Assembly: GCF_002216145.1 (NCBI RefSeq) | Contig: NZ_CP022278.1 | Location: 1,364,001-1,428,000, forward strand | Length of the DNA: 64,000 nucleotides | Direction of reading: 5' to 3' | From: Neisseria chenwenguii | Lineage (GTDB): Bacteria > Pseudomonadota > Gammaproteobacteria > Burkholderiales > Neisseriaceae | Part shown: positions 1 through 64,000 of the stretch, piece by piece | Layout: each line of letters begins with the position of its first letter | Position numbering within the stretch: the stretch's first letter is position 1 | Translations under genes and position numbers: made by a program | The notes under the pieces: model-generated | Database searches by the model: none | Seen by the model: only the letters and a program-made list of their open reading frames with translations | What the model was told of the DNA's origin: nothing

Positions 1-3000
1 GTGAAAACAGGCAATACTGTATTAAATTCAGACGGCCTCAGCTTCGTTGATGCAGCAGGCGCAACCAAAGCCGACGCACCTAAGATTACTGCGGACGGCA
101 TCTTTGCAGGCGATAAGAAAATCACCGGCGTAGCCGCAGGCGATATTTCGACCGCCCTCAGCACCGACGCCGTCAACGGCGGCCAGCTGTTCGCCACCAA
201 CACCAACGTGGCAAACAACGCTGCCGGCATCAGCGCGCTGCAAAACCAGACGTTCAAACTGCAGGCCAACGGCGATACCTCATCCGCAGTAGCCGCTGCC
301 GATACCGTACAGTTCCTTGACGGCACGAACATCGGCATTACCCGCAACGGCAACAACATCACCGTTGCCACCGCACCGCAGGTAACGTTTGACAAAGTCA
401 GCGTCGGTGATGTTGTCATCGATAAAACTGATAACAAAATCACCGGTCTGACCAACGGCGAGGTTGCCAAAGGCAGCAAAGACGCTGTTACCGGCGACCA
501 GCTGTTTGCCGTACAATCCGCCGCCAAAGCCGCACAATCCGTGGTGGAAGGCACGGGTTTTGCCAATGTTACTTCGAAAGTTGATGCTGGCACCGGCGCG
601 ACCACCTACACCGTGGACGTCGCCAAAGCAGCCGCCCCGACCATCGCACGCGGTAACGTGACCGTAGCCGACGCCGACAAAGACAAACTGCTGAGTGCAG
701 GCGACGTGGCCGAAGCCATCAACGCCTCGGAAAAAACCTCGTCCGTCGCCAACGGCGCAGGCGTAACCGTGACCGCAGGTCAGGAAGACTCGCAGGGCAA
801 CACCCTCTACACCGTCGCCCTTGATGACACGACTAAGGCCAGTCTGCAAAAAGCCGACAGCGCACTGCAAAACGTGACTTCCAAAAACACCAACCTGACG
901 GCAACCAAATCGGGTGACACCGTTACCCTCGACTTCTTGGATACTCCGACGTTTACCGGCGTAACCGCGCAAACATTTACCGCGGGTAACAACGTATTCG
1001 GTTCGGACGGCCTCAAGGCCGGCGATGTGAACATCAGCAAAGACGGCATCAACGCCGGCAACAAAGCCATAACCGGCGTAGCCAGCGGAGGAGACGTCGG
1101 CAGCAACGCCGCCAACATTGACGACGTGAAACGCTTGGCTGCCGCAGCCGATACCACCGCCAGCGTCGTGGCAGGCAACAACACCCGTGTTGAAGCCAAT
1201 ACCGCAGGCAGCAACACCGCCTACACCGTCCACGCCGAAAAAACCACCGTCAGCGCGGCTCAAGGTGCAGCGGTGAAAGTGACTGCGGGCGCGAAAGACG
1301 CAACCGACGTAACCGATTACGCCGTCGATCTGACCGATGCTGCCAAAGCCGACATCGCTAAAGGCGTCGTCGCGAAAACCGCCGTCGATACGCAAGGTCT
1401 GGCCTTCAACGGCGACAGCGGCAGCACGGGCGTGAAGAAACTCGGCGAAAGCGTAGCCTTCAAAGGCGATGAAAACCTGACCGCCACCGCAGACGCCGAC
1501 GGCATTGCCTACACGCTGAAAGACGATTTGACGCTCAACAGCGTGAAAACAGGCAATACTGTATTAAATTCAGACGGCCTCAGCTTCGTTGATGCAGCAG
1601 GCGCAACCAAAGCCGACGCACCTAAGATTACTGCGGACGGCATCTTTGCAGGCGATAAGAAAATCACCGGCGTAGCCGCAGGCGATATTTCGACCGCCCT
1701 CAGCACCGACGCCGTCAACGGCGGCCAGCTGTTCGCCACCAACACCAACGTGGCAAACAACGCTGCCGGCATCAGCGCGCTGCAAAACCAGACGTTCAAA
1801 CTGCAGGCCAACGGCGATACCTCATCCGCAGTAGCCGCTGCCGATACCGTACAGTTCCTTGACGGCACGAACATCGGCATTACCCGCAACGGCAACAACA
1901 TCACCGTTGCCACCGCACCGCAGGTAACGTTTGACAAAGTCAGCGTCGGTGATGTTGTCATCGATAAAACTGATAACAAAATCACCGGTCTGACCAACGG
2001 CGAGGTTGCCAAAGGCAGCAAAGACGCTGTTACCGGCGACCAGCTGTTTGCCGTACAATCCGCCGCCAAAGCCGCACAATCCGTGGTGGAAGGCACGGGT
2101 TTTGCCAATGTTACTTCGAAAGTTGATGCTGGCACCGGCGCGACCACCTACACCGTGGACGTCGCCAAAGCAGCCGCCCCGACCATCGCACGCGGTAACG
2201 TGACCGTAGCCGACGCCGACAAAGACAAACTGCTGAGTGCAGGCGACGTGGCCGAAGCCATCAACGCCTCGGAAAAAACCTCGTCCGTCGCCAACGGCGC
2301 AGGCGTAACCGTGACCGCAGGTCAGGAAGACTCGCAGGGCAACACCCTCTACACCGTCGCCCTTGATGACACGACTAAGGCCAGTCTGCAAAAAGCCGAC
2401 AGCGCACTGCAAAACGTGACTTCCAAAAACACCAACCTGACGGCAACCAAATCGGGTGACACCGTTACCCTCGACTTCTTGGATACTCCGACGTTTACCG
2501 GCGTAACCGCGCAAACATTTACCGCGGGTAACAACGTATTCGGTTCGGACGGCCTCAAGGCCGGCGATGTGAACATCAGCAAAGACGGCATCAACGCCGG
2601 CAACAAAGCCATAACCGGCGTAGCCAGCGGAGGAGACGTCGGCAGCAACGCCGCCAACATTGACGACGTGAAACGCTTGGCTGCCGCAGCCGATACCACC
2701 GCCAGCGTCGTGGCAGGCAACAACACCCGTGTTGAAGCCAATACCGCAGGCAGCAACACCGCCTACACCGTCCACGCCGAAAAAACCACCGTCAGCGCGG
2801 CTCAAGGTGCAGCGGTGAAAGTGACTGCGGGCGCGAAAGACGCAACCGACGTAACCGATTACGCCGTCGATCTGACCGATGCTGCCAAAGCCGACATCGC
2901 TAAAGGCGTCGTCGCGAAAACCGCCGTCGATACGCAAGGTCTGGCCTTCAACGGCGACAGCGGCAGCACGGGCGTGAAGAAACTCGGCGAAAGCGTAGCC

Positions 3001-4560
3001 TTCAAAGGCGATGAAAACCTGACCGCCACCGCAGACGCCGACGGCATTGCCTACACGCTGAAAGACGATTTGACGCTCAACAGCGTGAAAACAGGCAATA
3101 CTGTATTAAATTCAGACGGCCTCAGCTTCGTTGATGCAGCAGGCGCAACCAAAGCCGACGCACCTAAGATTACTGCGGACGGCATCTTTGCAGGCGATAA
3201 GAAAATCACCGGCGTAGCCGCAGGCGATATTTCGACCGCCCTCAGCACCGACGCCGTCAACGGCGGCCAGCTGTTCGCCACCAACACCAACGTGGCAAAC
3301 AACGCTGCCGGCATCAGCGCGCTGCAAAACCAGACGTTCAAACTGCAGGCCAACGGCGATACCTCATCCGCAGTAGCCGCTGCCGATACCGTACAGTTCC
3401 TTGACGGCACGAACATCGGCATTACCCGCAACGGCAACAACATCACCGTTGCCACCGCACCGCAGGTAACGTTTGACAAAGTCAGCGTCGGTGATGTTGT
3501 CATCGATAAAACTGATAACAAAATCACCGGTCTGACCAACGGCGAGGTTGCCAAAGGCAGCAAAGACGCTGTTACCGGCGACCAGCTGTTTGCCGTACAA
3601 TCCGCCGCCAAAGCCGCACAATCCGTGGTGGAAGGCACGGGTTTTGCCAATGTTACTTCGAAAGTTGATGCTGGCACCGGCGCGACCACCTACACCGTGG
3701 ACGTCGCCAAAGCAGCCGCCCCGACCATCGCACGCGGTAACGTGACCGTAGCCGACGCCGACAAAGACAAACTGCTGAGTGCAGGCGACGTGGCCGAAGC
3801 CATCAACGCCTCGGAAAAAACCTCGTCCGTCGCCAACGGCGCAGGCGTAACCGTGACCGCAGGTCAGGAAGACTCGCAGGGCAACACCCTCTACACCGTC
3901 GCCCTTGATGACACGACTAAGGCCAGTCTGCAAAAAGCCGACAGCGCACTGCAAAACGTGACTTCCAAAAACACCAACCTGACGGCAACCAAATCGGGTG
4001 ACACCGTTACCCTCGACTTCTTGGATACTCCGACGTTTACCGGCGTAACCGCGCAAACATTTACCGCGGGTAACAACGTATTCGGTTCGGACGGCCTCAA
4101 GGCCGGCGATGTGAACATCAGCAAAGACGGCATCAACGCCGGCAACAAAGCCATAACCGGCGTAGCCAGCGGAGGAGACGTCGGCAGCAACGCCGCCAAC
4201 ATTGACGACGTGAAACGCTTGGCTGCCGCAGCCGATACCACCGCCAGCGTCGTGGCAGGCAACAACACCCGTGTTGAAGCCAATACCGCAGGCAGCAACA
4301 CCGCCTACACCGTCCACGCCGAAAAAACCACCGTCAGCGCGGCTCAAGGTGCAGCGGTGAAAGTGACTGCGGGCGCGAAAGACGCAACCGACGTAACCGA
4401 TTACGCCGTCGATCTGACCGATGCTGCCAAAGCCGACATCGCTAAAGGCGTCGTCGCGAAAACCGCCGTCGATACGCAAGGTCTGGCCTTCAACGGCGAC
4501 AGCGGCAGCACGGGCGTGAAGAAACTCGGCGAAAGCGTAGCCTTCAAAGGCGATGAAAAC
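1..4560. repeat. Tandem 1542-bp coding repeat, three copies
   Basis: Copies lie at 1-1542, 1543-3084 and 3085-4560; the third is cut at 1476 bp, where the sequence switches to a different module. I see no base difference between copies, and all reading frames repeat with the same period. The period is a multiple of three, so copy number can change without a frameshift. The first base of the window coincides with a unit boundary, so more copies may lie upstream, or an assembly edge may fall inside the array. Confidence 0.95.
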
Positions 4561-7032
4561 ATCACCACCGAAGCAGGTTCGGACGGCCTCAAAGTCAAGC
4601 TGAACAAAGCGCTGAACGTTACGAGCGTCACCGCAGGCGATACTGTTGTAAACAACGACGGCGTGAAAGTCGGCAGCGACATCGCCCTGACTTCAGACGG
4701 CCTCAGAGCAGGCGATGTGAACATCAGCAAAGACGGCATCAACGCCGGCAACAAAGCCATCAGCAACGTAGCCGATGCCGCGAAAGACGATGAAGCCGTC
4801 AACCTCAAGCAGCTCAAAGCCGCACAAGCCGCGTCCACCAACAAAGTGGCCGCAGGCGACAACATCGAGGTAACGCCTGAGCAAAACGACGACGGCAGCA
4901 CCACCTACAAAGTGGCCACCGCCAAAAACCTGACCGTTGACAGCGTTACCGCAGGCGGTACCGTTCTGAATTCAGACGGCCTCAAAGCGGGTAACGTAGC
5001 CGTCAGCAAAGACGGCATCAACGCAGGCGGCAACAAAGTAAGCGGCGTTGCCGCAGGCAATATCGCCGCCGACAGCACCGACGCCGTCAACGGCGGCCAG
5101 CTGTTCAAAGCCGGCCAAAACGTCGCCAACGCCTTGGGCGGCGGCAGCACCGTTGACGCCGCAGGCAACGTGACCGCGCCGAGCTACACCCTTGTCAGCG
5201 GCAAACCTTCAGACGGCACCACCGCCGCCTACACCAACGTAGGCGACGCCCTGACCGCGCTGAACACCGCCGTGACCAGTCCGCTGACTTTTGCAGGCGA
5301 CAGCGGTACAGCATCCGAGCGCAAGCTGGGCAGCACCGTAGCCGTTAAAGGCGGCGTAACCGACGCCGCGAAACTCGCCGACAACAACATCGGCGTGGTT
5401 TCAGACGGCAACGGCACGCTGAACGTGAAACTGGCGAAAGAGCTGCAAGGCTTGAACAGCGCCCAGTTCGCCGATGCGGCAGGCAACACCGCCACTGTCA
5501 ACGGCAGCGGCATGAGCATCACGCCTGCCGACGGCGGCAACGCAGTAAGCCTGTCTGAAAAAGGTCTGAACAACGGCGGCAACGTGATTGCCAATATCGG
5601 CGAAGGCCAAGCCGGTACCGATGCGGTAAACGTGAATCAGCTGAACCGTGCCGCTGCGGCAGCCGCCAACAAAGTGGCTGCAGGAGACAACATCGTGGTA
5701 ACGCCTGAGCAGAACAACGACGGCAGCACCACCTACAAAGTGGCCACCGCCAAAAACCTGACCGTTGACAGCGTTACCGCAGGCGATACCGTTGTGGACA
5801 ACAGAGGCGTAAAAGTCGGCAACTACGTCGCACTTACTTCAGACGGCCTCAAGGCCGGTGATGTGAACATCGGCAAAGACGGCATCAACGCCGGCAACAA
5901 AGCCATAACCGGCGTAGCCAGCGGAGGAGACGTCGGCAGCAACGCCGCCAACATTGACGACGTGAAACGCTTGGCTGCCGCAGCCGATACCACCGCCAGC
6001 GTCGTGGCAGGCAACAACACCCGTGTTGACACCAATACCGCAGGCAGCAACACCGCCTACACCGTCCACGCCGAAAAAACCACCGTCAGCGCGGCCCAAG
6101 GCGCAGCGGTGAAAGTGACTGCGGGCGCGAAAGACGCAACCGACGTAACCGATTACGCCGTCGATCTGACCGATGCCGCCAAAGCCGACATCGCTAAAGG
6201 CGTCGCCGCGAAAACCGCCGTCGATACGCAAGGTCTGGCCTTCAACGGCGACAGCGGCAGCACGGGCGTGAAGAAACTCGGCGAAAGCGTAGCCTTCAAA
6301 GGCGATGAAAACATCACCACCGAAGCAGGTTCGGACGGCCTCAAAGTCAAGCTGAACAAAGCGCTGAACGTTACGAGCGTCACCGCAGGCGATACCGTTC
6401 TGAATTCAGACGGCATCAAAGCGGGTAACGTGGCCATCAGCAAAGACGGCATCAACGCAGGCGGCAACAAAGTAAGCGGCGTTGCCGCAGGCAATATCGC
6501 TGCCGACAGCACTGAAGCCGTTAACGGCGGACAACTGTTTGCCACCAATGCCAACGTGGCTGCCAATACTGCCAACATCAGCGCGCTGCAAAACGGCGGC
6601 GCAGGCGTGGTGCAGTACAGCAACGAAGAAGGCGCGTTGAACGGCGGTCAAGCTGCCAACGACGTAACCCTCGTCGGCAAAGATGCCCCCGTTGTCATCC
6701 ACAACGTCGGTGCAGGCCGTGCTCCGACCGATGCGGTTAACGTCGGCCAGCTCCAAGCCGTCGGCAGTCATCTGACGCAACAAATCAACGGTGTCGAAAC
6801 ACGCGCCAACGCCGGTACAGCCGCTTCCATGGCCATCGCCGGCCTGCCGCAAGCCTACCTGCCCGGCAAGAGCATGATGGCGGTTGCAGGCAGCACCTAC
6901 CGCGGCGAGAGCGGTTACGCAGTCGGCTTCTCCAGCATCTCCGACGGCGGCAACTGGGTGATCAAAGGCACTGCCTCCGGCAACTCGCGCGGTTACTACG
7001 GCGCAACCGCCGGTATCGGTTACCAGTGGTAA
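1..7032 (+). CDS. Trimeric autotransporter adhesin (YadA/Hia-like), 3' part of a larger gene
   Basis: An open frame runs from the window edge to a TAA at 7030-7032 (2343 codons visible). The true start and signal peptide lie outside the window, so the GTG at base 1 is not a supported start. The protein is made of repeated head/stalk modules of the YadA/Hia superfamily: ITGVA-type motifs, DAVNGGQLF and DAVNVGQL neck-like motifs, and KDGINAGNK segments. It ends with a YadA anchor (ASMAIAGLPQAYLPGKSMM to a terminal GIGYQW), a four-strand beta-barrel per monomer that trimerises in the outer membrane. Three consecutive 1542-bp DNA repeats make up 1-4560, and part of the unit recurs near 5838-6310. 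Family role: surface adhesion, autoaggregation or serum resistance. Which ligand it binds cannot be seen. Several uptake-sequence-like stretches (TTCAGACGGCCT) lie inside the coding repeats. Confidence 0.93.
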   Translation: MKTGNTVLNSDGLSFVDAAGATKADAPKITADGIFAGDKKITGVAAGDISTALSTDAVNGGQLFATNTNVANNAAGISALQNQTFKLQANGDTSSAVAAADTVQFLDGTNIGITRNGNNITVATAPQVTFDKVSVGDVVIDKTDNKITGLTNGEVAKGSKDAVTGDQLFAVQSAAKAAQSVVEGTGFANVTSKVDAGTGATTYTVDVAKAAAPTIARGNVTVADADKDKLLSAGDVAEAINASEKTSSVANGAGVTVTAGQEDSQGNTLYTVALDDTTKASLQKADSALQNVTSKNTNLTATKSGDTVTLDFLDTPTFTGVTAQTFTAGNNVFGSDGLKAGDVNISKDGINAGNKAITGVASGGDVGSNAANIDDVKRLAAAADTTASVVAGNNTRVEANTAGSNTAYTVHAEKTTVSAAQGAAVKVTAGAKDATDVTDYAVDLTDAAKADIAKGVVAKTAVDTQGLAFNGDSGSTGVKKLGESVAFKGDENLTATADADGIAYTLKDDLTLNSVKTGNTVLNSDGLSFVDAAGATKADAPKITADGIFAGDKKITGVAAGDISTALSTDAVNGGQLFATNTNVANNAAGISALQNQTFKLQANGDTSSAVAAADTVQFLDGTNIGITRNGNNITVATAPQVTFDKVSVGDVVIDKTDNKITGLTNGEVAKGSKDAVTGDQLFAVQSAAKAAQSVVEGTGFANVTSKVDAGTGATTYTVDVAKAAAPTIARGNVTVADADKDKLLSAGDVAEAINASEKTSSVANGAGVTVTAGQEDSQGNTLYTVALDDTTKASLQKADSALQNVTSKNTNLTATKSGDTVTLDFLDTPTFTGVTAQTFTAGNNVFGSDGLKAGDVNISKDGINAGNKAITGVASGGDVGSNAANIDDVKRLAAAADTTASVVAGNNTRVEANTAGSNTAYTVHAEKTTVSAAQGAAVKVTAGAKDATDVTDYAVDLTDAAKADIAKGVVAKTAVDTQGLAFNGDSGSTGVKKLGESVAFKGDENLTATADADGIAYTLKDDLTLNSVKTGNTVLNSDGLSFVDAAGATKADAPKITADGIFAGDKKITGVAAGDISTALSTDAVNGGQLFATNTNVANNAAGISALQNQTFKLQANGDTSSAVAAADTVQFLDGTNIGITRNGNNITVATAPQVTFDKVSVGDVVIDKTDNKITGLTNGEVAKGSKDAVTGDQLFAVQSAAKAAQSVVEGTGFANVTSKVDAGTGATTYTVDVAKAAAPTIARGNVTVADADKDKLLSAGDVAEAINASEKTSSVANGAGVTVTAGQEDSQGNTLYTVALDDTTKASLQKADSALQNVTSKNTNLTATKSGDTVTLDFLDTPTFTGVTAQTFTAGNNVFGSDGLKAGDVNISKDGINAGNKAITGVASGGDVGSNAANIDDVKRLAAAADTTASVVAGNNTRVEANTAGSNTAYTVHAEKTTVSAAQGAAVKVTAGAKDATDVTDYAVDLTDAAKADIAKGVVAKTAVDTQGLAFNGDSGSTGVKKLGESVAFKGDENITTEAGSDGLKVKLNKALNVTSVTAGDTVVNNDGVKVGSDIALTSDGLRAGDVNISKDGINAGNKAISNVADAAKDDEAVNLKQLKAAQAASTNKVAAGDNIEVTPEQNDDGSTTYKVATAKNLTVDSVTAGGTVLNSDGLKAGNVAVSKDGINAGGNKVSGVAAGNIAADSTDAVNGGQLFKAGQNVANALGGGSTVDAAGNVTAPSYTLVSGKPSDGTTAAYTNVGDALTALNTAVTSPLTFAGDSGTASERKLGSTVAVKGGVTDAAKLADNNIGVVSDGNGTLNVKLAKELQGLNSAQFADAAGNTATVNGSGMSITPADGGNAVSLSEKGLNNGGNVIANIGEGQAGTDAVNVNQLNRAAAAAANKVAAGDNIVVTPEQNNDGSTTYKVATAKNLTVDSVTAGDTVVDNRGVKVGNYVALTSDGLKAGDVNIGKDGINAGNKAITGVASGGDVGSNAANIDDVKRLAAAADTTASVVAGNNTRVDTNTAGSNTAYTVHAEKTTVSAAQGAAVKVTAGAKDATDVTDYAVDLTDAAKADIAKGVAAKTAVDTQGLAFNGDSGSTGVKKLGESVAFKGDENITTEAGSDGLKVKLNKALNVTSVTAGDTVLNSDGIKAGNVAISKDGINAGGNKVSGVAAGNIAADSTEAVNGGQLFATNANVAANTANISALQNGGAGVVQYSNEEGALNGGQAANDVTLVGKDAPVVIHNVGAGRAPTDAVNVGQLQAVGSHLTQQINGVETRANAGTAASMAIAGLPQAYLPGKSMMAVAGSTYRGESGYAVGFSSISDGGNWVIKGTASGNSRGYYGATAGIGYQW

Positions 7033-7090
7033 ACCTTTTCAGACGGCACTGAGGCAGTTGTCAGGCCGTTTGAAAAAAACAGGCGAAACA

Positions 7091-7126
7091 AAAATACCCG
7101 CTTGAAGAGCGGGTATTTTCTTTTTT
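7091..7126 (+). terminator. Rho-independent terminator of the autotransporter gene
   Basis: A 12-bp perfect stem (AAAATACCCGCT / AGCGGGTATTTT) with a short loop is followed by a T-rich run. Confidence 0.85.
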
Positions 7127-7148
7127 GGGGAAAAGGGCAGGGTAGGCC

Positions 7149-7287
7149 GGGACCTTTGCAAAAATAAGAAACGCCTGTCTGAATACCGTCTGAAACGGTT
7201 AATATCCCAACCGATGTCATTTCCGCCTGCGCAGGAATGCCGTCTGTAAAAGTTTCAGACGGCCATTCTGATTTTTGCAATGGTCTC
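7149..7287. mobile_element. MITE-like element with IS1106/IS5-type ends
   Basis: The 17-base ends GGGACCTTTGCAAAAAT (7149-7165) and, inverted, GAGACCATTGCAAAAAT (7271-7287) bracket about 105 bp without a gene. The GAGACCTTTGCAAAA-type end resembles, from memory, terminal repeats of neisserial IS5-family elements. The interior holds a dRS3-like inverted repeat (near 7215-7240) and uptake sequences. No transposase remains. Confidence 0.5.
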
Positions 7288-7387
7288 AGGCCGTCTGAAA
7301 TTCCTCCGTTTTTTCACTCATATCAAAACTGCTTTTCCGTGCAGCTTCTATAATCCGCGCCAACCAAAACAACAAAACCAACCTCAA

Positions 7388-8314
7388 ATGAACCTACGCT
7401 ACTGGCTTGCGGCGGCGCGTTTGCGCACACTGCCGCTGGCGCTTGCGGGCACGCTCGCGGGCAGTCTGGCTGCCGCCGTGCAGCATCGGGCGGATTTCGC
7501 CGTCGCTGTTTTGAGCACGGCAACAGCCGTTTCCTTGCAGATGTTCGCCAACTTCGCCAACGATTACGGCGACGGCTGCCGCGGTACTGACGGCGCATCG
7601 CGTCGGGGGCCGCAGCGCATGGTCGGCTCGGGGCGCATCGCCCGCCAAACCATGAAACGTGCACTTTGTCTGAGCGCGGCGGTCTGCTGCCTTCTCGGGT
7701 TGGCATTGCTGGCGGCGGCATTCGGGCGGACGGGCGGATTTTGGGCGCAGACATGGCCGTGGCTGGCAGCGGGCGCCTTGTCGCTGGCAGCGGCCTACGG
7801 CTACACGGCGGGACACAAACCCTACGGTTACGCGGGTTTTGGCGATTTGGCTGTCTTTGTATTTTTCGGTCTGCTGGCGGTGGCAGGGACGGCGTTTCTG
7901 CAAACAGGCCGTCTGAACGCCGTCACGCTGCTGCCCGCCTGCGCGGTGGGATTTTGGTGCGTGATGGTGCTGAACCTCAACAATATGCGCGACATCGAGG
8001 GCGATGCGGCTTCGGGTAAACGCACGCTCGCCGTGCGCTTGGGATTGGCGCGCGCCAAACGCTACCATACTGCGCTTGCGCTTACGGCTGCGATGTGCTG
8101 GGGAGTATGGCTGCTGCGCAGTTTCAGCGGCACAGGTTTGGCGGCATTGTGCGGCCTGCTGGGCGTGCTGACCGCCGCGCATCTGGTTATGGCGGGAAAA
8201 GCCCGAAACAGTGCGGATTTCGACAAGCTGCTGCCGCAATGGAGCATGGCGGTATCGGCCTGGGTGGCGGCATTGTGGGTGGCAGCGTTGCTTGGGGCGG
8301 TAGGTGGTTATTGA
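7388..8314 (+). CDS. menA: 1,4-dihydroxy-2-naphthoate polyprenyltransferase (MenA)
   Basis: UbiA-superfamily membrane prenyltransferase that attaches the polyprenyl tail to dihydroxynaphthoate in menaquinone synthesis. The two Asp-rich motifs are visible: NDYGDGCRGTD in the first half and NNMRDIEGDAASGKRTLA in the second. About eight hydrophobic segments fit the fold, and 308 aa is the normal MenA size. I chose the ATG at 7388 because MNLRYWLAAARLRTLPLA matches the family N-terminus; the upstream in-frame extension to 7280 runs into the repeat element. No other men genes are in the window. Confidence 0.88.
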   Translation: MNLRYWLAAARLRTLPLALAGTLAGSLAAAVQHRADFAVAVLSTATAVSLQMFANFANDYGDGCRGTDGASRRGPQRMVGSGRIARQTMKRALCLSAAVCCLLGLALLAAAFGRTGGFWAQTWPWLAAGALSLAAAYGYTAGHKPYGYAGFGDLAVFVFFGLLAVAGTAFLQTGRLNAVTLLPACAVGFWCVMVLNLNNMRDIEGDAASGKRTLAVRLGLARAKRYHTALALTAAMCWGVWLLRSFSGTGLAALCGLLGVLTAAHLVMAGKARNSADFDKLLPQWSMAVSAWVAALWVAALLGAVGGY

Positions 8315-8342
8315 TATGGTATGATTCGGTATCCCGCCATCC

Positions 8343-8525
8343 ATGGGAAATACGGCTGTGAAGGCGTTTATCAATACGTTTGTCTGCTATTTTTTAGGCA
8401 ATTTGGCTTTCTCTATCGCTTATTGGGCTTATGATGACGGCGGCTACTCCTTTGGAGATCGGATAAAATGATCGGCCGTTTTTGCGTTGGCCGCTATGCT
8501 AATCAGCGTGCTTTTGGAAATATAA
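8343..8525 (+). pseudogene. Small membrane protein gene interrupted by an in-frame TGA
   Basis: From ATG 8343 (or GTG 8358) a 42-codon frame with one hydrophobic helix (FVCYFLGNLAFSIAYWAY) stops at TGA 8469-8471. The same frame then continues as a second hydrophobic helix (SAVFALAAMLISVLLEI) to TAA 8523-8525. The two-helix layout suggests a small membrane protein of about 60 aa broken by a nonsense mutation. No family recognised. Confidence 0.4.
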
Positions 8526-8558
8526 ACCCCGCAGGCCGGCAGCTGCGGGGGTATTTTT
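8526..8558. terminator. Bidirectional terminator
   Basis: ACCCCGCAG (8526-8534) pairs with CTGCGGGGGT (8543-8552), with T-rich flanks, between convergent small frames. Confidence 0.7.
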
Positions 8559-8562
8559 ATAC

Positions 8563-8670
8563 CTAAAAACGGTTGTATTTATTCGTCATAGCAATCATGA
8601 AAATCCATAAAAGGCAGATCCACATAACGATATAGCCGGCGGTAAAAAGAAAATTCTCGAATGCGGTCAT
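8563..8670 (-). CDS. Small hydrophobic protein, 35 aa
   Basis: ATG at 8670 overlaps the stop of the preceding minus-strand frame in an ATGA arrangement, which favours translational coupling. The product is almost entirely one membrane helix (FTAGYIVMWICLLWIFMIAM) and ends NKYNRF. No family recognised. It may be a remnant of a larger decayed locus, since this region contains other broken frames. Confidence 0.3.
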   Translation of the reverse strand: MTAFENFLFTAGYIVMWICLLWIFMIAMTNKYNRF

Positions 8671-8798
8671 GGGCGTACGGGGCAGTATCTGAAGCATTCT
8701 ACGGGTACGCCGAAAAGCATATATACAAATTCATTGACCGCCAAAACAAGCAGCGGTTTTTTGTATCTTTTCAGGATTTTTCGGAGAGATGCCCACAT
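8667..8798 (-). CDS. Small membrane protein, 43 aa (start uncertain)
   Basis: Minus-strand frame MWASLRKILKRYKKPLLVL... with a basic N-terminus and one hydrophobic helix. It could start further upstream at 8825 (MTDGKKGRN) or 8888. It overlaps the next small frame by 4 nt. No family recognised and no strong ribosome-binding site, so confidence is low. Confidence 0.25.
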   Translation of the reverse strand: MWASLRKILKRYKKPLLVLAVNEFVYMLFGVPVECFRYCPVRP

Positions 8799-9024
8799 GT
8801 TACGGCCTTTTTTTCCATCGGTCATGCCGTACGGCAATTCCCAATGCAAGCGGCAGCAGGAATCTGGCATACGGGTAAAGCGGACCATTTATATGTCAGT
8901 AACCATGAGTCCTGCTGCGTTCGCCCGTGTCCGGAAAAAATTAATCCAAACAGTGATGACGATCACAAGAGTAATATCGTAATTTTTTTGAAAAAACCGA
9001 ACATGTCATTAACCGATGAGAAAA

Positions 9025-9470
9025 TTACAGCCCCAATAGAGCAATTTCAAATTTTGAGCGCCAACGGACTTGGGCTGTAACAATACAGACTTTAAGCCGA
9101 CGGTCTTTAGCGGTATAAGCCAGCCAGCTTTTGTAAAAAGCCTTCAGCACTTTTGCTACACTATTGATTCTACTATTTTTTAGTAAATTAAAGGTTTCAT
9201 CCTGCCCTTTACTTTGCAAATATTTCAGAAAATCATCATTTCCAAAGATTAATTTCAGTTCGTCAGGTATCAGTTCGGTAATTGAACGGGCAATCCCGTC
9301 AGCCAAAATCGCAAGCGGTCTGATCCGTTCATGGCAGGTACCGATTTCGGCAAACATTGCATCAGCCATTTCAACCACTTCTTCCGTAATTTGATCAGGA
9401 CGGGGTGATACGACACCGTCAAATAATGCGCAGATGATTCCGACATGGGCTTCTTGAACTTTTTATCCAT
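9025..9470 (-). pseudogene. Frameshifted gene of unknown function behind a phage-like repressor
   Basis: ATG 9470 has a good ribosome-binding site (AGGAGA about 7 nt upstream), but its frame (MDKKFKKPM...) is short. The next frame reads KVQEAHVGIICALFDGVV and stays open to TAA at 9025 (about 148 aa in total). One extra A in the A5 run right after ATGGAT would join them as MDKKVQEAHVG. This is therefore a one-base homopolymer deletion, a sequencing error, or a switchable A tract. No family recognised; the C-terminus is basic. It follows a small lipoprotein gene on the same strand with a 33-nt gap. Confidence 0.55.
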
Positions 9471-9503
9471 TTTATTTCTCCTAAAATTTTATAGACTTGG
9501 CGT

Positions 9504-9665
9504 TTACGGCTGTGCAGAGGCAGTCGCGGAAGTTTGAGGGTTGTCCGATTGGAAGCGGACATCGCCCTCGGTTTTGAATGAGGCACACCCTGCTGCTGCG
9601 GCCAGAATGGCGGCAGGCAGTCCGACGGCTGTCGGGAGATGCGCTTTGAACTTTGGTTTCATCAT
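9504..9665 (-). CDS. Small lipoprotein, 53 aa
   Basis: ATG 9665 follows AGGAGA at good spacing. The product begins MMKPKFKAHLPTAVGL, then a hydrophobic stretch leads to a lipobox-like LAAAAGC with Cys27, and a short polar, Ser/Thr/Gln-rich mature part follows. It is the first gene of a two-gene unit with the frameshifted gene at 9025-9470, downstream of an operator-like palindrome (9747-9778). Function unknown; lysis or entry-exclusion lipoproteins are small like this, but nothing in the sequence proves such a role. Confidence 0.5.
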   Translation of the reverse strand: MMKPKFKAHLPTAVGLPAAILAAAAGCASFKTEGDVRFQSDNPQTSATASAQP

Positions 9666-9746
9666 TGTTTCTCCTATGGTTGGTTTTGAAATATCCGCCG
9701 GACAGTTTGCATTGCCTGTCTGATTCGGATGAATAAATTATACTAA

Positions 9747-9778
9747 TGATAAATTTATTGGCAAGAATAAATTTATCA
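9747..9778. promoter_or_regulatory. Operator-like palindrome upstream of the small lipoprotein operon
   Basis: The perfect 13-bp arms TGATAAATTTATT (9747-9759) and AATAAATTTATCA (9766-9778) are separated by 6 bp. The half-site TGATAgATTTATT recurs upstream of the repressor gene (minus strand of 10658-10670), so both are likely bound by the adjacent S24 repressor. Confidence 0.55.
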
Positions 9779-9926
9779 AATTTTAATATATTTCTATATC
9801 ACTTTGTTCTGCATCGGAATTTTTTGTCTTGTGCTTTTTAGCCGTTTCAGATGGCATCCTGTCTAAAAGGATATCGTGCAAAAAAACCAAACGGGATAAA
9901 CCGCTTGGCCTTTTTAATTCTGCGCG

Positions 9927-10616
9927 TCAGTCCAATACCGACCACCAAAACACCCTGCCGATGATTTCGACGGCTTCTCCGTTGACAATTTCGTCGGGAT
10001 AAAAGCTGTTTTCGCTTTTGATTCTGATTTTTCCGCCCGGCAGGCGGTAGAGGTATTTGACGCGGTAGAGATCGTCGTGACGGAAGGCATAGATTTTGCC
10101 GTCTTTGATTTGGGTTGCACCCTTGTCGACGGCCAATGTCGTGCCGTCGGGAATTTTGCTCTCCATGCTGTCGCCGTCGAGCGTGCAACAGAACACATTC
10201 TCTTTACTGATGCCCTTGCGCCAGAGCGTGGCTTTTCCGAACGGCAACTGCAATCCGCCGTCGTCGGACTGTTCGAATGTTCCCGTTCCGCCTGCGAATC
10301 CGATTTGTTTGTAAAACGGGACAAATGCGTAGTCGTCCTGAGGCAGCGGGTCGTTGGCCGCCCAAAAGCGCAGCGGCGGAGCCGGGGAAATTTCGCTGCT
10401 TTTCGCTGCGGTTTCCTGCACATCGTCATCCAGCCAACCTGCGGGCAGACCCAACGCTTTTTCGATATGGGCGGCCAGTCCGTCGCCGATGTTGCGATGG
10501 CCTTTGAGCCATTGGTTGACTTGGGCGGGCTGTTTGCCGACGGCTTCGGCAAAGTTTTTCTGTCGTCCGCCGAAATGTTTGTTTATCAGCAGGCGTACTT
10601 TTTCGGGGCGTGTCAT
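9927..10616 (-). CDS. S24/LexA-family phage-type repressor (HTH plus autoprotease)
   Basis: The 229-aa product has an N-terminal helix-turn-helix (about residues 18-55, NFAEAVGKQPAQVNQWLKG) and a C-terminal S24 peptidase domain (about 100-225). The catalytic Ser150 is visible in GDSMESKIPDGT and the partner Lys187 in LYRVKYL. Such cI-like repressors keep prophage or accessory genes off and self-cleave when RecA filaments form after DNA damage. No integrase or structural phage genes surround it, so it is either an orphan of a decayed prophage or a domesticated regulator. The lipoprotein unit at 9025-9665 is the likely target, from the shared half-sites. Confidence 0.85.
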   Translation of the reverse strand: MTRPEKVRLLINKHFGGRQKNFAEAVGKQPAQVNQWLKGHRNIGDGLAAHIEKALGLPAGWLDDDVQETAAKSSEISPAPPLRFWAANDPLPQDDYAFVPFYKQIGFAGGTGTFEQSDDGGLQLPFGKATLWRKGISKENVFCCTLDGDSMESKIPDGTTLAVDKGATQIKDGKIYAFRHDDLYRVKYLYRLPGGKIRIKSENSFYPDEIVNGEAVEIIGRVFWWSVLD

Positions 10617-10640
10617 GAGGCGGCTTCTGATGGTTTTGAT

Positions 10641-10670
10641 TGATTTGAATATATCAAAATAAATCTATCA
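10641..10670. promoter_or_regulatory. Operator region of the S24 repressor gene
   Basis: The palindrome TGATTTGAATATATCA (10641-10656) is followed on the minus strand of 10658-10670 by TGATAGATTTATT. This matches, with one change, the arm of the 9747-9778 palindrome. Its place just upstream of the repressor start suggests autoregulation. Confidence 0.5.
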
Positions 10671-10746
10671 TTTCAATGGTTACACTTGCTGTCCTCTCTC
10701 TCTCAACATGCCGTCTGAAAAAATTAACCGTAAAACGCTAAAACCG

Positions 10747-10779
10747 ATGCCGTCTGAAACATGATTTTTCAGACGGCAT
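10747..10779. terminator. Inverted uptake-sequence pair (AT dialect)
   Basis: ATGCCGTCTGAA and its inverse complement form a hairpin between the repressor promoter region and the BASS transporter gene. Confidence 0.5.
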
Positions 10780-10960
10780 GGTTTGTTTGGAAGATGGTTT
10801 TGGTAATTTTGCGGACGGCGCAGGATTGTTGCGCGGGATTGGCGGAAAAAGGCGGCGGCGGTTTGCGCAACGGGGGAAAGCGGGGTAAAAGACGGAAGAT
10901 TTGCCGTTTCAGACGGCCTTTAGCGACAACAGCATTTGCATCAGCATAAAGGAGCAGAAG

Positions 10961-11920
10961 ATGCAGTTTTTAGCCAAGCTCAGCAGCCAGCTGACCCGTT
11001 TTACCGCCGCCATCATTATTTTTGCGGCGGTCATTGCCATGATCGAGCCTGCCACGTTTGCGTGGGTCAAGGGAGATGTGCAGATTTGGGTGTTGGGCAT
11101 CATTATGCTGGGGATGGGGATTACGCTGGGCAAGCGCGATTATGTGGTTTTGGCGCAGCGGCCGCTGGATATTTTTATCGGCGCGCTGGCGCAATATACG
11201 ATTATGCCGCTTCTGGCGGTTGGGATTGCGAAGGCACTCGGCCTTTCAGACGGCCTGACGCTGGGGCTGGTGTTGGTCGGAACCTGTCCGGGCGGGGTAT
11301 CGTCGAATATTATGAGTTTTCTGGCGAAGGGCGATGTGGCGTTTTCGGTGGGGATGACGACGGTTTCGACGGTTTTGGCACCGGTGGTAACGCCGCTTTG
11401 GATGACGGTTTTGGTCGGGCAGACGGTGGAGATGGACGGCTGGGCGATGTTTGAATTCATGCTGCTGGTGACGCTGTTGCCGGTGGTGGTCGGCTCGGGG
11501 GCGAACATTCTGCTTCAGGGGCGGCGCTGGTTTGACGATGTGCGCGCGGCGATGCCGGGCGTGGCAGTGTTGGCGTTTGCCTGTATCGTCGGCGGGGTGG
11601 CGGCGGTACACGGCCACCGTTTTATGGATTCTGCGGCGGTGATGCTGGCGGCGATTGCGGCGCACAATATTTTGGGTTATGTGCTGGGCTATTACGCGGG
11701 CGCGGCGGTCGGGATGGATACGGCGAAAAAGCGCACGCTTGCGATTGAGGTGGGCGTGCAGAACGCGGGTTTGGCAACGGGTTTGAGCGCGAAGTTTTTC
11801 CCGGCCAGCGCGGAATCTGCAGTGGCGACGGCGGTGGCCTGCGTGTGGCATTCCGTGTCGGGTACGGTGCTGGGCAACCTGTTTGCGTGGTGGAGTAAGC
11901 GAAAAGGGCAGGGCGGTTGA
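10961..11920 (+). CDS. Bile acid:sodium symporter family (BASS) transporter
   Basis: The 319-aa polytopic membrane protein resembles the structurally studied N. meningitidis ASBT homologue. Family motifs CPGGVSSNIMSFLAKGD and IEVGVQNAGLATGL mark the two crossover helices that bind Na+ and substrate. About ten membrane helices are apparent. ATG 10961 is preceded by GGAG at a fitting distance; an in-frame upstream extension covers an uptake sequence and is unlikely to be coding. The physiological substrate is not certain; bacterial relatives are proposed to carry small organic acids such as pantoate as well as bile salts. Confidence 0.87.
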   Translation: MQFLAKLSSQLTRFTAAIIIFAAVIAMIEPATFAWVKGDVQIWVLGIIMLGMGITLGKRDYVVLAQRPLDIFIGALAQYTIMPLLAVGIAKALGLSDGLTLGLVLVGTCPGGVSSNIMSFLAKGDVAFSVGMTTVSTVLAPVVTPLWMTVLVGQTVEMDGWAMFEFMLLVTLLPVVVGSGANILLQGRRWFDDVRAAMPGVAVLAFACIVGGVAAVHGHRFMDSAAVMLAAIAAHNILGYVLGYYAGAAVGMDTAKKRTLAIEVGVQNAGLATGLSAKFFPASAESAVATAVACVWHSVSGTVLGNLFAWWSKRKGQGG

Positions 11921-11945
11921 GCGTTTCAACGACCTCTCAATCGAA

Positions 11946-11980
11946 AAGGCCGTCTGAATTTTTTCAGACGGCCTTCTTTT
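11946..11980. terminator. Inverted uptake-sequence terminator between convergent genes
   Basis: AAGGCCGTCTGAA and its inverse complement form a hairpin followed by T-rich sequence, serving the BASS gene (+) and pitA (-). Confidence 0.8.
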
Positions 11981-11995
11981 TAGTGGCGTTCAAAA

Positions 11996-13570
11996 TCAGA
12001 ACACAGCCTGCAACACCAGATAGCACGCCACCGACAACACCGCGGCGGCGGGCAGGGTAATCACCCAAGCCAGGCCGATGGGTTTCATCAGCGACCAGTT
12101 GGCGTCGAGGTTGACCAGGCCGATGCCTAAAACGGCGCCGACGAGGATGTGGGTACTCGACACGGGCAAGCCCATCAGCGACGCACCCATCACGACGGCG
12201 GCGGCGGAAAGCTCGGCGGAGAAGCCGGAAGAGGGGTGCATTTTTGCCAAATCCGAGCCGACGGTTTTAATCACGTCCTTGCCGATAAACCACAGGCCGA
12301 CAATCAGGGCGATGCCGAAGGTCAGCATGGCGACGGGCGGAACGGCGTTTTGCTCGGTGATGTTGCCCGAACGCAAAACGTCCATAATCGCGGCAAACGG
12401 GCCGATGGCATTGGCAATGTCGTTGGCGCCGTGGCTGAAGGCGAAACCGCAGGCGGTAAAGACCTGCATCCAGCTGAACATCTGAAATGTGGATTTGCCC
12501 AAATCTTTGCGTTTGAGGTTTTTGGCGAACACGAATGTTCCCATCCAAACGCCCGCGCCGATCATGAAAATGGTCAGGAAGCTGTTGACGTTGCTCAGCC
12601 CCAAATGCAGGTTTTTCAGGCCTTTGAAAATCAGCATCGACGACACCATCATCGCGCCGACCGAGGCAATCACAGGTACCCACGAATGCAGCGCGCGGTA
12701 GGAGTCGACACCCTCTTTCCGCACGTCCAATTCATACAGACCACGGTAATAATCGGATTGCAGCTCGTCGGGATCGAAATCCGCTTCGTCGTAAATCTGC
12801 GCGTCGTGCGAGAGTTTGGTGGCGTAATCGGCTTTGCCGGCGTCGTCGAGACCCTCGAAAAATTCGTTGTGGCGCGCTTTGTAGGCACGGCGTTCCTGCT
12901 TGATTTCGGCCAGCGTTTTGTCTGCCCAGGCGTTGTAGTCCAACACATATTTTTTAACCAGGCCGAACACGACAAACGACACTGCGCCGCCCAATACCGG
13001 CGACAACACCCACGAAACCGCAATCTCGCCGAGTTTGCCCCATTTAATCAGGCCGCCCGCCTCAACATGGCTCATAAACGCCAGACACAGCGCGCTGCCG
13101 ACGATGCCGCCGATAATTGCGTGCGTCGTCGAAACCGGCAGCCCTTTTTTGGTGGCAAACAACAGCCACAGCGCCGCCGCCAACAGCGCCGACATCATGA
13201 TATAGACAAACTGCATCGGCTCGAGGCTCATCGCGTTCAAATCGATAATCCCTTTGCGGATGGTATCCGTTACCTCGCCACCGGCAATCACCGCGCCGCT
13301 GACCTCAAACACCGCCGCAATCAAAAGCGCCTGCGGAATCGTCAGCGTACCCGAACCGACGGAAGTTCCGAACGAGTTGGCAATATCGTTGCCGCCCACG
13401 TTAAACGCCATAAACACGCCGAACATCGTCGCCAGAATAAATAAAACGGCATGATTGCTATGCGTATAATCCAAGCCCCAAACGATAAAATAGCCGACCA
13501 TGCCCACAAGCATAGCGGCGAAAAAGGCATTAATCAGCTTCAGGTTTGATCCCGGTTGAGCCTGATTCAT
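11996..13570 (-). CDS. pitA: Inorganic phosphate transporter, PiT family
   Basis: The 524-aa membrane protein has the two PiT signature repeats: GGNDIANSFGTSVGSGTLT near the N-terminus and SHGANDIANAIGPFAAI in the second half. Both line the phosphate and cation path. Two hydrophobic halves flank a large charged cytoplasmic loop (about residues 230-330). ATG 13570 has a strong AAGGAAGA site; the longer upstream frame (to 13711) crosses the divergent anmK promoter region and is rejected. Function: low-affinity, cation-coupled phosphate uptake. Confidence 0.92.
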   Translation of the reverse strand: MNQAQPGSNLKLINAFFAAMLVGMVGYFIVWGLDYTHSNHAVLFILATMFGVFMAFNVGGNDIANSFGTSVGSGTLTIPQALLIAAVFEVSGAVIAGGEVTDTIRKGIIDLNAMSLEPMQFVYIMMSALLAAALWLLFATKKGLPVSTTHAIIGGIVGSALCLAFMSHVEAGGLIKWGKLGEIAVSWVLSPVLGGAVSFVVFGLVKKYVLDYNAWADKTLAEIKQERRAYKARHNEFFEGLDDAGKADYATKLSHDAQIYDEADFDPDELQSDYYRGLYELDVRKEGVDSYRALHSWVPVIASVGAMMVSSMLIFKGLKNLHLGLSNVNSFLTIFMIGAGVWMGTFVFAKNLKRKDLGKSTFQMFSWMQVFTACGFAFSHGANDIANAIGPFAAIMDVLRSGNITEQNAVPPVAMLTFGIALIVGLWFIGKDVIKTVGSDLAKMHPSSGFSAELSAAAVVMGASLMGLPVSSTHILVGAVLGIGLVNLDANWSLMKPIGLAWVITLPAAAVLSVACYLVLQAVF

Positions 13571-13761
13571 GAATGTCTTCCTTGCAAATAATTGGAACGC
13601 CCGCAAAAGCGGAAATTTTTTCAAGCGGCGATCTTGCCGACATTGGGCATTGTAACCCGTAATCCGCGTTCTGCCACCTCTTTCAACAAGAAATTTGCGC
13701 TGCCTCATCAACTGCGCAAAATCAGTTAAAATAAGCCTTTCCCCCCGAATTTCCCACCATC

Positions 13762-14865
13762 ATGAACAGCCAATACTACATCGGCCTGATGTCCGGCACC
13801 AGCATGGACGGTGCCGACGCCGTCCTCATCAAAATGAACGGCTGCCAATGGCAGGGCGCGCTCGCCCACAGCTTCGTTCCCTTTTCAGGCGGCCTCAAAG
13901 CACAACTCCTCGATCTGCAAAACGAAGGCCGCAACGAACTCCACCGCAGCCGCATCCTCGCCCAAAACCTCAGCGTCCTCTACGCCCGCGCCGTTGCCGA
14001 CCTCCTCTCCGCACAAAACCTCAGGCCGTCTGAAATCACCGCCATCGGCTGCCACGGCCAAACCATACGCCACGCCCCCGAACACGGATACAGCATCCAA
14101 ATCGCCGACCTGCCCCTCCTCGCCGAACTCACCGGCATCTTTACCGTCGGCGACTTCCGCAGCCGCGACCTCGCCGCCGGCGGACAAGGCGCCCCCCTCG
14201 TCCCCGCCTTCCACCAAGCTCTGTTCCAAAGCCCCGACGAAACCCGCGTCGTCCTCAACATCGGCGGCATTTCCAACATCAGCGTCCTCCCCCCCGAGGA
14301 AGCCGCCTTCGGCTTCGACACCGGCCCCGGCAACATGCTCATGGATGCCTGGACACAACACATCTGGCAGCTCCCCTACGACAAAAACGGCGAAAAAGCC
14401 GCACAAGGCCGTCTCCTCCCCGACCTCCTCAACCGCCTGCTCGACCACCCCTACTTCGCCCACCCCCACCCCAAAAGCACAGGCCGCGAACTCTTCTCCC
14501 TCGACTGGCTCAGAGGCCGTCTGAAAGGCGGCGAAGCTCCCGAAGACGTTCTCAAAACCCTGCTTCACTACACCGCCCAAACCATCTGCGACGCCACCCA
14601 CCGCGCCGCCCCAGACGTGCGCAACCTCTACATCTGCGGCGGCGGCATCCGCAACACTACCCTCATCCAAACCCTGCACGACCTCTTTACCGTGCGCAAC
14701 ACCATGCTCCACAGCACCCAAACCCTCAACCTCGACCCCCAATGGGTCGAAGCCGCCGCCTTCGCCTGGCTCGCCGCCTGCTGGATCAACCGAATCCCCG
14801 GCAACCCCGAGCGCGCCACCGGCGCAAAAAAGCCCTGCATCTTAGGTGCAGGGCATTATGCTTGA
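13762..14865 (+). CDS. anmK: Anhydro-N-acetylmuramic acid kinase
   Basis: The 367-aa sugar kinase of the ASKHA fold converts 1,6-anhydro-MurNAc, released in cell-wall turnover, to MurNAc-6-phosphate. The N-terminal ATP-binding motif GLMSGTSMDGADAVL and the later GFDTGPGNMLMDAW motif are diagnostic. It is divergent from pitA. The codon usage is notably C-rich in third positions, but the reading frame is intact. Confidence 0.93.
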   Translation: MNSQYYIGLMSGTSMDGADAVLIKMNGCQWQGALAHSFVPFSGGLKAQLLDLQNEGRNELHRSRILAQNLSVLYARAVADLLSAQNLRPSEITAIGCHGQTIRHAPEHGYSIQIADLPLLAELTGIFTVGDFRSRDLAAGGQGAPLVPAFHQALFQSPDETRVVLNIGGISNISVLPPEEAAFGFDTGPGNMLMDAWTQHIWQLPYDKNGEKAAQGRLLPDLLNRLLDHPYFAHPHPKSTGRELFSLDWLRGRLKGGEAPEDVLKTLLHYTAQTICDATHRAAPDVRNLYICGGGIRNTTLIQTLHDLFTVRNTMLHSTQTLNLDPQWVEAAAFAWLAACWINRIPGNPERATGAKKPCILGAGHYA

Positions 14866-14942
14866 GCGGTAGGGATAACGGCCGGCTGTTTGCGGTTCGG
14901 CGGTTGCGGAATATTTCCAACCGCCGGTTTGGAGGCCGCTGT

Positions 14943-15620
14943 TTACTGCTGCGGGGCAGTTGCGGGTTTGACCGGCTCGAATGCGGGCGGAGCATCGGTC
15001 TGCGGGGCTTCAGGATGCTGATCTGCTTCGGGTGTTTCAGGGCGCGGTTTGCGGCGTTCCGCTTTGTCCGCCGCACGCTGTTTGCGCTGTTCCAGCCATT
15101 GCTGCTGCTGTTTGGGCGTCAATACCTGGAACATGGCGTGGAAGTTTTTCAGACGGCGCAGTTGTGCGGCTTCGTGCTGCGGTTTGTGTTCGGCGCGATC
15201 GGCGTTCATATCGGCAATCATGCGGTCGGATTCGGCTTCCTCTTCGCCGATCAGACGGCGGGCGGCAGCCTCGTCGAATTTTTTACCGCTGATTAATTTA
15301 TCGACGGCTGCCTGACGTTCGGCTTCTTTTTTTATCCGTTCCTCGTGCTGCGCTTCCAAGCTGGCAAATTTGGCTTTCATTTTTTCCTCGTGCGCACTGC
15401 GTTCGGCCTGACGTTCCCGGCGCTCGTTTTCGAGAATTTTCCGGATTTTGGCTTTTTGGCGGCTGCTTAAATCCAAGCGGTCGAAACCGTGCGGCAGGTG
15501 CTCGGAACGCGTGCAGTCGCGGGAGCAGTCGTAGGCGGGTTTGTCTTTGGGCGGCTGGGCGGCGCAGGCGGTAGCGGAAAGGGTCAGCGCGGCAGTAGCG
15601 GCGGCGAGGTATTTTTTCAT
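14943..15620 (-). CDS. Periplasmic CpxP/Spy-like (LTXXQ) protein
   Basis: The 225-aa product has a signal peptide (MKKYLAAATAALTLSATACA) and a long, charged, mostly helical mature region. A DLSSRQKAKIRKILENER segment and later VLTPKQQQQWLEQRKQ fit the LTXXQ repeats of Spy/CpxP, ATP-independent periplasmic chaperones induced by envelope stress. The C-terminal 40 residues are Pro/Glu/Ala-rich and probably disordered. A Cys at the end of the signal peptide could be lipidated, but the lipobox is poor. Confidence 0.72.
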   Translation of the reverse strand: MKKYLAAATAALTLSATACAAQPPKDKPAYDCSRDCTRSEHLPHGFDRLDLSSRQKAKIRKILENERRERQAERSAHEEKMKAKFASLEAQHEERIKKEAERQAAVDKLISGKKFDEAAARRLIGEEEAESDRMIADMNADRAEHKPQHEAAQLRRLKNFHAMFQVLTPKQQQQWLEQRKQRAADKAERRKPRPETPEADQHPEAPQTDAPPAFEPVKPATAPQQ

Positions 15621-15739
15621 GATTATTATCCTGGTTGGGGAGTGTCTGTGAAAACCGACGGTATCGGCTTAATTTATGATAGTAAAGGGAATGGTTAAGA
15701 TGTGTAGGGATTATGAAAACTTACCCGACAAGACATAAT

Positions 15740-15799
15740 TTCAGACGGCATTAAAAACAGCGCACCTCCACGGATACGCTGTTTTTAATGCCGTCTGAA
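15740..15799. terminator. Long inverted repeat with uptake sequences at the end of mqo
   Basis: TTCAGACGGCATTAAAAACAGCG pairs exactly with its inverse complement ending at 15799 across a 14-nt loop. It acts as the 3' hairpin of the minus-strand mqo gene. Confidence 0.8.
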
Positions 15800-15815
15800 C
15801 GGTTACTCTATATAT

Positions 15816-17288
15816 TTAATGGTAAATGCCCAAAACTTCCGCCGTACTGCTGAGAATTTCCTCCGCCAATGCGGGGTTGTCGTTGAGCTTCACGCCATAA
15901 GCGGGTACGAGTTCTTTCAGACGGCCTGACCAGCGTTCGGCGCGGTCGGGGAAGCATTGGTTGACGAGTTTGATCATCAGCGGAACAGAGGTGGAGGCGC
16001 CGGGCGAGGCGCCCAAGAGCGCGGCCAGCGAGCCGTCGGCGTGGGCGACGAGTTCGGTGCCGAACTGCAATACGCCGCCTTTTTGGTTGTCTTTTTTAAT
16101 GACTTGAACGCGCTGTCCGGCGGTAATCAGTTCCCACTCGTCGGGATTGGCCTGCGGGTAGTATTCCAGCAGCGAGGCGATGCGTTCGTCTTTGGTTTTG
16201 CGCAATTCGCCGAGCAGGTATTTGGTCAGAGGCATGTTGTCCAAACCCGCGCGCAGCATGGGATAGAGGTTGTCGAAGTGGATGGACGTCGGTAAATCCA
16301 TCAGCGAACCCTGTTTGAGGAAGTTGGGTTTGAAGCCGGCGTAAGGGCCGAACATCAGGAAACGTTTGCCGCCGATGTTGCGGGTGTCGAGATGGGGAAC
16401 CGACATCGGCGGGGCGCCGACTGAGGCTTGTCCGTAAACTTTGGCGTTGTGCTGCTGCGCGGTCGCTTCGTTTTTGTTGTGCAGAAACAGGCCGGAAACG
16501 GGGAAGCCGCCGTAGCCTTTGCCTTCGGGAATGCCGGATTTCTGCAACAGCGGCAGCGCGCCGCCGCCTGCGCCCAAAAAAACAAAACGGCTGCGGAACG
16601 TCAGCTGCTGCGCGGGGTCGGCGGTGGCGACGGTTTTCACCACCCAAGCGCCGTCGGCCTCGCGGGTAATGTCTTCGACGTGGCGGTTGGTTTGCAGCTT
16701 CACGCCGTTTTGGGTCAGATAATGAATCATCTGGCGGGTCAGGTTGCCGAAATCGACGTCGGTGCCCTCGGCGGAATAAGTGGCGGCCAGCGGTTGCGCT
16801 TCGTCGCGGCCGTCCACCGTCAGCGGCGCCCATTCGCGGATTTTGCTGCGGTCGGTCGAAAATTCCATTTTTTCAAACAGCTTCTGCGGTTTGAAGGCGT
16901 CGTAACGCTTTTGCAGATAATCGCAATGGTCGGCCGTCATCACCAGCGACATGTGCGGCACGGTATTGATAAACGAGTTGTCGGCCAGACGGCCTTCTTT
17001 CACCAGCGACGCCCAAAACTGGCGGCTGATCTGAAACTGCTCGGCAATGCCCAGCGCACGTGCGGGATCGACTTTGCCGTCCGAACCCCGCGGCGCATAG
17101 TTCAGCTCGCACAAGGCCGAATGCCCCGTACCCGCGTTGTTCAACGCATCGGACGATTCCAGCGCCACATCGCCCAGCCGCTCGATAATCGTAATCTCCC
17201 AATCAGGCTCCAGCTCTTTCAGCAACACACCGAGCGTGGCGCTCATAATCCCGCCTCCCACCAATACCACATCAGTCGCGTCAGCCAT
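15816..17288 (-). CDS. mqo: Malate:quinone oxidoreductase
   Basis: The 490-aa FAD-dependent peripheral membrane enzyme oxidises malate to oxaloacetate and passes electrons to quinone, replacing or supplementing NAD-dependent malate dehydrogenase in the TCA cycle. The N-terminal dinucleotide-binding motif (VVLVGGGIMSATLG, residues 7-20) and the family segment NAGTGHSALCELNY are clear. ATG 17288 follows AAGGAG. Confidence 0.95.
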   Translation of the reverse strand: MADATDVVLVGGGIMSATLGVLLKELEPDWEITIIERLGDVALESSDALNNAGTGHSALCELNYAPRGSDGKVDPARALGIAEQFQISRQFWASLVKEGRLADNSFINTVPHMSLVMTADHCDYLQKRYDAFKPQKLFEKMEFSTDRSKIREWAPLTVDGRDEAQPLAATYSAEGTDVDFGNLTRQMIHYLTQNGVKLQTNRHVEDITREADGAWVVKTVATADPAQQLTFRSRFVFLGAGGGALPLLQKSGIPEGKGYGGFPVSGLFLHNKNEATAQQHNAKVYGQASVGAPPMSVPHLDTRNIGGKRFLMFGPYAGFKPNFLKQGSLMDLPTSIHFDNLYPMLRAGLDNMPLTKYLLGELRKTKDERIASLLEYYPQANPDEWELITAGQRVQVIKKDNQKGGVLQFGTELVAHADGSLAALLGASPGASTSVPLMIKLVNQCFPDRAERWSGRLKELVPAYGVKLNDNPALAEEILSSTAEVLGIYH

Positions 17289-17608
17289 GGTTTGACTCCT
17301 TGAAAACAGGCGTTGCCGCCTTTGCCGCCGTTTGAAGCCGAATTTATTAAGATATTCGGGCCGTTTCCGGCTGTTTGATTATATGTTTATATGCCGAATC
17401 CGCGTGCACGGATTGTTGACAACCTGTCCGGCAGAATTTATTAGATTTTTCGGATAAAAGCAAAGATTTTGTGCAACAGACGGTTAAATTATAAAAATCA
17501 AGGCCGTCTGAAACATTCAGACGGCCTTGATTCATCGGCAAAAGCGCGGGAATGTTTGATAGATTGTTAATTTATTAAATTTTTCGGATTTTTGTAGTTT
17601 ACTGTAGT
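17289..17608. other. Intergenic region between mqo and the 5-FCL gene
   Basis: No gene is supported. It contains an inverted AGGCCGTCTGAA pair at about 17500-17529 and AT-rich stretches. The mqo promoter must lie at its left end (minus strand). Confidence 0.5.
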
Positions 17609-18223
17609 TTATGTAGGTTGAGGCCGTCTGAAAAACTCATTTTTGAAGTAAAAAATCCCTTTTTCCGACACGAAACCGCCCAACGGAATATCGTGCGCCT
17701 CGCGCGGCAAAACGCCGACCATCTGGCAATCGAAACCTACGCCCAGCGTTTTGAGCGGCAAACGGTGGCGCAAAGCCGCCAGCGAGACATCGTAAAATCC
17801 GCCTGCCTGCCCCAAACGGTAGCCCTGCGCGTCGATGCCGACCACGGGCACCAACAGCAAATCCAAATCGTGCGCACGGATTTTGCGCCCCGCAAACTGC
17901 GGAATATAAAGTTTGCTCCGCCCGCGTTTGCGTTCCGGCGCCGCACCGTCCGAGTGATACGGCGTAAACCAGAGCCGTTTTTCGCGCGGCTCGATATAGG
18001 GTAGGAAAAGCCGCGCGCCGCGCTTTAAGGCCGTCTGAAAAAACAGGTTTAATTCAAGTTCCTTACCCATCGGCCAATACGCCCCGATCCGCGCCCCGCG
18101 CTTGGCAAAACGCTTGAGCAGGCGGTTGGCCGCCAGCGTCGCCGCGGCGCGCTCTTCACGGCTCATCGCGCTGCAGGCGCGGCGCAGTTGGCGGCGCAGT
18201 TCGGTTTTCTCCTGATTTTTCAC
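17609..18223 (-). CDS. 5-formyltetrahydrofolate cyclo-ligase
   Basis: About 204 aa. The enzyme converts 5-formyl-THF to 5,10-methenyl-THF using ATP. Visible features are the basic N-terminus (KTELRRQLRRACSAMS), the YWPMGKELELN segment and the family motif GQAGGFYD, which corresponds to the usual G-x-G-x-G-Y-Y-D loop. I prefer GTG 18223 (AAAGG upstream) because the longer frame from 18355 includes non-family sequence and overlaps the divergent small membrane protein gene. Confidence 0.85.
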   Translation of the reverse strand: MKNQEKTELRRQLRRACSAMSREERAAATLAANRLLKRFAKRGARIGAYWPMGKELELNLFFQTALKRGARLFLPYIEPREKRLWFTPYHSDGAAPERKRGRSKLYIPQFAGRKIRAHDLDLLLVPVVGIDAQGYRLGQAGGFYDVSLAALRHRLPLKTLGVGFDCQMVGVLPREAHDIPLGGFVSEKGIFYFKNEFFRRPQPT

Positions 18224-18335
18224 GGTACGGCCTTTGCTGTTAGAATCGGTCGGATTTATTATAAGACGGTGGCGGCAGGCTGCAAACCGCGCTTTGCGGG
18301 CATGAGGCCGTCTGAAAAAAACAGGAAACCGAACC

Positions 18336-18680
18336 ATGTGGCACATCGTCGTCATCGGCTATCTTTTTGTTGCCGTTATGTTTTCCCTTGCCCAGCCGAG
18401 TATCGTGCGGGCGCTGGTTTATCTCGCATTTTTGGCGGTTTCCCCGACCGTTTTGCTGATGTGGATTGCACTCGTGCGCCACCGCAACCGCAGGTTGAAA
18501 CAGGAAGCGCAGGCCGAATCCGCCGAGGCGCAAAACCACGCGCAAAGGCCGTCTGAAAGCGCAAAACCCCCGTGGCCGCCCTTTTCAGACGGCCTCAAAT
18601 CCTATATAATCCGCAGGCTTTCGTTTTTGAAAGCCTCGTTTTTTTTCAAACTACGCCCACTTTCGCCGAAGGGTGCTTGA
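18336..18680 (+). CDS. Small membrane protein, 114 aa
   Basis: Two hydrophobic helices (about residues 3-45) are followed by a basic, Glu/Gln/Ala-rich tail. The last third of the frame (from about 18550) overlaps an uptake sequence and the rpsB promoter, so the conserved protein may effectively be the first 70 residues. It is divergent from the 5-FCL gene. No family recognised. Confidence 0.5.
18605..18610 (+). promoter_or_regulatory. rpsB promoter -10 box
   Basis: Perfect TATAAT lies 132 nt before the rpsB start; the -35 region is weak and overlaps an inverted uptake sequence. Confidence 0.55.
18615..18646 (+). terminator. Terminator-like hairpin at the start of the rpsB leader
   Basis: AGGCTTTC / GAAAGCCT with a 6-nt loop is followed, after CG, by eight T. 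It comes directly after the -10 box, so it may end upstream transcription or act as an attenuator in the rpsB leader. Confidence 0.6.
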
Positions 18681-18741
18681 TGAAATCAAGTTCTATGCGA
18701 TTGAATGTGTGCTCCTAACCCTTTCAATTTTAAGGAATATT

Positions 18742-19467
18742 ATGTCTCAAATTACCATGCGTCAGATGATTGAAGCCGGTGTCCACTTTGGTCACCAAAC
18801 CCGTTTCTGGAATCCGAAAATGGAACAATACATTTTCGGCGCGCGCAACAAAATTCACATCGTCAACCTGGAAAAAACCCTGCCGCTGTTCCAAGAGGCT
18901 CAAGAAGCTGTACGCCGTCTGGTTGCCAACAAAGGCACTGTACTGTTTGTCGGTACCAAACGCCAAGCGCGCGAAATCATCAAAGAAGAAGCTGTCCGCG
19001 CCGGTATGCCCTACGTTGACTACCGTTGGTTGGGCGGTATGCTGACCAACTACAAAACCGTTAAGCAGTCCATCAAACGTCTGGAAGAAAAATCAGTCGC
19101 TCTGGAAAACGCTGCCGAAAGCGGTTTTAACAAAAAAGAAATCCTCGAAATGCAGCGCGACGTTGAAAAACTTGAGCGTTCGCTCGGCGGCATCAAAAAC
19201 ATGAAAGGCCTGCCCGACGCGATTTTCGTGATTGATACCGGCTACCAAAAAGGCGCGCTGGTCGAAGCCGAAAAATTGGGCATTCCTGTGATTGCCGTTG
19301 TCGATACCAACAACAGCCCCGACGGCGTGAAATACGTTATCCCGGGCAACGACGACTCTGCCAAAGCCATCCGCCTCTACTGCCGCGGCATCGCCGATGC
19401 AGTTTTGGAAGGCAAAAACCAAGCCTTGCAGGAAACCGTCGCTGCGGCGCAAGCCGCTGCCGAGTAA
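18742..19467 (+). CDS. rpsB: 30S ribosomal protein S2
   Basis: The 241-aa product has the S2 signatures [22 protein letters not shown] at the start and [26 protein letters not shown] in the second half. ATG 18742 follows AAGGAATAT. rpsB precedes tsf, the standard bacterial order, with a terminator between them. Confidence 0.98.
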
Positions 19468-19477
19468 GGCAGATTGG

Positions 19478-19503
19478 AAAGAGGGGCTTCTTGCCCCTTT
19501 TTT
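19478..19503 (+). terminator. Terminator between rpsB and tsf
   Basis: The AGGGGC / GCCCCT stem has a TTCTT loop and is followed by a T run. An inverted uptake-sequence pair follows at about 19519-19545. It probably lowers tsf read-through from the rpsB promoter. Confidence 0.8.
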
Positions 19504-19607
19504 AAAAAACCGTTTGACTGCCGTCTGAAACATTCAGACGGCCCGAATCGAATTTCCCGCATACGGGGTTTTGACCGTATGTTTCCCAAAATTCAAGGAG
19601 TGTGAAC

Positions 19608-20462
19608 ATGGCAGAAATTACTGCAAAAATGGTTGCCGACCTGCGCGCCGCCACCGGCCTGGGCATGATGGAATGCAAAAAAGCGCTGGTTGAAGCCGAA
19701 GGCAACATGGAAAAAGCCGAAGAAATCCTGCGCATCAAATCCGGCGCGAAAGCAGGCAAACTGGCCGGCCGTACCGCTGCCGAAGGCGTTTTGGCCGTTG
19801 CCGTCGAAGGCAATACCGGTGCATTGGTCGAAGTAAACTGCGAAACCGACTTCGTCGCCAAAGACGCAGGCTTCGTCGCATTTGCCAATTCCGTTGCCAA
19901 AACCGCTGCTGCTAAAAAACCGGCAACCGTCGAAGAATTGAGCGCATTGGTTGAAGAAGAGCGCAAAGCCATCATCGCCAAACTGGGCGAAAACATGTCT
20001 GTCCGCCGTTTCCAAATCATCGAAACCCCGAACAGCCTCGTTGCCTATATCCACGGCGCATTGGCGACCGAAGGCGTATTGGTCGAATACAAAGGCTCCG
20101 AAGAAGCCGCCCGCAAAGTCGGTATGCACATCGTTGCCGCCAAACCGCAATGCGTGTCCGAAGCCGAAGTTGATGCAGATCTGGTTGAAAAAGAACGCCA
20201 CATCTACACCGAACAAGCCATCGCATCCGGTAAACCCGCCGACATCGCCGCTAAAATGGTTGAAGGCCGCATCAAAAAATACCTCGCCGAAGTTACCCTC
20301 AACGGCCAGGCATTTGTAATGAACCCCGACCAAACCGTTGCCCAATTCCTGAAAGAAAACGGCTCCGAAGTGGTTTCATTCGTACGCTACAAAGTTGGCG
20401 ACGGTATCGAAAAAGCCGTGGTGGACTACGCTGCCGAAGTGGCCGCCGCCGCCAAGGTTTAA
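19608..20462 (+). CDS. tsf: Elongation factor Ts
   Basis: The 284-aa guanine-nucleotide exchange factor for EF-Tu. The N-terminal UBA-like motif [30 protein letters not shown] and the core [12 protein letters not shown] are diagnostic. ATG 19608 is supported by AAGGAGTG upstream; an in-frame GTG at 19602 is less likely. Confidence 0.98.
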
Positions 20463-20476
20463 TATGCAGCATTAAG

Positions 20477-20515
20477 AAAAGCACCCGGCTTCATTCGGAA
20501 TCGGGTGCTTTTTTT
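20477..20515 (+). terminator. tsf terminator
   Basis: AAGCACCCG / CGGGTGCTT hairpin followed by seven T. Confidence 0.85.
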
Positions 20516-20574
20516 GGAAGGCGGGTTTTGAAAAACAGATGGTTCGGGCGGAAGGTTTTTGGGCAAACCGTTTT

Positions 20575-20607
20575 AAGGCCGTCTGAAAACCGTTTCAGAC
20601 GGCCTTC
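20575..20607. terminator. Inverted uptake-sequence terminator, convergent
   Basis: An AAGGCCGTCTGAA inverted pair lies directly at the 3' end of the minus-strand putative immunity gene and downstream of tsf. Confidence 0.75.
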
Positions 20608-20609
20608 TA

Positions 20610-20822
20610 TCAACGGCCGGACTTCCACTTTTTGATAAAGTCAAAAAAAGTAGCGAAAGCTGCCAAAAAGAGCAGCATGATAACCGTATTCTTATCAAGA
20701 AAAATACTGACGGCGGCTTCCCGGCCGAAATAAATGCCGAACATAATGCAGAAAGCCACCGACATGCCAATGTAATAATACAAAAACTTAAAAAAGAGAT
20801 ATGTTTTGAGATATTGCATCAT
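20610..20822 (-). CDS. Small membrane protein, candidate bacteriocin immunity protein
   Basis: The 70-aa product starts MMQYLKTYLFFKFLYYYIGM after AAGGAATG. Two hydrophobic helices are visible (about residues 8-28 and 38-60) with a basic tail (IKKWKSGR). It lies 52 nt downstream of the putative double-glycine bacteriocin on the same strand. Immunity proteins of class II bacteriocins and microcins are often small membrane proteins encoded right after the toxin, which is the basis for the proposal. No sequence family recognised, so the role is inference from context. Confidence 0.5.
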   Translation of the reverse strand: MMQYLKTYLFFKFLYYYIGMSVAFCIMFGIYFGREAAVSIFLDKNTVIMLLFLAAFATFFDFIKKWKSGR

Positions 20823-20874
20823 CAATACATTCCTTATATTTTTAGTAGCCCGCACGTATCTGATAGTTAGGCAG

Positions 20875-21126
20875 CTATTTCTTCAATTTAGCCAAAGCTT
20901 TGCATTCTGGGCTGTTGCTGGCCGCGAGAGCTCCCCCAGCTATAGCGCCTATCCCTGTGAAATAAGGGCTTTTCGTGAACAGCGCTCCTGCGGTTGCACC
21001 CATGGTAAACCCATTATTTATATCATCACGGCATTCTTTTTCCAGTGCGATGATATCGTCGCAATCTTTGCAACCGGATGCGCCGCCACTGACGAGAATA
21101 TATTCATAACGGTATAATGGCTTCAT
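20875..21126 (-). CDS. Candidate class II (double-glycine) bacteriocin precursor
   Basis: The 83-aa product starts after AAGGAG. Its N-terminus, MKPLYRYEYILVSGG, matches the double-glycine leader consensus (E-x-x-x-V-S-G-G), which peptidase-containing ABC exporters cut after Gly15. The predicted mature part has 68 residues. It starts ASGCKDC, has four Cys (19, 22, 32, 75) and a Gly/Ala-rich hydrophobic core with GxxxG spacings (Gly39, 43, 47, 60, 64), typical of pore-forming class II bacteriocins. A small membrane protein follows. No exporter is in the window; neisserial genomes may encode one elsewhere. Function is inferred. Confidence 0.65.
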   Translation of the reverse strand: MKPLYRYEYILVSGGASGCKDCDDIIALEKECRDDINNGFTMGATAGALFTKSPYFTGIGAIAGGALAASNSPECKALAKLKK

Positions 21127-21186
21127 TTTGAAACTCCTTTAGGTTGTACGTCAAGGTTAAAAGATTATTTGTAACAAAACATCTGA

Positions 21187-21234
21187 TAAGCGCTTATTGG
21201 CGGTAATGATAGTTTGTATCATTTTTATTGTTAA
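21187..21234 (-). promoter_or_regulatory. Promoter with two palindromes upstream of the bacteriocin gene
   Basis: On the minus strand, TTAACA (21229-21234), 17 bp and TATCAT (21206-21211) form a sigma-70-like promoter. The palindrome AATGATA-N5-TATCATT (21205-21223) spans the -10, and TAAGCGCTTA (21187-21196) lies just downstream, so transcription is probably repressed or induced by a dimeric regulator. Confidence 0.5.
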
Positions 21235-21482
21235 CCTAATTTGTTTTATAACCACTTGAAATATAACCATATTGTATAAAACGAGATGTTGCGGAATGCC
21301 TGCGGGCGTAACCGAGCCAAGTGTGCGGCTTGCCCTGCGCGGGCACCTTTAATGCTTTGAAAAACAAAAATAGAAGCACTACAATCACTGCGGTTGCAGA
21401 AAACGTTTGTCCAATCTATCGAGAGGCCGTCTGAAAACATTTCAAACGGCCGATAGCCAACCCGAAGAAAGCAAGGTATCCC

Positions 21483-22202
21483 ATGACACAGCAAACAAAA
21501 TACAAACGCGTTTTATTGAAACTTTCCGGCGAAGCCCTGATGGGCAAAGACGCATTCGGCATCAACCGCGACACCATCATGCAGATTGTCGGCCAAGTCA
21601 AAGAAATCGTTGATTTGGGCGTACAGGTCGGCGTAGTGGTCGGCGGCGGCAACATCTTCCGCGGCGTCTCCGCCCAAGCCGGCAGCATGGACCGCGCCAC
21701 CGCAGACTACATGGGCATGATGGCCACCGTCATGAACGCCCTCGCCCTCAAAGACGCCTTCGAATCACTCGGTCTCAAAGCCCGCGTCCAATCCGCCCTC
21801 TCCATGCAGCAGATTGCCGAAACCTACGCCCGCCCCAAAGCCATTCAGTATCTCGAAGAAGGCAAAGTCGTCATCTTCGCCGCCGGCACCGGCAACCCCT
21901 TCTTCACCACCGACACCGCCGCCGCCCTGCGCGGCGCGGAAATGAACTGCGACGTGATGCTCAAAGCCACCAACGTCGACGGCATGTACACTGCCGACCC
22001 GAAAAAAGACCCGTCGGCCACCCGCTACGAAACCATTACCTTTGACGAAGCCATCGAGAAAAACCTCAAAGTGATGGACGCCACCGCCTTTACCCTCTGC
22101 CGCGAACGCAAACTCAACATCGTCGTGTTCGGCATCGCCAAAGAAGGCGCCCTCAAGCGCGTGGTTTCGGGCGAAGACGAAGGCACATTGGTTCATTGCT
22201 GA
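21483..22202 (+). CDS. pyrH: UMP kinase
   Basis: The 239-aa amino-acid-kinase-fold enzyme phosphorylates UMP to UDP with ATP. It begins [21 protein letters not shown]; the GGGNIFRG and [16 protein letters not shown] motifs bind nucleotide and substrate. Usual bacterial order is rpsB-tsf-pyrH; here about 1 kb with the bacteriocin pair separates tsf and pyrH. Confidence 0.97.
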
Positions 22203-22224
22203 TTTTTTAGGCTGGAAAACGGTA

Positions 22225-22254
22225 AAGGCCGTCTGAAGATTTTCAGACGGCCTG
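22225..22254 (+). terminator. pyrH terminator (inverted uptake sequences)
   Basis: AAGGCCGTCTGAA and its inverse complement form a hairpin 23 bp after the stop. Confidence 0.75.
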
Positions 22255-22280
22255 TTTTTATCTGGAAGCACTAAGATGTT

Positions 22281-22305
22281 GTAGGTTGGATTCTTGAATC
22301 CGACA
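22281..22305. repeat. Interspersed repeat GTAGGTTGGATTCTTGAATC
   Basis: This 25-bp sequence, itself palindromic around TTCTTGAA, recurs with one or two changes at 34743-34767. Confidence 0.6.
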
Positions 22306-22323
22306 AAACAACCTTGTGATGGT

Positions 22324-22572
22324 TCAGCGGTATATCACATGAGGGGGAATCCATCGAAATCCAGCCCCTTGCATACAGGCGATAAGCATTCGCCTCTCCC
22401 TCTCGGGTGTTACTTTGCTATTTGTTCCAACTGAGTATATGCATTTCTCGTGAAATGTTTGTGTGTCGGTTCTTGTAACGCCTTCACGATACCAACGACC
22501 TGGTACTTGTACGGAGGAGGAACACCCTGCGATCAGCAACAAAGTAGCTATAGTTAATGTGTTTTTTCTCAT
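22324..22572 (-). CDS. Small lipoprotein, 82 aa
   Basis: It starts MRKNTLTIATLLLIAGCSSS, a clear lipoprotein signal with lipobox LIAGC. The mature part has two further Cys and a CMQGAGFRW motif near the end, a pattern seen in small envelope lipoproteins. It starts 10 nt after the stop of a 41-aa proline-rich gene, so the two are probably one operon. Function unknown. The longer frame from 22611 would overlap the upstream gene. Confidence 0.65.
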   Translation of the reverse strand: MRKNTLTIATLLLIAGCSSSVQVPGRWYREGVTRTDTQTFHEKCIYSVGTNSKVTPERERRMLIACMQGAGFRWIPPHVIYR

Positions 22573-22582
22573 TTGTTTGCTT

Positions 22583-22708
22583 TTATCTTTTACTTTTAGG
22601 TTCATTACCACGGCCTTTGCCTGAAGGGTTTCCGGTTTTGCTTGGATAATTGGGATTGAGAGGGGTTGGTCTACCTGTTTTACTCGGAAAGTTAGGGTTT
22701 GTTGCCAT
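22583..22708 (-). CDS. 41-aa Asn/Pro-rich repeat protein
   Basis: ATG 22708 follows AAGGA. The product contains NPNFPSKTGRP and, eleven residues on, NPNYPSKTGNP, then a basic Gly-rich tail (GKGRGNEPKSKR). The repeat, the ribosome-binding site and the close coupling to the lipoprotein gene argue that it is real. No family recognised and no signal peptide. Confidence 0.5.
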   Translation of the reverse strand: MATNPNFPSKTGRPTPLNPNYPSKTGNPSGKGRGNEPKSKR

Positions 22709-22856
22709 AATGTTGATCCTTTGAAAAATCCTTAGAAATTTGCCAAGAAACGGCAAGCGGGATAATATCCTGTTAAATTGATGTTTCTCAATCTGGAAAA
22801 ACGGTTTTTAAGACCGATTTTCGGTTTAAAATCCCGAATATTTACAAGGAATTAAA

Positions 22857-23259
22857 ATGGCAGTCAACGACAAAATCCGTGCCTTGCGCGAGTTGAACAA
22901 CTGGTCGCAGGAGGATATGGCGGAGCGCATGAATATTTCCAAAAGCAGCTATTCCCGCCTTGAGCGCGATGAGAGTAAATTGGAATTTGTCAAAATTGGA
23001 AAAACTGGCTGCTATTTTTAAGATTGATATTGCGGAATTGATAACATCTGATGACAAAGGATTGTTTTTGCTGATTGGTGCAAACAGCGGAGACAATACC
23101 AATTATTACGGCAATCCCGAAATAGCGGTTGAATTGGAAAAACTGAAATTAAGTCTGAAACATACGCAGGAGTTGCTGCTGATAAAAGATGAAATGTTGG
23201 CACAGAAAAACAATGAAATCGAAGCGCTAAAATCGTTGCTGGCTGTGTTGCAGAAATAG
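22857..23259 (+). pseudogene. XRE-family regulator, frameshifted
   Basis: ATG 22857 (AAGGA upstream) gives MAVNDKIRALRELNNWSQEDMAERMN..., a typical XRE helix-turn-helix, but the frame ends soon after LERDESKLEF. The continuation (LSKLEKLAAIFKIDIAELI, then a coiled-coil tail) lies in the next frame and runs to 23259. One surplus base near 22982-22990 (TTGGAATTTG) explains it. The intact protein would be about 133 aa. Confidence 0.7.
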
Positions 23260-23260
23260 G

Positions 23261-23302
23261 CAAAGGCCGTCTGAAAAGAAAGTTCTTTTCAGACGGCCTT
23301 TG
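23261..23302 (+). terminator. Inverted uptake-sequence terminator
   Basis: AAAGGCCGTCTGAAAAGAA pairs with its inverse complement across a short loop, directly after the XRE pseudogene stop. Confidence 0.8.
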
Positions 23303-23613
23303 GTTTTGGGGGTAAACAGGTTCGGATATTTTTCAGACGGCCTGATGCCGGTTGCGCGACAAAAGGCCGTCTGAAAAACGGCAGAAACGCCGTCCTCCGC
23401 CATATTGTGGCAAATCGGCAATGTTTGCCCGTTTTTACATAAAACGCATAGGCGGCGGGTGTTCCCGTTGCAGCGGGCTTAGACGGCGGGCAGGTTGTGA
23501 GGCTGGGTTTTTGTGTAAAATATTTTTGCGTTTCAGACGGCCTGACGGATTGAATAGCCAAGATTTGCACGGTAAACTTACGCAATTAAAAATTTTTATG
23601 AATTACTCACAAA

Positions 23614-24333
23614 ATGAAACCCGCTTTTGACGTAAAGTCAGCCCGTCTGGATGTGCTGGCTGTTCATCTGCATACCGCAGATCTAACCGAATTAGAAGAT
23701 TTTCTAAGCCGCCGCGCAGGGCAGCTGCGCGAATTGGAATATATGCCGCTGGTGTTGGATGTTCAGGATTTCGAGTATCCCGAATCGCTGAATCTGGCGG
23801 CGGTGATTTCGCTGTTTGCCCGCTACGGGATGCAGATTTTGGGGCTGCGTCACGAGAGCGAGGTGTGGGCGCCTTATGCGGCGCGGTTCCATTTGGTGTT
23901 CAACCGCAGCGATAAAAACGGCGAAACGTCGCAGGCGGCCGCTACGGTTGCGGCTGCGCCAGTACCCGCGCCGGTTCAGGCGACCGTTATCAGCAATCCG
24001 ACCGTATTGATCAGTACGCCCGTGCGCACCGGTCAGCAGGTTTATGCGGAAAACGGCGATTTGATCGTTACCGGAAATGTGAGCCAGGGCGCGGAACTTA
24101 TCGCCGACGGCAATATCCATATTTATGCGCCGATGCGCGGCCGTGCGCTGGCCGGTGCGAAAGGCAATAAAGACGCACGCATCTTTATCCATTCCATGCA
24201 GGCGGAGCTTGTGTCCGTCGCGGGGATTTACCGCAATTTCGAGCAGGATCTGCCCGCTCATCTGCATAAAAAACCCGTACAGGTTTCGTTGCAGGATAAC
24301 CGTTTGGTCATCGCTGCAATCGACGCCAAATAA
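23614..24333 (+). CDS. minC: Septum site-determining protein MinC
   Basis: The 239-aa FtsZ-assembly inhibitor of the Min system. The N-terminal domain MKPAFDVKSARLDVLAVHL and the C-terminal beta-helix (YAENGDLIVTGNVSQGAELIADGNIHIYAPMRGRALAG) that binds MinD are clear. The start has no good Shine-Dalgarno. An 10-codon frame (ATG 23598 to TGA 23630) overlaps it and could influence initiation. First gene of minC-minD-minE-oxyR. Confidence 0.96.
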   Translation: MKPAFDVKSARLDVLAVHLHTADLTELEDFLSRRAGQLRELEYMPLVLDVQDFEYPESLNLAAVISLFARYGMQILGLRHESEVWAPYAARFHLVFNRSDKNGETSQAAATVAAAPVPAPVQATVISNPTVLISTPVRTGQQVYAENGDLIVTGNVSQGAELIADGNIHIYAPMRGRALAGAKGNKDARIFIHSMQAELVSVAGIYRNFEQDLPAHLHKKPVQVSLQDNRLVIAAIDAK

Positions 24334-24365
24334 CTATTCTTAAGTATCTGAAAAAAGGAAATATC

Positions 24366-25178
24366 GTGGCAAAAATCATCGTAGTGACTTCCGGTAAAGG
24401 CGGCGTGGGCAAAACCACGACCAGCGCCAGTATTGCATCAGGTTTGGCCTTGCGCGGTCACAAAACCGCGGTTATCGACTTCGACGTCGGCTTGCGCAAC
24501 CTCGACCTGATTATGGGTTGCGAACGCCGCGTCGTCTATGACTTGATCAACGTCATTCAGGGCGAAGCCACGCTCAACCAAGCGTTGATTAAAGACAAAA
24601 ACTGCGAAAACCTCTATATTCTGCCCGCGTCGCAAACCCGCGACAAAGACGCACTTTCCCGTGACGGCGTCGAAAAAGTGATGAACGAGTTGACTGGCGA
24701 AATGGGTTTTGAATATGTAATCTGCGATTCGCCCGCAGGTATCGAAACAGGCGCCCTTATGGCACTTTATTTTGCCGACGAAGCCATCATTACCACCAAC
24801 CCCGAAGTTTCCAGCGTGCGCGACTCCGACCGCATCTTGGGCATTCTGCAAAGCAAATCGCGCAAAGCAGAGCAGGGCGGTACGGTGAAAGAACACCTGC
24901 TGATTACCCGCTACTCTCCTGAGCGCGTTGCCAAAGGCGAAATGCTGTCGGTTCAGGATATTTGCGACATTCTGCGCATTCCGCTTATCGGCGTGATTCC
25001 CGAATCGCAAAACGTGTTGCAGGCATCTAACGCCGGCGAACCGGTAATCCACCAGCAAGACGCCGTTGCCGCCGAAGCCTATAAAGACGTGATTGCCCGC
25101 CTGCTCGGCGAAAACCGCGAAATGCGTTTCCTCGACGCCGAGAAAAAAGGCTTCTTCAAACGACTGTTCGGAGGTTAA
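24366..25178 (+). CDS. minD: Septum site-determining ATPase MinD
   Basis: The 270-aa ParA/MinD-type ATPase has the deviant Walker A GKGGVGKTT (residues 10-18) and a C-terminal amphipathic helix (KKGFFKRLFGG) for membrane binding. It recruits MinC to block polar division and oscillates with MinE. GTG start at 24366 with AAGGAAA upstream. Confidence 0.98.
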   Translation: MAKIIVVTSGKGGVGKTTTSASIASGLALRGHKTAVIDFDVGLRNLDLIMGCERRVVYDLINVIQGEATLNQALIKDKNCENLYILPASQTRDKDALSRDGVEKVMNELTGEMGFEYVICDSPAGIETGALMALYFADEAIITTNPEVSSVRDSDRILGILQSKSRKAEQGGTVKEHLLITRYSPERVAKGEMLSVQDICDILRIPLIGVIPESQNVLQASNAGEPVIHQQDAVAAEAYKDVIARLLGENREMRFLDAEKKGFFKRLFGG

Positions 25179-25181
25179 GCT

Positions 25182-25442
25182 ATGTCGTTGATTGATATGC
25201 TTTTTGGCAGAAAGCCCAAAACCGCCAATGTCGCCCGCGACCGTCTGCAAATCATCATTGCGCAGGAGCGCGCGCAGGAAGAAGCGCCCGACTACCTGCC
25301 GACTTTGCGCAAAGAATTGCTGGAAGTCTTGTCGAAATACGTTCACGCCTCTTTAGATGATATCCGTATTTCGCAGGAAAAACACAACGGTATGGACGTT
25401 CTCGAACTCAACATCACGCTGCCGGAACAAAAAAAGGTTTGA
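25182..25442 (+). CDS. minE: Cell division topological specificity factor MinE
   Basis: The 86-aa product starts [25 protein letters not shown], the anti-MinC/D domain that stimulates MinD ATPase, followed by the dimeric topological domain. It starts 3 nt after minD. Confidence 0.97.
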
Positions 25443-25445
25443 TTC

Positions 25446-26366
25446 ATGACGCTGACCGAACTGCGTTACATCGTTGCCGTCGCGCAGGAGCGCCATTTCG
25501 GCCGCGCCGCGCGCCGCTGCTTTGTCAGCCAGCCCACCCTTTCCATCGCCATCAAAAAGCTGGAAGAAGAGCTGTCGGTATCGCTGTTTGACCGCAGCAG
25601 CAACGACATCATCACTACCGACGCGGGCGAGCGCATCGTCGCCCAAGCCCGCCGCGTATTGGAAGAGGCCGATTTAATCAAACATTTGGCCAACGAAGAG
25701 CAAAACGAGCTCGAAGGCTCGTTCAAACTCGGCCTCATCTTCACCGTTGCCCCCTATCTTCTGCCCAAGCTGATTGTATCGTTGCGCGAAGTCGCTCCCA
25801 AAATGCCGCTGATGCTCGAAGAAAACTACACCCACATCCTGACCGAATCGCTCAAGCGCGGCGATGTGGATGCCATCGTCGTCGCCGAGCCGTTTCACGA
25901 AACCGGCATCGTGACCGAACCCCTATACGACGAACCTTTCTTCGTCATCGTTCCCAAAGGCCACCACTTTGAAGAACTCGATTCCGTCACTCCGCACCTC
26001 TTGGCTCAAGAACAGGTTTTGCTGCTGACCGAAGGCAACTGTATGCGCGACCAGATTTTATCAAGCTGTTCCGAGCTGGCCGCCAAACAGAAAATCCAAG
26101 GCTTGACCAACACCCTGCAAGGCAGCTCGATCAACACCATCCGCCACATGGTTGCCAGCGGCCTCGCCATCAGCGTCATGCCCGCCACCGCGCTGACCGA
26201 AAATGACCACCTGCTGTTCAGCATCATCCCGTTTGAAGCGCCCGCCCCGCAGCGCCGCGTCGTCTTGGCCTACCGCCGCAACTTCGTGCGCCCCAAAGCC
26301 CTGACCGCCCTGCACAGCGCCATTTTAGGCTCGCATCTCAACGGCGTGAGTTTCGTAAAAGAATAG
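25446..26366 (+). CDS. oxyR: Peroxide-sensing LysR-type regulator OxyR
   Basis: The 306-aa LysR-type activator/repressor has an N-terminal winged HTH (TELRYIVAVAQERHFGRAARR) and the redox pair Cys199 and Cys208 in EGNCMRDQILSSC, which forms a disulfide on peroxide exposure. It starts 3 nt after minE, so it is probably cotranscribed with the min genes. Confidence 0.95.
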   Translation: MTLTELRYIVAVAQERHFGRAARRCFVSQPTLSIAIKKLEEELSVSLFDRSSNDIITTDAGERIVAQARRVLEEADLIKHLANEEQNELEGSFKLGLIFTVAPYLLPKLIVSLREVAPKMPLMLEENYTHILTESLKRGDVDAIVVAEPFHETGIVTEPLYDEPFFVIVPKGHHFEELDSVTPHLLAQEQVLLLTEGNCMRDQILSSCSELAAKQKIQGLTNTLQGSSINTIRHMVASGLAISVMPATALTENDHLLFSIIPFEAPAPQRRVVLAYRRNFVRPKALTALHSAILGSHLNGVSFVKE

Positions 26367-26391
26367 CCGTTTGGCGGATTTGGCAGACTAA

Positions 26392-26447
26392 AGATGCCGT
26401 CTGATACTTCGGTTACTGAGCGTAGCCGAAGTATCAGACGGCATCTT
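26392..26447 (+). terminator. oxyR terminator
   Basis: Perfect 22-bp arms (AAGATGCCGTCTGATACTTC... and inverse complement) form a strong hairpin after oxyR; the arms contain an uptake-sequence variant. Confidence 0.85.
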
Positions 26448-26480
26448 ACTTTTCCTACCCGCCAAAAAACAGCCAAACGC

Positions 26481-26509
26481 TTGACACACACACCAAACAC
26501 CTGTATAGT
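26481..26509 (+). promoter_or_regulatory. Promoter of the initiator tRNA gene
   Basis: TTGACA (26481-26486), 17-bp spacer, TATAGT (26504-26509), 14 bp before the tRNA. Confidence 0.8.
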
Positions 26510-26522
26510 TCAAATCTCCTGC

Positions 26523-26599
<77 letters not shown>

Positions 26600-26607
26600 A
26601 ATACAGA

Positions 26608-26638
26608 AAGGCCATCTGAAAACAGATGGCCTTTTTTC
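26608..26638 (+). terminator. Terminator after tRNA-fMet
   Basis: AAAGGCCATCTG / CAGATGGCCTTT hairpin plus T run; the arms are an uptake-sequence-like GCCATCTGAA variant. Confidence 0.8.
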
Positions 26639-26716
26639 CATCCGATGCTTTCCCCTTGCCTGCAAATACTCGATGTATTAACATCAATACATCAAACAGC
26701 CGAAAGGAGCATCACC

Positions 26717-26974
26717 ATGCACACATACAGCAGCCGCGAATTCAACCAACGCACCAGCCAAGCCCAAAAAGCTGCGCACAGCGGGCCCGTTTTCATTACC
26801 AACCGCGGCAAACCCGATTTGGTATTAATCAGTCATGAAGAGTATTTACGGCTTTCGGGGAAATTCCAATCCGCGCTCGACGTTTTAACCAATATCGAAC
26901 CCGATGCCAGCGAAATCGAGCTCGAAATTCCCCCGCGCAGCAGAGCGCAGCGCCGTCCCGTGGAGTTTGACTGA
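26717..26974 (+). CDS. Type II antitoxin, Phd/YefM family
   Basis: The 85-aa product starts MHTYSSREFNQRTSQAQKAA after AAAGGAG, with the Phd signature GPVFITNRGKPDLVLISHEEYLRL. The N-terminal part binds DNA and the acidic C-terminus (EIELEIPPRSRAQRRPVEFD) wraps the toxin. Its TGA overlaps the toxin ATG (TGATG), so the pair is translationally coupled and likely autoregulated. Confidence 0.9.
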   Translation: MHTYSSREFNQRTSQAQKAAHSGPVFITNRGKPDLVLISHEEYLRLSGKFQSALDVLTNIEPDASEIELEIPPRSRAQRRPVEFD

Positions 26975-27393
26975 TGTATCTGCTCGACACCAACGCAATC
27001 AGCGAAATGCGCAAAGCCAAGCGCGGCAAGGCTGATGAAGGATTTACCGAATGGCTGTCCAAAGCAGACAAAACATTTTTCTACACCAGCGCCGTCGTCA
27101 TGATGGAACTCGAGTGCGGCGTCTTGAGCATGGAGCGCAAAGACAAAGCGCAAGGCGCGGTATTGCGCGCATGGTTGGAAGCCGTTAAGGCCGACTTATT
27201 CTACTGCCGCATCCTGCCCATCGACGAAACCACCGCCGAAATCTGCGCCACCCTGCACATCCCCGACAAAAGTCCCGAAAACGACTCATGGATCGCCGCC
27301 ACCGCCAAACAACACCGCCTGATCCTGATTACCCGCAACGAAACCGATTTCGAGCGCACGGGCGTGAAGCTGTTTAACCCGTTTAGCGGCTGA
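26974..27393 (+). CDS. PIN-domain toxin, VapC/FitB type
   Basis: The 139-aa PIN nuclease has conserved acidic residues Asp5 (YLLDTN), Glu45 (MMELECG), Asp104 (NDSWIAATA) and Asp125 (NETDF) around the metal site. FitB/VapC toxins cut tRNA or other structured RNA. It is fused in operon with a Phd-type antitoxin rather than a VapB/FitA one, a mix seen in several genomes. Confidence 0.9.
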   Translation: MYLLDTNAISEMRKAKRGKADEGFTEWLSKADKTFFYTSAVVMMELECGVLSMERKDKAQGAVLRAWLEAVKADLFYCRILPIDETTAEICATLHIPDKSPENDSWIAATAKQHRLILITRNETDFERTGVKLFNPFSG

Positions 27394-27408
27394 TTTTTCA
27401 AAGCCGCC

Positions 27409-27557
27409 GTAGGTACGCTTAGCCGCCCCAAGCGGCGTAACCGTACAAACCCTGCCAGCCATACGGTATAACCCGCCACCCGCCGCTTTTTTCAGACGGC
27501 ATCTTCTTCCAAACGGCGTTGCGTACGGTTACGGCGTACCGCCTAACCGTACCTACG
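27409..27557. repeat. Palindromic repeat element A (GTAGGTACGGTTAG family)
   Basis: The left end (GTAGGTACGCTTAGCCGCCC, from 27409) and the inverted right end (GCCTAACCGTACCTAC, to 27556) flank about 80 bp including an uptake sequence. The same ends occur in elements B and C. No coding capacity. Confidence 0.6.
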
Positions 27558-27815
27558 CTCAGCCACCGGCAGGTTTTGGCAGCACTCGTAGGTCGTGTTA
27601 GCCCTCGGTTTTCGCGGGCGCAACACAACAAAGCGGATGCGCGATTTAACCAAAAGTGCTTAATGCCGTCTGAAAAAAAGCGGGTGCTTGTCGGGTTTGA
27701 GCATTGCAGCTTCGTGTCACGCCCGTTCCCCACTGGCACGGCCTACTCTTAAATGCTTTCAAATGCAAAACATCTGTTTTACAATTACACCACAATAAAC
27801 CGCAGGAGAGCAGAC
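27558..27815. other. Intergenic region between two toxin-antitoxin modules
   Basis: It contains a further hairpin (GTGTTAGCCC...GGGCGCAACAC, about 27595-27623), an uptake sequence at 27663 and the promoter region of the dinJ-like gene. No gene supported. Confidence 0.45.
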
Positions 27816-28094
27816 ATGGCTTCCACCAATTTCAACATCCGGCTCGAGCAAAGCCTGAAAGACCGCGCATTTCCCGTTATCGAAAGCTACGGCCTGACGC
27901 CCGCGCAGGCATTCAAGCTGTTTCTAAACCAAGTTGCCGAAACCAACACCCTGCCGCTTTCTTTCGATTACCGCAAAAACAGACTGACTCCGCAGGCAGA
28001 GGCCAGATTGCGCCAATCCGCAGAAGAAATGGCAGACGGCAGTTTTACAGAAAGCAGCTTTGAAGAATGGATAGGGCAATCCAAAGATGCGTAA
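27816..28094 (+). CDS. Type II antitoxin, RelB/DinJ family
   Basis: The 92-aa product starts MASTNFNIRLEQSLKDRAFPV after AGGAGAG. The ribbon-helix-helix region and GLTPAQAFKLFLNQVAETNTLPL match DinJ. It overlaps the toxin gene by 8 nt and is expected to neutralise it and repress the operon. Confidence 0.9.
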   Translation: MASTNFNIRLEQSLKDRAFPVIESYGLTPAQAFKLFLNQVAETNTLPLSFDYRKNRLTPQAEARLRQSAEEMADGSFTESSFEEWIGQSKDA

Positions 28095-28344
28095 AATCAA
28101 AAAGTCCCGTTCGTTTGACAAAGATTTCAAAAAACACGGCTTGAGTGAAAACCTGATTGAAGCCCTATACCACCTGATTCATGAACAACCCCTGCCTGAA
28201 AAATACCGTGACCATGCGTTGGCCGGTAATTTCAAAGGCTACCGCGACTGCCATATCAGACCCGATTTAGTATTGATTTACCGTCTGACCGACGATGCAG
28301 TAGAGCTGCATATGCTCGATTCACATTCAGAAATCTTCGGCTGA
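28087..28344 (+). CDS. YafQ-family mRNA interferase toxin
   Basis: The 85-aa RelE-fold ribosome-dependent endoribonuclease has His43, His56, Asp60 and His80, spaced exactly like the catalytic His50, His63, Asp67 and His87 of E. coli YafQ. The signatures are HALAGNFKGYRDCHIRPDLVLIYR and DSHSEIF. All key residues are present, so it is probably active. Confidence 0.92.
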   Translation: MRKIKKSRSFDKDFKKHGLSENLIEALYHLIHEQPLPEKYRDHALAGNFKGYRDCHIRPDLVLIYRLTDDAVELHMLDSHSEIFG

Positions 28345-28386
28345 TTTTTCAAAACCGCCAAAGGCCGTCTGAAAACACCCAAAGCC

Positions 28387-28453
28387 GTAGGTACGGTTAG
28401 CCGCCCCAAGCGGCGTTGCGTACGGTTACGGCGTACCGCCTAACCGTACCTAC
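28387..28453. repeat. Palindromic repeat element B
   Basis: GTAGGTACGGTTAG (28387-28400) and its exact inverse complement CTAACCGTACCTAC (28440-28453) flank a core with a second inner inverted repeat. It is a compact 67-bp form of the family. Confidence 0.75.
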
Positions 28454-28517
28454 GACCCTCCTACCGTTCATCAAAGCCATTTCCACATTATCAAAATGCC
28501 ATGCCGCATGACAAAAA

Positions 28518-28553
28518 CCGTCATATGGCATAAAACGTATCCCCATATGACGG
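28518..28553. promoter_or_regulatory. Inverted repeat far upstream of pilE
   Basis: CCGTCATATGG (28518-28528) and its exact inverse complement (28543-28553) are separated by 14 bp, about 150 bp upstream of the sigma-54 promoter. It could be an upstream activating site for a sigma-54 activator; not proven. Confidence 0.35.
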
Positions 28554-28702
28554 CAAAAATACAAATCTGACGAAAAACGGCACCATGCAAAAGGCATTTT
28601 GTGCGGGCATTTCGGTCTGATTTGCGCCTGAAAGGTTAAATTTCAAAATAAATCAATTTAAAAACAATGAATCAAAAAATAATCCGCAAAAAATTCCAAA
28701 GT

Positions 28703-28718
28703 TGGCACAAGCGTTGCT
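28703..28718 (+). promoter_or_regulatory. Sigma-54 (RpoN) promoter of the pilin gene
   Basis: TGGCAC-N5-TTGCT matches the -24/-12 consensus exactly. It lies 212 bp before the pilE start in AT-rich sequence. Two small GC hairpins (GGGCGCAAGCCC) sit in the leader at about 28849-28881. Confidence 0.75.
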
Positions 28719-28929
28719 GGATACATCATGTCCGGTGAGGTTAGACAAAACACCGAATAACCGAACCGAATAGCTGTATATTCCTTCTTTTTGATGGTTT
28801 TACCAATTAAAACAAGTGCCAAGCACATTACGGATTATTTTTTAACCCGGGCGCAAGCCCAAAACAACAAGCGGGCGCAAGCCCGAAAAACCAAAAACTT
28901 TTTTCACTTTTTAAACTGGAGTATTTAAC

Positions 28930-29373
28930 ATGAAAGCAATCCAAAAAGGTTTCACCCTGATCGAGTTGATGATCGTTGTCGCGATTATCGGTATTTTGGC
29001 CGCCATCGCTCTGCCGGCTTACCAAGACTACACTGCCCGCGCGCAGATTTCTGAAGCTGTAAGCTTGGCTGACGGTCAAAAAGCAGCGGTAACCGAATAC
29101 TATGCCGATAAAGGTCAATTCCCGACAAGTAATAAGGAAGCCGGTATCGCTTCATCCTCTACCATTACCGGTAAATATGTAAAAAATGTGACTGTTAAGG
29201 CTGACGGTGTGATTACTGCACTGATGAAAAGTTCAGGTGTGGCTTCAGGTGTTACCGGTGCCTCCATCGTTCTGACTCCGAAAGCTAACAATGGTTCTGT
29301 TTCTTGGACATGTGATGCTAAAAAAGGTACTGCTGATTTGGAAGACAAATACATTCCTGCTGCCTGCCGTTAA
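28930..29373 (+). CDS. pilE: Type IV major pilin
   Basis: The 147-aa prepilin has the class III leader MKAIQKG cut before Phe8, Glu5 of the mature chain and the N-terminal helix [22 protein letters not shown]. Cys128 and Cys146 make the C-terminal disulfide loop. It is shorter than gonococcal PilE (about 160 aa) and lacks a long hypervariable loop, as in commensal neisserial pilins. A second pilin gene follows and a sigma-54 promoter precedes it. Role: pilus fibre subunit for adhesion, twitching and DNA uptake. Confidence 0.93.
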
Positions 29374-29386
29374 TTATAAATCAATA

Positions 29387-29424
29387 GAAAAGGCGTATCT
29401 CTTGCGTAAGGGGTACGCTTTTTT
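29387..29424 (+). terminator. Terminator after the first pilin gene
   Basis: AAAAGGCGTA and TACGCTTTTTT pair across a short, partly paired middle; a T run follows. It would give more mRNA of the first pilin than of the downstream genes. Confidence 0.65.
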
Positions 29425-29472
29425 AAACTTTAAAATTTTCTATATCTGTATGATATATTTTTGGGGGGGATC

Positions 29473-29916
29473 ATGCTAAAACTCATACAGCGCGGGTTTA
29501 CGCTTATCGAGCTGATGGTCGTGATGGCCGTTATCGGCATTTTGGCGGCGATTGCGCTGCCGATGTACCACCAATATGCAGCGCGCGCGCAGATTTCGGA
29601 GGCGTTGATTTTTGCCAGCAGCGTTAAGGCAGACATCAGTACGGCTTATTTCGGGCAGGGGTGGACGACCATGGTCAATTACAGCGGCTCAAACAGCCCG
29701 CACGGGCGCTATTTGAAAAGCATCGAGGTCAGCAATACGGGGATAATCAAGATGACGATGAATAATCAGGCTAACGAGGTTATTCGGAATAAAACGCTGA
29801 CGCTGGTGCCGAAAGTCAATGCAAATGGTGTGGCGGAAAATGTTATCGAATGGGAATGCGATTCTTCGGCGGCGGATGCGATTCCGAAGAATTTTCTGCC
29901 TTCTCCCTGCCGTTAA
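29473..29916 (+). CDS. Second type IV pilin, tandem paralogue
   Basis: The 147-aa prepilin has leader MLKLIQRG, mature [24 protein letters not shown], Glu5 conserved, and Cys129 and Cys146 for the disulfide loop. ATG 29473 follows a G-rich run (GGGGGGG), an unusually long Shine-Dalgarno-like tract whose length could vary. It is divergent from the first pilin in the C-terminal half, so it is a minor or alternative pilin rather than a fresh duplicate. Confidence 0.88.
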   Translation: MLKLIQRGFTLIELMVVMAVIGILAAIALPMYHQYAARAQISEALIFASSVKADISTAYFGQGWTTMVNYSGSNSPHGRYLKSIEVSNTGIIKMTMNNQANEVIRNKTLTLVPKVNANGVAENVIEWECDSSAADAIPKNFLPSPCR

Positions 29917-29938
29917 TCTTTAAAACAGAGTGATTGAA

Positions 29939-31357
29939 ATGTCTGTATATGCGATGCTACATAAAGAATATGCGCTGCCTAAATTCTCGTTTCGCCTGCT
30001 GGTAATGGCGTTGCTGCTGGTTTTGCTGCCGAATGTTGCTTTTCTTTCAGCTGCCTACTTTACCAATACAGCCCGCCCGTTGCTGAATTTGGATTATTTT
30101 TGGGCAGCGCTGCTGTTTGTTTTGCCGTGGCGTTTCGCAAAATTTACCGGCTTATTGCTGTTTTGGCTTGCAGCGCTGTTTGATACGTTGATGATGGTCA
30201 TGCAGCTTTTCCCGTTTATGGATTTGCTGGGGGCGATTTACCTTGCGCCGTTTATTATGAAGGCCCCTTTCCTGTATCAGGCGTTGACGGTATTTTTGCT
30301 GGGCTATCTGTTTCTTATTCCTATGTTTTTAGGGAAAATTGCGGGTAAAACGAATATTTACCATGTTTTATACGTGTGCGTTCCGCTGTTTGTTGCAGCA
30401 TATTTTACGGGGCATCTGCAATACCATCATCGGAGTAATGTGGCCATTCTGTTTGGCGGCAATAATTTCTATTATGCAAAAAGTCAATATGCGCTTTATC
30501 GGGAAAATCAGGATTTCGATTTTTTAAAAGCGGCAGACAACGAGCCGGTTTTGCTTGAGGAAAGCCGCGAACGAGCAAGCTTACGGCTTTCAAAGCCGAC
30601 GGCAAAAAAAATACTGTTTATCGTCAATGAATCTTGGGGACAGCCGAAAAACAGCAAACTCCAAGACGCGGTATTGGAAAAGATTTATGCGGAAAAATCA
30701 CTTTTTTCCCAAGTAGAGACGGGATATTTCCGCGCTATCGGGGCAACTGTCGAAGGGGAATTGAGGGAATTGTGCGGTTTTGGCGGGGCGAGGGGCTTTT
30801 CGTTCCGACGGACTCCTGCCGAGAAATTTTCCAAATGTATGCCGAATATATTGCAAAAACAGGGCTATAAAACCATCGCGCTGCATGGTGCGAGCGGACA
30901 GCTTTACGACCGCTATGCTTGGTATCCTAAAGCGGGATTCAACAAGATTCAGACGGCGGAATATATGATGGGCAAGCCGACCTGCGAAGCATTTGGCGGG
31001 GTTTGCGACCGTGTCTTGTATGATGAAGTCAAACAGGGATTCCGCCAAAACGATAAATTATTTTTCTACTGGCTGACGCTGAGCACCCATGCCGACTATT
31101 CTGAAAAAGATTTATATAACCAAAGATTGAAATGCGAAGATTTCCAATTACCGAGCGATACCCTGCTTTGTCGGAATTTCCGTCTCCAAGCCCAGTTTTT
31201 CGACGGATTGGCAGCTTTGTTGAAACAGCCGGAAATGAAGGGGGCTGAAGTGATTGTGGTAGGCGACCACTCTCCGCCAGTCATTAATATCGGCGAGGTA
31301 TTTAAATACCTTGAAGAGGGAGATGTCGCTTGGCTGCATTTGAAAGTTAAGGAATAA
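29939..31357 (+). CDS. Membrane-anchored sulfatase-fold transferase, possible pilin phosphotransferase
   Basis: About 472 aa. Four to five membrane helices (residues 15-165) precede a periplasmic alkaline-phosphatase-superfamily domain. Metal and catalytic motifs are present: IVNESWG (Glu231), GATVEGELREL (Thr270 as nucleophile), STHADY and VGDHSPP. Such proteins move phosphoethanolamine, phosphocholine or phosphoglycerol from phospholipids to acceptors (EptA, PptA, LtaS/OpgB). It begins 23 nt after the second pilin, which suggests pilin as acceptor; this is inference. I chose ATG 29939; a GTG at 29930 is possible. Confidence 0.7.
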   Translation: MSVYAMLHKEYALPKFSFRLLVMALLLVLLPNVAFLSAAYFTNTARPLLNLDYFWAALLFVLPWRFAKFTGLLLFWLAALFDTLMMVMQLFPFMDLLGAIYLAPFIMKAPFLYQALTVFLLGYLFLIPMFLGKIAGKTNIYHVLYVCVPLFVAAYFTGHLQYHHRSNVAILFGGNNFYYAKSQYALYRENQDFDFLKAADNEPVLLEESRERASLRLSKPTAKKILFIVNESWGQPKNSKLQDAVLEKIYAEKSLFSQVETGYFRAIGATVEGELRELCGFGGARGFSFRRTPAEKFSKCMPNILQKQGYKTIALHGASGQLYDRYAWYPKAGFNKIQTAEYMMGKPTCEAFGGVCDRVLYDEVKQGFRQNDKLFFYWLTLSTHADYSEKDLYNQRLKCEDFQLPSDTLLCRNFRLQAQFFDGLAALLKQPEMKGAEVIVVGDHSPPVINIGEVFKYLEEGDVAWLHLKVKE

Positions 31358-31412
31358 AATCGCTGCTTTCGGCCGTCTGAAAATGCCTGTCTGAAATTTT
31401 CAGACAGCCCGC

Positions 31413-31576
31413 GTAGGTACGGTTAGCTGCCCGAAAGGCGGCGTAACCGTACGAAACGGTGCTTGGGTACGGATGCTGCTGATGCCGTCTAAAAAAGATG
31501 GGGTGGTTTTCGGGATGCTCGGGTGGTTTATGCGGTTTGTACGGTTACGCCGCTTAAGGCGGCTAACCGTACCTAC
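31413..31576. repeat. Palindromic repeat element C
   Basis: GTAGGTACGGTTAGC (31414-31428) and its inverse complement CTAACCGTACCTAC (31563-31576) flank about 130 bp with inner inverted copies (GCGTAACCGTACG, ACGGTTACGCCGC) and no gene. Confidence 0.7.
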
Positions 31577-31670
31577 TGTATTGATGCCGATTGAAAATTG
31601 TCCTGCAATTTTGGCAGCGGATTCAATCTGGCAGATTTTCTAAAAATATACGTCTTTGTAGTATAATTTT

Positions 31671-31979
31671 ATGTACACGATTATTGAAACGCCGATTTTT
31701 ACCCGTTTATGCGATGATATTTTGGATGAGGAGGAGCGGGGCGAGTTGGCGGTTTATTTGGCGGAACATCCGTTGTCCGGTGATGTTGTGCCGAAAAGCG
31801 GCGGTTGCCGGAAATTGCGCTGGCAGCGTCGTGGGTTGGGTAAGCGTGGCGGCGCGAGGATTATTTATTTCAACCGTTTGGAAAACGGGGAAATCCATCT
31901 TTTGCTGATTTATGCGAAAGCCAAAAATGAGAATATTCCTGCGCACATTTTGCTCAAATTGAGAGAGGAGTTGTTATGA
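31671..31979 (+). CDS. HigB/RelE-type toxin
   Basis: The 102-aa RelE-superfamily protein includes MYTIIETPIFTRLCDDILDEEE, a basic centre (GGCRKLRWQRRGLGKRGGARIIYF) and IHLLLIYAKAKNENIP, the usual plan of HigB-like ribosome-dependent mRNases. The toxin precedes the antitoxin, the HigBA order, and their genes overlap in ATGA. Confidence 0.88.
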   Translation: MYTIIETPIFTRLCDDILDEEERGELAVYLAEHPLSGDVVPKSGGCRKLRWQRRGLGKRGGARIIYFNRLENGEIHLLLIYAKAKNENIPAHILLKLREELL

Positions 31980-32284
31980 ATCTGAAAGATGTTGATGCTG
32001 CAGAGCATGAGTTTACGGGTGCGGAGCTTGGGGAATTGCTGCTGGAATCCGTGCGGCAGATGAAAGCGGGCGAGGTCAGCAGGGTTTGTCATGTGGCGGT
32101 AAGCGAGGCTGTGAAGGCCAGACATAAAACGGGTATGAGCCAAAGTGAATTTGCGAAGGTGTTGGGCGTGTCGGTCAGAACGCTGCAAGGCTGGGAGCAG
32201 GGTAGGCGCCAGCCGAGCGGAGCTGCGGCGACGTTGCTGAAAATTGCCAGCAGACATCCGGAGGCTTTGTTGGAGCTGCGTTGA
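31976..32284 (+). CDS. HigA-type XRE antitoxin
   Basis: The 102-aa product has a helix-turn-helix in the second half (MSQSEFAKVLGVSVRTLQGWEQGRRQPSG). It is expected to bind HigB and repress the operon. Translation is coupled to the toxin by a 4-nt overlap. Confidence 0.9.
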   Translation: MNLKDVDAAEHEFTGAELGELLLESVRQMKAGEVSRVCHVAVSEAVKARHKTGMSQSEFAKVLGVSVRTLQGWEQGRRQPSGAAATLLKIASRHPEALLELR

Positions 32285-32300
32285 GGAAATGGATATGAGG

Positions 32301-32331
32301 CCGTCTGAAAAGTTTGTTTTTCAGGCGGCCT
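32301..32331. terminator. Convergent terminator with imperfect uptake sequences
   Basis: AGGCCGTCTGAAAA pairs with TTTTCAGGCGGCCT (one change in the uptake core) between higA (+) and the CinA-like gene (-). Confidence 0.7.
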
Positions 32332-33134
32332 TACTCCGCCGTTTCCTGTAAATCCGCGCCCAATGTGCGCAGGCGGGCGAGAGCGTCTGCCCAGGCGTCG
32401 TCGAGTTGTCGGCAGGCGCTGCCTTCGGCTTTGATGCCGAAGTCGATGTGCGGCGGGACGGTGCGGCCGTCTGAAAGTGTCCGGCCGACGCTGGGCAGGC
32501 TGAAGGCGGCGATGCCGGGGTAGGCAGTCTGAATGTGTTCCATGACGGGCGTGATGCGTGATTCGGGTTGGCCGAAGATGTAGATGCTGCGCTGTCCGCG
32601 TTCGGTTTGGTGGAAGCGGTCGGCGTAATGTGTTTCCAAAACCCATTCGGCCATCGGGTGCGCCATGACGGGGAAGCCGGGGAAGAAATAGTGTCGGGCA
32701 ATGGAAAATCCGGCGATGTTGTTGAACGGATTGGGAACGATTTCCGCGCCTTGCGGGAAGTCGGCCATTTTCAGGCGCTGGCAGTGTTCGGGCGTGTCCG
32801 TCGGTTCGCCGCGCTTGAGGGTAACGCCGTCGATCAGCGCGGCGGCTTCGGGATGGCGGACGATGGGAACGCCCAATGCGGCGGCTGCGGCCTGGCGCGT
32901 GTGGTCGTCGGGCGTGGCGCCGATGCCGCCGGTAACAAACGTCGGCAGTCCGTCTGAAAAGCTGCGCTGTAGTTGTTTGATTAATAATCCGGGTTCGTCG
33001 GGCAGGTATTGGACTTGGTTCAATTTGAGGCCGTGGCTTTCGAGCAGGTTTTTGAAAAACGCGAAATGTTTGTCTTGGCGGCTGCCGTGTAGGATTTCGT
33101 CGCCGATGATGATGAGGTTGAAGCGGTCGGGCAT
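32331..33134 (-). CDS. CinA/MoaB-type molybdopterin-binding domain protein
   Basis: The 267-aa product carries only the N-terminal CinA domain: FNLIIIGDEILHGSRQDKH and FVTGGIGATPDDHTRQA are the family motifs. Relatives with the C-terminal part act as nicotinamide-nucleotide deamidase or ADP-ribose pyrophosphatase; this short form may hydrolyse ADP-ribose-like nucleotides, but the exact activity is unknown. The cinA name (competence) does not prove a role in transformation. Confidence 0.85.
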   Translation of the reverse strand: MPDRFNLIIIGDEILHGSRQDKHFAFFKNLLESHGLKLNQVQYLPDEPGLLIKQLQRSFSDGLPTFVTGGIGATPDDHTRQAAAAALGVPIVRHPEAAALIDGVTLKRGEPTDTPEHCQRLKMADFPQGAEIVPNPFNNIAGFSIARHYFFPGFPVMAHPMAEWVLETHYADRFHQTERGQRSIYIFGQPESRITPVMEHIQTAYPGIAAFSLPSVGRTLSDGRTVPPHIDFGIKAEGSACRQLDDAWADALARLRTLGADLQETAE

Positions 33135-33222
33135 GGGGTTTCCTTAGGATGTGCGGGAGTTTTCAGACGGCCTTCGGATTGTTGGCAAGACCTGACAAAC
33201 AGGCCGTCTGAAGGCATAATAA

Positions 33223-34599
<1,377 letters not shown>

Positions 34600-34634
34600 A
34601 CGCCTGAGCCGCGTTTGGATTGAAACGTAACGGC

Positions 34635-34677
34635 AAGGCCGTCTGAAAAAGCAGAAATGTTTTTCAGACGGCCTTTG
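34635..34677 (+). terminator. argG terminator
   Basis: Inverted AAGGCCGTCTGAAAAA pair with an 11-nt loop. Confidence 0.8.
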
Positions 34678-34742
34678 GCTTGGACGGCAGGCTTGGGAAC
34701 GGATTTCCCGGCGCGGTTTGAGGTCTGAAAAAACAAAGAGCC

Positions 34743-34767
34743 GTAGGTCGGATTCTTGAATCCGACG
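34743..34767. repeat. Second copy of the GTAGGTYGGATTCTTGAATC repeat
   Basis: It matches 22281-22305 with one or two base changes; intergenic in both places. Confidence 0.6.
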
Positions 34768-34868
34768 GAAAGGGTAAAACCTCAGCGGAGTGTAAAAGCC
34801 GTCTGAAAATGTCGGATATAAATATCCATCCGACCTGCGGGAGGACGCGTTTTCAGACGGCCTCAAGC

Positions 34869-34904
34869 AAAAACCGCTTTGATTTTGCAATCAAAGCGGT
34901 TTTC
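34869..34904 (-). terminator. tRNA-Pro terminator
   Basis: AAAACCGCTTTGATT and AATCAAAGCGGTTTT form a near-perfect hairpin downstream of the minus-strand tRNA, ending in T on that strand. Confidence 0.85.
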
Positions 34905-34909
34905 ATATT

Positions 34910-34986
<77 letters not shown>

Positions 34987-35044
34987 AATAATTGTGTATT
35001 ATAGCAACACGGGTTTGTCGTTGGCAAGGTATTTGTTTGGGGAG

Positions 35045-35082
35045 AGGCCGTCTGAAAACAGGCGGATTTTTCAGACGGCCTT
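35045..35082. terminator. Inverted uptake-sequence terminator
   Basis: An AGGCCGTCTGAAAA pair lies at the 3' end of the minus-strand DUF488 gene. Confidence 0.7.
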
Positions 35083-35414
35083 TCAGCGGTACACAAATTC
35101 CGTGCCTAAATATTCGGCCAACGCGGAAACGTGCGAACGCTGCGGTGTTGTTTTTCCAATGTCAAAAGATGCGCGATGGCGCGCTGTTGCGCTTCGCCCT
35201 GCAATTCTTCGTGGTAGCGGGTAGCGAAACCGCTGAAATTCTGTTCGGGATCTTCGTGATACCGGCGCCGCAGCGCTGTGCTTGGTGTGATGTCTTTCAG
35301 CCATTCGGCGGCGGCGAATTTTTCTTTGGTCACGCCGCGCGGGTAGAGGCGGTCGATAAAGACGGCGGGGTTGCCGTCGGGCCGGTAATCGTAAATGCGT
35401 TGGACGGTAAACAT
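35083..35414 (-). pseudogene. DUF488 (YeaO-like) gene with a small deletion and frameshift near the 3' end
   Basis: From ATG 35414 the protein reads MFTVQRIYDYRPDG..., with the DUF488 motifs DRLYPRGVTKEKF and EWLKDITPSTALRRRYH. After LEKQHRS it runs into [10 protein letters not shown] and stops at 35106. The expected family ending ([17 protein letters not shown], stop at 35083) lies in another frame, and about a dozen residues (the usual TLLY-AKD segment) are absent. A short out-of-frame deletion is the simplest cause. DUF488 proteins are small and of poorly defined function. Confidence 0.7.
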
Positions 35415-35474
35415 GGGTATTCCTTTGTTTGGTTAGGCCGTCTGAAAAAGTAAAAAAAAACGACTTACTCTTTT

Positions 35475-36158
35475 TCAGGTAGCCTTTTCCGGAGGAGATG
35501 CATCGAATTTGGATTCAAAAAGATCAGGGTATAGCTTTTTAAGTTTCTCTTTCGCTAGATGAGTATGATGCCCTAGCACAAGAGTATTAATTACTGCAAA
35601 TATAAATATAATTATCAAAATGGTAAAGGCTGTGTAAGCTATTGAAGTATTTTGAGTTTTACTGCTTGGTTCTATTGCTGTATTCCAATATAAAACAGCC
35701 TGAGACCAAAGTTTAGTAATACTATCTATCATTAAGGCTAATGCTGCACATATCAGGATTAAAAGTATTGTCCCTCTCAATTTTGCATCAACAACGCCTT
35801 CGATAAATATTTGCTTGTTGTTATCCCATGAAATGGAAGCTACCCCGCCTTTTGCGAAAACAAAAATTAGGATGCTTGATAAATCAACTTTATTTTTAAT
35901 CAGAAAATCTAACTCCGCCAACGAAAGCTCTTTCAGATAAGGTGTTTTCAGATGTTCGGTCTGAAGTTTGAGCAGATTTGAGTAATCGTTTTCAATGGTA
36001 TTTTGTATATCTGTTGATAAAAGCTGGCGGAGAAAACGCCACATTTGTGTCAGTTCTTCATCAGTCGGTTCAAATTCGCCTGAAAGGTATTTTTTAACGT
36101 TTTTACGATTGAATATTAAGGAAAAACTGGTGCGGAAAAGTTCGATAATTTGACCCAT
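35475..36158 (-). CDS. Unknown membrane protein, 227 aa
   Basis: The soluble, helix-rich N-terminal half (MGQIIELFRTSFSLIFNRKNVKKYLSG...) is followed by two long hydrophobic helices (about residues 125-150 and 172-197) and a charged tail. ATG 36158 follows AAGGAAA. The gene is clearly more AT-rich than its neighbours and has no uptake sequence inside, which suggests acquisition by transfer. No family recognised. Confidence 0.6.
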   Translation of the reverse strand: MGQIIELFRTSFSLIFNRKNVKKYLSGEFEPTDEELTQMWRFLRQLLSTDIQNTIENDYSNLLKLQTEHLKTPYLKELSLAELDFLIKNKVDLSSILIFVFAKGGVASISWDNNKQIFIEGVVDAKLRGTILLILICAALALMIDSITKLWSQAVLYWNTAIEPSSKTQNTSIAYTAFTILIIIFIFAVINTLVLGHHTHLAKEKLKKLYPDLFESKFDASPPEKAT

Positions 36159-36280
36159 TAAGTTTCCTTTCTCTTCTAGAATCTGAGGTTAATTCATACG
36201 GCAGTTTGTTTCATAGAAAAGAGTGTTAGCAAAAAATAACCGCTGTTTTTCAGACGGCCCCAATCCCTAAAATACATCCC

Positions 36281-37153
36281 TCATTCCTTCCACCCCAACG
36301 CCAAGTCATACAGCGCTTTTTTGCTCTCGCCCGTAATCTTCGCGGTCAGGGCGGCGGCTTGTTTGGTGGGGAGTTCTTCGGCGAGGATTTTCATGATGTT
36401 GCGGGCGGATTCGGGCAGGTCGCTGTGTTTTTGCGGCGGGGCGGGGTGGAGGATGAGCACCATTTCGCCGCGGCTTTGGTTATTGTCGGTTTGCAAGGCC
36501 GTCTGAATGTCGGTGATGCTGCCGCTGAGGAAGGTTTCGAAGGTTTTGGTAATTTCGCGGGCAAGGGTGAGGCGGCGTTCGGGGAAAGCGGCGGCCATGT
36601 CGGCGAGGGCGGCTTCGATGCGGTGCGGGGTTTCGAACATGATTATGGGGTAGTCGGCTGCCGCCCATTGGGCGAAGAGTTTCTGCCGTTCGCCGGATTT
36701 GGGCGGGAGGAAGCCGTTGAAATGGAAGTTTGGTTCGGCGACACCGGCGACGCTCAATGCGCCCATGACGGCGCTGGCGCCGACGATGGGGACGACGGCA
36801 AATCCGGCTTCGCGTACGCGTTCGGCGAGTTTGGCGCCGGGGTCGCAGACGGCGGGGGTGCCGGCGTCGGAGACTTGGGCGACGGTGAGGCCGTCTGAAA
36901 GGAAGGCGATGATTTTGTCGGCCATCTGCTGCTCGTTGTGTTCGCGCACGCTGACGAGTTTGGCCTGTATGCCGTAGGCGGCGAGCAGTTGGGCGGTGAC
37001 GCGGGTGTCTTCGGCGCAGACGACGTCGGCGTTGGCTAAGACGGCGAGCGCGCGCAGGGTAATGTCGGCCAAATTGCCGATGGGCGTGGCGACAACGTAT
37101 AATGTCTGCGCGGCAAGGCTGTCGCAGGCTTTTTGATAGTGTTTTTGAAACAT
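36281..37153 (-). CDS. rsmI: 16S rRNA (cytidine1402-2'-O)-methyltransferase
   Basis: The 290-aa SAM-dependent tetrapyrrole-methylase-fold enzyme modifies C1402 in the ribosomal P-site region. The family motifs TLYVVATPIGNLADITLRAL, CAEDTR and VSDAGTPAVCDPG are present. It is divergent from yraN, as in the conserved rsmI/yraN/diaA/dolP neighbourhood of E. coli. Confidence 0.95.
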   Translation of the reverse strand: MFQKHYQKACDSLAAQTLYVVATPIGNLADITLRALAVLANADVVCAEDTRVTAQLLAAYGIQAKLVSVREHNEQQMADKIIAFLSDGLTVAQVSDAGTPAVCDPGAKLAERVREAGFAVVPIVGASAVMGALSVAGVAEPNFHFNGFLPPKSGERQKLFAQWAAADYPIIMFETPHRIEAALADMAAAFPERRLTLAREITKTFETFLSGSITDIQTALQTDNNQSRGEMVLILHPAPPQKHSDLPESARNIMKILAEELPTKQAAALTAKITGESKKALYDLALGWKE

Positions 37154-37189
37154 GATGCTAGGGCCGTCTGAAAAATAGAATGAACCACA

Positions 37190-37301
37190 TTATAGAGAAA
37201 TAAAATAAGAAAGATACAAGGCGGCAAGGCGCAGACAGTACAGGTAGTACGACAAGCCGCAGCCAACGAAGTAGATTTTTTATTTTAATGCACTAAATAT
37301 A
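37190..37301. repeat. Correia-type repeat element
   Basis: The left end TATAGAG and right end CACTAAATATA surround the recognisable core (acaaggcggcaaggcgcag, acagtac...gtacgac). Correia elements carry promoter and IHF/RNase III sites, so it may influence rsmI or yraN. Confidence 0.75.
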
Positions 37302-37310
37302 ACGGGGATT

Positions 37311-37661
37311 GTGATGCGTTTGAACCATGCTCAGGGTGCGGCGGGCGAGGATGCCGCGCTGGCTTTTTTGGAATCCGAAGGATGCCGGCTGCTGGCGCGC
37401 AACTGGCATTGCGCGTTTGGCGAGATTGATTTGATTGTTGAGAATGACGGTATGATTTTGTTTGTTGAAGTAAAATACCGCAAAAACAGCCGTTTCGGCG
37501 GGGCTGCATACAGCATTTCGCCGTCTAAATTATTGAAACTCCAGCGAAGTGTAGAGTATTATCTGCAACGGCACGGATTGGGCGGCAAGCCCTGCCGTTT
37601 GGATGCCGTTTTAATCGAGGGAAACGCCGCACCCGTTTGGGTGCAGAACATTACAGGATGA
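37311..37661 (+). CDS. yraN: YraN-family (UPF0102) endonuclease-fold protein
   Basis: 116 aa. The restriction-endonuclease-like core GEIDLIVENDGMILFVEVKYRKN carries the D-x(n)-E-x-K motif. Function is uncertain; possibly a Holliday-junction or nucleic-acid processing role. Start GTG 37311 or ATG 37314. It overlaps the next gene in ATGA. Confidence 0.9.
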   Translation: MMRLNHAQGAAGEDAALAFLESEGCRLLARNWHCAFGEIDLIVENDGMILFVEVKYRKNSRFGGAAYSISPSKLLKLQRSVEYYLQRHGLGGKPCRLDAVLIEGNAAPVWVQNITG

Positions 37662-38260
37662 CAGAAATGACAACATTACAGGCGCGCGTGGCCGCGCATT
37701 TTGCCGAGAGCATCGAAGCCAAACGTCAGGCGGCGGAAGTTTTGGCCGGGCCGACCGCGCAGGCGGCGGAACTGATGCTGCAATGTCTGATGAACGACGG
37801 CAAAATCCTGATTTGCGGCAACGGCGGTTCGGCTGCCGACGCGCAGCATTTCGCCGCCGAAATGACGGGGCGTTTTGAAAAAGAGCGAATGGAACTCGCC
37901 GCCGTGGCGCTGACCACCGATACGTCCGCGCTGACCGCCATCGGCAACGACTACGGTTTCGACCATATTTTCAGCAAACAGGTGCGCGCATTGGGGCGCG
38001 CGGGCGACGTGTTGGTCGGTATTTCCACTTCGGGCAATTCCGCCAACGTCATCGAAGCCGTTAAAGCGGCGCACGAGCGTGATATGCACGTTGTCGCCAT
38101 GACCGGCCGCGACGGCGGCAAAATCGCCGCCATGCTGAAAGACAGCGACGTGTTGCTCAATGTGCCGCACCCGCGTACCGCCCGCATTCAGGAAAACCAT
38201 ATCCTGCTGATTCATGCCATGTGCGACTGCATCGATTCTTCGCTGCTCGACGGAATGTAA
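37658..38260 (+). CDS. diaA: SIS-domain protein, DiaA / phosphoheptose isomerase family
   Basis: The 200-aa SIS protein contains GKILICGNGGSAADAQHFAAEM and VGISTSGNSANVI. Position between yraN and a DolP-like gene matches diaA (DnaA initiator-associating protein) in E. coli. Neisserial copies are also annotated gmhA, the sedoheptulose-7-phosphate isomerase needed for LOS heptose. Sequence alone does not decide between the two roles. Confidence 0.85.
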   Translation: MTEMTTLQARVAAHFAESIEAKRQAAEVLAGPTAQAAELMLQCLMNDGKILICGNGGSAADAQHFAAEMTGRFEKERMELAAVALTTDTSALTAIGNDYGFDHIFSKQVRALGRAGDVLVGISTSGNSANVIEAVKAAHERDMHVVAMTGRDGGKIAAMLKDSDVLLNVPHPRTARIQENHILLIHAMCDCIDSSLLDGM

Positions 38261-38343
38261 TGTTTTCAGACGGCCTGTTTGAACTTTTTCAACTTCAGGC
38301 CGTCTGAAAACCGTTTTATGACCATTAAAGGACGCTGACAAAC

Positions 38344-39000
38344 ATGAAGCAAACCGCCAAACTGATTCTCACTGCCGCCACCGCCAGCGTGATGCTGGCC
38401 GGCTGTCTGCCCGCCATCGTCGGCGGCGCCGCTGTCGGCACCAAATCCGTCGTTGACCGCCGCTCTTCCGGCGCACAGGCCGACGACAACGTAATGGCCG
38501 TGCGCGTGGCGCAGTCCGCCCGCAGCTATCTGCGCCAAAACAACCCGACCATCGGCTACAAACCGAAAATCAGCGTCGTCAGCTACAACCGCAATCTGCT
38601 GCTGTTGGGGCAGGTTTCCAACGAAAGCGAAAAGCAGGCCGTCGAGCAAATCGCCCGCAATGAGCGCGCCGCCGCCAATGTGTACAACTACATTACCGTT
38701 TCCCCCGATGCGCGCACGTTTGATAATGTTGCCACCGACTCTTGGGGCACTTCCAAAGTCCGCACCGCGCTCTTGGGTCTGCCAGCATCCACACAGGCGC
38801 GCGTGAAAATCGTGACCTACGGCAATGTGACTTATGTGATGGGCATCCTCACGCCCACCGAGCAGGCTGCCGTTACCCAGCGCGTCAGCACCACCATCGG
38901 CGTGCAGAAAGTCGTGACCCTGTATCAGGAATATAACGGCATCAACGGCAGCGCATCCGCGCCTGCCGCCCCAGTATCCCCCGCCGCTGCACAGCCGTAA
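38344..39000 (+). CDS. dolP: BON-domain outer-membrane lipoprotein (DolP/YraP; GNA2091-like)
   Basis: The 218-aa product has a lipoprotein signal MKQTAKLILTAATASVMLAGC (lipobox LAGC), two BON domains (about residues 60-190, e.g. LLLLGQVSNESEKQAVEQIAR and VTYVMGILTPTEQAAVTQRVS) and a Pro/Ala-rich tail. It resembles meningococcal GNA2091 (NMB2091), a vaccine fusion partner. DolP supports outer-membrane integrity. It follows diaA as in E. coli. Confidence 0.9.
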   Translation: MKQTAKLILTAATASVMLAGCLPAIVGGAAVGTKSVVDRRSSGAQADDNVMAVRVAQSARSYLRQNNPTIGYKPKISVVSYNRNLLLLGQVSNESEKQAVEQIARNERAAANVYNYITVSPDARTFDNVATDSWGTSKVRTALLGLPASTQARVKIVTYGNVTYVMGILTPTEQAAVTQRVSTTIGVQKVVTLYQEYNGINGSASAPAAPVSPAAAQP

Positions 39001-39005
39001 CCATC

Positions 39006-39057
39006 AGGCCGTCTGAAAACTTTTCGCATACGCGGTTGGGGTTTTCAGACGGCCTCA
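39006..39057 (+). terminator. Terminator after the DolP-like gene
   Basis: Inverted AGGCCGTCTGAAAAC pair with a 22-nt, partly paired loop. Confidence 0.65.
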
Positions 39058-39109
39058 AATCCAATTAAATCTATAAGAATAATTTTTCCGATTTGCGGAA
39101 CGACGACAT

Positions 39110-39712
39110 ATGCAGAAAAACCGACCACAAAAATTCCGGCTTACCCCGCAGATTCTGATCCGCGCCACGTTCGGCGTGTGCATATTGGCGATTATCGGCG
39201 TCATCCTCGGCGTTATCGGCACGTTTAACAGCGGGAAAAAGCAAACCGAAACCGCCGCGCCGCAGCCGCCGGCCGGCAGCGAACGCGTGGAAGTTTGGAA
39301 ACCGAACGGCAGCGAAGGCGGCGGCGCGGTTGTTTTGAATCCCGACGTAATGAACCAAACCGACGGTGCCCAGGCCGAATTGTTGAAAAACGAAGCCGAA
39401 CAGGCCGAGCGCAATCCGTTTCTGACCCGCCAAAACAGCGGCGAACGCCCGCGCGCGCGCCCGATGGAACAGCAAAACCGCGCCGTGCCAAACGGGGAAT
39501 TGCAGCCGAGCATGGTCAATACGCCGTCTGAAACTGCCGTCCCGCCGGTTCTCCAAACTGAGCCGCAACCCGCGCCACAGCCCGAACCCGAAACACACCA
39601 GCCCGCGCCTGCGCCGCAGCCGGAACCTAAACCTGCGCCGCAAGCCGAGCAGCCCGAGCCGAAGCCGGAGCAACCGTCCAAGCAGGGGCAGGAAATGGAT
39701 AATCTGTTTTAA
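39110..39712 (+). CDS. Proline-rich single-pass membrane protein, 200 aa
   Basis: A short basic N-terminus and one hydrophobic helix (about residues 17-38) anchor a periplasmic, low-complexity tail. The last 70 residues are dominated by Pro-Gln/Pro-Glu repeats (PAPQPEPKPAPQ). This layout resembles TonB-like or cell-wall-spanning linkers, but no C-terminal TonB domain is seen. Function unknown. Confidence 0.7.
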   Translation: MQKNRPQKFRLTPQILIRATFGVCILAIIGVILGVIGTFNSGKKQTETAAPQPPAGSERVEVWKPNGSEGGGAVVLNPDVMNQTDGAQAELLKNEAEQAERNPFLTRQNSGERPRARPMEQQNRAVPNGELQPSMVNTPSETAVPPVLQTEPQPAPQPEPETHQPAPAPQPEPKPAPQAEQPEPKPEQPSKQGQEMDNLF

Positions 39713-40069
39713 AAACAGCGGGGTGTTGCGAAAAGCAGAAAGGTCGGGTCTTTTACAAAAATCTCAAAATACCGTTTGAAGGTCGTCTGAAACGCCGGAC
39801 TTGTCATTCCCGCGCAGGCGGAAATCTAGGTGTTTGAGATGAGTCATACTTTTAAAGCAAACAGTTGTGCGGGTTTAGTCTTCTGGATTCCCGCCTGCGC
39901 GGGAATGACGTCGGGTAAAGGATTAACTGTTTCAGACGGCCTTCCGGCAGTTTCCCCGCTTACCGCTAAAATTCAGCCTCAGCCGTTCGATTAAACCCAC
40001 CATTTCAATCCCACCATTTTTCAGACGGCATCAGGCCGTCTGAAACCATTTCATACAAAGGAAATCCGC
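39713..40069. repeat. Intergenic dRS3 pair and flanking repeats
   Basis: No gene. Two dRS3 elements (ATTCCCgcgcaggcGGAAAT near 39806 and ATTCCCGCCTGCGCGGGAAT at about 39888-39907) flank about 70 bp, as in neisserial repeat arrays. Uptake sequences lie at 39785 (variant GGTCGTCTGAA), 39930 and 40020-40046, the last as an inverted pair just before map. Confidence 0.7.
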
Positions 40070-40849
40070 ATGGATGCAGTAACCATCAAAACGCCTGAAG
40101 AAATCGAAAAAATGCGCGAGCTGGGCAGGCTGGTCGCCGAGGCGCTGGACTATATCGGCCAGTTCGTCAAACCGGGCGTGACCACCAACGAAATCGACAA
40201 GCTGGTGTACGACTATCATGTCAACGTGCAGGGCGGGTTTCCTGCACCGTTAAATTACGGCAATCCGCCGTATCCGAAATCCTGCTGCACTTCGGTCAAC
40301 CATGTCATCTGTCACGGCATTCCAGACGACAAACCTTTGAAAGAAGGCGATATTCTCAACATCGACCTGACGATTAAAAAAGACGGGTTCCACGGCGATT
40401 CGAGCCGTATGTTTGCCGTCGGCGAAATCAAGCCTGTGGCGCAGCGGCTGATTGACGTTACCCACGAATCTATGATGGCGGGCATCGAAGCGGTCAAACC
40501 GGGCGCGACTTTGGGCGACATCGGCTATGCCTGCCAGCAGATTGCGGAAAATGCGGGCTATTCGGTGGTGCAGGAGTTTTGCGGGCACGGCATCGGCCGC
40601 AAATTCCACGAAGCGCCGCAGGTTTTGCACTACGGCCGCAAAGGGCAGGGGCTGGTGTTGGAGCCGGGTATGATTTTTACCATCGAGCCGATGATCAATC
40701 AGGGTAAACGCCATCTGCGCATTCTGCCCGACGGTTGGACGGTTGTGACCAAAGACCGTATGCTCTCGGCACAATGGGAACACGAGGTGTTGGTGACTGA
40801 CACTGGGTATGAAATTTTGACCGTTAGTCCGATGACGGGTAGGCCGTGA
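40070..40849 (+). CDS. map: Methionine aminopeptidase, type I
   Basis: The 259-aa enzyme removes the N-terminal Met from nascent proteins. Metal-ligand regions are visible: NIDLTIKKDGFHGDSSRMF (two Asp), CGHGIGRKFHEAPQVLHYG (His) and IFTIEPM (Glu). ATG 40070 follows AAGGAAA. Confidence 0.96.
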   Translation: MDAVTIKTPEEIEKMRELGRLVAEALDYIGQFVKPGVTTNEIDKLVYDYHVNVQGGFPAPLNYGNPPYPKSCCTSVNHVICHGIPDDKPLKEGDILNIDLTIKKDGFHGDSSRMFAVGEIKPVAQRLIDVTHESMMAGIEAVKPGATLGDIGYACQQIAENAGYSVVQEFCGHGIGRKFHEAPQVLHYGRKGQGLVLEPGMIFTIEPMINQGKRHLRILPDGWTVVTKDRMLSAQWEHEVLVTDTGYEILTVSPMTGRP

Positions 40850-41184
40850 TATGCAGTTTGGTATAATGCCGACGGCGTTTTTCAGCAGAAAACAACGTTT
40901 ACATTCAAGAATATGCCTGTTTTTAGTGTTTTTTTGTGTAAAATTTTTATAAGAGCAGCTGGAGGGCTGAATTTTATATTTTTGATTTTTATGTAGTTTT
41001 CCGTTTGGACTATTTAACCTAGAAATATTTATCCAGATTATGATGTTTTCGATAAAACTTCTTTCGAATATCCTGTCTAATAATCTGTATGAGGTATGGA
41101 ATAGGGCTTGCGCTTTCACAGCGGGCAATCTGTAAAGTTTTATCCCTCTGCTTGCTGAAAACCAATCTGAAAGAAGGAAACCAA
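40850..41184. promoter_or_regulatory. AT-rich leader/promoter region of the HTH gene
   Basis: No gene supported. TATAAT occurs at 40863-40868 just after map, and the next 300 bp are unusually AT-rich for this window, ending in AAGAAGG before ATG 41185. A long 5' leader or several promoters are possible. Confidence 0.4.
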
Positions 41185-41478
41185 ATGAAATCGTTTGAGA
41201 AAATTGAAAACATCCGCGACATCCGTAAAAAACTCGGTTTGAACCAAATGGACTTCTGGAGCCGCATCGGCGTGACCCAGTCCGGCGGTTCGCGTTACGA
41301 GTCAGGCCGCAATATGCCCAAACCGGTTCGTGAGCTGCTGCGCTTGGTGCACATCGAGCGCGTTGACCTGGCAAAAGTAAACCGCGAAGATTTGGCGGTG
41401 GCTTCCCTGCTGAAAAACCGTGACCCGGAGCTTTACGCATCGCTGAAAAAAGAAGCGAAATCCGACAAAAACAAATAA
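41185..41478 (+). CDS. Small XRE-like DNA-binding protein, 97 aa
   Basis: [54 protein letters not shown] is a complete helix-turn-helix; the rest is a short helical, basic tail. ATG 41185 has a good AAGAAGG site, and an upstream in-frame extension to 41089 lies in the AT-rich leader. A stand-alone regulator followed by an uptake-sequence terminator (about 41496-41524). Target genes unknown. Confidence 0.8.
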
Positions 41479-41495
41479 TCTTCCCGATTGTTTGG

Positions 41496-41525
41496 AAAGG
41501 CCGTCTGAAACTTTCAGACGGCCTT
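41496..41525 (+). terminator. Inverted uptake-sequence terminator
   Basis: AAAGGCCGTCTGAAA / TTTCAGACGGCCTTT hairpin between the HTH gene and valS. Confidence 0.8.
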
Positions 41526-41612
41526 TTGCGTTATAATTCCAAAAATCAGTTTCCGCATTCTGCCGCAGCGTTTTGGGCAGATGTTTTCAATTTTTTCACG
41601 ACAGAATTTACC

Positions 41613-44444
41613 ATGCTAGACAAATACAACCCCGCCGAAATCGAAACCAAACATTACGCGAACTGGCAAGCGAAAGGCTATTTCCAGCCGCATATGGACG
41701 CTTCGCAAGAGTCGTTTTCCATCCAGCTTCCGCCGCCCAACGTAACGGGCACGCTGCACATGGGGCATGCGTTCAACCAGACGGTTATGGACGGCTTGAC
41801 GCGCTATTACCGCATGAAAGGCCGCAACACCTGCTGGATTCCAGGCACCGACCACGCGGGGATTGCCACGCAGATTGTGGTGGAACGCCAGCTCGCCGAG
41901 CAGGGCGTGTCGCGCCATGATTTGGGGCGTGGGAAGTTTTTGGAAAAGGTTTGGGAATGGAAAGAGCAGTCGGGCGGCACGATTACGCAGCAGATGCGCC
42001 GTGTGGGCTGTTCGGCCGATTGGACGCGCGAGTATTTCACGATGGACGACACGCGCGCGGGGATTGTGACCGAGGTGTTCGTGCGCCTGTATGAGCAGGG
42101 GCTGATTTACCGCGGCCAGCGTTTGGGCAACTGGGATCCGGTTTTGGGCACGGCGATTTCGGATTTGGAAGTGGAAAATGTGGAAGAACAGGGCTCGATG
42201 TGGCACATCTGCTATCCGCTGGCTGACAATCTTTCAGACGGCCTGACCGTAGCGACCACGCGGCCGGAAACGCTGTTGGGTGACGTGGCGGTTGCGGTGC
42301 ATCCCGACGATGGACGCTACGCGCATTTGATCGGCAAGGAATTGGTGCTGCCGCTGACGGGGCGCACGATTCCGGTGATTGCCGACGAATATGTGGACAA
42401 GGATTTCGGCACCGGCTGCGTGAAAATCACGCCCGCGCACGATTTCAACGACTACGAAGTGGGCAAACGTCACAATACGCCGCTGATTAACGTGTTGAGC
42501 CTAAAGGCGGAAATTCTGGCCGAAGCGGAAGTATTCGACTACAAAGGCGAAGTTCAGACAGGCATTAAGCTTCCTGAAAAATACGCCGGCCTTGACCGCT
42601 TCGCTGCGCGCAAACAAATCGTGGCCGACTTGGAAGCAGAAGGCCATCTGAAAGAGGTAAAACCGCACACGCTGATGACGCCCAAAGGTGACCGCACGGG
42701 TTCGGTAATCGAGCCGATGCTGACGCGCCAATGGTTTGTCGCCATGAGCGCAAAGCCCGAGGGCGGTGAGCCGGAAAGCGAATTTAAGGGACTAAGCCTG
42801 TCTGAAAAAGCCAAAAAAGCGGTGGACAGCGGCGCGGTAAAATTCTTCCCGGAAAACTGGGTGAACACCTACAACCAATGGATGAACAACATCCAAGACT
42901 GGTGCATCTCGCGCCAGCTCTGGTGGGGGCACCAAATCCCCGCTTGGTACGATTCAGACGGCAATGTTTACGTTGCCCGCAGCGAAGCGGAAGCGGAAAA
43001 ATTGGCCGGCAAAAGCGGGCTTACCCGCGAAGAAGACGTTTTGGATACCTGGTTTTCCTCTGCGCTGGTGCCGTTTTCCACGCTCGGCTGGCCGTCTGAA
43101 ACCGAAGAGTTGAAAGCCTTCCTGCCCAGCAACGTGTTGGTAACGGGCTACGAAATCATCTTTTTCTGGGTCGCCCGCATGATCATGATGACCACGCATT
43201 TTACCGGCAAAGTGCCGTTTAAAGACGTGTACATCCACGGCATGGTGCGCGACCACGAAGGCAAAAAAATGTCCAAATCCGAGGGCAACGTCATCGACCC
43301 CGTGGATTTGATCGACGGCATCGATTTGGAACAGCTTCTGGTCAAACGCACTACCGGCCTGCGCCGCCCCGAAAAAGCGCCGCAAGTGATTGAAGCGACG
43401 AAAAAACTGTTCCCCGAAGGCATTCCCGTGTTCGGCGCCGACGCGCTGCGTTTTACCATGGCCAGCTATGCCAGCCTCGGCCGCAGCATCAATTTCGACT
43501 TCAAACGCGCCGAGGGCTACCGCAATTTCTGCAACAAATTGTGGAACGCGACCAATTTCGTGTTGATGAACGTGGAAGACAAAGACTGCGGCCAAGACGA
43601 AACCCAGCCGCTGGCCTATACCTTTGTCGACCAGTGGATTGTCGGCCGTCTGCAACAGGTTGAGGCCGCCGCCGCCGAAGCCTACGACACCTACCGTTTC
43701 GACCTCGCCGCGCAAACCCTGTATGAATTTGTGTGGAACGACTTCTGCGACTGGTATATCGAGCTGGCCAAAGTCCAACTGCAAACCGGCTGCCCGACGA
43801 CCCGGCGCACCACCCGCCGCACCCTCGTGCGCGTGCTCGAAGTCATCCTGCGCCTACTGCACCCGATTATGCCCTTCATCACCGAAGAGCTGTGGCAGAC
43901 CGTTGCCCCGCTGGCCAACGCCAAAACCGCCGACAGTATCATGATTGCCAAATGGCCGGAGCCGGACGCCGAAAAAATCGTCCCCGCCGCGTTCGAGCAA
44001 ACCGCCGCCCTGCAAGACCTCATCGGCGCCGTGCGCAACCTGCGCGGCGAAATGAGCATCGCGCCGAACGTCAAAGCCCCGCTGTTTGTCGAAGGCGGCG
44101 AAGGCGTGGACAAACTGCTGAAATACCTGCCTTCCATGACCCGCCTCACCGAAGCCAACATCGTGGACAAACTGCCCGAAAACGAAGACGCGCCCGTGGC
44201 CGTCTGCAACGGCGCGCGCCTGATGCTGAAAGTCGAAATCGACAAAGCCGCCGAAACCGCGCGTCTGACCAAAGAAGCCGAAAAACTGCAAAAAGCCTTG
44301 GACAAACTCAACGGCAAACTCTCCAAACCCGGCTACACCGAAAAAGCCCCCGCGCATCTGGTGGAGAAGGACAAAGCCGAACTGGCCGAGTTGGAAGACA
44401 AGATGGCCAAGGTGCAGGGGCAATTGGCGAAGTTGAAAGATTGA
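41613..44444 (+). CDS. valS: Valyl-tRNA synthetase
   Basis: The 943-aa class I synthetase has a HIGH-type motif in [29 protein letters not shown] as the KMSKS motif, an editing domain between them and a C-terminal coiled-coil (about 880-943, alternating Lys/Glu/Leu). ATG 41613 begins [19 protein letters not shown], the family start; the longer frame adds non-family sequence. Confidence 0.97.
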
Positions 44445-44486
44445 TTTTAGATTTAATGCAATGATTTAAATTGAAATCAAGGTAAA

Positions 44487-44522
44487 GGCCGTCTGAAAGT
44501 GTTTGATACTTTCAGACGGCAT
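44487..44522 (+). terminator. valS terminator and left flank of the accessory island
   Basis: A GGCCGTCTGAAAG inverted pair with loop TGTTTGATA is nearly identical to 47804-47836 at the other side of the island. Confidence 0.75.
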
Positions 44523-44528
44523 TTTTTG

Positions 44529-44747
44529 TTAAATAAAATAGGATTTTACGTCATACCCCGCTTGTCTAATGTTCTGCTTTATTTTCAGTAAAGCCCTCCA
44601 GTCACTCGGTGAAGTAGAGATGAAAATTTTTACACTCTTGACCGGCTCTATCAAAACGCCATGCTTCCTGCGCTTCTGAAACTGCCAACCATGTTTTATC
44701 AGCGCACAAATAAATTGGTGAACGTCTTTATTGGAACTGTACTTCAT
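44529..44747 (-). CDS. HicA-like small protein, 72 aa
   Basis: MKYSSNKDVHQFICALIKHGWQFQKRRKHGVLIEP... resembles the double-stranded-RNA-binding-like fold of HicA toxins (start helix, HGW, basic strand, His in RKHG, terminal IRQAGYD helix). There is no HicB-type antitoxin next to it. An alternative start at 44822 adds 25 residues. It is divergent from the unknown helical protein gene and shares its low GC content, so it probably came with the island. HicA identity is tentative. Confidence 0.5.
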   Translation of the reverse strand: MKYSSNKDVHQFICALIKHGWQFQKRRKHGVLIEPVKSVKIFISTSPSDWRALLKIKQNIRQAGYDVKSYFI

Positions 44748-44931
44748 GGAACGCTTTCGTGAATGATTAAACATGTGCGGATTATGAAGAAGTAGTATTT
44801 TTTCTGACAGGACTTTTGGCATACATATCACTTCAGATGCAAAAGAATGATGTACGTTAAAAGTCCGTGAGCAAATTCTGTTACCTATGTTATATTCATG
44901 ACAATCTTTGAATACTGCTAAGGAGGAAAGA

Positions 44932-46530
44932 ATGGCTACTTTGCCCACCTTTGAAAAAATCTTGTTAGAAGTGCATCAATCTTTAGGCATTTATCAAAAA
45001 CAAACTAATCAAAAAAATCGGTTTGCAGAACATTTGAATACCTTAAATAAGTATGAGCAGATGTTAGAAATCATAGTTGATGAGATTTGTGCAGCTACTG
45101 AAATTGATGATTTAGATGAGAAAGCGCGGTTTGATTTCATTCAAAATTTATGTGATACAGCTTTTTGCTATACCGAGCTATATAGCAAAATATACACTTT
45201 CAATGCAAACAAGCGGAATATTATTTGGCATTTATTAGGTTTTTACTTTGCTCCTTCATTAGCTCGCCGAGCTGCTTTTTGGAATTTCCCACAATTAGAT
45301 AAAGGTATGCCTCGTGGTCGATTTTGGTATCTGCCTGACTGGCATATGCCAAAAAAACAGGGAGAATTGTATTTGCCTATTCCGCAAGTCATGGATTGGT
45401 TTTTTGACTTATGGGGAAAAAGCCCAAGGGAATATGCCGAATTTTATGATAGTAAATTTAATAAACATAAGGCAGATTCAGTAGAAAGAATGTTCAATAA
45501 ATGGCAAAACGGCGTAACACCAGAAGTCGCAACGATTCGAGAATATTTCCGTGATGATTTGAAATTGGAGTTTTCTGGCTGTTTTGAATTGGAAGATTCT
45601 TTATCACTTCAGGAACAGTATCAAGCAGCAAAAGCATTTATGAATAAGAAAAATTTGAATGCCAAAGAGCTATATGCTGAATTACTGCTAAATCAAATAC
45701 CTGATGAAGAGAGCGAAGATTGGGAAAAAGCATACTTTGTGAAATGGGTTGCAGAAAGATACCAAAAACCGGCCAATAAAATTGTCCGCCACCGTTTTTT
45801 AATGGCTCGTATGTTTCAAGATGGCTATATCCGGTTATTGAAATTTCTTTTTCCTGAAGTATCCCCTTTATGTGCAGAACCTTCTACCAATAAAATATTA
45901 CAAATAATTGATATTTATCATGCTATTTACAACTTGACTGTTGAGGCTAATGTGGAGGTTGGAGATAAAGACTACTTTTCCGAATTCAGAGAAAATAAAT
46001 ATTTTGAGAAAGAGTTGCAAAAATATCAGTTGGATTATTTAACTCTTTTTTCAGGTATTTTGCCATCTGATGTATATGAAAATCGAGCAATAGCCGAATT
46101 AAGCCAAGTATTAACGCAATATTTTGATTGGGCGGAAGATGACCTTCCTGATTTTCTTTCCTACCCTGAGTACCCTAAAAGCCTTAAAGCAGTTGAATAT
46201 AAATTGAAATACATTACTTACTATGGCGAACTTATACACGACATTGAACGTATTAGGGGTTTATTGAACAATTCTCAAGCTCTAGAGCAAGAAAACAATT
46301 TTGAGGCACTTCGTCATGTGTATAAAGATTTGAATCGTTCACGACAAAAATCATTTATGAAATATTTGGAAAAAAATGCTAAAACAGATAGGGAAAAGAT
46401 GTGTGTAATTTTAGAAAAATTACATAACAAATTAAACCTATCAATTCGCCAAGCAGATGATTGTGTTCAAGTTACAAACTTACTGAAACAAGCAGAAAGC
46501 AATACTGAAACAAGCAGAAAGCAATACTGA
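44932..46530 (+). CDS. Large helical protein of the viperin island, truncated by a 22-bp duplication
   Basis: ATG 44932 follows AAGGAGGAAAGA, an excellent site. The current frame gives 532 aa (MATLPTFEKILLEVHQSLGIY...) and ends within the second copy of a 22-bp tandem repeat. Removing one copy joins it to the frame ending at 46927, giving 657 aa. The sequence is rich in helix-forming and aromatic residues, with no signal peptide or membrane segment, and I recognise no domain. Low GC compared with valS and pgi. The restored 3' end overlaps the viperin start by 26 nt, so a functional link and translational coupling are likely. Possible roles (sensor, effector or viperin partner) are inference. 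Confidence 0.7.
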   Translation: MATLPTFEKILLEVHQSLGIYQKQTNQKNRFAEHLNTLNKYEQMLEIIVDEICAATEIDDLDEKARFDFIQNLCDTAFCYTELYSKIYTFNANKRNIIWHLLGFYFAPSLARRAAFWNFPQLDKGMPRGRFWYLPDWHMPKKQGELYLPIPQVMDWFFDLWGKSPREYAEFYDSKFNKHKADSVERMFNKWQNGVTPEVATIREYFRDDLKLEFSGCFELEDSLSLQEQYQAAKAFMNKKNLNAKELYAELLLNQIPDEESEDWEKAYFVKWVAERYQKPANKIVRHRFLMARMFQDGYIRLLKFLFPEVSPLCAEPSTNKILQIIDIYHAIYNLTVEANVEVGDKDYFSEFRENKYFEKELQKYQLDYLTLFSGILPSDVYENRAIAELSQVLTQYFDWAEDDLPDFLSYPEYPKSLKAVEYKLKYITYYGELIHDIERIRGLLNNSQALEQENNFEALRHVYKDLNRSRQKSFMKYLEKNAKTDREKMCVILEKLHNKLNLSIRQADDCVQVTNLLKQAESNTETSRKQY

Positions 46531-46532
46531 AA
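46482..46532. repeat. 22-bp tandem duplication that breaks the reading frame
   Basis: The unit starting ACTGAAACAAGCAGAAAG occupies 46482-46503 and 46504-46525 exactly, with a 7-nt partial third copy (ACTGAAA). 22 is not a multiple of three, so each extra copy shifts the frame by +1. Confidence 0.95.
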
Positions 46533-46927
46533 GTGAATTATGGAATGTTCCTATTCTGAAATATAAAGCACGTCATGCGCTTTATCAGAATAAGTTTGAC
46601 GAAGCATTAGAATTATTTCAACAGGCATTAGAAGCAGGAAAAAGTAGACATTTTGGTATCCAATTATCTGAAATTGCATGTGATTGCCTTGCATTAGCGG
46701 CCTCAATGAAAAAGATAGACCGTAAAACACAAGAAAAATTTTATAGAACTGCCGTAAACGGCGGAGTCTTGCAATATAACCATAGCAACCTGGGAATATA
46801 CAGCTTATTTCTCAAACCGCCTGTTAGTTTTGAGGACTATGCCCAATACTGCTGTAAATACTTTTTAGAAAATTTATACAAACCTTACTCGGGGTACAAA
46901 TATGAACAACCAAGAACTCACAATTAA
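46526..46927 (+). pseudogene. Out-of-frame C-terminal part of the helical protein (TPR-like)
   Basis: The frame after the duplication reads ...ELWNVPILKYKARHALYQNKFDEALELFQQALEAG..., a TPR-like helical pair, and continues to TAA 46925-46927. It has no start of its own with a ribosome-binding site, and is in frame with the upstream gene once one 22-bp unit is removed. About 130 residues. Confidence 0.7.
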
Positions 46928-47792
46928 TTGGCACATTGCCGAAGCCTGTAATTACGTCTGCCGTTATTGCTTTGCCAAATGGGAAAAAAGCGGCAGAGAA
47001 CTGCTGCATTTTTCAGACGGCATTGCAGCTATGATAACGGAAATTGCCAAGCTACCAGTTTTGTTTAATCAGCAAAAAGGCACGTCGTTCGACAGCGTAC
47101 GTTTGAATCTGGTTGGTGGAGAACCGCTGCTATACAAAGCACAGACCATGCAGATTATCCGCGCGGCGCGCGAGCAAGGGCTGGCTTTGTCTATGGTTAC
47201 CAACGGTAGTTTGTTGGATGATGAATGGTGCGAAGTGATTGCCCGTGATTTTAAGGGTATCGGTATCAGTATTGATTCAGTGAGTGGACAAACCAATCTA
47301 GACATCGGCCGCCATGCGAAAAATCAACTTATGCCGTCTGAACAGGTTGTGCGGCGGATTCAGGCCATCCGTGCTGGCAATCCGAATATCGGCATTAAAA
47401 TCAATACAGTAGTGAATCAGTTGAATTATCGGGAAAATATGGCTGATTTTATTGCCGAGGTCGCGCCCGACAAATGGAAAATCTTCAAAATGCTGCCCAT
47501 GATTACCGAAGATTTATCAATTGACGACACGCAGTTTCAGCAGTTTTTGGACAGACATCAAGAGTTCCATCATCTGATTTGTTCGGAAAACAACAATGAA
47601 ATGGTAGATTCTTATGTGATGATTGATCCGTTGGGCAGATTTTTCCGAAACAGTTTACAGGTTTGCGGCGGCTACCGTTACAGCCAGCCGATTTACCAAG
47701 TCGGTGCAGAACGTGCACTTACGGAAATGTATGTGGATACGGAGAAATATCGGCAGCGATATATTACGATTAAGCAGAGAAAAGCTGCTTGA
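46902..47792 (+). CDS. Prokaryotic viperin (pVip), radical-SAM antiviral nucleotide synthase
   Basis: The 296-aa protein has the radical-SAM motif CX3CX2C at Cys16, Cys20, Cys23 (HIAEACNYVCRYCF) and the GGEP motif at 72-75 for SAM binding. Viperin-specific signatures follow in order: SMVTNGSLL (98-105), GISIDS (121-126), DIGRH, GIKINTVVNQLN (164-175), PDKWKIFKML (189-198) and FLDRHQEFHHLI...VDSYVMIDPLGRFFRN (215-250). These match the C-terminal half of human viperin block for block. Known pVips convert CTP, GTP or UTP to 3'-deoxy-3',4'-didehydro nucleotides that stop phage transcription. Which nucleotide is used cannot be read here. It contains two uptake sequences (47012-47023 inverted, 47332-47343). 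It overlaps the frame of the helical protein by 26 nt; GGGG at about 46892-46895 may serve as ribosome-binding site. Confidence 0.9.
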   Translation: MNNQELTINWHIAEACNYVCRYCFAKWEKSGRELLHFSDGIAAMITEIAKLPVLFNQQKGTSFDSVRLNLVGGEPLLYKAQTMQIIRAAREQGLALSMVTNGSLLDDEWCEVIARDFKGIGISIDSVSGQTNLDIGRHAKNQLMPSEQVVRRIQAIRAGNPNIGIKINTVVNQLNYRENMADFIAEVAPDKWKIFKMLPMITEDLSIDDTQFQQFLDRHQEFHHLICSENNNEMVDSYVMIDPLGRFFRNSLQVCGGYRYSQPIYQVGAERALTEMYVDTEKYRQRYITIKQRKAA

Positions 47793-47803
47793 AAAAAGTT
47801 CCA

Positions 47804-47836
47804 GGCCGTCTGAAAGTTTTGATACTTTCAGACGGC
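47804..47836 (+). terminator. Terminator after the viperin gene, right flank of the island
   Basis: GGCCGTCTGAAAG / CTTTCAGACGGC with loop TTTTGATA. Apart from one position it equals the valS terminator. Confidence 0.75.
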
Positions 47837-47954
47837 CTGGAATTTTAATTTGCTTTTCTTGGAAAGGTTCTGACCTGAAATTTTGCAGGAATCAATTAAA
47901 GGGGCCGTCTGAAACGGATAATCTGGTTCGGACAGCCTTTTTCACTTGGCTTGC

Positions 47955-49586
47955 CTACCGTTCCTGACAATCCCGATAGAAGCGGATTAGGCCGTTGGTA
48001 GAACTGTCGTGCTTGGGTTCGTGCCCGAGGTTGAGTTCGGGCTCGATGGTTTTGGCGAGCATTTTGCCGTATTCGACGCCCCATTGGTCGAAGGGGTTGA
48101 TGTTCCAGATGGTGCCTTGTACGAAGATTTTGTGTTCGTAGGCGGCCAGCAGCATGCCGAGGTTGAAGGGGCTGATTTTGTCGATGAGGAAGCTGTTGCT
48201 CGGGCGGTTGCCGGGGAAGGTTTTCTGCGGGGCGAGGGCGGTGCATTCGGCTTCGGACTGGTTGGCGAGTTCGGCTTCCGCTTCGGTTTGGGTTTTGCCG
48301 CGCATCAGGGCTTCGGCTTGGGCGAAGGCGTTGGCGACGGTAAAGCGGTGCTGGTGGCCGACGCGGTGCGGCGTGGTCATGGGAACGATGAAGTCGCAGG
48401 GGATGAGGCGTGTACCCTGATGGAGGAGTTGGAAGTAGGCGTGTTGGCAGTTGACGCCTTCTTCGCCGAAGACAATGCCGCCGGTGGAAACGGCGACGGG
48501 CTGCCCTCCGGCGGTGCGGCTTTTGCCGCAGCTTTCCATGTCGAGCTGGTTGAGCCAGCTTGGGAAGCGGCGCATGTCGTGGCTGTAGGGGACGACGGTG
48601 TGGCCGTCTGAAAGGTGGAAGTTGTTGTACCAGACGTGCAGGAGCGCCATCAAAACGGGGATGTTGCGGCGGAACGGGGTGTTGAAGAAGTGTTCGTCCA
48701 TGGCGTGTGCGCCGCGCAGCAGCTCGCGGAAGCGGGTTTCGCCGACGGCGACCATGACGGGCAGGCCGATGGCCGACCAGACGGAGTAGCGTCCGCCGAC
48801 CCAGTCAAACATGGCAAACACGCGGTCGGCGGGGATGCCGAAATTGCGGGCGGTATCGACGTTGCTGGAAATGGCACAGAAATGGCGGGAAATGCCGGAT
48901 TCGGGCAGACCGGCGTCGCGGTACCAGTTGCGGGCGGCGTGGGCGTTGAGCAGAGTTTCGGGTGTGCCGAACGATTTGCTGGCGATGCAGAACACGGTGG
49001 TTTCGGGGTCGAGCACGGCGAGGGTGCGGGCGATTTCGGCGTCGTCGGCGTTGCTGACGAAATGGACAGCCACGTTTTTGCGGTAGGCTTTGAGCGATTG
49101 CACGCAAACCTGCGGGCCTAAATCGGAGCCGCCGATGCCGATGTGGACGAAGTCGGTAATGCGTTTGCCCGTGGTGCCGGTGTGCACGCCGTTGATGATG
49201 CTTTCGGCAAAGGCGAGCGCGCGGTCGAGCTCGAGGTGGATTTTGGGCAGGATGTTTTCACCATCTACCAATACGGGTTCGGCGTTTTCGGGCAGGCGCA
49301 GGGCAGTGTGGAGCGCGGCGCGGTTTTCGCCGGTGTTGATTTTGGCGCCGTTTTTCATGGCCTGCATTTGGCTGCCCAGCCCGATTTCTTCAGCTAAATT
49401 ACACAGTAGGGTCAGGGTTTCTTCGGAAATCCGGTTTTTGCTGTAATCAAATAACAGGCCGTGCAGCGTTTCATGCATGGTGTCGAAACGCTGCGGATCG
49501 GCGGCAAACAGCTCGCGCATATGGATATTTGCCGTTGCTTGATAATGTGCAGTGAGCGCCTGCCAGGCGGCGGTGGAGGTCGGCAT
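47955..49586 (-). CDS. pgi: Glucose-6-phosphate isomerase
   Basis: The 543-aa glycolytic enzyme interconverts glucose-6-P and fructose-6-P. VHIGIGGSDLGPQVCVQSL and the active-site segment ASKSFGTPETLLNAHAARNW are diagnostic; the C-terminal KHDSSTNGLI segment carries the conserved Lys/His region. ATG 49586 follows AAAGGAAA. It is convergent with the viperin island. Meningococci carry two pgi genes; only one is seen here. Confidence 0.96.
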   Translation of the reverse strand: MPTSTAAWQALTAHYQATANIHMRELFAADPQRFDTMHETLHGLLFDYSKNRISEETLTLLCNLAEEIGLGSQMQAMKNGAKINTGENRAALHTALRLPENAEPVLVDGENILPKIHLELDRALAFAESIINGVHTGTTGKRITDFVHIGIGGSDLGPQVCVQSLKAYRKNVAVHFVSNADDAEIARTLAVLDPETTVFCIASKSFGTPETLLNAHAARNWYRDAGLPESGISRHFCAISSNVDTARNFGIPADRVFAMFDWVGGRYSVWSAIGLPVMVAVGETRFRELLRGAHAMDEHFFNTPFRRNIPVLMALLHVWYNNFHLSDGHTVVPYSHDMRRFPSWLNQLDMESCGKSRTAGGQPVAVSTGGIVFGEEGVNCQHAYFQLLHQGTRLIPCDFIVPMTTPHRVGHQHRFTVANAFAQAEALMRGKTQTEAEAELANQSEAECTALAPQKTFPGNRPSNSFLIDKISPFNLGMLLAAYEHKIFVQGTIWNINPFDQWGVEYGKMLAKTIEPELNLGHEPKHDSSTNGLIRFYRDCQER

Positions 49587-49995
49587 AGGATTTCCTTTGA
49601 AAAAAACGGTTTGGGTTGATTCTTTTTGAAAACAATAAGATGCTTCTAAATTCCTGCTTTTTTCATGCCGTCTGAAATTTTTCAGACGGCAATAATAGCT
49701 TTTAATCCTATACCAGGCCCGCCGGCGTTGCGGATGCTTTTTCGATATTCGCCAGTATCTGCTTCGATTTTATGGTTTAGCGCAATTTTTTGTGTTTGAA
49801 AAACAGATTATGGAAAAGAAATTTTAAACATTGTACCGTGATTTACTTTTCAGACGGCAAAGTTAAATTTCGTTTGCATATTGCGTTTTGATGCTTGATT
49901 TTCATCAAGGAAGTGTTAAAAAATCAGTATGCCACCGATGTCAGTTGTGCTATATTGTGTAACATTATTGAAACAGGCAAAGCAGAAACCGTAAT
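49587..49995. promoter_or_regulatory. Divergent promoter region between pgi and the LacI-type gene
   Basis: No gene supported. An inverted ATGCCGTCTGAA-type pair lies at about 49665-49690. AT-rich sequence with possible -10 boxes (TATATTG, 49949-49955) precedes the regulator. A carbon-source-responsive operator is plausible but none can be defined. Confidence 0.4.
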
Positions 49996-51033
49996 ATGGC
50001 TACAATTTATGACGTTGCCGCCCGCGCAGGCGTGTCGCCGAAAACGGTCAGCCGCGTTATCAACGGCGATGCGCCGGTCAGCGAGGCGACGCGCGCCAAA
50101 GTCGAGACTGCCATTGCTGCTTTGGGCTATATCCCGTCGCTGGCGGCGCGCAATATGCGTTCCCACCGCTCGGGGCTGGTCGGCCTGATTACCGGCGCCA
50201 TCTCGCGCACGGGCGACAACGGCGTTCACGGCCTGCCCGATATGTTTCTGATAAAAGGCATCCAGCAGCAGGTGAGGGCGGGCGGCAAAACGCTGATGAT
50301 TGCCGACAGCGACAGCCGCGCCGAACACATCGGGCCGTTAATCCGCACCTTTATGGAACACCGCGTCGAGGGTATTCTGTATGTGGCCGAATACCACTGC
50401 GAAATCGTGCTGCCCGAAATGGTCAACGTCTGCCCGATTGTGTTGGTGAACTGTTTTGACGCCGCAGGCACGCCCTCGGTAATTCCCGATGACGGGCAGG
50501 GGCAATACGATTTGGTGCGCGAGATCGCCCGCCACGGTCACCGCCGCATCGCCTATCTAAGCCTTCAGCCGGGCATCGAAGCCACGCGGCTCAGAATCGC
50601 CGGCTACCGCCGTGCGTTGGAAGACGCCAATATCGGCTTTGACAAAGATTTGGTGCAGACGGGTTATCCCGACGCCCGCAACGACAGCGGGCCGCTTCTG
50701 TCCGCCGTCGTCCGCCTGCTTTCGCTGCCGCAGCCGCCGACCGTGATTTGCTGCGGCAACGACGAAATGGCGGTCAGGGTATACGGCATTCTGCGCACAC
50801 GCGGCGTGCGCGTGCCTGAGCAGATGTCGGTTGCGGGCTACGACAACCACAGCGCGATTGCCGAAACGCTGTTCCCGCCGCTGACCAGCACCGAGCTTCC
50901 CTACCTGAGCATGGGCGCACTGGCGGCGGATATGCTGTTTCAGGAAGCCGAAGAAAAGGGCAGCGCGCCGGATATGCCGGTAAAAGTCGCCGGCGGAACT
51001 GTTTGGCGGCAGTCGGTAACGACTTTGGGTTGA
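49996..51033 (+). CDS. LacI/GalR-family transcription regulator
   Basis: The 345-aa regulator has an N-terminal HTH and hinge (ATIYDVAARAGVSPKTVSRVINGDAPVSEATRAKVE...YIPSLAARNMRS) followed by a periplasmic-binding-protein-like sensor domain with LVGLITGAISR and TVICCGNDEMAVRVYGIL. It precedes a maltose-type MFS transporter on the same strand, so control of that transporter by a disaccharide or glucose derivative is likely. In meningococci similar genes sit with maltose phosphorylase, which is absent here. Confidence 0.88.
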   Translation: MATIYDVAARAGVSPKTVSRVINGDAPVSEATRAKVETAIAALGYIPSLAARNMRSHRSGLVGLITGAISRTGDNGVHGLPDMFLIKGIQQQVRAGGKTLMIADSDSRAEHIGPLIRTFMEHRVEGILYVAEYHCEIVLPEMVNVCPIVLVNCFDAAGTPSVIPDDGQGQYDLVREIARHGHRRIAYLSLQPGIEATRLRIAGYRRALEDANIGFDKDLVQTGYPDARNDSGPLLSAVVRLLSLPQPPTVICCGNDEMAVRVYGILRTRGVRVPEQMSVAGYDNHSAIAETLFPPLTSTELPYLSMGALAADMLFQEAEEKGSAPDMPVKVAGGTVWRQSVTTLG

Positions 51034-51357
51034 TGCTTGGTTTTCAGACGGCCTGTTGTTATGGATATTAATCAAAAGGTCGGGACTTTTGTAAAAAACG
51101 CGAATGCCGGTTAAATGCCGTCTGAAAAAACGGCCGCCCAAATCCGCCGCCCATACCGGTTTGTAAAAAAACAATCTCAAAATAAATTTCAGACGGCCTG
51201 ATGCGCTTCAGAAAAAACACAGGCCGTCTGAAAAAAAAAGAATTCGTAGTTTTATACCTCGAATCAGCCGCCGACCCCGCAGCGGCTTTGTCTGCAAAGC
51301 AGCGTTTTGCTGTTTACGGGAAACCCTATTTATTTTAATCAACGGGAGTAGAGTTCA
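51034..51357. promoter_or_regulatory. Intergenic region upstream of the MFS sugar transporter
   Basis: It holds uptake sequences (51116, 51190, 51222), repeats resembling GGTCGGGACTTTTGT, and near the end a GC-rich inverted stretch (GCAAAGC...) before the ribosome-binding site GGGAG. No gene supported. Confidence 0.4.
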
Positions 51358-52698
51358 ATGAAAATATCCCCCAAAGTCGCGATGACACTTCGTCAGATTA
51401 TGCTGATGAACTTCGGTTTCTTCGGTATCCAATACAGCTTCGGTCTGCAACAGACCGCCATCAACCCGATTTTCAGTTTCCTCAACGCCGACCCCGGCCA
51501 ACTGCCGATTTTAAACATGGCAGGCCCGATTACCGGCCTGTTGGTGCAGCCGCTTATCGGCGCCATGAGCGACCGGACGTGGATTCCGGGCTTGGGTCGC
51601 CGCCGTCCGTATTTCCTGATCGGCGCAATTGGTTGCAGCTTGTGTCTGTTTATCTATCCGCACGTTACCGCGCTGTGGGTTGCCGTGCTGCTGCTGTGGC
51701 TCTTGGACATCTCCAACAACACCGCGATGGAACCCTACCGCGCCTTTATTGCCGACAAAGTGCCGGAACACCAACAATCCACAGGCTTCCTGATGCAGTC
51801 GGTGTTTACCGGCTTGGGTATTACGCTGGCCAACGTGTCGCTCTATATCTTCCAGCAGATCGGCTGGCTGACGCAGACTTCCGAAGCAGGCATTCCCTAC
51901 TGGGTGTTCGGATCGTTCTACATCGGCGCCGTCTGCTCGATCGGTTCGGTTTTGGTAACCGTGATGTCCACTCCCGAAGACGAGCCTACGCCTGAAGAAA
52001 TGGCCGAAATCCAAGCCAAACCGCGCGGCTTCATTCCCGCCATTGCCGAAATCGGCACCGCCATCAAAGAAATGCCGACCGCCCTTTGGCAGCTCGCGCT
52101 GGTGTACCTCTTCCAGTGGTACGCGCTCTTCATCTACTGGCAATACATTTCCCACAGCATCGTGCAATCCGTATGGCACGCGACTTCCGCCGACAAACAC
52201 GCCTACGAACAGGCCGTTGCCTGGACTGGTTTGGTCAACGGTTTCTACAACGTCGTGACATTCGTCTCCGCGTTCGGCCTGATGGTTTTGGCACGCAAAT
52301 ACGCCGCCAAATACGTTCACGCTTTTGCCGTTACCCTCGCCGCGCTGGCGCTGCTTTCCATCCCGCACATCAGCGACAAATACCTGATGTTCGCCCCGAT
52401 GATCGGCTTCGGTATCGGCTGGGCAAGCATGATGGGCGTACCGTTTATGATTGTCGTGCACTCCATTCCCAAAGAACGTTACGGCGTTTACATGGGTATC
52501 GTCAACATGATGATCGTTATCCCGATGCTGATCCAAACCGTTACTTTCGGCAAAACATTCCTGTTTGACGGCATCTACAACGTCTTCTTAGGCTCGAATC
52601 CCGCCAACGCCATGAACTTCGCCGGCGTATTCCTCCTGATCGCCGCCGTGTTGACGCTGATGATTAAAACCAGCAACAAACCCGCAGGCGCAGAATAA
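51358..52698 (+). CDS. Sugar (maltose-type) MFS transporter
   Basis: The 446-aa product has twelve likely membrane helices. The N-terminus LRQIMLMNFGFFGIQYSFGLQQTAINPIFSFL and the loop SDRTWIPGLGRRRPYFLIGA match the SUT/GPH-like sugar:H+ symporters of Neisseria (meningococcal NMB0388-like). ATG 51358 follows GGGAGTAG. With the LacI regulator upstream it forms a sugar-uptake unit, but the sugar-cleaving genes are not next to it. Confidence 0.88.
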   Translation: MKISPKVAMTLRQIMLMNFGFFGIQYSFGLQQTAINPIFSFLNADPGQLPILNMAGPITGLLVQPLIGAMSDRTWIPGLGRRRPYFLIGAIGCSLCLFIYPHVTALWVAVLLLWLLDISNNTAMEPYRAFIADKVPEHQQSTGFLMQSVFTGLGITLANVSLYIFQQIGWLTQTSEAGIPYWVFGSFYIGAVCSIGSVLVTVMSTPEDEPTPEEMAEIQAKPRGFIPAIAEIGTAIKEMPTALWQLALVYLFQWYALFIYWQYISHSIVQSVWHATSADKHAYEQAVAWTGLVNGFYNVVTFVSAFGLMVLARKYAAKYVHAFAVTLAALALLSIPHISDKYLMFAPMIGFGIGWASMMGVPFMIVVHSIPKERYGVYMGIVNMMIVIPMLIQTVTFGKTFLFDGIYNVFLGSNPANAMNFAGVFLLIAAVLTLMIKTSNKPAGAE

Positions 52699-52716
52699 AC
52701 CGCATCCTGACAAACC

Positions 52717-52753
52717 AAAAGGCCGTCTGAAAATTTTCAGACGGCCTTTTGGT
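52717..52753. terminator. Inverted uptake-sequence terminator, convergent
   Basis: AAAGGCCGTCTGAAAAT pairs perfectly with its inverse complement; it serves the MFS gene (+) and the small gene at 52785 (-). Confidence 0.8.
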
Positions 52754-52784
52754 TTGTCATCAGCTTATCAACGGCAAGCCGAGC

Positions 52785-53009
52785 CTATTTCGCTTTCTGC
52801 GTATCGTCTTTCAATACATCGTTTACCGTCTGCGCCACAGGATTAATGTCCGCTTGCTCGCGCACAATTCGTTTCTGCTCTTCAGTCAACGGCGCATTAA
52901 CCTCCGTCGCCTCCTGCTCGCGCCTGGCTTCGGTTTCCTCAAAGCTTTCATAAGGCTGCGGCTTGATTTTGCGCACATCCACTTTTTTGTCATCGTCGGA
53001 CAATCCCAT
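52785..53009 (-). CDS. Small charged protein, 74 aa
   Basis: ATG 53009 follows GAGGAGAA. MGLSDDDKKVDVRKIKPQPYESFEETEARREQEA... is highly acidic/basic, without hydrophobic segments, probably extended or helical. The longer frame to 53117 covers uptake-like sequence. No family recognised. Confidence 0.55.
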   Translation of the reverse strand: MGLSDDDKKVDVRKIKPQPYESFEETEARREQEATEVNAPLTEEQKRIVREQADINPVAQTVNDVLKDDTQKAK

Positions 53010-53242
53010 CTTGTTCTCCTCAATAGCCTGATTAAACACAAAAAAACAAACTGTAAAGGCACGGAGCGGATGTGTCAAACCGTCGGACAGCGTAACAGGG
53101 GGCCTGTCTGAAAACAAAACCGGACTTCGTTCCGCCCGCCGCCGGCACGAAAAACATTATCTGCCAGCCCAAACCGCTTCTTCATAATGCCCGATTATTC
53201 GTACCCTTAAAGCCACGCGGCACAACCGGCCAAACACATCAA

Positions 53243-53278
53243 AATGCCTGTCTGAAAAACCGGTTTTCAGACAGGCAC
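53243..53278. terminator. Inverted TGCCTGTCTGAA pair
   Basis: The wad-type uptake sequence in both orientations forms a hairpin at the end of the minus-strand DJ-1/PfpI gene. Confidence 0.75.
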
Positions 53279-53294
53279 ACACCAGCCGGACGCG

Positions 53295-53873
53295 TCAAAT
53301 TTCAATCTTCGCCCCCAGCAGGCCTGCAAACTGCCGCAACCAGGCCGGATGGGCGGGCCAGGCCGGCGCCGTTACCAAATGACCGCTGGTTACCGCCTCG
53401 TCCAGCCCGATTTCCGCATATTCCCCGCCCGCCGCGCGCACATCGGGCGCACAGGCCGGATAGGCCGAACAGCGGCGTCCGCGCAACACATCGGCCGCCG
53501 CCAGCAGCTGCGCACCGTGGCAAACCGCCGCAATCGGTTTTTCCGCGCGGTCAAACGCCTGCACAATCTCAAGCACCCGCGGATTCAGGCGCAGGTATTC
53601 CGGCGCCCTCCCGCCCGGCACCACCAGCCCCGCGTAATCCGCCGGATTCACCTCATTGAAATCATAATTGACAGCAAAATTATGGCCGCGCTTCTCGCTG
53701 TACGTCTGTTCACCTTCGAAATCGTGTACCGCGGTCGCCACCGTATCCCCCGCTTTTTTGTCCGGACACACCGCGTGTACGGTATAACCCAGACCCAGCA
53801 AAAACTGGAACGGCACCATCGTTTCATAATCCTCGGCATAATCGCCGGCCAACAGCAGAATTTTTTTGCTCAT
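53295..53873 (-). CDS. DJ-1/PfpI family protein
   Basis: The 193-aa flavodoxin-like protein starts [23 protein letters not shown] and has the nucleophile-elbow Cys in [14 protein letters not shown]. Family members are proteases, glyoxalases/deglycases or chaperones; the precise activity is not evident. ATG 53873 follows AAGGAGTT; the longer frame from 53963 overlaps the region upstream of the PspC gene. Confidence 0.85.
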
Positions 53874-53968
53874 CGCCAACTCCTTATCAATTAACAACAT
53901 TCGTGCACGCGCACAATGCGATGGTACACCGATTACCGCCCGCCGGCACAGCGGTTTACACACAGCAA

Positions 53969-53997
53969 TGCCTGTCTGAAAACTTTCAGACAGGCAT
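53969..53997. terminator. Inverted TGCCTGTCTGAA pair upstream of the PspC-domain gene
   Basis: TGCCTGTCTGAAA / TTTCAGACAGGCA hairpin with short loop, between divergent genes. Confidence 0.6.
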
Positions 53998-54071
53998 CCG
54001 CTTCATCCGCAAACTTGATTTCCGGCCAAACCGCACCATTTGTATCGCAAGCATTAACAAGGAAACACAAA

Positions 54072-54284
54072 ATGGCCAAACTCATCAAACTGCACCGCTC
54101 CCGCAACTACCGCATCATCGCCGGCGTGATGGGTGGCATCGCCGAATACCTTGGCTGGTCGCCCTTCCTTACCCGCCTGCTGTTTGTCATCCTTTCCTGC
54201 GCCAGCGTCGCCGTGCCGGGAATACTAGTCTATATCGTATTGTGGATCATGATGCCGAACGCCACGGCGGAATCGTACCGGTAG
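54072..54284 (+). CDS. PspC-domain membrane protein, 70 aa
   Basis: MAKLIKLHRSRNYRIIAGVMGGIAEYLGW...LYIVLWIMMPNA is a complete PspC domain: the amphipathic first part and one strong membrane helix. In enterobacteria PspC senses envelope stress; this stand-alone short form is widespread and its partner is unknown. ATG 54072 follows AAGGAAA. Confidence 0.88.
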   Translation: MAKLIKLHRSRNYRIIAGVMGGIAEYLGWSPFLTRLLFVILSCASVAVPGILVYIVLWIMMPNATAESYR

Positions 54285-54432
54285 AAATGTCGGATAACAG
54301 GGCCGTCTGAAAAATGGTTGAGACGGCCTCAGTGTAAAACTTGGACATTTTTGTTGGATGGCACCTGCGGCAACCCAACCTACGCTGTTCAAACAAGCCG
54401 AACCAGATTCCGAACGCAGAATAATTAAAGAC

Positions 54433-54464
54433 AAAGGCCGTCTGAAAATTTTCAGACGGCCTTT
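54433..54464. terminator. Inverted uptake-sequence pair
   Basis: An AAAGGCCGTCTGAAAAT perfect inverted pair; no gene ends directly at it. Confidence 0.55.
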
Positions 54465-54472
54465 ATGACTGG

Positions 54473-54537
54473 TAGGGTGGGTGTAAACCCACCGTTTTGT
54501 TTTGAAATTTTGGAATGGTGGGTTTACACCCACCCTA
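54473..54537. repeat. 21-bp perfect inverted repeat (MITE-like)
   Basis: TAGGGTGGGTGTAAACCCAC... (54473-54493) and its exact inverse complement (54517-54537) are 23 bp apart; non-coding. A related structure lies at 63876-63936. Confidence 0.7.
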
Positions 54538-54601
54538 TATATTTCAGACGGCCTTCGAATTACAGCCTGCGGATTTTCGCAAACGGTTTGCAACGCAAAG
54601 G

Positions 54602-54990
54602 CTACCGTCCGACCGGATTAATCGGCAGGGACGAATGCGATACTTTGATGTTCAGATTTTTCCGTTTCAGCAGATGGCGGAACACTTCCACTTTCAATCC
54701 CGCATCCGTGCGTTCGTAGTTGGTGCCCAAAACCACCTCGTCCAACCTGCCGCAAATATCGCCGTATTCCAAAAAGGTGGTGTTGGTGGCGGGGCAGTAT
54801 TGTACTTTGTCTGAACCGGACGCTTCGATTTACAGCAGGCGGAATTCTTCTTCATCGCGGAAGGCGTAGTCTTTAAACAGATAGCGGATGTATTCCAAAG
54901 CCGCTTTGTTTTCTTGGGATTTTTCTTTGTCTTAAACAGCACCTTGGAGATATTCGCGTAAATCGTTTGAGGCCGTCTGAAAACTTTTTC
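54602..54990 (-). pseudogene. Remnant of a gene (C-terminal part, possibly DUF2971-like)
   Basis: Minus-strand frame EKSQENKAALEYIRYLFKDYAFRDEEEFRLL is cut by TAA, then continues in the same frame as IEASGSDKVQYCPATNTTFLEYG...INPVGR to TAG at 54602-54604. The N-terminal part is missing upstream of an in-frame stop. LFKDYAFRDEEEFRLL resembles the C-terminal region of DUF2971 proteins, stated with caution. Confidence 0.5.
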
Positions 54991-55171
54991 AGACGGCCTC
55001 AACCTAGGTTAGATTAGGCGACTTGAATTTAAAAATCATAATTCAACAACATGTGAAACCTTGGAAACGCAACTGTTGTGCTGCCGTTTTGTTGGGTTAC
55101 GCTTACAGCTAATCCAACCTACTCTTGCTAAAACCATGGTGGATACTAGTTTTGGCAACCCAACCTGAGCG
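54991..55171. other. Short intergenic region
   Basis: It includes part of an inverted uptake-sequence pair (about 54970-55003) and GTTGGGTTACGC/AACCCAACCT repeat fragments; no gene. Confidence 0.4.
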
Positions 55172-56488
55172 TTACATTCCATACAAACTACGGCTTGTTG
55201 GTACGGAATTATTGTCAAATTTCCAGTTCGTTCCGATATAGTTGTTTGGTATGGGTTGTAGGAATTGGGTGTTGATTACTAAACATTTCTCGGATAGTTC
55301 GGATAGTTTTTTATGTTCGTTTTCTTTTTTAGAAATATTACTTACCGTAGAGGGGCAAAAAACTTTTGTATTGCCCAAGTTCCAAGCCATGTAACCAAAT
55401 AAGGCATTATTTCTATAGTCAAGCCGAGAGCAAGTATTTTCTGATTTTGGGTGTTTGAACACTTGCTTCAGGCGTTGTAAATCGTTAGGCTCGATTCCGC
55501 TACTCTCTTGTGAGCCGTCATTTTTTTGAAAGTTATTATGTAATAAATACCAAGAAGCATTTTGGGGCAATTCAGTAAATCTAACTACATTCAGTATGCG
55601 TGTCGAAAAGTTACTATGATCTGATGTGAAGTATGGTGTCAGTATAAATAAAAATAATGTAAAAAATGCCGGAATGATTAAATATTTGTGTTTGTCTTTT
55701 TTTGTATAAGTGGTTGCGAAAGTTGTAATTAAGAATAGGTCTGCTAATAATAAAATCCCAACAAGGTAGAGATACAAAAATTGTAAGTTTCCTTCTGGGA
55801 GCCAAGTTGCTATCGAGAGATAGATGAGTATGGGGTAGGATGACATGAAAAAAGAAATAAAAAATAGTATTCCCATAAGAAATAACCAGTTTTTCTTTTG
55901 ATTCCACAAGTTTTTAAGAGATTTTGAAATGAATTTGTTCCAAAAAAATAAAGAAAATGGTATCGGTAATAATATTGTTACATAGAATAAAATTGTTAGA
56001 CCATCTTTGGGGAGGCTGTCACAGTTTTGAATTAAAAATACAAAGACTAAATAGAAGATTATAGGCCATATGAGCGAAAAAAACGACAATGGGATTGTAT
56101 TTTTGATTAGTTTGGTTTTTATAAAATCTAATATTAGCGGGAATTCCTTAAAGTCGGATAGGAAGCTAAAGATAAAACAAGGTGCTGAAAAACTTGTAAA
56201 TATCATGAATGTAATCAACCCAAATACCAAAAGAATGGTGATTAAACTGGACGGTTGATTGATAACTTCTGGGAAAATGCTGGGTAATCCTATATTTTGT
56301 AAATAGATAAATGAAAGAATGCCACCTAATACCATACCAAAAATTGAGCTTAAGGAAACTATATGAATGGTACTACCTAGTATCTTTTTATCTTCTTTTT
56401 TGTGGAAATTGTTAGCTACTTTTTGGTGATGAGCTGTTTTTTTGGTTTTAAAAAGATTTTGTGAAATATGCTTTTTTAATTTTTCCAT
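55172..56488 (-). CDS. AT-rich polytopic membrane protein, 438 aa
   Basis: ATG 56488 follows AAAGGAAA; the product starts MEKLKKHISQNLFKTKKTAHH. A basic cytoplasmic N-terminus is followed by about eight hydrophobic helices (residues 35-300) and a soluble C-terminal third (LNVVRFTELPQNASWYLL..., three Cys). GC content is far below that of flanking polA, and there is no uptake sequence inside; both point to horizontal acquisition. No family recognised. It is adjacent to the DUF2971-like remnant, so this spot may be an insertion site. Confidence 0.65.
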   Translation of the reverse strand: MEKLKKHISQNLFKTKKTAHHQKVANNFHKKEDKKILGSTIHIVSLSSIFGMVLGGILSFIYLQNIGLPSIFPEVINQPSSLITILLVFGLITFMIFTSFSAPCFIFSFLSDFKEFPLILDFIKTKLIKNTIPLSFFSLIWPIIFYLVFVFLIQNCDSLPKDGLTILFYVTILLPIPFSLFFWNKFISKSLKNLWNQKKNWLFLMGILFFISFFMSSYPILIYLSIATWLPEGNLQFLYLYLVGILLLADLFLITTFATTYTKKDKHKYLIIPAFFTLFLFILTPYFTSDHSNFSTRILNVVRFTELPQNASWYLLHNNFQKNDGSQESSGIEPNDLQRLKQVFKHPKSENTCSRLDYRNNALFGYMAWNLGNTKVFCPSTVSNISKKENEHKKLSELSEKCLVINTQFLQPIPNNYIGTNWKFDNNSVPTSRSLYGM

Positions 56489-56594
56489 TGATTTTCCTTT
56501 ATAGTGATTCATTGTTGACTCATTACTGATGACATAATTTTTATGTATGTCATCGCGTATCTACAATTTTACCTGTTTTCAGAAAGCCTTCCTT

Positions 56595-59390
56595 TCAATG
56601 CGCCCCTTCCCAATCTTCCCCACTCCCCACTTCCGCCACCAGCGGTACATCCAGCATCCCCCCGTCCACTTTCGCCATAATCTCGGGCAGTTTTCCGCGC
56701 ACCAAATCCAGTTCCGTTTCAACCACTTCCAACACCAATTCGTCATGCACCTGCATAATCAGTTTGCTTTGCAGGCCGTCTGAAACCAGCCAGTTGCGCA
56801 CGTCGATCATGGCGCGTTTGATGAGGTCGGACGCAGTGCCCTGCATGGGGGCGTTGATGGCGGCGCGTTCGGCGCCTGCGCGGGCATTTGCGTTGGCGGC
56901 GCGGATGTCGGGCAGGTAGAGGCGGCGGCCAAACAGGGTTTCGACGTAGCCGAGTGCGGCGGCCTGTTCTTTGGTGCGCTGCATGTAGTCGGCCACGCCG
57001 GGGTAGCGGGCGAAGTAGCGGTCGATGAAGTTTTTGGCGGAGAGGTTGTCGATGCCCAGCGATTTGGCGAGGCCGTATTGCCCCATGCCGTAAATCAGGC
57101 CGAAGTTGATGGTTTTGGCGTAGCGGCGCTGTTCGGAGCCGACGTTTTCGGGCGGCACGCCGAACACTTCGGCGGCTGTGCGGCGGTGGATGTCTTCGCC
57201 GTTTTTAAAGGCTTCGAGCAGGGTTTTGTCGCCGCTCAAATGCGCCATGATGCGCAGCTCGATTTGGGAGTAGTCGGCGGAGACAATCAGGCTGCCTGAA
57301 GGCGCAGTAAAGGCACGGCGCACGCGGCGGCCTTCGGCGGTGCGGATGGGGATGTTTTGCAGGTTGGGGTTGCTGCTGGCCAGCCGCCCCGTAATGGCGA
57401 CGGCCTGCGCGTAGGTGGTGTGCACTCGGCCGGTGCGCGGGTTGATCATCTCGGGCAGTTTATCGGTGTAGGTGGATTTCAGTTTCGCCAAGCTGCGGTT
57501 TTGCAAGATGATTTTCGGCAGCGGATAGTCGGGCGCGAGGGTTTCGAGCACGGCTTCGTTGGTGGAAATGCCGCCCGAGGCGGTTTTTTTCAGGCCTTTG
57601 GTGGGAATGCCCATTTTGTCGAACAGGATTTCCTGAAGCTGTTTGGGCGAGTTGAGGTTGAACGGCTGGCCGGCGGTTTCGTAGGCCTGTTTTTCCAGTT
57701 CAATCAACTGGTTGCCGAGTTCGTGGCTTTGGCGGTCGAGTTCGGCCTTGTCGATCTGCACGCCCGTGCGTTCCATTTCAAACAGAACCTGCGCCACGGG
57801 AAGCTCCATTTTTTCATACATTTCAAGCTGTTGCGCCGTCATACGCGCTTTGAGCCAGCTTTCGATGCGCAGCGCGAAATCCGCGTCTTGGCAGGCGTAT
57901 TCTGTGGCTTGGCCGATGGCGACGTCGGCAAACGAAATCTGCTTCGCGCCCTTGCCGCACAAATCTTCGTATTTCACCGTCTGCAAACCCAGCCAGCGTT
58001 CGGACAATTCGTCCAAACCGTGCCCCAGATGGCTTTCGAGAATGTAGGACGCAAGCATCCCGTCGCCCGCGATGCCGTTCAGCGCGATGCCGTAATTGGC
58101 GAAAACGTGCTGGTCGTATTTCAGGTTCTGGCCGATTTTTTTCAGACAGGCATTTTCCAGATGGGGTTTCAGACGGCCTAATACGTCTGACAAATCAAGC
58201 TGCTGCGGCGCGGCGGCGGGGGTATGGCCGAGCGGAATATACACGGCTTCGCCGGCTTGGAACGCAATGCTGATGCCGACCAGCTTGGCGGTCATGGCGT
58301 CGAGCGAAGTGGTTTCGGTGTCGAGACCGATGGCTTCGGCAGCGGCGAGTTTGTCCAACAGCGCGGCGAACTGCGCTTCGGTGGTAACGGCTTGATAATC
58401 CAGCGTTTCCGGTGCGGCCGGGCGTTCGAATGCTTTTTCAGACAGCATGGTTTCCGTCGCCAGCGCGGCCTGTTCGCCGATGTATTCGCTGCCGAACAAA
58501 TCGGTGTTTGCCGTTTCCTGCATCTGCGTTTCCGCCTCTTTCAGCCAGGTGCGGAAGCCGTAGCGTTTGAATTCGGCAACCAGCTGCGACCAGCGCGGCG
58601 TTTGGCGGTGCAGGCTGTGCAGGCCGTCTGAAAGCTCGCTGTGCAGATCCACATCGGTTTTAATCGTGACCAATTCGTAAGACAGCGGCAGCTGCGGCAG
58701 GGCTGCCTGAAGATACTCGCCGACCTTGCCTTTGATGTCTGCTGCGTGCGCCATCACTTCCGTGAGCGTGCCGTATTCCGCCAGCCATTTCGCCGCCGTT
58801 TTCGGCCCGCATTTTTCCACTCCCGGCACGTTGTCCACCTTGTCGCCCATCAGCGCCAGATAATCGCGGATCTGCTCGGGGCGCACGCCGAATTTGGCCT
58901 GCACGCCCGCAATGTCCAGCGTTTCGCCGCTCATGGTGTTCACCAGCGTCACCCGCGCGCTCACGAGCTGCGCCATATCCTTATCGCCCGTGGAAATCAC
59001 CACGTCCCAACCCTCGGCCTCGCCCTCTTTGGCGAGCGTGCCGATCACATCGTCCGCCTCGACATCGGGCACGACCAGCACCGGCCAGCCCATCAGCCAC
59101 ACCAACTCGGGCAGCGCCTCGGCCTGCGGGCGCAAATCGTCCGGCATCGGCGGGCGCGTGGCTTTGTAGTCGGGGAACATTGCGTGGCGGAAGTTTTTCC
59201 CTTTTGCGTCAAATACCACCGCGCAATGGCTGTGCGCATAATCCGCCCGCAGGCGGCGCAGCATGTTCAACACGCCGTAAAGCGCGCCCGTGGGCGTACC
59301 GTCGGGCGCGGAAAGATTCTGCCTCATCGCGTGATAGGCGCGGTAGAGGTAGGAAGAGCCGTCAACGAGGAGGAGGGTTTGGGTGGTCAT
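56595..59390 (-). CDS. polA: DNA polymerase I
   Basis: The 931-aa product has an N-terminal 5'-3' exonuclease (MTTQTLLLVDGSSYLYRAYHA..., GDKVDNVPGVEKCGPKTAAKWL), a 3'-5' exonuclease with its DxE residues (AIGLDTETTSLDAMT, about 350) and a C-terminal polymerase domain with SADYSQIELRIMAHLSGD, KTINFGLIYGMG and MQVHDELVLEV motifs. All three activities seem intact. Role: Okazaki-fragment processing and repair. Confidence 0.97.
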   Translation of the reverse strand: MTTQTLLLVDGSSYLYRAYHAMRQNLSAPDGTPTGALYGVLNMLRRLRADYAHSHCAVVFDAKGKNFRHAMFPDYKATRPPMPDDLRPQAEALPELVWLMGWPVLVVPDVEADDVIGTLAKEGEAEGWDVVISTGDKDMAQLVSARVTLVNTMSGETLDIAGVQAKFGVRPEQIRDYLALMGDKVDNVPGVEKCGPKTAAKWLAEYGTLTEVMAHAADIKGKVGEYLQAALPQLPLSYELVTIKTDVDLHSELSDGLHSLHRQTPRWSQLVAEFKRYGFRTWLKEAETQMQETANTDLFGSEYIGEQAALATETMLSEKAFERPAAPETLDYQAVTTEAQFAALLDKLAAAEAIGLDTETTSLDAMTAKLVGISIAFQAGEAVYIPLGHTPAAAPQQLDLSDVLGRLKPHLENACLKKIGQNLKYDQHVFANYGIALNGIAGDGMLASYILESHLGHGLDELSERWLGLQTVKYEDLCGKGAKQISFADVAIGQATEYACQDADFALRIESWLKARMTAQQLEMYEKMELPVAQVLFEMERTGVQIDKAELDRQSHELGNQLIELEKQAYETAGQPFNLNSPKQLQEILFDKMGIPTKGLKKTASGGISTNEAVLETLAPDYPLPKIILQNRSLAKLKSTYTDKLPEMINPRTGRVHTTYAQAVAITGRLASSNPNLQNIPIRTAEGRRVRRAFTAPSGSLIVSADYSQIELRIMAHLSGDKTLLEAFKNGEDIHRRTAAEVFGVPPENVGSEQRRYAKTINFGLIYGMGQYGLAKSLGIDNLSAKNFIDRYFARYPGVADYMQRTKEQAAALGYVETLFGRRLYLPDIRAANANARAGAERAAINAPMQGTASDLIKRAMIDVRNWLVSDGLQSKLIMQVHDELVLEVVETELDLVRGKLPEIMAKVDGGMLDVPLVAEVGSGEDWEGAH

Positions 59391-59430
59391 GATTTAAGGC
59401 CGTCTGAAAAATTGAAGATGAGGGGGATTA

Positions 59431-59532
59431 TATAGTGAAGTCAATTCACACGGATACAAGGCAGCAGGTCGCAGGCAGTACATCAAGTACGACAAGACGC
59501 AGCAACGCGGTAGCCGTTTGAATTCACTTCTC
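59431..59532. repeat. Correia-type repeat element
   Basis: TATAGTGAAGTCAATTCAC at the left and the inverse-like GTTTGAATTCACTTCT at the right surround the recognisable core (GATACAAGGCAGCAGG..., cagtac..gtacgac). It lies between polA and kpsS. Confidence 0.8.
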
Positions 59533-59540
59533 AAAAAGGA

Positions 59541-59570
59541 ACAGGCCGTCTGAATTTCAGACGGCCTGTT
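59541..59570. terminator. kpsS terminator
   Basis: CAGGCCGTCTGAA / TTCAGACGGCCTG adjacent inverted uptake sequences at the kpsS 3' end. Confidence 0.7.
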
Positions 59571-59583
59571 TGTTTGCAGAAGG

Positions 59584-60921
59584 TTACGGTTTGCGGTGGG
59601 TGCGGCGCATGGCGGGTGCGGCGGCACCGATAAGGAGGGAGCGTTCGGCTACGGGCACTTGCGGTGTGGCGGCGGGCGTGGCTTTTTTCAGCGAAGGGAT
59701 GTCGGGAAAATTGACTTGGCTGTAAAAGCTGCCGTTAATCTGAGTGATGTTGATGTGGTACATCCGGTAGGCGTGGAACAGCGCGGCATCGGGCGCGGTG
59801 GGGTGGCGCCAGAAATCGCCGAGACTGTTTTGGCAGGTCAGGCCGGGGATGTCGTAGTGGGCGCGTCCCAAGACTTTGACGGGCATATTGTGGATCAGGG
59901 CGGAGAGGCCGCTGGTACTGTTGATTGTGACCATGCCGAGGCCGTGGCGCAGGAAGACGGGCAGGGGCACGTCGTGTACATAAAAAATGCGGCCTTTGAG
60001 CTTGGGATGCTTTTTGACGAACGCTTTGATGTCGCGGCGGTAGTCGATAAAGCCGCGGTCCATCGGGTGGTGTTTGACGATGAGGTTGACGTCGTCGGGT
60101 GCATGGGCGGCAAACGAGGTCAAAACGTGCAGCAGGAAACTTTTTACCGATGAAAAGTCGCAATGGATGCGCACCTGGCTGTCGTTGAACACTTGCAGCG
60201 GTACGATGAAAAATTTGCCGAAACGGCCGGCTTCGACTTTTTTGGCAAAGCTGGCGTCTTCAATCCAATAGTTGAGGCGCTTGAATGCGGAGCGCGACCA
60301 GAGGTTGAGGTAGTGCCCTAAATTGAACGCGCGGTGGTGGACGTAATCCGGGTATTTGCGGCGGTTTTTCGCGGCTTCCCAGTAATAGCGCACGGCGCTT
60401 TTCGCCATTGGGGCGAAACCGCCGGGAACGGCGGGCGGCGCTTGGTATTCCTTCTGTTCGAGTTTGGGAAACGCGTCGGCGAAAAAACCGGCATTGTGCG
60501 GCAGGTCGGAGTAGGCGTTGACACCGCTTTTTTCCAATGTGATGAAAAACGGGCGGAAATATCCTTCTTCAAATGCCCAAAACGATACATTGCATTGCGC
60601 GGCGGTGGCGCGGGCGAGCAGGTGGTAAGTGCGTGTGTCGCCGAAACAGACGACGGCTTGGATGCGGTGCTGTCTGATGTAGGCGGCGAGAAATTCGGGA
60701 AAGGCGTCGTAAGTGCCGGTGTAGGCGGTGGTGTGTGCGGCGGTTTCGGGGTAGAAATATTCGTCGCCGGCGTTGAAATTGAATTTGTGTACGGTTTTGC
60801 CGTGTTCGCCGGAGAGCCAGCGGGAGAAGGTTTGGAAAAACGCGCCGATGGGGCCTTGCAGCAGCAGGATATTGTCGGCGGAGTTAACCAATTCGTAGAG
60901 GTTGCTTTTGAGTGAGTTCAT
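59584..60921 (-). CDS. kpsS: Capsule beta-Kdo glycosyltransferase KpsS
   Basis: The 445-aa KpsS/CtrF(LipB)-like protein adds the first beta-Kdo to the lysophosphatidylglycerol anchor of group 2 capsules. It starts MNSLKSNLYELVNSADNILLLQGPIGAFFQTFSRWL; conserved segments are CFGDTRTYH, FWAFEEGYFRP and INSTSGLSALIHNMPVKVLG. It is downstream of kpsC on the same strand (160 nt gap). Presence of both suggests capsule-export capacity; capsule synthesis genes would lie outside the window. Confidence 0.9.
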   Translation of the reverse strand: MNSLKSNLYELVNSADNILLLQGPIGAFFQTFSRWLSGEHGKTVHKFNFNAGDEYFYPETAAHTTAYTGTYDAFPEFLAAYIRQHRIQAVVCFGDTRTYHLLARATAAQCNVSFWAFEEGYFRPFFITLEKSGVNAYSDLPHNAGFFADAFPKLEQKEYQAPPAVPGGFAPMAKSAVRYYWEAAKNRRKYPDYVHHRAFNLGHYLNLWSRSAFKRLNYWIEDASFAKKVEAGRFGKFFIVPLQVFNDSQVRIHCDFSSVKSFLLHVLTSFAAHAPDDVNLIVKHHPMDRGFIDYRRDIKAFVKKHPKLKGRIFYVHDVPLPVFLRHGLGMVTINSTSGLSALIHNMPVKVLGRAHYDIPGLTCQNSLGDFWRHPTAPDAALFHAYRMYHINITQINGSFYSQVNFPDIPSLKKATPAATPQVPVAERSLLIGAAAPAMRRTHRKP

Positions 60922-61081
60922 CGTCGCAATGCTGTCAAGATATTTTTATGAAATGGATAAACGGTTGGATAACGCATTTAAACGGTAGTGCTAAGCATAC
61001 GATGGATTGCTGTGTGGGTAAAGCTGAAAATGCCGTCTGAAAATATGCTTTACGTATGAAAAATTTGGGAATTTTCAGCTT

Positions 61082-63157
61082 TTATAGTAATGAGCGGTAT
61101 AGTTGGACCAGTTTTCCCCATTGTTTTTTTAATGCGCTCCTCTGTAAATTTGTGTTGTTTTTTTGCAATTCCTTCTGCATTTTCAACACGCCGACCGCCG
61201 TTGCCGCGTCAATGAGCTGCCGCGTTTCGGGGTGGACGTAGCCCGGGTAGTAAACCAGCGTACCCGCAATCAGTTCGGCCAATTTCAGACGGCGTGTACG
61301 GCGGGGGAGCGGCAGCAGATCGTCGGTCAGCCCCCAGCCTGCGTAAAAGGGCAGGCCGTAGCAGCTGACTTTTTTGCCGCGTAGGAGCGCCTCGAAGCCG
61401 GTGAGCGAAGTCATGGTATGCACTTCGTCGGCGTGCTGCAGGCAGGTGAGGATGTCGGTTTCGGCGGCGACTTGGTCGGCGTAACGCGCGGTATCTGCGG
61501 GCGCAATTTGGCCGATGCGGTTGCCGCTGACCACGTCGGGATGCGGTTTGTAAATAATGTAGGCATCGGGATTTCTGGCGCGCACGGCCTTGAGCAAGTC
61601 CAAATTACTGCGGATTTCGGGCGAACCGTGGCGGACGGAGGCATCGTCTTCCACCTGCCCGGGCACGAGAATCACGGTTTTGTCGGTTTGCGGCGGGGTA
61701 AAGTTTTGGCTGCCGACGTTGTATTTGCTGATGTGGTTTTCGGTCAGTGCTTTTTGCAGCAGCAAGGCCGTCTGGACATCGCGTTCGGTAAAGATTTGAT
61801 TTTGCAGAATCAGCTCAAGCCGTGACGGCGTTTCGGGATTGAAATAAATGCCCGTGTCGTCCACCACCAGCGAAAGCGGCGGCACGAGGTTGGAACCCAG
61901 CCCGACCGAGCGGATAAAGCCGTCTTCCATGCGCAACAGCGGCAGATTGCGGCGCGCGGCAAACGCCGTTACCGCCTCTTTGCCGTTGCCCCACGCCAGC
62001 AGGCGCGCGTCGGGCGGGAGCAAGGCGTGTTCGAGCCGTTCCACCGATTTCACAAATTTCAGACGGCATGAAGGCAGCCTGAAAAACGGCTTGGCCACCG
62101 CGCGTTTCCACAGCGACATCCCTACGCAGTACACCTCGCCGCGCAGCCTTTCATTGGCACGGCGCGCGGCGGCAAGGTAGTCAATGACGTCGAAAATATC
62201 CCCCGCTTCGCCCGTGTTCGGATTGATGTAACGGCTGTATTGCAGATAGGCCGCGGCGAAAAGCTGCATCAGCGAACGCGGGGCGCGCCGCCCCTCAGCC
62301 CGCAACGCCGCCGCCTGCGGATGACGGTCGTCGCTCATGCCCCAGCCCGCGTACCACGGCAGACCGAACGTCACCACAGGCTTGCCGCACAGCAGCGCTT
62401 CAAAACCCATCTGCGACGTGACGCAGTAAACCTTGTCGGCCAAACGCAGCAGCGACGTGGGATTCATGTCTTCCGCCATCAGTTTCACCCGCCCCGATTG
62501 CAGCGACGGCGCAGTCAGATAGCCGCGCTTCTTGCCGCTCAACACATCGGGATGGGTTTTCACCCAAATCTGCGCCTCGGGATTTTCCCTTAAGGCCGTC
62601 TGAAACATCGCCTCAAACGCCGCCTCATCCGCCCTGCCGTACTGCACCGCCATATCGCCGAAAGTTTGGTCGATAACGAGGACGACAGCTTGTTCAGACG
62701 GCCTCTGCGCCTTGAGGCCGCCTGAACAGTCGGGCGCGTGGTTGTATTTCGACAGGCCGTGCGCCAAGATCAATTCCGCCGCCCGCCGCGCCGTTTCCAG
62801 CATTTCAGACGGCATGGTATCCGCGTTCAAAATCAACTGTTCCAAACGCGACGGGCGGGTGGTGTCGTAATAAATCCCCATATCATCGACCACAACCGAA
62901 AACGGCGGATAACCCGCCACCCCCAGCCCGACCGAGCGCAGAAATCCGTCTTCCAGCGCAGTAAACGGCAGCCCCTTCGCCGCCGCAAACGCCCGCGCCT
63001 TGCGGGTTGTCGGGCGCAAACCCCAACCGATGACCCCCGCCGCAGCGGTAAAACGCGCGGTAAACGGGCGGACAAATTTCAGACGGCATTCAGGCAGGAA
63101 GGCTTGCAGATGCGGAATCTTGGCGATACCGTGCGAGAAAATCAGAGAGGGTTTCAT
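61082..63157 (-). CDS. kpsC: Capsule beta-Kdo glycosyltransferase KpsC
   Basis: The 691-aa KpsC/CtrE(LipA)-like protein is built of two homologous halves. Each contains an FLRSVGLG/FIRSVGLG motif, a VVDD(M/T)GIY segment and TRPSRLE/ETPSRLE (first half about residues 90-125, second about 410-450). The two domains extend the poly-beta-Kdo linker of group 2 capsule glycolipid by alternating linkages. It is upstream of kpsS on the minus strand and next to rfbC. Confidence 0.93.
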   Translation of the reverse strand: MKPSLIFSHGIAKIPHLQAFLPECRLKFVRPFTARFTAAAGVIGWGLRPTTRKARAFAAAKGLPFTALEDGFLRSVGLGVAGYPPFSVVVDDMGIYYDTTRPSRLEQLILNADTMPSEMLETARRAAELILAHGLSKYNHAPDCSGGLKAQRPSEQAVVLVIDQTFGDMAVQYGRADEAAFEAMFQTALRENPEAQIWVKTHPDVLSGKKRGYLTAPSLQSGRVKLMAEDMNPTSLLRLADKVYCVTSQMGFEALLCGKPVVTFGLPWYAGWGMSDDRHPQAAALRAEGRRAPRSLMQLFAAAYLQYSRYINPNTGEAGDIFDVIDYLAAARRANERLRGEVYCVGMSLWKRAVAKPFFRLPSCRLKFVKSVERLEHALLPPDARLLAWGNGKEAVTAFAARRNLPLLRMEDGFIRSVGLGSNLVPPLSLVVDDTGIYFNPETPSRLELILQNQIFTERDVQTALLLQKALTENHISKYNVGSQNFTPPQTDKTVILVPGQVEDDASVRHGSPEIRSNLDLLKAVRARNPDAYIIYKPHPDVVSGNRIGQIAPADTARYADQVAAETDILTCLQHADEVHTMTSLTGFEALLRGKKVSCYGLPFYAGWGLTDDLLPLPRRTRRLKLAELIAGTLVYYPGYVHPETRQLIDAATAVGVLKMQKELQKNNTNLQRSALKKQWGKLVQLYRSLL

Positions 63158-63229
63158 GACGGAGGAGAATGTGGAAAGACGTTTGTTGTGTGAGGCGTTA
63201 TTGTACCGTGATTTATTGTTGGGCAGACA

Positions 63230-63260
63230 AAGGCCGTCTGAAAAATTTCAGACGGCCTTG
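63230..63260. terminator. rfbC terminator (inverted uptake sequences)
   Basis: AAGGCCGTCTGAAAAATTTC and inverse complement, between rfbC (-) and the kpsC start. Confidence 0.7.
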
Positions 63261-63284
63261 ATGATTTTCGCAAAAGGTTGAACC

Positions 63285-63824
63285 TCAAAACGTTACCGCT
63301 TCACCCAGCGGTTTCCCCGCCAAGTCTTTGGTCGAGAGGCTGGGTTCGCCGGCGAGCGGCCAGTCGATGCCGACGGCGGGGTCGTTCCAAATCAGCGAGT
63401 GTTCGGCTTTGGGGTTGTAGTAGTCGGTGCATTTATAGACAAACTCGGCTTCGTCGCTCAACACATAAAAGCCGTGCGCAAAGCCTTCGGGTACCCAGAG
63501 CTGGCGTTTGTTGTCGGCGGAGAGGATTTCGCCTGCCCATTGGCCGAACGTGGGGGAGGTTTTGCGCATATCGACGGCAACGTCAAACACTTCGCCGACG
63601 ACGACGCGCACGAGTTTGCCTTGTGTGTTTTCGGTTTGGTAGTGCAGGCCGCGCAAGACGCCTTTGCCGGATTTGGAGTGGTTTTCCTGAACAAAGGTGC
63701 GCTCGGCGACGTTGGCTTTAAACCATTCGTCGCGGAAGGTTTCCATGAAAAAACCGCGTGCGTCGCCAAAGACTTGCGGTTCTAATAATTTGACGTCGGG
63801 AATGCGGGTGTCGATGATTTTCAT
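63285..63824 (-). CDS. rfbC: dTDP-4-dehydrorhamnose 3,5-epimerase
   Basis: The 179-aa cupin enzyme of dTDP-L-rhamnose synthesis. MKIIDTRIPDVKLLEPQVFGDARGFFMETF, the catalytic-site GVLRGLHYQ and YVLSDEAEFVYKCTDYYNP are diagnostic. In Neisseria rfbA/rfbB/rfbC lie in capsule region D; here rfbC sits next to the region-C-type genes kpsC/kpsS. rfbA and rfbB may lie beyond the right edge. Confidence 0.95.
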   Translation of the reverse strand: MKIIDTRIPDVKLLEPQVFGDARGFFMETFRDEWFKANVAERTFVQENHSKSGKGVLRGLHYQTENTQGKLVRVVVGEVFDVAVDMRKTSPTFGQWAGEILSADNKRQLWVPEGFAHGFYVLSDEAEFVYKCTDYYNPKAEHSLIWNDPAVGIDWPLAGEPSLSTKDLAGKPLGEAVTF

Positions 63825-63875
63825 GTTTTGGGTTCCTGTGGGTTTTTCGGACGGCCTTTGGCATTTGAAAGATGG

Positions 63876-63936
63876 GTAGGCTGGGCTTCAGCCCGGCATT
63901 TGTGAGTGGTTTTTGCTGGGCTGAGGCCCAGCCTAC
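63876..63936. repeat. Inverted repeat GTAGGCTGGGC (MITE-like)
   Basis: GTAGGCTGGGCTTCAGCCC (63876-63894) and GGGCTGAGGCCCAGCCTAC (63918-63936) are inverse complements with one mismatch; upstream of rfbC. Confidence 0.65.
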
Positions 63937-64000
63937 GCGGATTTGAAGTTTTTTCAGACAGCCTGTGCCGTCTGAAAAAACTATTTGCCCGCCAACCGCA

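Follow-up and report, generated by a model that had tools for sequence, protein, structure and literature searches.

A predicted prokaryotic viperin with an intact reading frame in an AT-rich cassette of a Neisseria genome

The stretch of Neisseria chenwenguii DNA considered here (64,000 nucleotides, referred to below as the window) contains, at positions 46902..47792 of the plus strand, an intact gene predicted to encode a prokaryotic viperin (pVip) of 296 amino acids, which is nearer to the bacterial pVips than to animal viperin. It is the last gene of an AT-rich cassette (~44.5-47.8 kb) that is flanked by valS and pgi and also contains a HicA-like gene and a broken "Ankyrin"-family gene. 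As a whole, the sequence and the structure model are best explained by a working pVip that makes a ddh-nucleotide and limits phage infection, present in a cassette that was probably acquired, and this reading is considered very likely. The enzyme is an ordinary member of an already well-known type, and its partners are also of known types.

The viperin frame begins with an ATG at 46902 and extends for 296 codons, with no internal stop, to a stop codon that ends at 47792. The NCBIfam model NF038283 ("viperin family antiviral radical SAM protein") matches the protein over profile positions 1-280 of 281 with a score of 331.9 bits (cut-off 180), and the same model finds nothing in 14 control genomes. 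Among the PADLOC models, the best is that for pVip without kinase association (1.8e-96), followed by the model for kinase-associated pVip (5.3e-84). The radical-SAM core is recognized by PF04055 (6.4e-12; 46.4 bits, cut-off 29.5), the CX3CX2C motif corresponds to C16, C20, and C23, and GGEP occupies residues 72-75. Viperins of solved structure match by sequence with E values from 9.9e-27 to 2.3e-23, and all 9 of the 9 distinct PDB sequences found at E<=1e-20 are, by their names or entry titles, viperins or viperin-like enzymes. Thus, the scores with NF038283, PADLOC, and the solved viperins (2.3e-23 or lower) place the match far beyond chance. Animal viperin is the more distant type: its model, TIGR04278, scores 98.2 bits, below its cut-off of 450, and the match begins only at profile position 59.

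An AlphaFold2 model of the pVip, built from three sequences, is of moderate confidence (mean pLDDT 75.3, pTM 0.77) and is weak around the cluster cysteines (residues 15-33, pLDDT <50). When this model is used in a Foldseek search, the best 30 matches are all viperins or viperin-like proteins (E values of 6.4e-19 to 3.0e-15), among them mouse viperin with CTP or with UTP. The first other radical-SAM enzyme to follow is a sactipeptide maturase (4.0e-10). As modelled, the protein has the viperin fold. Equivalences to mouse viperin were taken from a sequence alignment, in which adding 44 to the chain number makes the first cluster cysteine residue 84; the nucleotide-contact residues, the catalytic Tyr302, and the numbering are those of the mouse enzyme. 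By this alignment, Tyr302 (Y238), Lys220 (K166), Asn222 (N168), Lys247 (K193), Arg194 (R137), and Ser180 (S123) are identical, and Lys120 and Arg245 are changed conservatively to R67 and K191. An alignment of 13 pVips has 37 invariant columns, including the three cysteines, the GGE of GGEP, R67, K166, N168, K193, and Y238. K191 is not invariant, and GGET takes the place of GGEP in 2 of the 13 proteins, both of them encoded by Moraxellaceae plasmids. A conserved Tyr in the active site is also mentioned in PMC8124187.

The position of the protein among its relatives was examined in a 34-row tree comprising 13 pVips, three viperin sequences from eukaryotes, and 18 other ORFs, each of the latter being the longest ORF with CX3CX2C and GGE[PA] at a locus found with the same query, and taken as radical-SAM by motif alone. 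The 16 viperin rows, including that of the window, lie on one side of a branch with support of 82/73 that is present in 80% of the bootstrap trees; this support is moderate. Within the branch, the nearest neighbour of the window protein is the pVip of a related genome, G017 (95/92); the next to join are the plasmid-borne pVips from Acinetobacter towneri and Moraxella osloensis (92/99). The tree program warns of long branches meeting, which leaves the deeper branching order unsure; one outgroup branch (L018) is very long.

These results bear on an earlier, sequence-only reading of the window, which had placed a viperin at 46902..47792 from CX3CX2C, GGEP, and five further blocks of sequence; every one of these is present in the translation. 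For that reading, a best match to pVips rather than to MoaA or other radical-SAM groups would count as support, and the pVip model does score far above the MoaA model (331.9 versus 55.6 bits), while the comparison of structure models points the same way. It had also named two findings that would speak against a viperin, placement outside the viperin clade and absence of the nucleotide-binding residues. Instead, the protein groups with 15 other viperins, at the moderate support given above, and the residues are kept relative to mouse viperin, two of them by conservative change. The viperin reading is thus supported; the two partner genes of the cassette did not figure in it.

Relatives were sought in 149 related genomes, in class, order, and phylum samples, in genomic contigs, in viral contigs, and in plasmid and phage records. 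Some match at E<=0.001 is present in 67 of the 149 related genomes. A full-length pVip is found in 2 of them, the window's own genome (G000) and G017, whose protein is 61% identical to that of the window and is the closest relative found. No further pVip was found in the genus, and in the remaining genomes the best match is a partial one that does not surpass 6.3e-10. The pVip model exceeds its cut-off in 5 of 369 class, 4 of 399 order, and 4 of 398 phylum genomes (the window's own genome counted each time), and one further genome of the order sample contains a partial match under the cut-off. The viral contigs contain 0 relatives of the window pVip, and the phage records contain 7 partial matches, none of which covers 80% of the protein.

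Two of the sampled genomes carry more than one stretch related to pVip. In genome G194, a very distant second relative (L050:8059-9006, minus strand; 22% identical to the window pVip) either overlaps the pVip frame at its upstream end or directly adjoins it there. Genome G893 contains, ~11 kb from an intact pVip, another stretch that matches pVip in part (L071:5571-6148), with one stop within the model match and a HicA-like gene of its own.

The cassette differs in composition from the genes on either side of it. In 500-base windows, GC content is 0.54-0.62 within valS, 0.58-0.64 within pgi, and 0.32-0.47 at ~44.5-48.0 kb; by gene, it is 0.568 for valS, 0.604 for pgi, 0.393 for the hicA-like gene, 0.341 and 0.351 for the two Ankyrin-family parts, and 0.449 for the viperin gene. 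However, GC content also falls at 41.0-41.5 kb (0.454) and at 49.5-50.0 kb (0.398), and low GC alone is therefore not unique to the cassette. Each edge is marked by a terminator-like hairpin made of two inverted DNA uptake sequences, one behind valS at the left (44488..44520, plus strand) and one behind the viperin gene at the right (47797..47844, plus strand). Of 46 genomes of the genus, 44 have valS and 45 have the end of pgi (or of its paralogue). An empty site was sought on the valS side of G039, G033, and G014 and on the pgi side of G039 and G033. The valS stretch does not continue into pgi in any of the three, so a conserved empty site was not found in these genomes, and the sequence that follows valS differs between G039 and G014. 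Both observations place the cassette at a rearranged junction. A PADLOC scan of five other genes of the window at 1e-5 gave no match and no further defence gene; thus, no wider defence island is seen among these genes.

At the left end of the cassette, the HicA-like gene (PADLOC PDLC02910, 4.7e-24) lies on the minus strand at 44529..44747, divergent from the Ankyrin-family gene. It encodes ~72 amino acids and is the one match to its family in the whole genome. The protein has no match to Pfam HicA at E<=1, and a relative in locus L068 matches HicA_toxin at 0.079, under the cut-off. Nine aligned HicA-like proteins share the invariant residues G20, W21, H29, L32, P47, D49, and R51, which include one histidine.

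The Ankyrin-family gene is broken into two open parts, both on the plus strand. The first (44932..46530) matches positions 1-521 of 880 of the PADLOC model "Ankyrin" (PDLC02908) at 1.1e-115 and probably starts at the ATG behind AAGGAGGAAAG at 44932, although the list of ORFs gives 44908. This part is 31-34% identical to its relatives and ends early at a frame break. The second part (46487..46927), of 146 amino acids, is in another frame, matches the relatives to about residue 655-669, and overlaps the start of the viperin frame. At the break is a 22-bp tandem duplication (46481..46532, plus strand; 2.4 copies, 100% match), whose unit is not a multiple of three and which is known from one assembly only. 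The relatives in loci L067, L068, and L072 stay open over 912-933 codons and carry their ankyrin repeats near residues 750-870, an end that is wholly missing from the window copy. Thus, part of the locus is decaying rather than being maintained. A single-sequence structure model of the Ankyrin-family protein has a mean pLDDT of 37.3. A class-wide search with a 540-amino-acid Ankyrin part found it in 1 of 369 genomes, its own, whereas the PADLOC model and blastp do find relatives; among the viral contigs, there was no pattern match to the gene. Some relatives, on Acinetobacter plasmids and in genome G139, have no pVip nearby, which weakens the case for a strict pairing of the two genes.

How often these neighbours accompany pVip was assessed at 20 pVip loci: the window, 12 loci from the genome samples, 2 from genomic contigs, and 5 from plasmid records. 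The 12 are that of G017 and every other find in the class, order, and phylum samples, one being a partial pVip at a contig end; the 5 are among the best of 21 plasmid records, of which two same-species copies and 14 more distant ones were omitted. Because neighbours were called by blastp (E<=1e-3) within stretches that in some cases end with the contig, the counts are lower bounds from a non-random sample. A HicA-like gene is present at at least 8 of the 20 loci (the window, L042, L046, L052, L068, L069, L070, and L071) and an Ankyrin-family gene at at least 4 (the window, L067, L068, and L072). By the same test, 2 loci (the window and L068) have both and 10 have neither. PADLOC confirmed the HicA-like and Ankyrin-family neighbours found by blastp.

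The presence of HicA beside pVip is already in print, and PADLOC has models of both partners. The available text of Gerdes 2024 (PMC10865869) describes hicA genes upstream and downstream of pVip genes, in HicA classes 9 and 10, adds that others (Bernheim 2021) also saw hicA beside pVip, and proposes that the HicA RNase strengthens the action against phages; its main text makes no use of the word "ankyrin". A search of the literature joining viperin or pVip with ankyrin returned no paper on that pairing by title. The PADLOC accessions for "Ankyrin" and "HicA-like" are close to those of the pVip models, which suggests that the authors of these models had them as pVip partners.

Other neighbourhoods deserve mention in their own right. 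At L038:4881-5920 and L039:4834-5878, the plasmid pVips nearest to that of the window, from Acinetobacter towneri and Moraxella osloensis, are each preceded by a small unknown gene and a gene whose product has an LRAT domain (PF04970, 2.9e-26 and 2.2e-21). A recombinase gene also lies in each vicinity, and the LRAT-domain protein is perhaps another pVip partner. At L047:5019-5929, a HicA-like gene and a fragment of an Ankyrin-family gene are divergent and have no pVip; two adjoining genes resemble a putative AbiE pair. In the second Neisseria with a pVip (L046), a 210-amino-acid protein (6884-7513, plus strand) with weak helix-turn-helix matches, all under the Pfam cut-offs, is encoded upstream of the hicA-like gene and pVip, and these two stand between genes that, by reading, are presumably topoisomerase-like and methyltransferase-like.

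The uptake sequences of the window speak to the nature of the host. The window holds 117 copies of the core uptake sequence GCCGTCTGAA, versus 0.14 expected; 76 of them belong to the AG-DUS 12-mer and 18 to the AT-DUS 12-mer. According to the available text of Frye 2013 (PMC3630211), AT-DUS is found in N. meningitidis, N. gonorrhoeae, N. lactamica, N. cinerea, and N. polysaccharea, and AG-DUS in N. subflava, N. flavescens, N. elongata, and others. Given this distribution, the dominance of AG-DUS in the window makes it likely that the host is neither of the two classical pathogens. The sequence-only reading had called the host a commensal Neisseria, and the uptake-sequence dialect, on which this point rests, fits that description. 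Two uptake sequences lie inside the viperin frame and leave it unbroken, while the G017 gene lacks these two; this is as expected after some time in Neisseria. Elsewhere in the window, a trimeric autotransporter adhesin (1-7032, plus strand; YadA_stalk 3e-61, YadA_anchor 1.2e-15) is listed from the first base and contains stretches repeated exactly three times with a spacing of 1542 bp.

In the proposed mechanism, C16, C20, and C23 would hold a [4Fe-4S] cluster, and the enzyme would cleave SAM to generate a 5'-deoxyadenosyl radical. CTP, UTP, and/or GTP would then be converted to the 3'-deoxy-3',4'-didehydro (ddh) form, with Y238 as the putative catalytic tyrosine. The resulting ddh-nucleotide would terminate the RNA chains made by a phage polymerase, and infection would be limited. 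The lineage probably acquired this cassette, which, like other pVip loci, encodes a HicA-like putative RNase. The Ankyrin-family gene is degraded here, and the viperin consequently probably acts without its product.

Whether the protein is in fact a viperin, and whether it still works, can be weighed with the same data. A different radical-SAM enzyme, MoaA-like or a peptide maturase, that happens to carry viperin-like motifs would account for the breadth of the NCBIfam scan, in which 72 families match at E<=1, MoaA (TIGR02666) among them with 55.6 bits. However, the MoaA score is far below its cut-off of 284.05, and among the 25 of the 72 families listed, only pVip exceeds its own cut-off, by a wide margin, with the 24 others falling short of theirs; tree and fold both point to viperin. 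This identity is extremely improbable. A decaying relic, with an open frame and an enzyme that no longer functions, is improbable as well, if less so. It would suit a locus whose adjoining Ankyrin-family gene is truncated and frame-broken, and a protein found at full length in so few (2 of 149) related genomes. Yet all 37 columns that are invariant in the other 12 aligned pVips are kept in the window protein, and the uptake sequences that the G017 gene lacks lie within the frame without breaking it. In addition, the window and G017 genes differ at codon positions 1, 2, and 3 in 96, 65, and 137 of 296 codons, with more third- than second-position changes, and 73 of the 190 changed codons are silent; judged as a pattern rather than by a formal statistic, this appears as expected under constraint. 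The codon pattern, the intact frame, and the conserved site favour the prediction of a functional enzyme.

A separate question is whether the three genes form one defence module, in which the viperin and the HicA-like RNase would be effectors and the Ankyrin-family protein a sensor, regulator, or antitoxin, the module being impaired here or switched by the 22-bp repeat. The recurrence of the partners at pVip loci, both of them in the window and L068, the divergent HicA-like gene and Ankyrin-family fragment of L047, which occur even without a pVip, and the position of the duplication at the frame break are all consistent with this arrangement. It is nevertheless unlikely. The Ankyrin-family gene has lost its repeat end too, which argues for decay rather than switching, and the repeat number is known from a single strain; moreover, 16 of the 20 pVip loci have no Ankyrin-family gene by blastp, and relatives of that gene occur on Acinetobacter plasmids and in G139 with no pVip nearby. 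Slightly more doubtful still is the fuller proposal of one recurrent system in which the Ankyrin-family protein acts as a sensor of infection or holds its two partners in check, and the duplication is a switch or a recent loss that alters control. The preferred reading remains that of a functional pVip beside a degraded neighbour.

With this locus, the viperin branch of innate immunity extends to Neisseria, a genus capable of natural transformation; the literature that names viperin and Neisseria together, as far as its text is available, reports no Neisseria viperin. It also offers an entry point to the roles of two little-studied pVip partner genes. The view of what viperins are is unchanged by it.

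Compared with the known pVips (NF038283, PADLOC PDLC02903), the protein of the window has the same full-length match, motifs, fold, and tree placement and differs only in its host and in its combination of neighbours, the nearest found being the 61% identical protein of G017. Like the HicA class 9 and 10 loci in the available text of Gerdes 2024 (PMC10865869), the window has a HicA-like gene in a pVip locus; however, the Ankyrin-family gene separates it from pVip, and it is encoded on the opposite strand. This is also unlike the second Neisseria (L046), where the hicA-like gene is directly upstream of pVip and overlaps its frame. The window copy of PADLOC "Ankyrin" (PDLC02908) corresponds to roughly the first 640 positions of the family, which is pVip-adjacent in L067, L068, and L072 as well. 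In those loci the gene is divergent from pVip, whereas in the window it is frame-split, lacks the repeat domain, and is read in the same direction as pVip. Finally, the animal and fungal viperins (TIGR04278; PDB 6q2p and 9dgw) have the same predicted fold and active-site residues as the window protein, although identity in the best 30 structural matches is 25-28%.
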